Positions 1 through 8,569 of a stretch of 8,569 nucleotides of DNA are shown here, in pieces. The DNA is taken from contig SLGR01000191.1 of the NCBI GenBank assembly GCA_007136585.1, positions 1-8,569 on the forward strand. The letters run 5' to 3'. This DNA is from Candidatus Sumerlaeota bacterium (lineage in GTDB: Bacteria > CG03 > SLGR01). The notes under the pieces are model-generated. The model saw only the letters and a list, made by a program, of their open reading frames with translations, made no database searches and was not told where the DNA came from. Within the stretch, counting starts at the first letter, position 1. Each line of letters opens with the position of its first letter. The translations under genes and the position numbers were made by a program.

Positions 1-1783
1 GGTTTAAGATAATTATATTCTTACCGCCTTCGTATACATTCTCTATGAGCCTGAAGTATCTCTTTCTATGCTCCTCATCATCGCTGTCAGCCGTGCCGAG
101 CAGCATAGTATTTGGGATAACGGGCCCGAGGCCGTATATCTCGGCCAGGTTCTCCGCCCCGGAGAAGGGGTCCGTAGCGGAGATCAGCCTTACCAGCGCC
201 GGGATCCCCCTTTTATCAAGGTATTCTTTTATTGTTTTCTCCAGCCCTGCTTTCTGCTGAGCGTCGCGGGAATCGTAAGGCAGAACAACCGCTACAGTGA
301 ACATTCCCCGTCCGTGGGTAAGCATATCCGTGAACTCAATGAGATGCCATCTCCTGGTGGGAGAGCCTGAGAGTATCAGTATATTGGGTCTCCAGTTCCT
401 GGGGTCGGGGCTCCTGTCAAGCCGAAGCAGCCCCTCCCGCACAAGCATCATCCAGAGCCCCCGCCGCACATCCCCCCAGGAAGCCGCCAGGCGCCTTTTT
501 TTAAGCCATATGTAAAGGAGGGCTACAAGGAATGCCGCTACAGCCGCCGCCACCGCGTTTATAAGAAACATAACCGCAAAGCATCCGAGTGCTCCCAGTA
601 TGGAAACCCCCCAGTGCACCCGGAAAGCCGGCCGGAAAGAGGGGGAACTCAGGAAGCTCTCAACTCCGGCGGAGAGGTTAAGTACCAGGTAGGTTGTAAG
701 GAAGAACATTGTAAGCACGGGGGCTATCATATTGAGCTCAACAGTCGCCGCCAGGAATACGGCCAGGGCAAAGGTTAGAAAAGTGCCCGCCCGGGGCTCA
801 TCCGAAGCCCCGGAGCCTTTTCCCAGCCATCTCAGGCCCCGGGGAAGCACCCCGTCCCGGGCCAGGGCCTGAAGAACCCGCGGGGCCCCCAGGATGCTTC
901 CTATGGCGCTTGAAAGGGTCGCGCCCCATATGCCTGCCAGGATAAGCCAGGGCCACCTGGCCAGTGAAAACATTATCAGGGGATTTTTTATGAGTTCGTC
1001 CGCCGGGGCGCGGAAGTTGAGCAGAAAGGGCAGCGCTGCGTAAATAATAAATCCGGCTCCGACAGCAGTCATAGTTCCACGCGGGATTGACCTGGACGGG
1101 TTTTCCAGGTCCCCGGACATGTTTATACCCGCCATTATACCCGTGACCGCGGGAAAGAAAACTGCGAAGACCTGCCAGAACCCGGGCTTCAGGCCGGCAT
1201 CGGGTCCTATAAGATCAACTGTTTCCGGGGGCGCCGTTAAGCCTCTCCCCAGAAGAAGCGAGATGAGAGAGGCGGCTATGGCCGCCATTATGAAATACTG
1301 GGCTTTAATTGCTATGCGCGCGGACTTAAGGGCCAGCAGGGCCACAAAGACGGTTACGCCAACCGCGACACCCTGCCGGCTTACCCCGGGAAAGGCAAGT
1401 GAGACGCTCTCGGCAAAACCTATTGTGTAGAGAGGGATCGAGAAGGCCTGGGCAATATAGAGAGGGATCCCCACCGCCCCTCCGCTTTCAATCCCGAGGG
1501 ACCTGCTTATCATATAATAGGCGCCTCCCGCGCGGACTTTCTGGTCAGTGGCTATTGAGGATACAGATAGACCGGTAAGGAAGGTTATACCTGAGGAAAG
1601 AGTTACTATGATAAGAGTGCCGGTCAATCCTACGGTCCCGACCACCCAACCCAGCCTCAGGTACATTATTACCCCGAGGATAGTCAGGATTGAGGGGGTG
1701 AAAACTCCGCCGAAAGACCCGAACTTTACCGGGGTATCCGGTTCCGGGGCTGTTTTTTTAGTATCCTGTCCGTTTTTGTTCAT
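1..1783 (-). CDS. Cation-chloride cotransporter, SLC12/NKCC-like (partial, C-terminus outside window)
   Basis: Electroneutral symporter of the cation-chloride cotransporter family (APC fold), predicted to sit in the cytoplasmic membrane and move Na+ and/or K+ together with Cl-. The frame is open from an ATG at 1783 to the window edge, giving 594 residues with no stop. Family landmarks are in order: the TM1 region GVFTPSILTILGVIMYLRLG (26-45), GAYYMISRSLG (87-97), the TM6 region FFPAVTGIMAGINMSGD (209-225), the TM8 region LSSAIGSILGAPRVLQALARDG (290-311), and the start of the SLC12 cytoplasmic domain NWRPNILILSGSPTRRW (463-479). Y119 in TM3 sits where NKCC proteins bind K+, and S291-S292 sit where they bind Na+. 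By inference this is an Na-K-Cl rather than a K-Cl type. The Shine-Dalgarno sequence is weak. It lies 62 bases after the CPA2 gene, behind a terminator-like hairpin, so it may be read through from the operon or have its own promoter (a poor TTGTTT/TTTAAT pair ends near 1796). The substrate is inferred; the family is clear. Confidence 0.93.
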   Translation of the reverse strand, partial: MNKNGQDTKKTAPEPDTPVKFGSFGGVFTPSILTILGVIMYLRLGWVVGTVGLTGTLIIVTLSSGITFLTGLSVSSIATDQKVRAGGAYYMISRSLGIESGGAVGIPLYIAQAFSIPLYTIGFAESVSLAFPGVSRQGVAVGVTVFVALLALKSARIAIKAQYFIMAAIAASLISLLLGRGLTAPPETVDLIGPDAGLKPGFWQVFAVFFPAVTGIMAGINMSGDLENPSRSIPRGTMTAVGAGFIIYAALPFLLNFRAPADELIKNPLIMFSLARWPWLILAGIWGATLSSAIGSILGAPRVLQALARDGVLPRGLRWLGKGSGASDEPRAGTFLTFALAVFLAATVELNMIAPVLTMFFLTTYLVLNLSAGVESFLSSPSFRPAFRVHWGVSILGALGCFAVMFLINAVAAAVAAFLVALLYIWLKKRRLAASWGDVRRGLWMMLVREGLLRLDRSPDPRNWRPNILILSGSPTRRWHLIEFTDMLTHGRGMFTVAVVLPYDSRDAQQKAGLEKTIKEYLDKRGIPALVRLISATDPFSGAENLAEIYGLGPVIPNTMLLGTADSDDEEHRKRYFRLIENVYEGGKNIIILN

Positions 1784-1811
1784 TTCTTAAAAGAGATTAA
1801 ACAAGAATGCC

Positions 1812-1836
1812 AAAGAAAAAACAACTCCCGGGGGAG
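1812..1836 (-). terminator. Weak rho-independent terminator-like hairpin after the antiporter operon
   Basis: On the minus strand a short G+C hairpin (CTCCC, two-base loop or a CTCC/GGAG stem with four-base loop, GGGAG at 1836-1825) is followed by the T-rich run TTGTTTTTTCTTT (1824-1812). It sits just downstream of the CPA2 stop codon at 1846 and before the SLC12-like start at 1783. The stem is only 4-5 bp, so termination is probably partial. Confidence 0.4.
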
Positions 1837-1845
1837 AAATCTTAC

Positions 1846-3564
1846 TCATCTTCCGCATACCCCCGACTCATTAATTGCGCGGCGCAGGCGGGTAAGTATA
1901 TCGTCGGCTTTCTCAGTTTCGGATATAAGTTCGTGGCGAAGATCCTCGTTCTGCAGCACAGTCGAAATACCGCGGAGTATCTGAAGCTGGTGCTCCGGTT
2001 CGTCTTCAGGGGTAAAAACCATAAATATCAGGTGCACTTCCCTTCCGTCAGGGGCGTTCCACTCTATCCCGGCGGGGCTCCTGCCCAGGAGTATGACGGG
2101 TCGCGGGAGCCCTTTAAGGCGTGCGTGGGGGAAGGCCGCTCCCTTGCCCAGGGCCGTGGGCATCTGGCGTTCTCGATCTGTGACGGCGCGGGCCAGTTCC
2201 TCCCTGGTGAAGGATTTGATATCCCTTAAGGCGTACCCGCAGAGCTCGGAAATCGCCCCGTCCCTGTCGGATGCCTTGATCCCGGCAGCGACCGCGTCAA
2301 CGGGGAGGTAGGAGAGCCAGTCGCATTCTCTTATAGCTCTCAGGCTTCTGCTCATCCCCGGCCCCGCCAGCATTGAGGAGGAAACGGCCCCGAAAACTAT
2401 CGCCACGTAAACCGGTTCGGTTATAACCCCGTACTGGAGGGCCAGGAGCCCGATTACTATCTGCATCTGCCCCCCCGGGATATGGGCGAGGGAAATGAAC
2501 CTGCTGTGGGCCTTATGCTGACGTATAAGCCTGGCTCCGATATAGGCCCCTAGATACCTTCCGAAGACGCCTATGATAAATATAAAAAGAACAAGAAGCA
2601 GGTCAAACCCCCCTATGAAATCCAGGCGCAGGGCTATGGAAGCAAAGAATACGGGAACAAGGACAGCCTGCACCATTTCGGAGAAGATATGCCTGGTATG
2701 CTCTGTCACATCCGATTCGCCCGCTACTATGCCGGCTATGAAAAACCCGAAGAGCGCGTGAATGCCTATCCAGGTCGTAACCGCCCCGCCCGCTATGCCG
2801 GCCACGGTTACCAGGGTCAGGGACGCCGCCGGCTCGGGGGCCCTGTGTTTTCTTAAAAAACGCAGTATTCGGTTAAATATCTTGGGGCCCAGCCAGAGGC
2901 TGAGCCCGGCGAATATGGCGGTGGAGGAGATAACGAATAAGATGCTTCCCAGCGTGAAAGAGGCTTCGGTGAAGAACCCCAGTATCAGCGCGAAGACCAC
3001 CCATCCTGCAACGTCGTTTATGGTAAGTGCAGACATTATAAGGAGCCCGGTATCCGTGCGGTATATATTAAGGTCCTGCATTATCTTTGCGGTTACAGGG
3101 AGGGCGCTTATTGTCATTATGGTCCCTATGAAAAGGGCGAATATAAGGACGGTGCTGTCCGGGCCTATGTACCTGGAGGGAAGAAAGAAGACAAGAGCAA
3201 AGGCAAGGGCCATCGGTATGATCAGGTCCGAGACGGAAAGCACAAGGGCCGGGCCCCTCTGTCTCCAGGCCGTAGCAAGGTTCGTATCCAGCCCGGCGTC
3301 AAGCATAAAGAAAAGTATCCCTGTCCAGGCAAAGGTGTCCAGCATATTCTTCTGGACAGGTTCCGGGGGGAAAAGAGCGCTGTAAACCTGGGGGAAAAGC
3401 CTCCCCAGGACCGTGACTCCCAGTATGACCCCCACAAGTATCTCGGCCGTTATCGGGGGCTGGTTCTTTTTCCTGAATACTTCTCCCAGGCCCCGCGCCA
3501 GGCCAAGGAGTATCCCTATCTGTATAAGAAACAGCAGTATATTGGTTTCGCTTATGTGGTTCAC
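1846..3564 (-). CDS. CPA2-type cation/proton antiporter with C-terminal PTS EIIA domain
   Basis: Monovalent cation (Na+ or K+)/H+ antiporter of the cytoplasmic membrane, 572 aa, with a GTG start overlapping the stop of the upstream gene by 4 bases (GTGA) and a GGGAGG ribosome-binding site just before it. Residues about 8-410 form the hydrophobic Na+/H+ exchanger domain. Visible marks are the early segment PPITAEILVGVILG (36-49), the conserved MLDAGL (87-92), and the ion-site pair N183-D184 in SALTINDVAGW. Residues about 415-565 form a type-2 (fructose/Ntr) PTS EIIA domain: ALGKGAAFPHARLKG with the phospho-acceptor position H480 retained, then HLIFMVFTPEDEPEHQLQIL. The usual TrkA-N/RCK nucleotide-binding domain of KefB/KefC-type proteins is absent; EIIA takes its place as the regulatory domain. 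An Asn-Asp rather than Asp-Asp pair is often linked to electroneutral exchange, but this is suggestive only. Na+ versus K+ cannot be told from sequence. Confidence 0.93.
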   Translation of the reverse strand: MNHISETNILLFLIQIGILLGLARGLGEVFRKKNQPPITAEILVGVILGVTVLGRLFPQVYSALFPPEPVQKNMLDTFAWTGILFFMLDAGLDTNLATAWRQRGPALVLSVSDLIIPMALAFALVFFLPSRYIGPDSTVLIFALFIGTIMTISALPVTAKIMQDLNIYRTDTGLLIMSALTINDVAGWVVFALILGFFTEASFTLGSILFVISSTAIFAGLSLWLGPKIFNRILRFLRKHRAPEPAASLTLVTVAGIAGGAVTTWIGIHALFGFFIAGIVAGESDVTEHTRHIFSEMVQAVLVPVFFASIALRLDFIGGFDLLLVLFIFIIGVFGRYLGAYIGARLIRQHKAHSRFISLAHIPGGQMQIVIGLLALQYGVITEPVYVAIVFGAVSSSMLAGPGMSRSLRAIRECDWLSYLPVDAVAAGIKASDRDGAISELCGYALRDIKSFTREELARAVTDRERQMPTALGKGAAFPHARLKGLPRPVILLGRSPAGIEWNAPDGREVHLIFMVFTPEDEPEHQLQILRGISTVLQNEDLRHELISETEKADDILTRLRRAINESGVCGR

Positions 3565-4409
3565 AGGCCTCCCTTTCCTTCTTTCCTGATTTTCCGGAGC
3601 TCTGATATTAGGAGCTTCCGCAGCTCTTTCTCATCACGCGCCTCTGACCATTTATCAAAGAACCCTTCGGTTCGGACCATCTGGGCCAGGGCGGCAAGGG
3701 TGCGAAGGTAAAAATGCCACTCGTCCTGGGTCCCGGCCATTACAAAGATTGAGGTAACCCTGGGGCATTTATCGGAAAACCATATGCCCCTGCGGGCCCG
3801 GACCGAGACAAGTTCAAAGGAACCCTGTCCCTCAATTATAATATGAGGTATGGCAAAATCGGGCTTAAGAGCGGTAACGGCTTCCCTTTCCCTCTTCTTG
3901 AGTTTATCGGCTATTACCCAAGCGGGGAGCCCCTCCGACCTGCTTATGGGATGGGATATTATCTCAAAAAGACTCTCACTAGTCATATGCTCTTTAATAT
4001 CCATTATCAGGCATCTCTCAATTATATGTATCAGCCGGTCCTTTTCCGAGAGGTCGCTTCTCCTTGTTACATCCCAGAGCTCCGATTCTATCTCCCGCCC
4101 CAGTAGCCCGTCCGCCGTTACTCTCTCGACGCGTATCCCGGAGCTGTGCGCGGCCCGGGCTATGACATGGGCCGATGCGGGGTTGGTCAGGAGGACAAAG
4201 GCTAGGCAGAGAAGGGCCTTTGCCGCAAGGGGCCCCGGTCCGGCGTAGATGGCGGCCCCCGCAAGTATAAAAGTTGTACCGACCGTTACGGCCTTGGTCG
4301 CGGCCTGAAGCCTGGTATAGATATCCGGCATACGCACAACTCCCAGGCAGGCCAGGAGGTCGTAGGCTATGCCTACGGTTATGAGTATAAGCCCTGCCGG
4401 TTCATTCAT
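3561..4409 (-). CDS. mnhG: MnhG/MrpG subunit fused to a PTS EIIA-like domain
   Basis: The small membrane subunit G of an Mrp-type Na+/H+ antiporter, extended by a cytoplasmic EIIA-like domain; 282 aa against about 100-130 for an ordinary MnhG. The ATG at 4409 is chosen because it begins the MnhG homology (MNEPAGLILITVG), has AAGGA upstream, and overlaps mnhF by 8 bases. An in-frame ATG at 4445 would add 12 residues lying deep inside mnhF. Residues 1-85 hold the MnhG signature VVRMPDIYTRLQAATKAVTVG (24-44) and end in TNPASAHVIARAAH. Residues about 120-275 resemble PTS EIIA type 2: DFAIPHIIIEG carries the phospho-acceptor position H189, followed by VTSIFVMAGTQDEWHFYLRTLAAL (218-241). It overlaps the downstream CPA2-EIIA gene by 4 bases. 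The MnhG part is certain; the EIIA assignment is strong from the motif order. The phosphodonor is not encoded here. Confidence 0.9.
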   Translation of the reverse strand: MNEPAGLILITVGIAYDLLACLGVVRMPDIYTRLQAATKAVTVGTTFILAGAAIYAGPGPLAAKALLCLAFVLLTNPASAHVIARAAHSSGIRVERVTADGLLGREIESELWDVTRRSDLSEKDRLIHIIERCLIMDIKEHMTSESLFEIISHPISRSEGLPAWVIADKLKKREREAVTALKPDFAIPHIIIEGQGSFELVSVRARRGIWFSDKCPRVTSIFVMAGTQDEWHFYLRTLAALAQMVRTEGFFDKWSEARDEKELRKLLISELRKIRKEGKGGL

Positions 4410-4668
4410 CGAATTCCCGTCCTTCCAGGTACTTGCCCAGCGCAAGGCTGCCTATGAAACTCAGGAGCGCCCACCCTATGGCGACGCTCATATAAAAGTC
4501 CTCTCCTGTATGTATGCTCAGCAGAGTGCAGAACCCGACCAGGATTATTCCGATGATCTCTATCGCCACAGTCCGGTCCGGGGCTGTCGGTCCGGAGGCC
4601 ACCCGGCGGAGACATAGGAATATCCCTATCATAAGAACGGAAAGCCCCGTGTATACAAAGGCTGTCAT
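4402..4668 (-). CDS. mnhF: Mrp antiporter subunit F (MnhF/MrpF)
   Basis: Small hydrophobic subunit F of a multi-subunit Na+/H+ antiporter, 88 aa, the normal size. Three membrane segments are visible (about 4-20, 34-52 and 60-77), with the family signature ASGPTAPDRTVAIEIIG (24-40) between the first and second. The ATG overlaps the mnhE stop by 4 bases, and GAGGAG lies 8 bases upstream. In Mrp complexes MrpE, F and G pack together on one side of the assembly, and in some bacteria MrpF homologues act in bile-salt or ion efflux; here its place in the ordered gene set fixes its role. Confidence 0.93.
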   Translation of the reverse strand: MTAFVYTGLSVLMIGIFLCLRRVASGPTAPDRTVAIEIIGIILVGFCTLLSIHTGEDFYMSVAIGWALLSFIGSLALGKYLEGREFDE

Positions 4669-5189
4669 TTTGAGGGCTCCTCGAAAATTCTCTGAAGGAA
4701 ATGCTCAAATTTACCCGCTATTAACCGCCCCGCCTCTTTTTCGTCAACGCTTTTTACATTGATCCAGTGAACGTAAAGAACCCCCTCCGGGGTAGCCTCT
4801 ACGGTAAGCGTTCCCGGGGTAAGGGTTATGCAGTTTGCCAGAATGGAGATGGCGGCGGGGTTCTTAAGTTTTGTCCGTATTTTTACTATACCCGGTTTTA
4901 TAGGGAGCTGGGGGTGTATCACAAGGTAGATAACCTGCAGGCTTGATTTCAGGCAGTAGTAGGCAAATACCGGCAGGAAGAGGATCGCGTAATACCACCT
5001 GCGCGGATGCAGTATCCGTTCCGGGTGGGTGGAGAACTCCCTGCCGAATATAAAGGATACCAGGGCTGAACCCAGGGCTCCCGCAGCCAGGGCCGCCGGG
5101 TCCCATCCCCCCGGGTCTGCCGGAGAGGGCCATATAAGAAGGGCCCATATCCCCAGTGATATAAAAAATACCTCTATCCTGCTTCTCAC
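4665..5189 (-). CDS. mnhE: Mrp antiporter subunit E (MnhE/MrpE)
   Basis: Subunit E of the Mrp-type cation/H+ antiporter, 174 aa, typical for the family. It starts with GTG, overlapping the mnhD stop by 4 bases. The N-terminal part holds hydrophobic segments (about 8-20, 32-48 and 65-92). The C-terminal part is a soluble domain with the family hallmark NCITLTPGTLTVEATPEGV (119-137) followed by LYVHWINV (138-145). Ribosome binding is probably by coupling to mnhD translation, since the nearest GGAG is farther than usual from the start. Confidence 0.93.
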   Translation of the reverse strand: MRSRIEVFFISLGIWALLIWPSPADPGGWDPAALAAGALGSALVSFIFGREFSTHPERILHPRRWYYAILFLPVFAYYCLKSSLQVIYLVIHPQLPIKPGIVKIRTKLKNPAAISILANCITLTPGTLTVEATPEGVLYVHWINVKSVDEKEAGRLIAGKFEHFLQRIFEEPSK

Positions 5190-6673
5190 TGCGCCGCCCC
5201 CTCTCCGGTTTCAGGGAGAAAAGCTTCAATAACCCCTTCCCCCGCCGGGTCAAGGACCCTTCCGCGCAGCCGGGGAGCGGCCAGCAGGCTCAGCCCTATT
5301 ATAACAAGGGCCATCAGCGCAACCGGGAGTTTCACGAGAAGAGGAATAGCGGCAGCAGGCTCTTTCCCTTCCGGTCTCAGGAGAGCGGCTCTTTTTCTCA
5401 GCAGTGATACGAGTGTCCTGACGGATACAGCCCCTGCCGCCGCGGCGGCCAAGTAATATCCCGAGAAATAGCATCCGGCTATTATCATTGCCTTGCTGAA
5501 GAACCCCGGAAACGGAGGAACCCCCGCCATTGAGAAGAGCCCTATGGTTGAGATTCCTTTTGAAGGGGCGGCGGAACTTTCCGTACCCCGGAGCTCTTCC
5601 GCGGAGCCGGCTTTTAGGAATATAAGAGGTGTAAAGAATATGCTGCTTATAAGATGAAGGATCCCTCCGGAAAGGACCAGGGAGGCAGCCGCAAGGTTTC
5701 CTTCCGCGCCCAGTCTTCCTCCGATACCGAACCCGAAAATTATAAACCCTGTCTGGGATATGCTGTAATATGCGGCCGTTCTCCTGTACGAACCCGCGGA
5801 GGAGGCCGCCAGGTCCCCTGCCGCGGCTGATATAAGTCCGAGCGCGGCTACCGCAGCTCCTGTCTGCGGAGTAACTCCGAATACCGAGAAGAGCGTCCGG
5901 ACCATTGCGTATATCCCGGTAGTTGTTACAACGGCGCCGGATATAAGGGCCGCCGACGGGGCCGGGGAGTATTCCATCGCGTCGGGCTGCCATATGTGAA
6001 ACGGGATAAGAGCAGATTTCAGGGCGAACCCTGCGCTCATCAGAACCCCCGCAAGAAATAACGGCGAAAAAAAGACCCCGGATCCTCCCCCGGCCTGTAT
6101 AGCCGCGGAAAGCGAGGTTATATCCACGGTTCCGTAAGAAGCGTAAAGGACCGCTATCCCCAGTAGGGTCACGGCCGAGGCCGCGGCTCCGAGCACGGCG
6201 AATTTAAGAGCGGCCGCAAGCTCCCTGCCGCTGCATCCGAACCCCGCGAGTATATATGAGGATATAGCCGCAAGCTCCACATAGACAAACCTGTTGAATA
6301 TATCCCCGGCGAGGAGGGTCCCGTTTACTCCTGCGGTCATCATCATAAGTATAACATAGTACTTTATGCGGGATGTGTAGCGGGTCATAAACCTTGCAGA
6401 GTAGAGCGCCGTAAGGAAAATAAGAAGCGATACGCCCGTAAGGAGGATCCCGCTGAAACGGTCTATACTGAGCGTTATACCCACGGGCGGGGCCCATCCG
6501 CCCACGTAATAACTGCCGCTGAACCCGTAAAGGGAGGCTGCCATTACCAGGAGTCCGGCAGGGACAAGGAGAGCGAATACGTCGGCAGCCTTCGTAAGTT
6601 TCCCGGGGGTCAGGGCCAGGATGAACCCGGCCCCCAGGGGAAGAGCTATCATAAGGGGAAGAAGCCCGCTCAC
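5186..6673 (-). CDS. mnhD: Mrp antiporter subunit D (MnhD/MrpD), proton-translocating NuoM/N-like
   Basis: Large membrane subunit related to complex I NuoL/M/N, expected to carry the proton path of the Mrp complex; 495 aa, full length. It starts with GTG, overlapping mnhC by 4 bases. The conserved charged residues are in place: E133 in the TM5 motif RFVYVELAAISSYIL, K219 in the TM7 motif GFALKSALIPFHIW (also H226), and K394 in the TM12 motif GVPPFPGFFSKAMII. The segment SYRRTAAYYSISQTGFI (295-311) matches the usual TM8-loop region. Because no NuoL-like MrpA N-terminal half is present, this is the only large antiporter-like subunit in the window. The alternative (a hydrogenase-linked MbhH) is not supported, as no hydrogenase genes are seen here. 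Confidence 0.95.
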   Translation of the reverse strand: MSGLLPLMIALPLGAGFILALTPGKLTKAADVFALLVPAGLLVMAASLYGFSGSYYVGGWAPPVGITLSIDRFSGILLTGVSLLIFLTALYSARFMTRYTSRIKYYVILMMMTAGVNGTLLAGDIFNRFVYVELAAISSYILAGFGCSGRELAAALKFAVLGAAASAVTLLGIAVLYASYGTVDITSLSAAIQAGGGSGVFFSPLFLAGVLMSAGFALKSALIPFHIWQPDAMEYSPAPSAALISGAVVTTTGIYAMVRTLFSVFGVTPQTGAAVAALGLISAAAGDLAASSAGSYRRTAAYYSISQTGFIIFGFGIGGRLGAEGNLAAASLVLSGGILHLISSIFFTPLIFLKAGSAEELRGTESSAAPSKGISTIGLFSMAGVPPFPGFFSKAMIIAGCYFSGYYLAAAAAGAVSVRTLVSLLRKRAALLRPEGKEPAAAIPLLVKLPVALMALVIIGLSLLAAPRLRGRVLDPAGEGVIEAFLPETGEGAAQ

Positions 6674-7029
6674 TCTTTCTTCTCCCTGATTTTCGCGGCT
6701 ATCTCGTCTATATTATAAGTTCCGTAAATATGGTATATCCTCAGCGCTATAGCGGTCATCAGGGCAAGGACGCTGAGCCCTATGACTATGGAAGTCATAA
6801 CCATCGCCTGGGGGAAGGGATCCACCGATACCACCGATATCCGGCTCTGTGAGGTTACGGATGTAATAATAGGGGCTGCCCCTCCCTCCCTGTATCCGGA
6901 GAGAACGAGAAAAAGGTTGACGGCGTTCTCGATTATTAAGACCGATATGATCAGCTTCACTATGTTTCTCTGGGTGAGGAGCCCGAAGACCCCTATGAGA
7001 AAAAGAAGGCAGGTAAGGTAGTAAAGCAT
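6670..7029 (-). CDS. mnhC: Mrp antiporter subunit C (MnhC/MrpC), NuoK-like
   Basis: NuoK-related small membrane subunit of the Mrp complex, 119 aa. It has three membrane segments: one near 3-18, one at about 24-44 containing NIVKLIISVLIIENAVNLFL, and one at about 75-95. The family motif SVDPFPQAMVMTSIVIG (68-84) precedes the last segment, with E34 inside the second helix at the position NuoK homologues use for proton transfer. The ATG shares one base with the mnhB stop (TGATG), with an AGGAGG ribosome-binding site just upstream. Two close overlaps tie it to mnhB and mnhD. Confidence 0.94.
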   Translation of the reverse strand: MLYYLTCLLFLIGVFGLLTQRNIVKLIISVLIIENAVNLFLVLSGYREGGAAPIITSVTSQSRISVVSVDPFPQAMVMTSIVIGLSVLALMTAIALRIYHIYGTYNIDEIAAKIREKKE

Positions 7030-7502
7030 CAGCCCTCCTCTTTCTCAATCGTTCTTATCTGCTCGTCCTCTCCTACCCGGAGAACGCTCAGAAATAGCAT
7101 TATCAGGAATACCGAGGCGCAGACTTTTATCCCTATGGCCGCGTTGTTCACAAGCACCGTTCCGGAACTTATCAGCCTCATCGGCGTGCCGGGTATAATT
7201 TCAAGAAGAAAGTTTTCAAAAAAGATGCCGGATACGGCAAGCCCGGCCAGGGCGGTCAGGAGAAAAATGATGGCCCCCGTGGCATCCAGCCTTTTGGCAA
7301 GCGGGTAGGGGAGCCTTTGAAGCGCCGCCTCTCTTCCCCTGGCAAGAAGGGCCAGTATGAAAGAACTGGCAAGGACCACCCCGCCGGGAAACCCTCCTCC
7401 GGGAGTGATATGTCCGTAAAGTATGAGGTGCAGCCCGTATATGAATATGAAAGGGGAGACCCATCGTGATACTGTAACGGTTATGAGGCTCCTGTTCTTC
7501 AT
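7029..7502 (-). CDS. mnhB: Mrp antiporter subunit B (MnhB/MrpB)
   Basis: Subunit B of the Mrp-type Na+/H+ antiporter, 157 aa. The signature YGHITPGGGFPGGVVLASSF (29-48) is diagnostic for MnhB/MbhF. Four membrane segments are visible (about 10-28, 36-53, 75-95 and 110-143). The C-terminal tail (VGEDEQIRTIEKEEG) is charged and cytoplasmic. The ATG overlaps the upstream MbhDE-like gene by 4 bases, and a good GGAGG lies 7 bases before it. Confidence 0.94.
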   Translation of the reverse strand: MKNRSLITVTVSRWVSPFIFIYGLHLILYGHITPGGGFPGGVVLASSFILALLARGREAALQRLPYPLAKRLDATGAIIFLLTALAGLAVSGIFFENFLLEIIPGTPMRLISSGTVLVNNAAIGIKVCASVFLIMLFLSVLRVGEDEQIRTIEKEEG

Positions 7503-8065
7503 CCGGCATCCTCCGCAGAGTCTCCTGTATTTTTCCTGCCTTTTCTGCGCAGAAGTATGAGCCCCCCCAGAACAGCGGTGAATATTACCGTGGCCTCCCC
7601 GAGAGTATCATAAGCCCTGAAATCAAGGAGGACCCCGGTTACCAGGTTTGCGGCTCCAGTGAGCTCAAGGCCCCTCTCAATATAAAAGACGGAAGGGGCC
7701 CCCTGTATCCGCTCCATCACGGGTGTGCCGAAAGCGGCAAAAGTTTTTAACGAGATAAGAAACAAGGCAAAAACCGCAAGAAGAGCCGCCCCGGCGGCGG
7801 TTATCCTTTTCCGTGAAGAAGGGCCGGAGGTCAGACGGAGCCCCACGCCTATGGTAACCCTTATAAGAAGAACAAGGGAGACCACCTCTACAACGATCTG
7901 TGTTATGGCAAGGTCCGGGGCCCCCAGGAGGAGGTAAGCGATACTCCCCGAGAACCCCACGGCGCCTACTGCGATAACGGCCGAGAGAAGCTCGTCAGTA
8001 TACAGCGCGACAGAGGCTGCTATGATCGCGAAAACAAGTATAAGCGCAAGAAGCGACTCGGTCAT
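7499..8065 (-). CDS. MbhD-MbhE-like fused subunit (equivalent of the MrpA C-terminal part)
   Basis: First gene of the operon, 188 aa. Residues about 5-75 match MbhD/DUF4040: DELLSAVIAVGAVGFSGSIA (24-43), then LLGAPDLAITQIVVEVVSLV with D51 and E60. Residues about 90-172 match MbhE: ANLVTGVLLDFRAYDTLGEA (139-158), with D148, D153 and E157 followed by TVIFTAVLGGLILLRR. In full-length MrpA these blocks follow the large NuoL-like domain and are thought to line the cation path; here they stand alone as in MbhD and MbhE of membrane-bound hydrogenases, but joined in one chain. The start at 8065 has only a weak GGGA upstream. No NuoL-like gene lies before it; the next upstream DNA is a 245-base non-coding stretch and a divergent transposase ORF. 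Confidence 0.9.
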   Translation of the reverse strand: MTESLLALILVFAIIAASVALYTDELLSAVIAVGAVGFSGSIAYLLLGAPDLAITQIVVEVVSLVLLIRVTIGVGLRLTSGPSSRKRITAAGAALLAVFALFLISLKTFAAFGTPVMERIQGAPSVFYIERGLELTGAANLVTGVLLDFRAYDTLGEATVIFTAVLGGLILLRRKGRKNTGDSAEDAG

Positions 8066-8111
8066 TTTAAAAATTTATCCCAAAGCGTACGGGTTTTCCG
8101 CCTGTTTTCTC

Positions 8112-8129
8112 CTTCCGTAAATCCGGAAG
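8112..8129 (-). other. Short hairpin at the predicted 5' end of the operon leader
   Basis: Perfect 6-bp inverted repeat CTTCCG / CGGAAG with a six-base loop. It would fold right at the start of the predicted transcript. There is no T-run on either side, so it is not an intrinsic terminator; it could protect the 5' end of the mRNA or be chance. No known riboswitch class was recognised in the rest of the leader (8066-8111). Confidence 0.35.
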
Positions 8130-8136
8130 ACGGTAG

Positions 8137-8165
8137 ATTTTAGTAAATTACGCCCCCCTTAACAA
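8137..8165 (-). promoter_or_regulatory. Candidate sigma-70 promoter of the mrp-like operon
   Basis: On the minus strand, TTGTTA (8165-8160; 4 of 6 to the -35 consensus) is followed after exactly 17 bases by TAAAAT (8142-8137; 5 of 6 to the -10 consensus). Transcription would start near 8130, leaving a leader of about 65 bases before the first gene at 8065. This is the best promoter-like pair in the gap. The call rests on consensus matching alone. Confidence 0.45.
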
Positions 8166-8193
8166 GTGCCGAATCTCCCCATGTTAATTAAAA

Positions 8194-8240
8194 TTTAAAA
8201 GTGCACAGTCTTTTAGCGATTTAAAGTTTAAAAGTGCACA
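8194..8240 (+). repeat. 14-bp direct repeat TTTAAAAGTGCACA, two copies
   Basis: The same 14 bases occur at 8194-8207 and 8227-8240, 33 bases apart start to start, with similarity extending three bases to the left (AAA versus AAG). The core GTGCAC is itself palindromic. A spacing of about three helical turns puts both copies on the same DNA face. Their position upstream of a transposase-like ORF suggests transposase-binding end repeats or an operator. Confidence 0.75.
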
Positions 8241-8269
8241 CCCTGAAAAACGTAAAAAACTTTGTAGCA

Positions 8270-8310
8270 TTGAACCTTCGAAGTATTGTAAAATCCAGAA
8301 GGAGGTTCAA
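8270..8310 (+). repeat. Inverted repeat flanking the transposase ribosome-binding site
   Basis: TTGAACCT (8270-8277) is the exact reverse complement of AGGTTCAA (8303-8310), which ends directly at the start codon. The 25-base loop contains the 5' part of the Shine-Dalgarno sequence. In RNA the stem could limit translation of the downstream ORF; as DNA it could be a protein-binding site. Confidence 0.55.
8299..8305 (+). promoter_or_regulatory. Strong ribosome-binding site of the transposase-like ORF
   Basis: AAGGAGG lies five bases before the ATG at 8311 and fixes that start. Part of it (8303-8305) falls inside the right arm of an 8-bp inverted repeat (8270-8277 / 8303-8310), so it can be partly hidden in a hairpin. 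Confidence 0.8.
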
Positions 8311-8569
8311 ATGGTACAACTGCACAAAAAATTTACTGATGATCAGGTCAAACAGCTCTTTAAGCGTTACTTAAACAAAGAACTTAAAAGAACGTATGTC
8401 CAAGATATCCTGGAGATTAAAAAAAGACGCTTCTTTGAACTCCTGAAAAAATACAGAAAAAACCACGATGAATTCTCCATACAGTACAGCCGCTCCAAAC
8501 CTACCCGAAAAACTCCTCATCATATTGAAAAAGCTATTCTTAAAGAACTATCCGAGGAACAGAAACTTA
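8311..8569 (+). CDS. Transposase/integrase-type protein, N-terminal part (partial)
   Basis: ATG at 8311 with a strong Shine-Dalgarno; open for 86 codons to the window end. The visible part begins MVQLHKKFTDDQVKQLFKRY and is very rich in Lys/Arg and Phe/Tyr. It resembles the helix-turn-helix N-terminus of rve-type (DDE integrase fold) transposases: DDQVKQLFKRYLNKEL (10-25) followed by TYVQDILEIKKRRFFELLKK (28-47) reads as two helix pairs where the second would recognise DNA. The catalytic DDE domain would lie beyond the window, so the exact IS family cannot be named; an IS481-like or related integrase-type element is my best guess. Its base composition is clearly lower in G+C than the adjacent operon, consistent with recent arrival. 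Confidence 0.65.
   Translation, partial: MVQLHKKFTDDQVKQLFKRYLNKELKRTYVQDILEIKKRRFFELLKKYRKNHDEFSIQYSRSKPTRKTPHHIEKAILKELSEEQKL

Follow-up and report, generated by a model that had tools for sequence, protein, structure and literature searches.

Gene organization of the window

The window, which comprises the whole 8569 nt stretch of DNA analysed, carries an mnh/mrp-type operon followed by two further transporter genes, all on the reverse strand. In the direction of reading, an MbhD-MbhE-like protein (7499..8065; PF13244 and PF20501) is followed by MnhB/MrpB (7029..7502; PF04039, 90 bits), MnhC/MrpC (6670..7029; PF00420, 83 bits), MnhD/MrpD (5186..6673; PF00361, 120 bits), the operon's sole antiporter-like subunit, MnhE/MrpE (4665..5189; PF01899, 125 bits), MnhF/MrpF (4402..4668; PF04066, 57.7 bits) and an MnhG protein of 282 aa with a C-terminal EIIA domain (MnhG-EIIA; ATG at 4409 to TGA at 3561). 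The next gene (GTG at 3564 to TGA at 1846) encodes a CPA2 exchanger of 572 aa that also ends in an EIIA domain (CPA2-EIIA), and its start overlaps the mnhG-EIIA stop by the four bases GTGA (3561..3564). Downstream of these genes, a gene for an SLC12-type cation-chloride cotransporter-like protein (2..1783; PF00324 and PF03522) runs off the contig; the homologue of this protein in genome G004 scored 419.7 bits with TIGR00930 (K-Cl cotransporter), below the model cut-off.

The operon shares subunits B, C, D, E, F and G and the C-terminal part of MrpA (MbhDE) with Mrp (CPA3) antiporters and with the Mbh/Mbs membrane modules, but differs from them in the absence of the MrpA N-terminal antiporter module and in the EIIA domain borne by its MrpG. 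The MbhD-MbhE-like protein matched only residues 603-799 of the MrpA models, and the Pfam search found a single Proton_antipo_M protein and nothing corresponding to the N-terminal antiporter module of MrpA; the window operon is thus not a complete Mrp antiporter of groups I/II. The same layout recurred in G004 (locus L039) and on a PVC-group contig (L196), and these homologous operons likewise had no MrpA N-terminal antiporter domain. CLC and SLC12 genes were also recurrent at loci of this kind, which gives the neighbourhood the look of a Na+/K+/Cl- island.

The two EIIA domains

The membrane part of MnhG-EIIA (residues 1-93, 4131..4409) matched PF03334 (E 8e-24, 84.1 bits, cut-off 23.4) and the equivalog model TIGR01300 (88.1 bits, cut-off 63.1), which identifies it as MrpG/MnhG. 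It is followed by a C-terminal extension of ~190 aa, made up of a conserved helical linker (residues 94-123, 4041..4130, beginning RVTADGLLGREIESELWDV) and an EIIA domain (residues 124-268, 3606..4040) that matched PF00359 (E 6e-15, 55.9 bits, curated cut-off 27) and, by profile, E. coli PtsN (1a6j, E 2.5e-12). An AlphaFold2 model built from a 60-row alignment had a pLDDT of 85, with values >90 in the EIIA core and <50 at residues 79-96; it placed the three transmembrane helices at residues 3-26, 30-56 and 60-74, and linker helices at residues 99-115 with low to moderate confidence. In structure comparisons the membrane part matched MbsC (6u8y_C) and MrpG (6z16_G), and the best matches to the EIIA domain were EIIA-Ntr structures (2a0j with Z 17.0 and an rmsd of 2.1 across 145 residues; 1a6j with Z 16.9). 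These aligned from residue 123/124 only, PtsN having no linker. Lysine and arginine residues were present in the loop between helices 1 and 2 and after helix 3, with none in the loop between helices 2 and 3, and in sister lineages the MnhG C-terminus was joined to CBS pairs. Both observations fit a cytoplasmic C-terminus, and the CBS fusions mark this end of MnhG as a recurrent cytoplasmic regulatory port.

The second protein is a Na+(K+)/H+ exchanger whose membrane domain (residues 29-404, 2353..3480) was assigned to CPA2 by PF00999 (E 2e-40, 139.1 bits, cut-off 26.2); its score with the CPA2 model TIGR00932 (119 bits) was under the cut-off of 238. Its EIIA domain (residues 420-557, 1894..2307), of a PtsN/Fru-like subfamily, matched PF00359 (E 4e-24, 85.6 bits, cut-off 27) and TIGR00848 (67.4 bits). 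Like KefC-like CPA2 proteins and other transporters with a C-terminal EIIA or RCK domain, this protein joins a CPA2 membrane domain to a regulatory tail in the cytosol. The window protein has no RCK, however; EIIA here takes the place of the TrkA_N/RCK domain, beside which it stands in other genomes.

The predicted phospho-acceptors, His189 of MnhG-EIIA (codon CAT, 3843..3845, KPDFAIPHIIIEG) and His480 of CPA2-EIIA (codon CAC, 2125..2127, GKGAAFPHARLKG), both aligned with the phospho-acceptor histidine of PtsN (that of E. coli PtsN, 1a6j, in the case of His189). The observation with which this work began, that two adjacent antiporter genes overlapping by four bases each end in an EIIA domain with a histidine at these positions, was therefore confirmed in every detail. 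The arginine motif that starts with RE was present in both proteins (REREAVT in MnhG, RERQMPT in CPA2). The second active-site histidine was kept in CPA2-EIIA (PEHQLQIL), whereas MnhG-EIIA has Tyr234 (3708..3710) in place of this residue of the E. coli PtsN/MtlA type. Tyrosine was found here in five of eight MnhG-EIIA proteins, the window's among them, and histidine in the other three; as the position is not invariant in the family, its replacement is not disqualifying. The MnhG EIIA domain is also without the Gly-rich loop ahead of AIPH and, given this and the tyrosine, HPr recognition of MnhG-EIIA may differ.

Alignment and a quick tree placed the two EIIA domains in different subfamilies. 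PtsN and the CPA2 EIIA have no N-terminal extension and both fell outside the family of the MnhG EIIA, which has about 45 extra residues before the core and showed 30-39 % identity to the C-termini of ~620 aa APC permeases and of a P-type ATPase. The window domains scored 27.3 and 45.9 bits with the PtsN equivalog TIGR01419 (cut-off 138.7 bits) and are thus not PtsN by this model. The MnhG EIIA shares with EIIA-Ntr the fold, the phospho-histidine and the arginine of the RE motif, but PtsN is free and acts in trans, whereas the MnhG domain, far below the TIGR01419 cut-off, is a covalent part of a transporter and is preceded by a linker. Both window domains are genuine and probably phosphorylatable PTS EIIA switches.

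A wider linker-EIIA module and the descent of MnhG-EIIA

Relatives of the MnhG linker and EIIA domain were sought in 84 980 species genomes, a match requiring one of two peptide patterns, which gave 539 confirmed relatives. Fusion partners were surveyed in the best 80 of the 539 loci, which were taken further, together with the sampled genome set. The module was found fused to APC permeases in Cloacimonadota, Omnitrophota, Planctomycetota, Spirochaetota, Latescibacterota and others, to CPA2-TrkA antiporters (L071, L102, L104, L110 and L163), to a P-type ATPase (L044), to the F-ATP-synthase alpha subunit within a full operon (L083) and to a DacZ-type diadenylate cyclase, which forms c-di-AMP (L204); the linker was kept in the APC-, CPA2-, ATPase- and MnhG-fused modules. 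Conservation was counted in a profile-found set, since the scan patterns contain the histidine (and one of them also the second site), which biases the scan loci. The phospho-histidine was kept in 44 of 45 profile-found sequences and the RE arginine in 43; at the second active-site position, 30 had histidine and 13 tyrosine. On these sequence relationships, the MnhG EIIA is best read as one instance of a wider linker-EIIA module that many transporters of ions and solutes carry. The description of the locus as two different antiporters in one operon thus undersells it. No MnhG-EIIA or antiporter-EIIA fusion was reported in the literature searched, which did not take in two large PTS reviews, so that an earlier description may exist; the family of the MnhG domain appears to be little described and deserves a survey of its own.

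Intact MnhG-EIIA was present in five of 386 sampled genomes. Full-length proteins from other genomes were 49-69 % identical to the window's, and the intact proteins (279-291 aa) came from several phyla and had a conserved junction and linker. Among the best 80 of the 539 loci, seven encoded intact MnhG-EIIA (L051, L052, L053, L054, L055, L057 and L059) and one a remnant (L056), and all eight belonged to bins CSSed10, CSSed11, T1Sed10 or B1Sed10, whereas none of the other 72 had a CSSed, T1Sed or B1Sed bin name. Bins of these series derive from hypersaline soda-lake sediments of the Kulunda Steppe (PMC6146748). Those with MnhG-EIIA were labelled as Elusimicrobia, Brocadiaceae, Phycisphaerae, PVC group or unclassified. 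Eight MnhG-EIIA modules formed one clade in a quick tree (SH-aLRT 99), as did the MnhD proteins of the MnhG-EIIA operons (100/100) and the membrane parts of MnhG-EIIA (100/99); three genomes (G004, G001 and G033) had a second Mrp, whose MnhD lay outside this clade. Because modules, MnhD and MnhG each form one clade across phyla, the simplest reading is that the fusion arose once and that the entire Mrp operon probably then spread by horizontal transfer.

A CPA2-EIIA orthologue stood directly after MnhG-EIIA in three genomes belonging to one taxonomic order (the window's, G004 and G006), and two genes away, beside an SLC12 gene, in a fourth (PVC-group genome G391, locus L196). In the Brocadiaceae genome G388 the orthologue was on another contig (L197), and in G001, G033/G180 and G389 MnhG-EIIA had no orthologous CPA2-EIIA alongside. 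Some CPA2-EIIA was encoded in all seven of the MnhG-EIIA genomes examined; several of these proteins were divergent (about 830-850 aa), with an EIIA domain that keeps the histidine and has lost the RE motif. The base rate of the orthologue was four in 61 genomes. This co-occurrence supports coordinated control of the two antiporters.

Relay genes and a putative phosphorylation switch

The window's genome (G000; 1.88 Mb in 257 contigs, about 88 % complete) encodes exactly three PTS_EIIA_2 matches, namely the MnhG and CPA2 proteins and a stand-alone PtsN-like protein. Genes for LptB, HPF, PtsN, HprK and RapZ, for mannose-type EIIA, EIIB, EIIC and EIID, and for HPr and EI lie in one direction on contig C94, and a second EI is encoded on contig C164. 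A single HPr was found, with the motifs LGLHARAA and DAKSIMG (the serine motif). As EI, HPr, HprK and PtsN are all encoded, a phosphodonor exists, which answers the demand of the original prediction for ptsI/ptsH-like genes; more widely, HPr and EI were each found in 14 of 16 genomes with the linker-EIIA module. Of the two results that the original prediction had named as fatal to it, an MnhG extension falling outside the EIIA fold and a genome lacking an EI/HPr-type donor, neither was observed.

The classical EI-Ntr contains a GAF domain. Both EIs of G000 have only the three standard Pfam domains (PEP-utilisers N, mobile and C), and a nitrogen PTS consisting of an EI-Ntr with N-terminal GAF and a dedicated NPr was not found by Pfam search of this genome at its completeness of about 88 %. 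The original prediction had left PEP or nitrogen/carbon state as the input. With standard EIs, one HPr and a PtsN gene beside hprK/rapZ and a mannose-type PTS, the relay is likelier to report PEP, carbon or energy, and the nitrogen reading was dropped.

K+ transport is under the control of PtsN, which binds TrkA, KdpD and YcgO. In its unphosphorylated form it binds and inhibits the E. coli K+/H+ antiporter YcgO (PMC11808508), and it is cited as inhibiting Trk through TrkA (in PMC3665714). We favour, with some confidence, a mechanism in which PEP-charged EI would pass phosphate through HPr to His189 of MnhG-EIIA and His480 of CPA2-EIIA. The helical linker would tether the MnhG EIIA domain to the point where the third MrpG helix ends on the cytoplasmic side, beside MrpE, and the MrpE/MrpG tip has been proposed as the cytoplasmic cation entry of Mrp complexes (PMC7419157). 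Unphosphorylated EIIA would hold its transporter in one activity state, as PtsN does with YcgO and Trk, and phosphorylation would release it; an influence on transport, in either direction, is argued from this analogy. Na+(K+)/H+ antiport would then be throttled in cis, in a PEP/energy-dependent manner, in concert with the operon's own CPA2 exchanger.

The original interpretation, a phosphorelay switch for ion homeostasis in which one relay sets both antiporters, is partly supported by these results. Coordinated control is favoured by the co-occurrence of the two fusions, whereas a single shared switch goes further than the domains suggest, as they belong to different subfamilies and MnhG has no second histidine; one donor need not serve both subfamilies equally. 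Both domains could instead respond to the PTS separately, to different donors or states and perhaps with opposite sign. The difference in subfamily, the two EIs of G000 and the genomes in which MnhG-EIIA has no orthologous CPA2-EIIA alongside would all suit such an arrangement. It nevertheless seems rather unlikely, in that only one HPr was found, the GTGA overlap indicates translational coupling, and the pair recurs in a different phylum.

Unlikelier still is that the domains keep the EIIA fold and yet serve in allostery or assembly independently of phosphorylation, as in the cytosolic domain of animal SLC4 proteins (Band 3, NDCBE). The MnhG model aligned with SLC4 cytosolic domains (Z 11-14) mostly from residue 93/94, so that the alignment (residues 93-279) takes in the linker, whereas PTS EIIAs aligned only from the EIIA core; moreover, the loop before the phospho-histidine and the second histidine are altered in MnhG, and a few relatives have lost the phospho-histidine (the first EIIA of L162 reads AAPN). 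A purely structural role would not, however, demand a histidine and an arginine that are near-invariant over so diverse a family, nor EI and HPr in nearly all carriers of the module. The likeness of SLC4 to the IIA-Ntr fold has already been published (PMC5608694), and the SLC4 domain, at the transporter N-terminus, is not a known PTS substrate. Sequence-level kinship found no support: no SLC4 chain appeared among PDB hits to E 10, Band_3_cyto (PF07565) had no match in the window protein, and its matches in the searched bacterial genomes were weak, all under the cut-off and mostly on small EIIA frames. The resemblance is therefore best taken as the published fold likeness and not as something specific to the module. 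Finally, although the window is a binned contig and a related bin (L056/L043) has an odd MbhDE-EIIA join, an assembly or frameshift artefact is ruled out by the independent full-length MnhG-EIIA homologues, with their conserved junction and linker and common clade, and these together with the recurrence of the pair also argue against chance.

The wider module would tie the PTS to permeases for amino acids, to ATP synthase and to the making of c-di-AMP, and none of these ties was found in the literature searched. It may be, though this is less likely than not, that linker plus EIIA is an unrecognized, transferable receiver of PEP/energy status across phyla, through which one PTS relay jointly sets ion fluxes, ATP synthase and an osmotic c-di-AMP signal, with the soda-lake EIIA-Mrp operon as a form that spread between phyla. 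With the regulator built into the antiporter, control of ion homeostasis by the PTS becomes directly testable through single histidine substitutions. The MnhG fusion would set a phosphorelay domain beside the proposed Na+ entrance, and thus bears on how haloalkaliphiles may match Na+ extrusion to energy supply.

EIIA modules on a cyclase and on ATPases

The linker + EIIA module of MnhG, a helical linker followed by a PTS_EIIA_2 fold, was also found at the C-terminus of a DacZ-type diadenylate (c-di-AMP) cyclase in the Phycisphaerae bin T1Sed10_97 (L204, 1734-3173, minus strand). The module was of the same kind as in MnhG and retained the full set of active-site residues; MnhG-EIIA was also encoded in this genome.

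Two ATPases carried the module as well. In one, an F-type ATP synthase of the Kiritimatiellae bin GH19, it stood at the C-terminus of the alpha subunit (L083, 4357-6549, plus strand), the surrounding ATP synthase gene cluster being otherwise normal. The other, a P-type cation ATPase (L044, 4592-7945, plus strand; genome G012), had the module as the last part of its 1118 aa, and a further EIIA fragment lay at 1-390 of its contig.

Other proteins with EIIA domains

A single CPA2 polypeptide of genome G094 (L162, 2863-5706, minus strand) possessed two EIIA domains in the order EIIA, TrkA_N, EIIA; the phosphohistidine of the first was replaced by Asn (AAPN) and the second was intact. Further fusions (L171, 228-2246; L174, 112-2079; L170, 982-2502; L168, 1504-3576) comprised CitMHS-type transporters with N-terminal EIIA, a family 2 glycosyltransferase with EIIA and an APC-EIIA-TrkA_C protein. 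The 428-aa EIIA protein of genome G388 (L205, 1866-3149, minus strand) gave a sub-threshold match to Band_3_cyto (E 3.6e-6), and no family was matched by its first 268 residues in a family search. In genome G006, an ORF (L043/L056, 352-918) encoded approximately 45 N-terminal residues of MbhDE followed directly by the MnhG EIIA domain, reflecting either a misassembly or a large internal deletion.

Regulatory domains beside and in place of EIIA

At three loci (L039, 2216-4459; L040, 4762-7026; L041, 2299-4578), MnhG-EIIA adjoined a fusion protein in which a CLC chloride channel is joined to CBS pairs as well as to a histidine-kinase ATPase domain, and in which a domain search found no match to HisKA. 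Within the same phylum, the MnhG of sister lineages carried a CBS pair where EIIA would be, as detected by Pfam/NCBIfam in L047 (6679-7452) and L048 (7954-8670); L188-L190 were placed alongside by similar length. The MnhD sequences of these lineages formed one clade in the tree.

Subunit composition of the window operon

At the window edge, a partial ORF on the strand opposite to the operon (8311-8568, plus strand) runs off the contig and matched nothing above the cut-off in a family search. The EIIA-Mrp operon itself encodes an MbhDE-like part of MrpA (7499-8065) and MnhD (5186-6673) and lacks the N-terminal antiporter module of MrpA, and its subunit set is therefore that of the MbhA-H membrane part.
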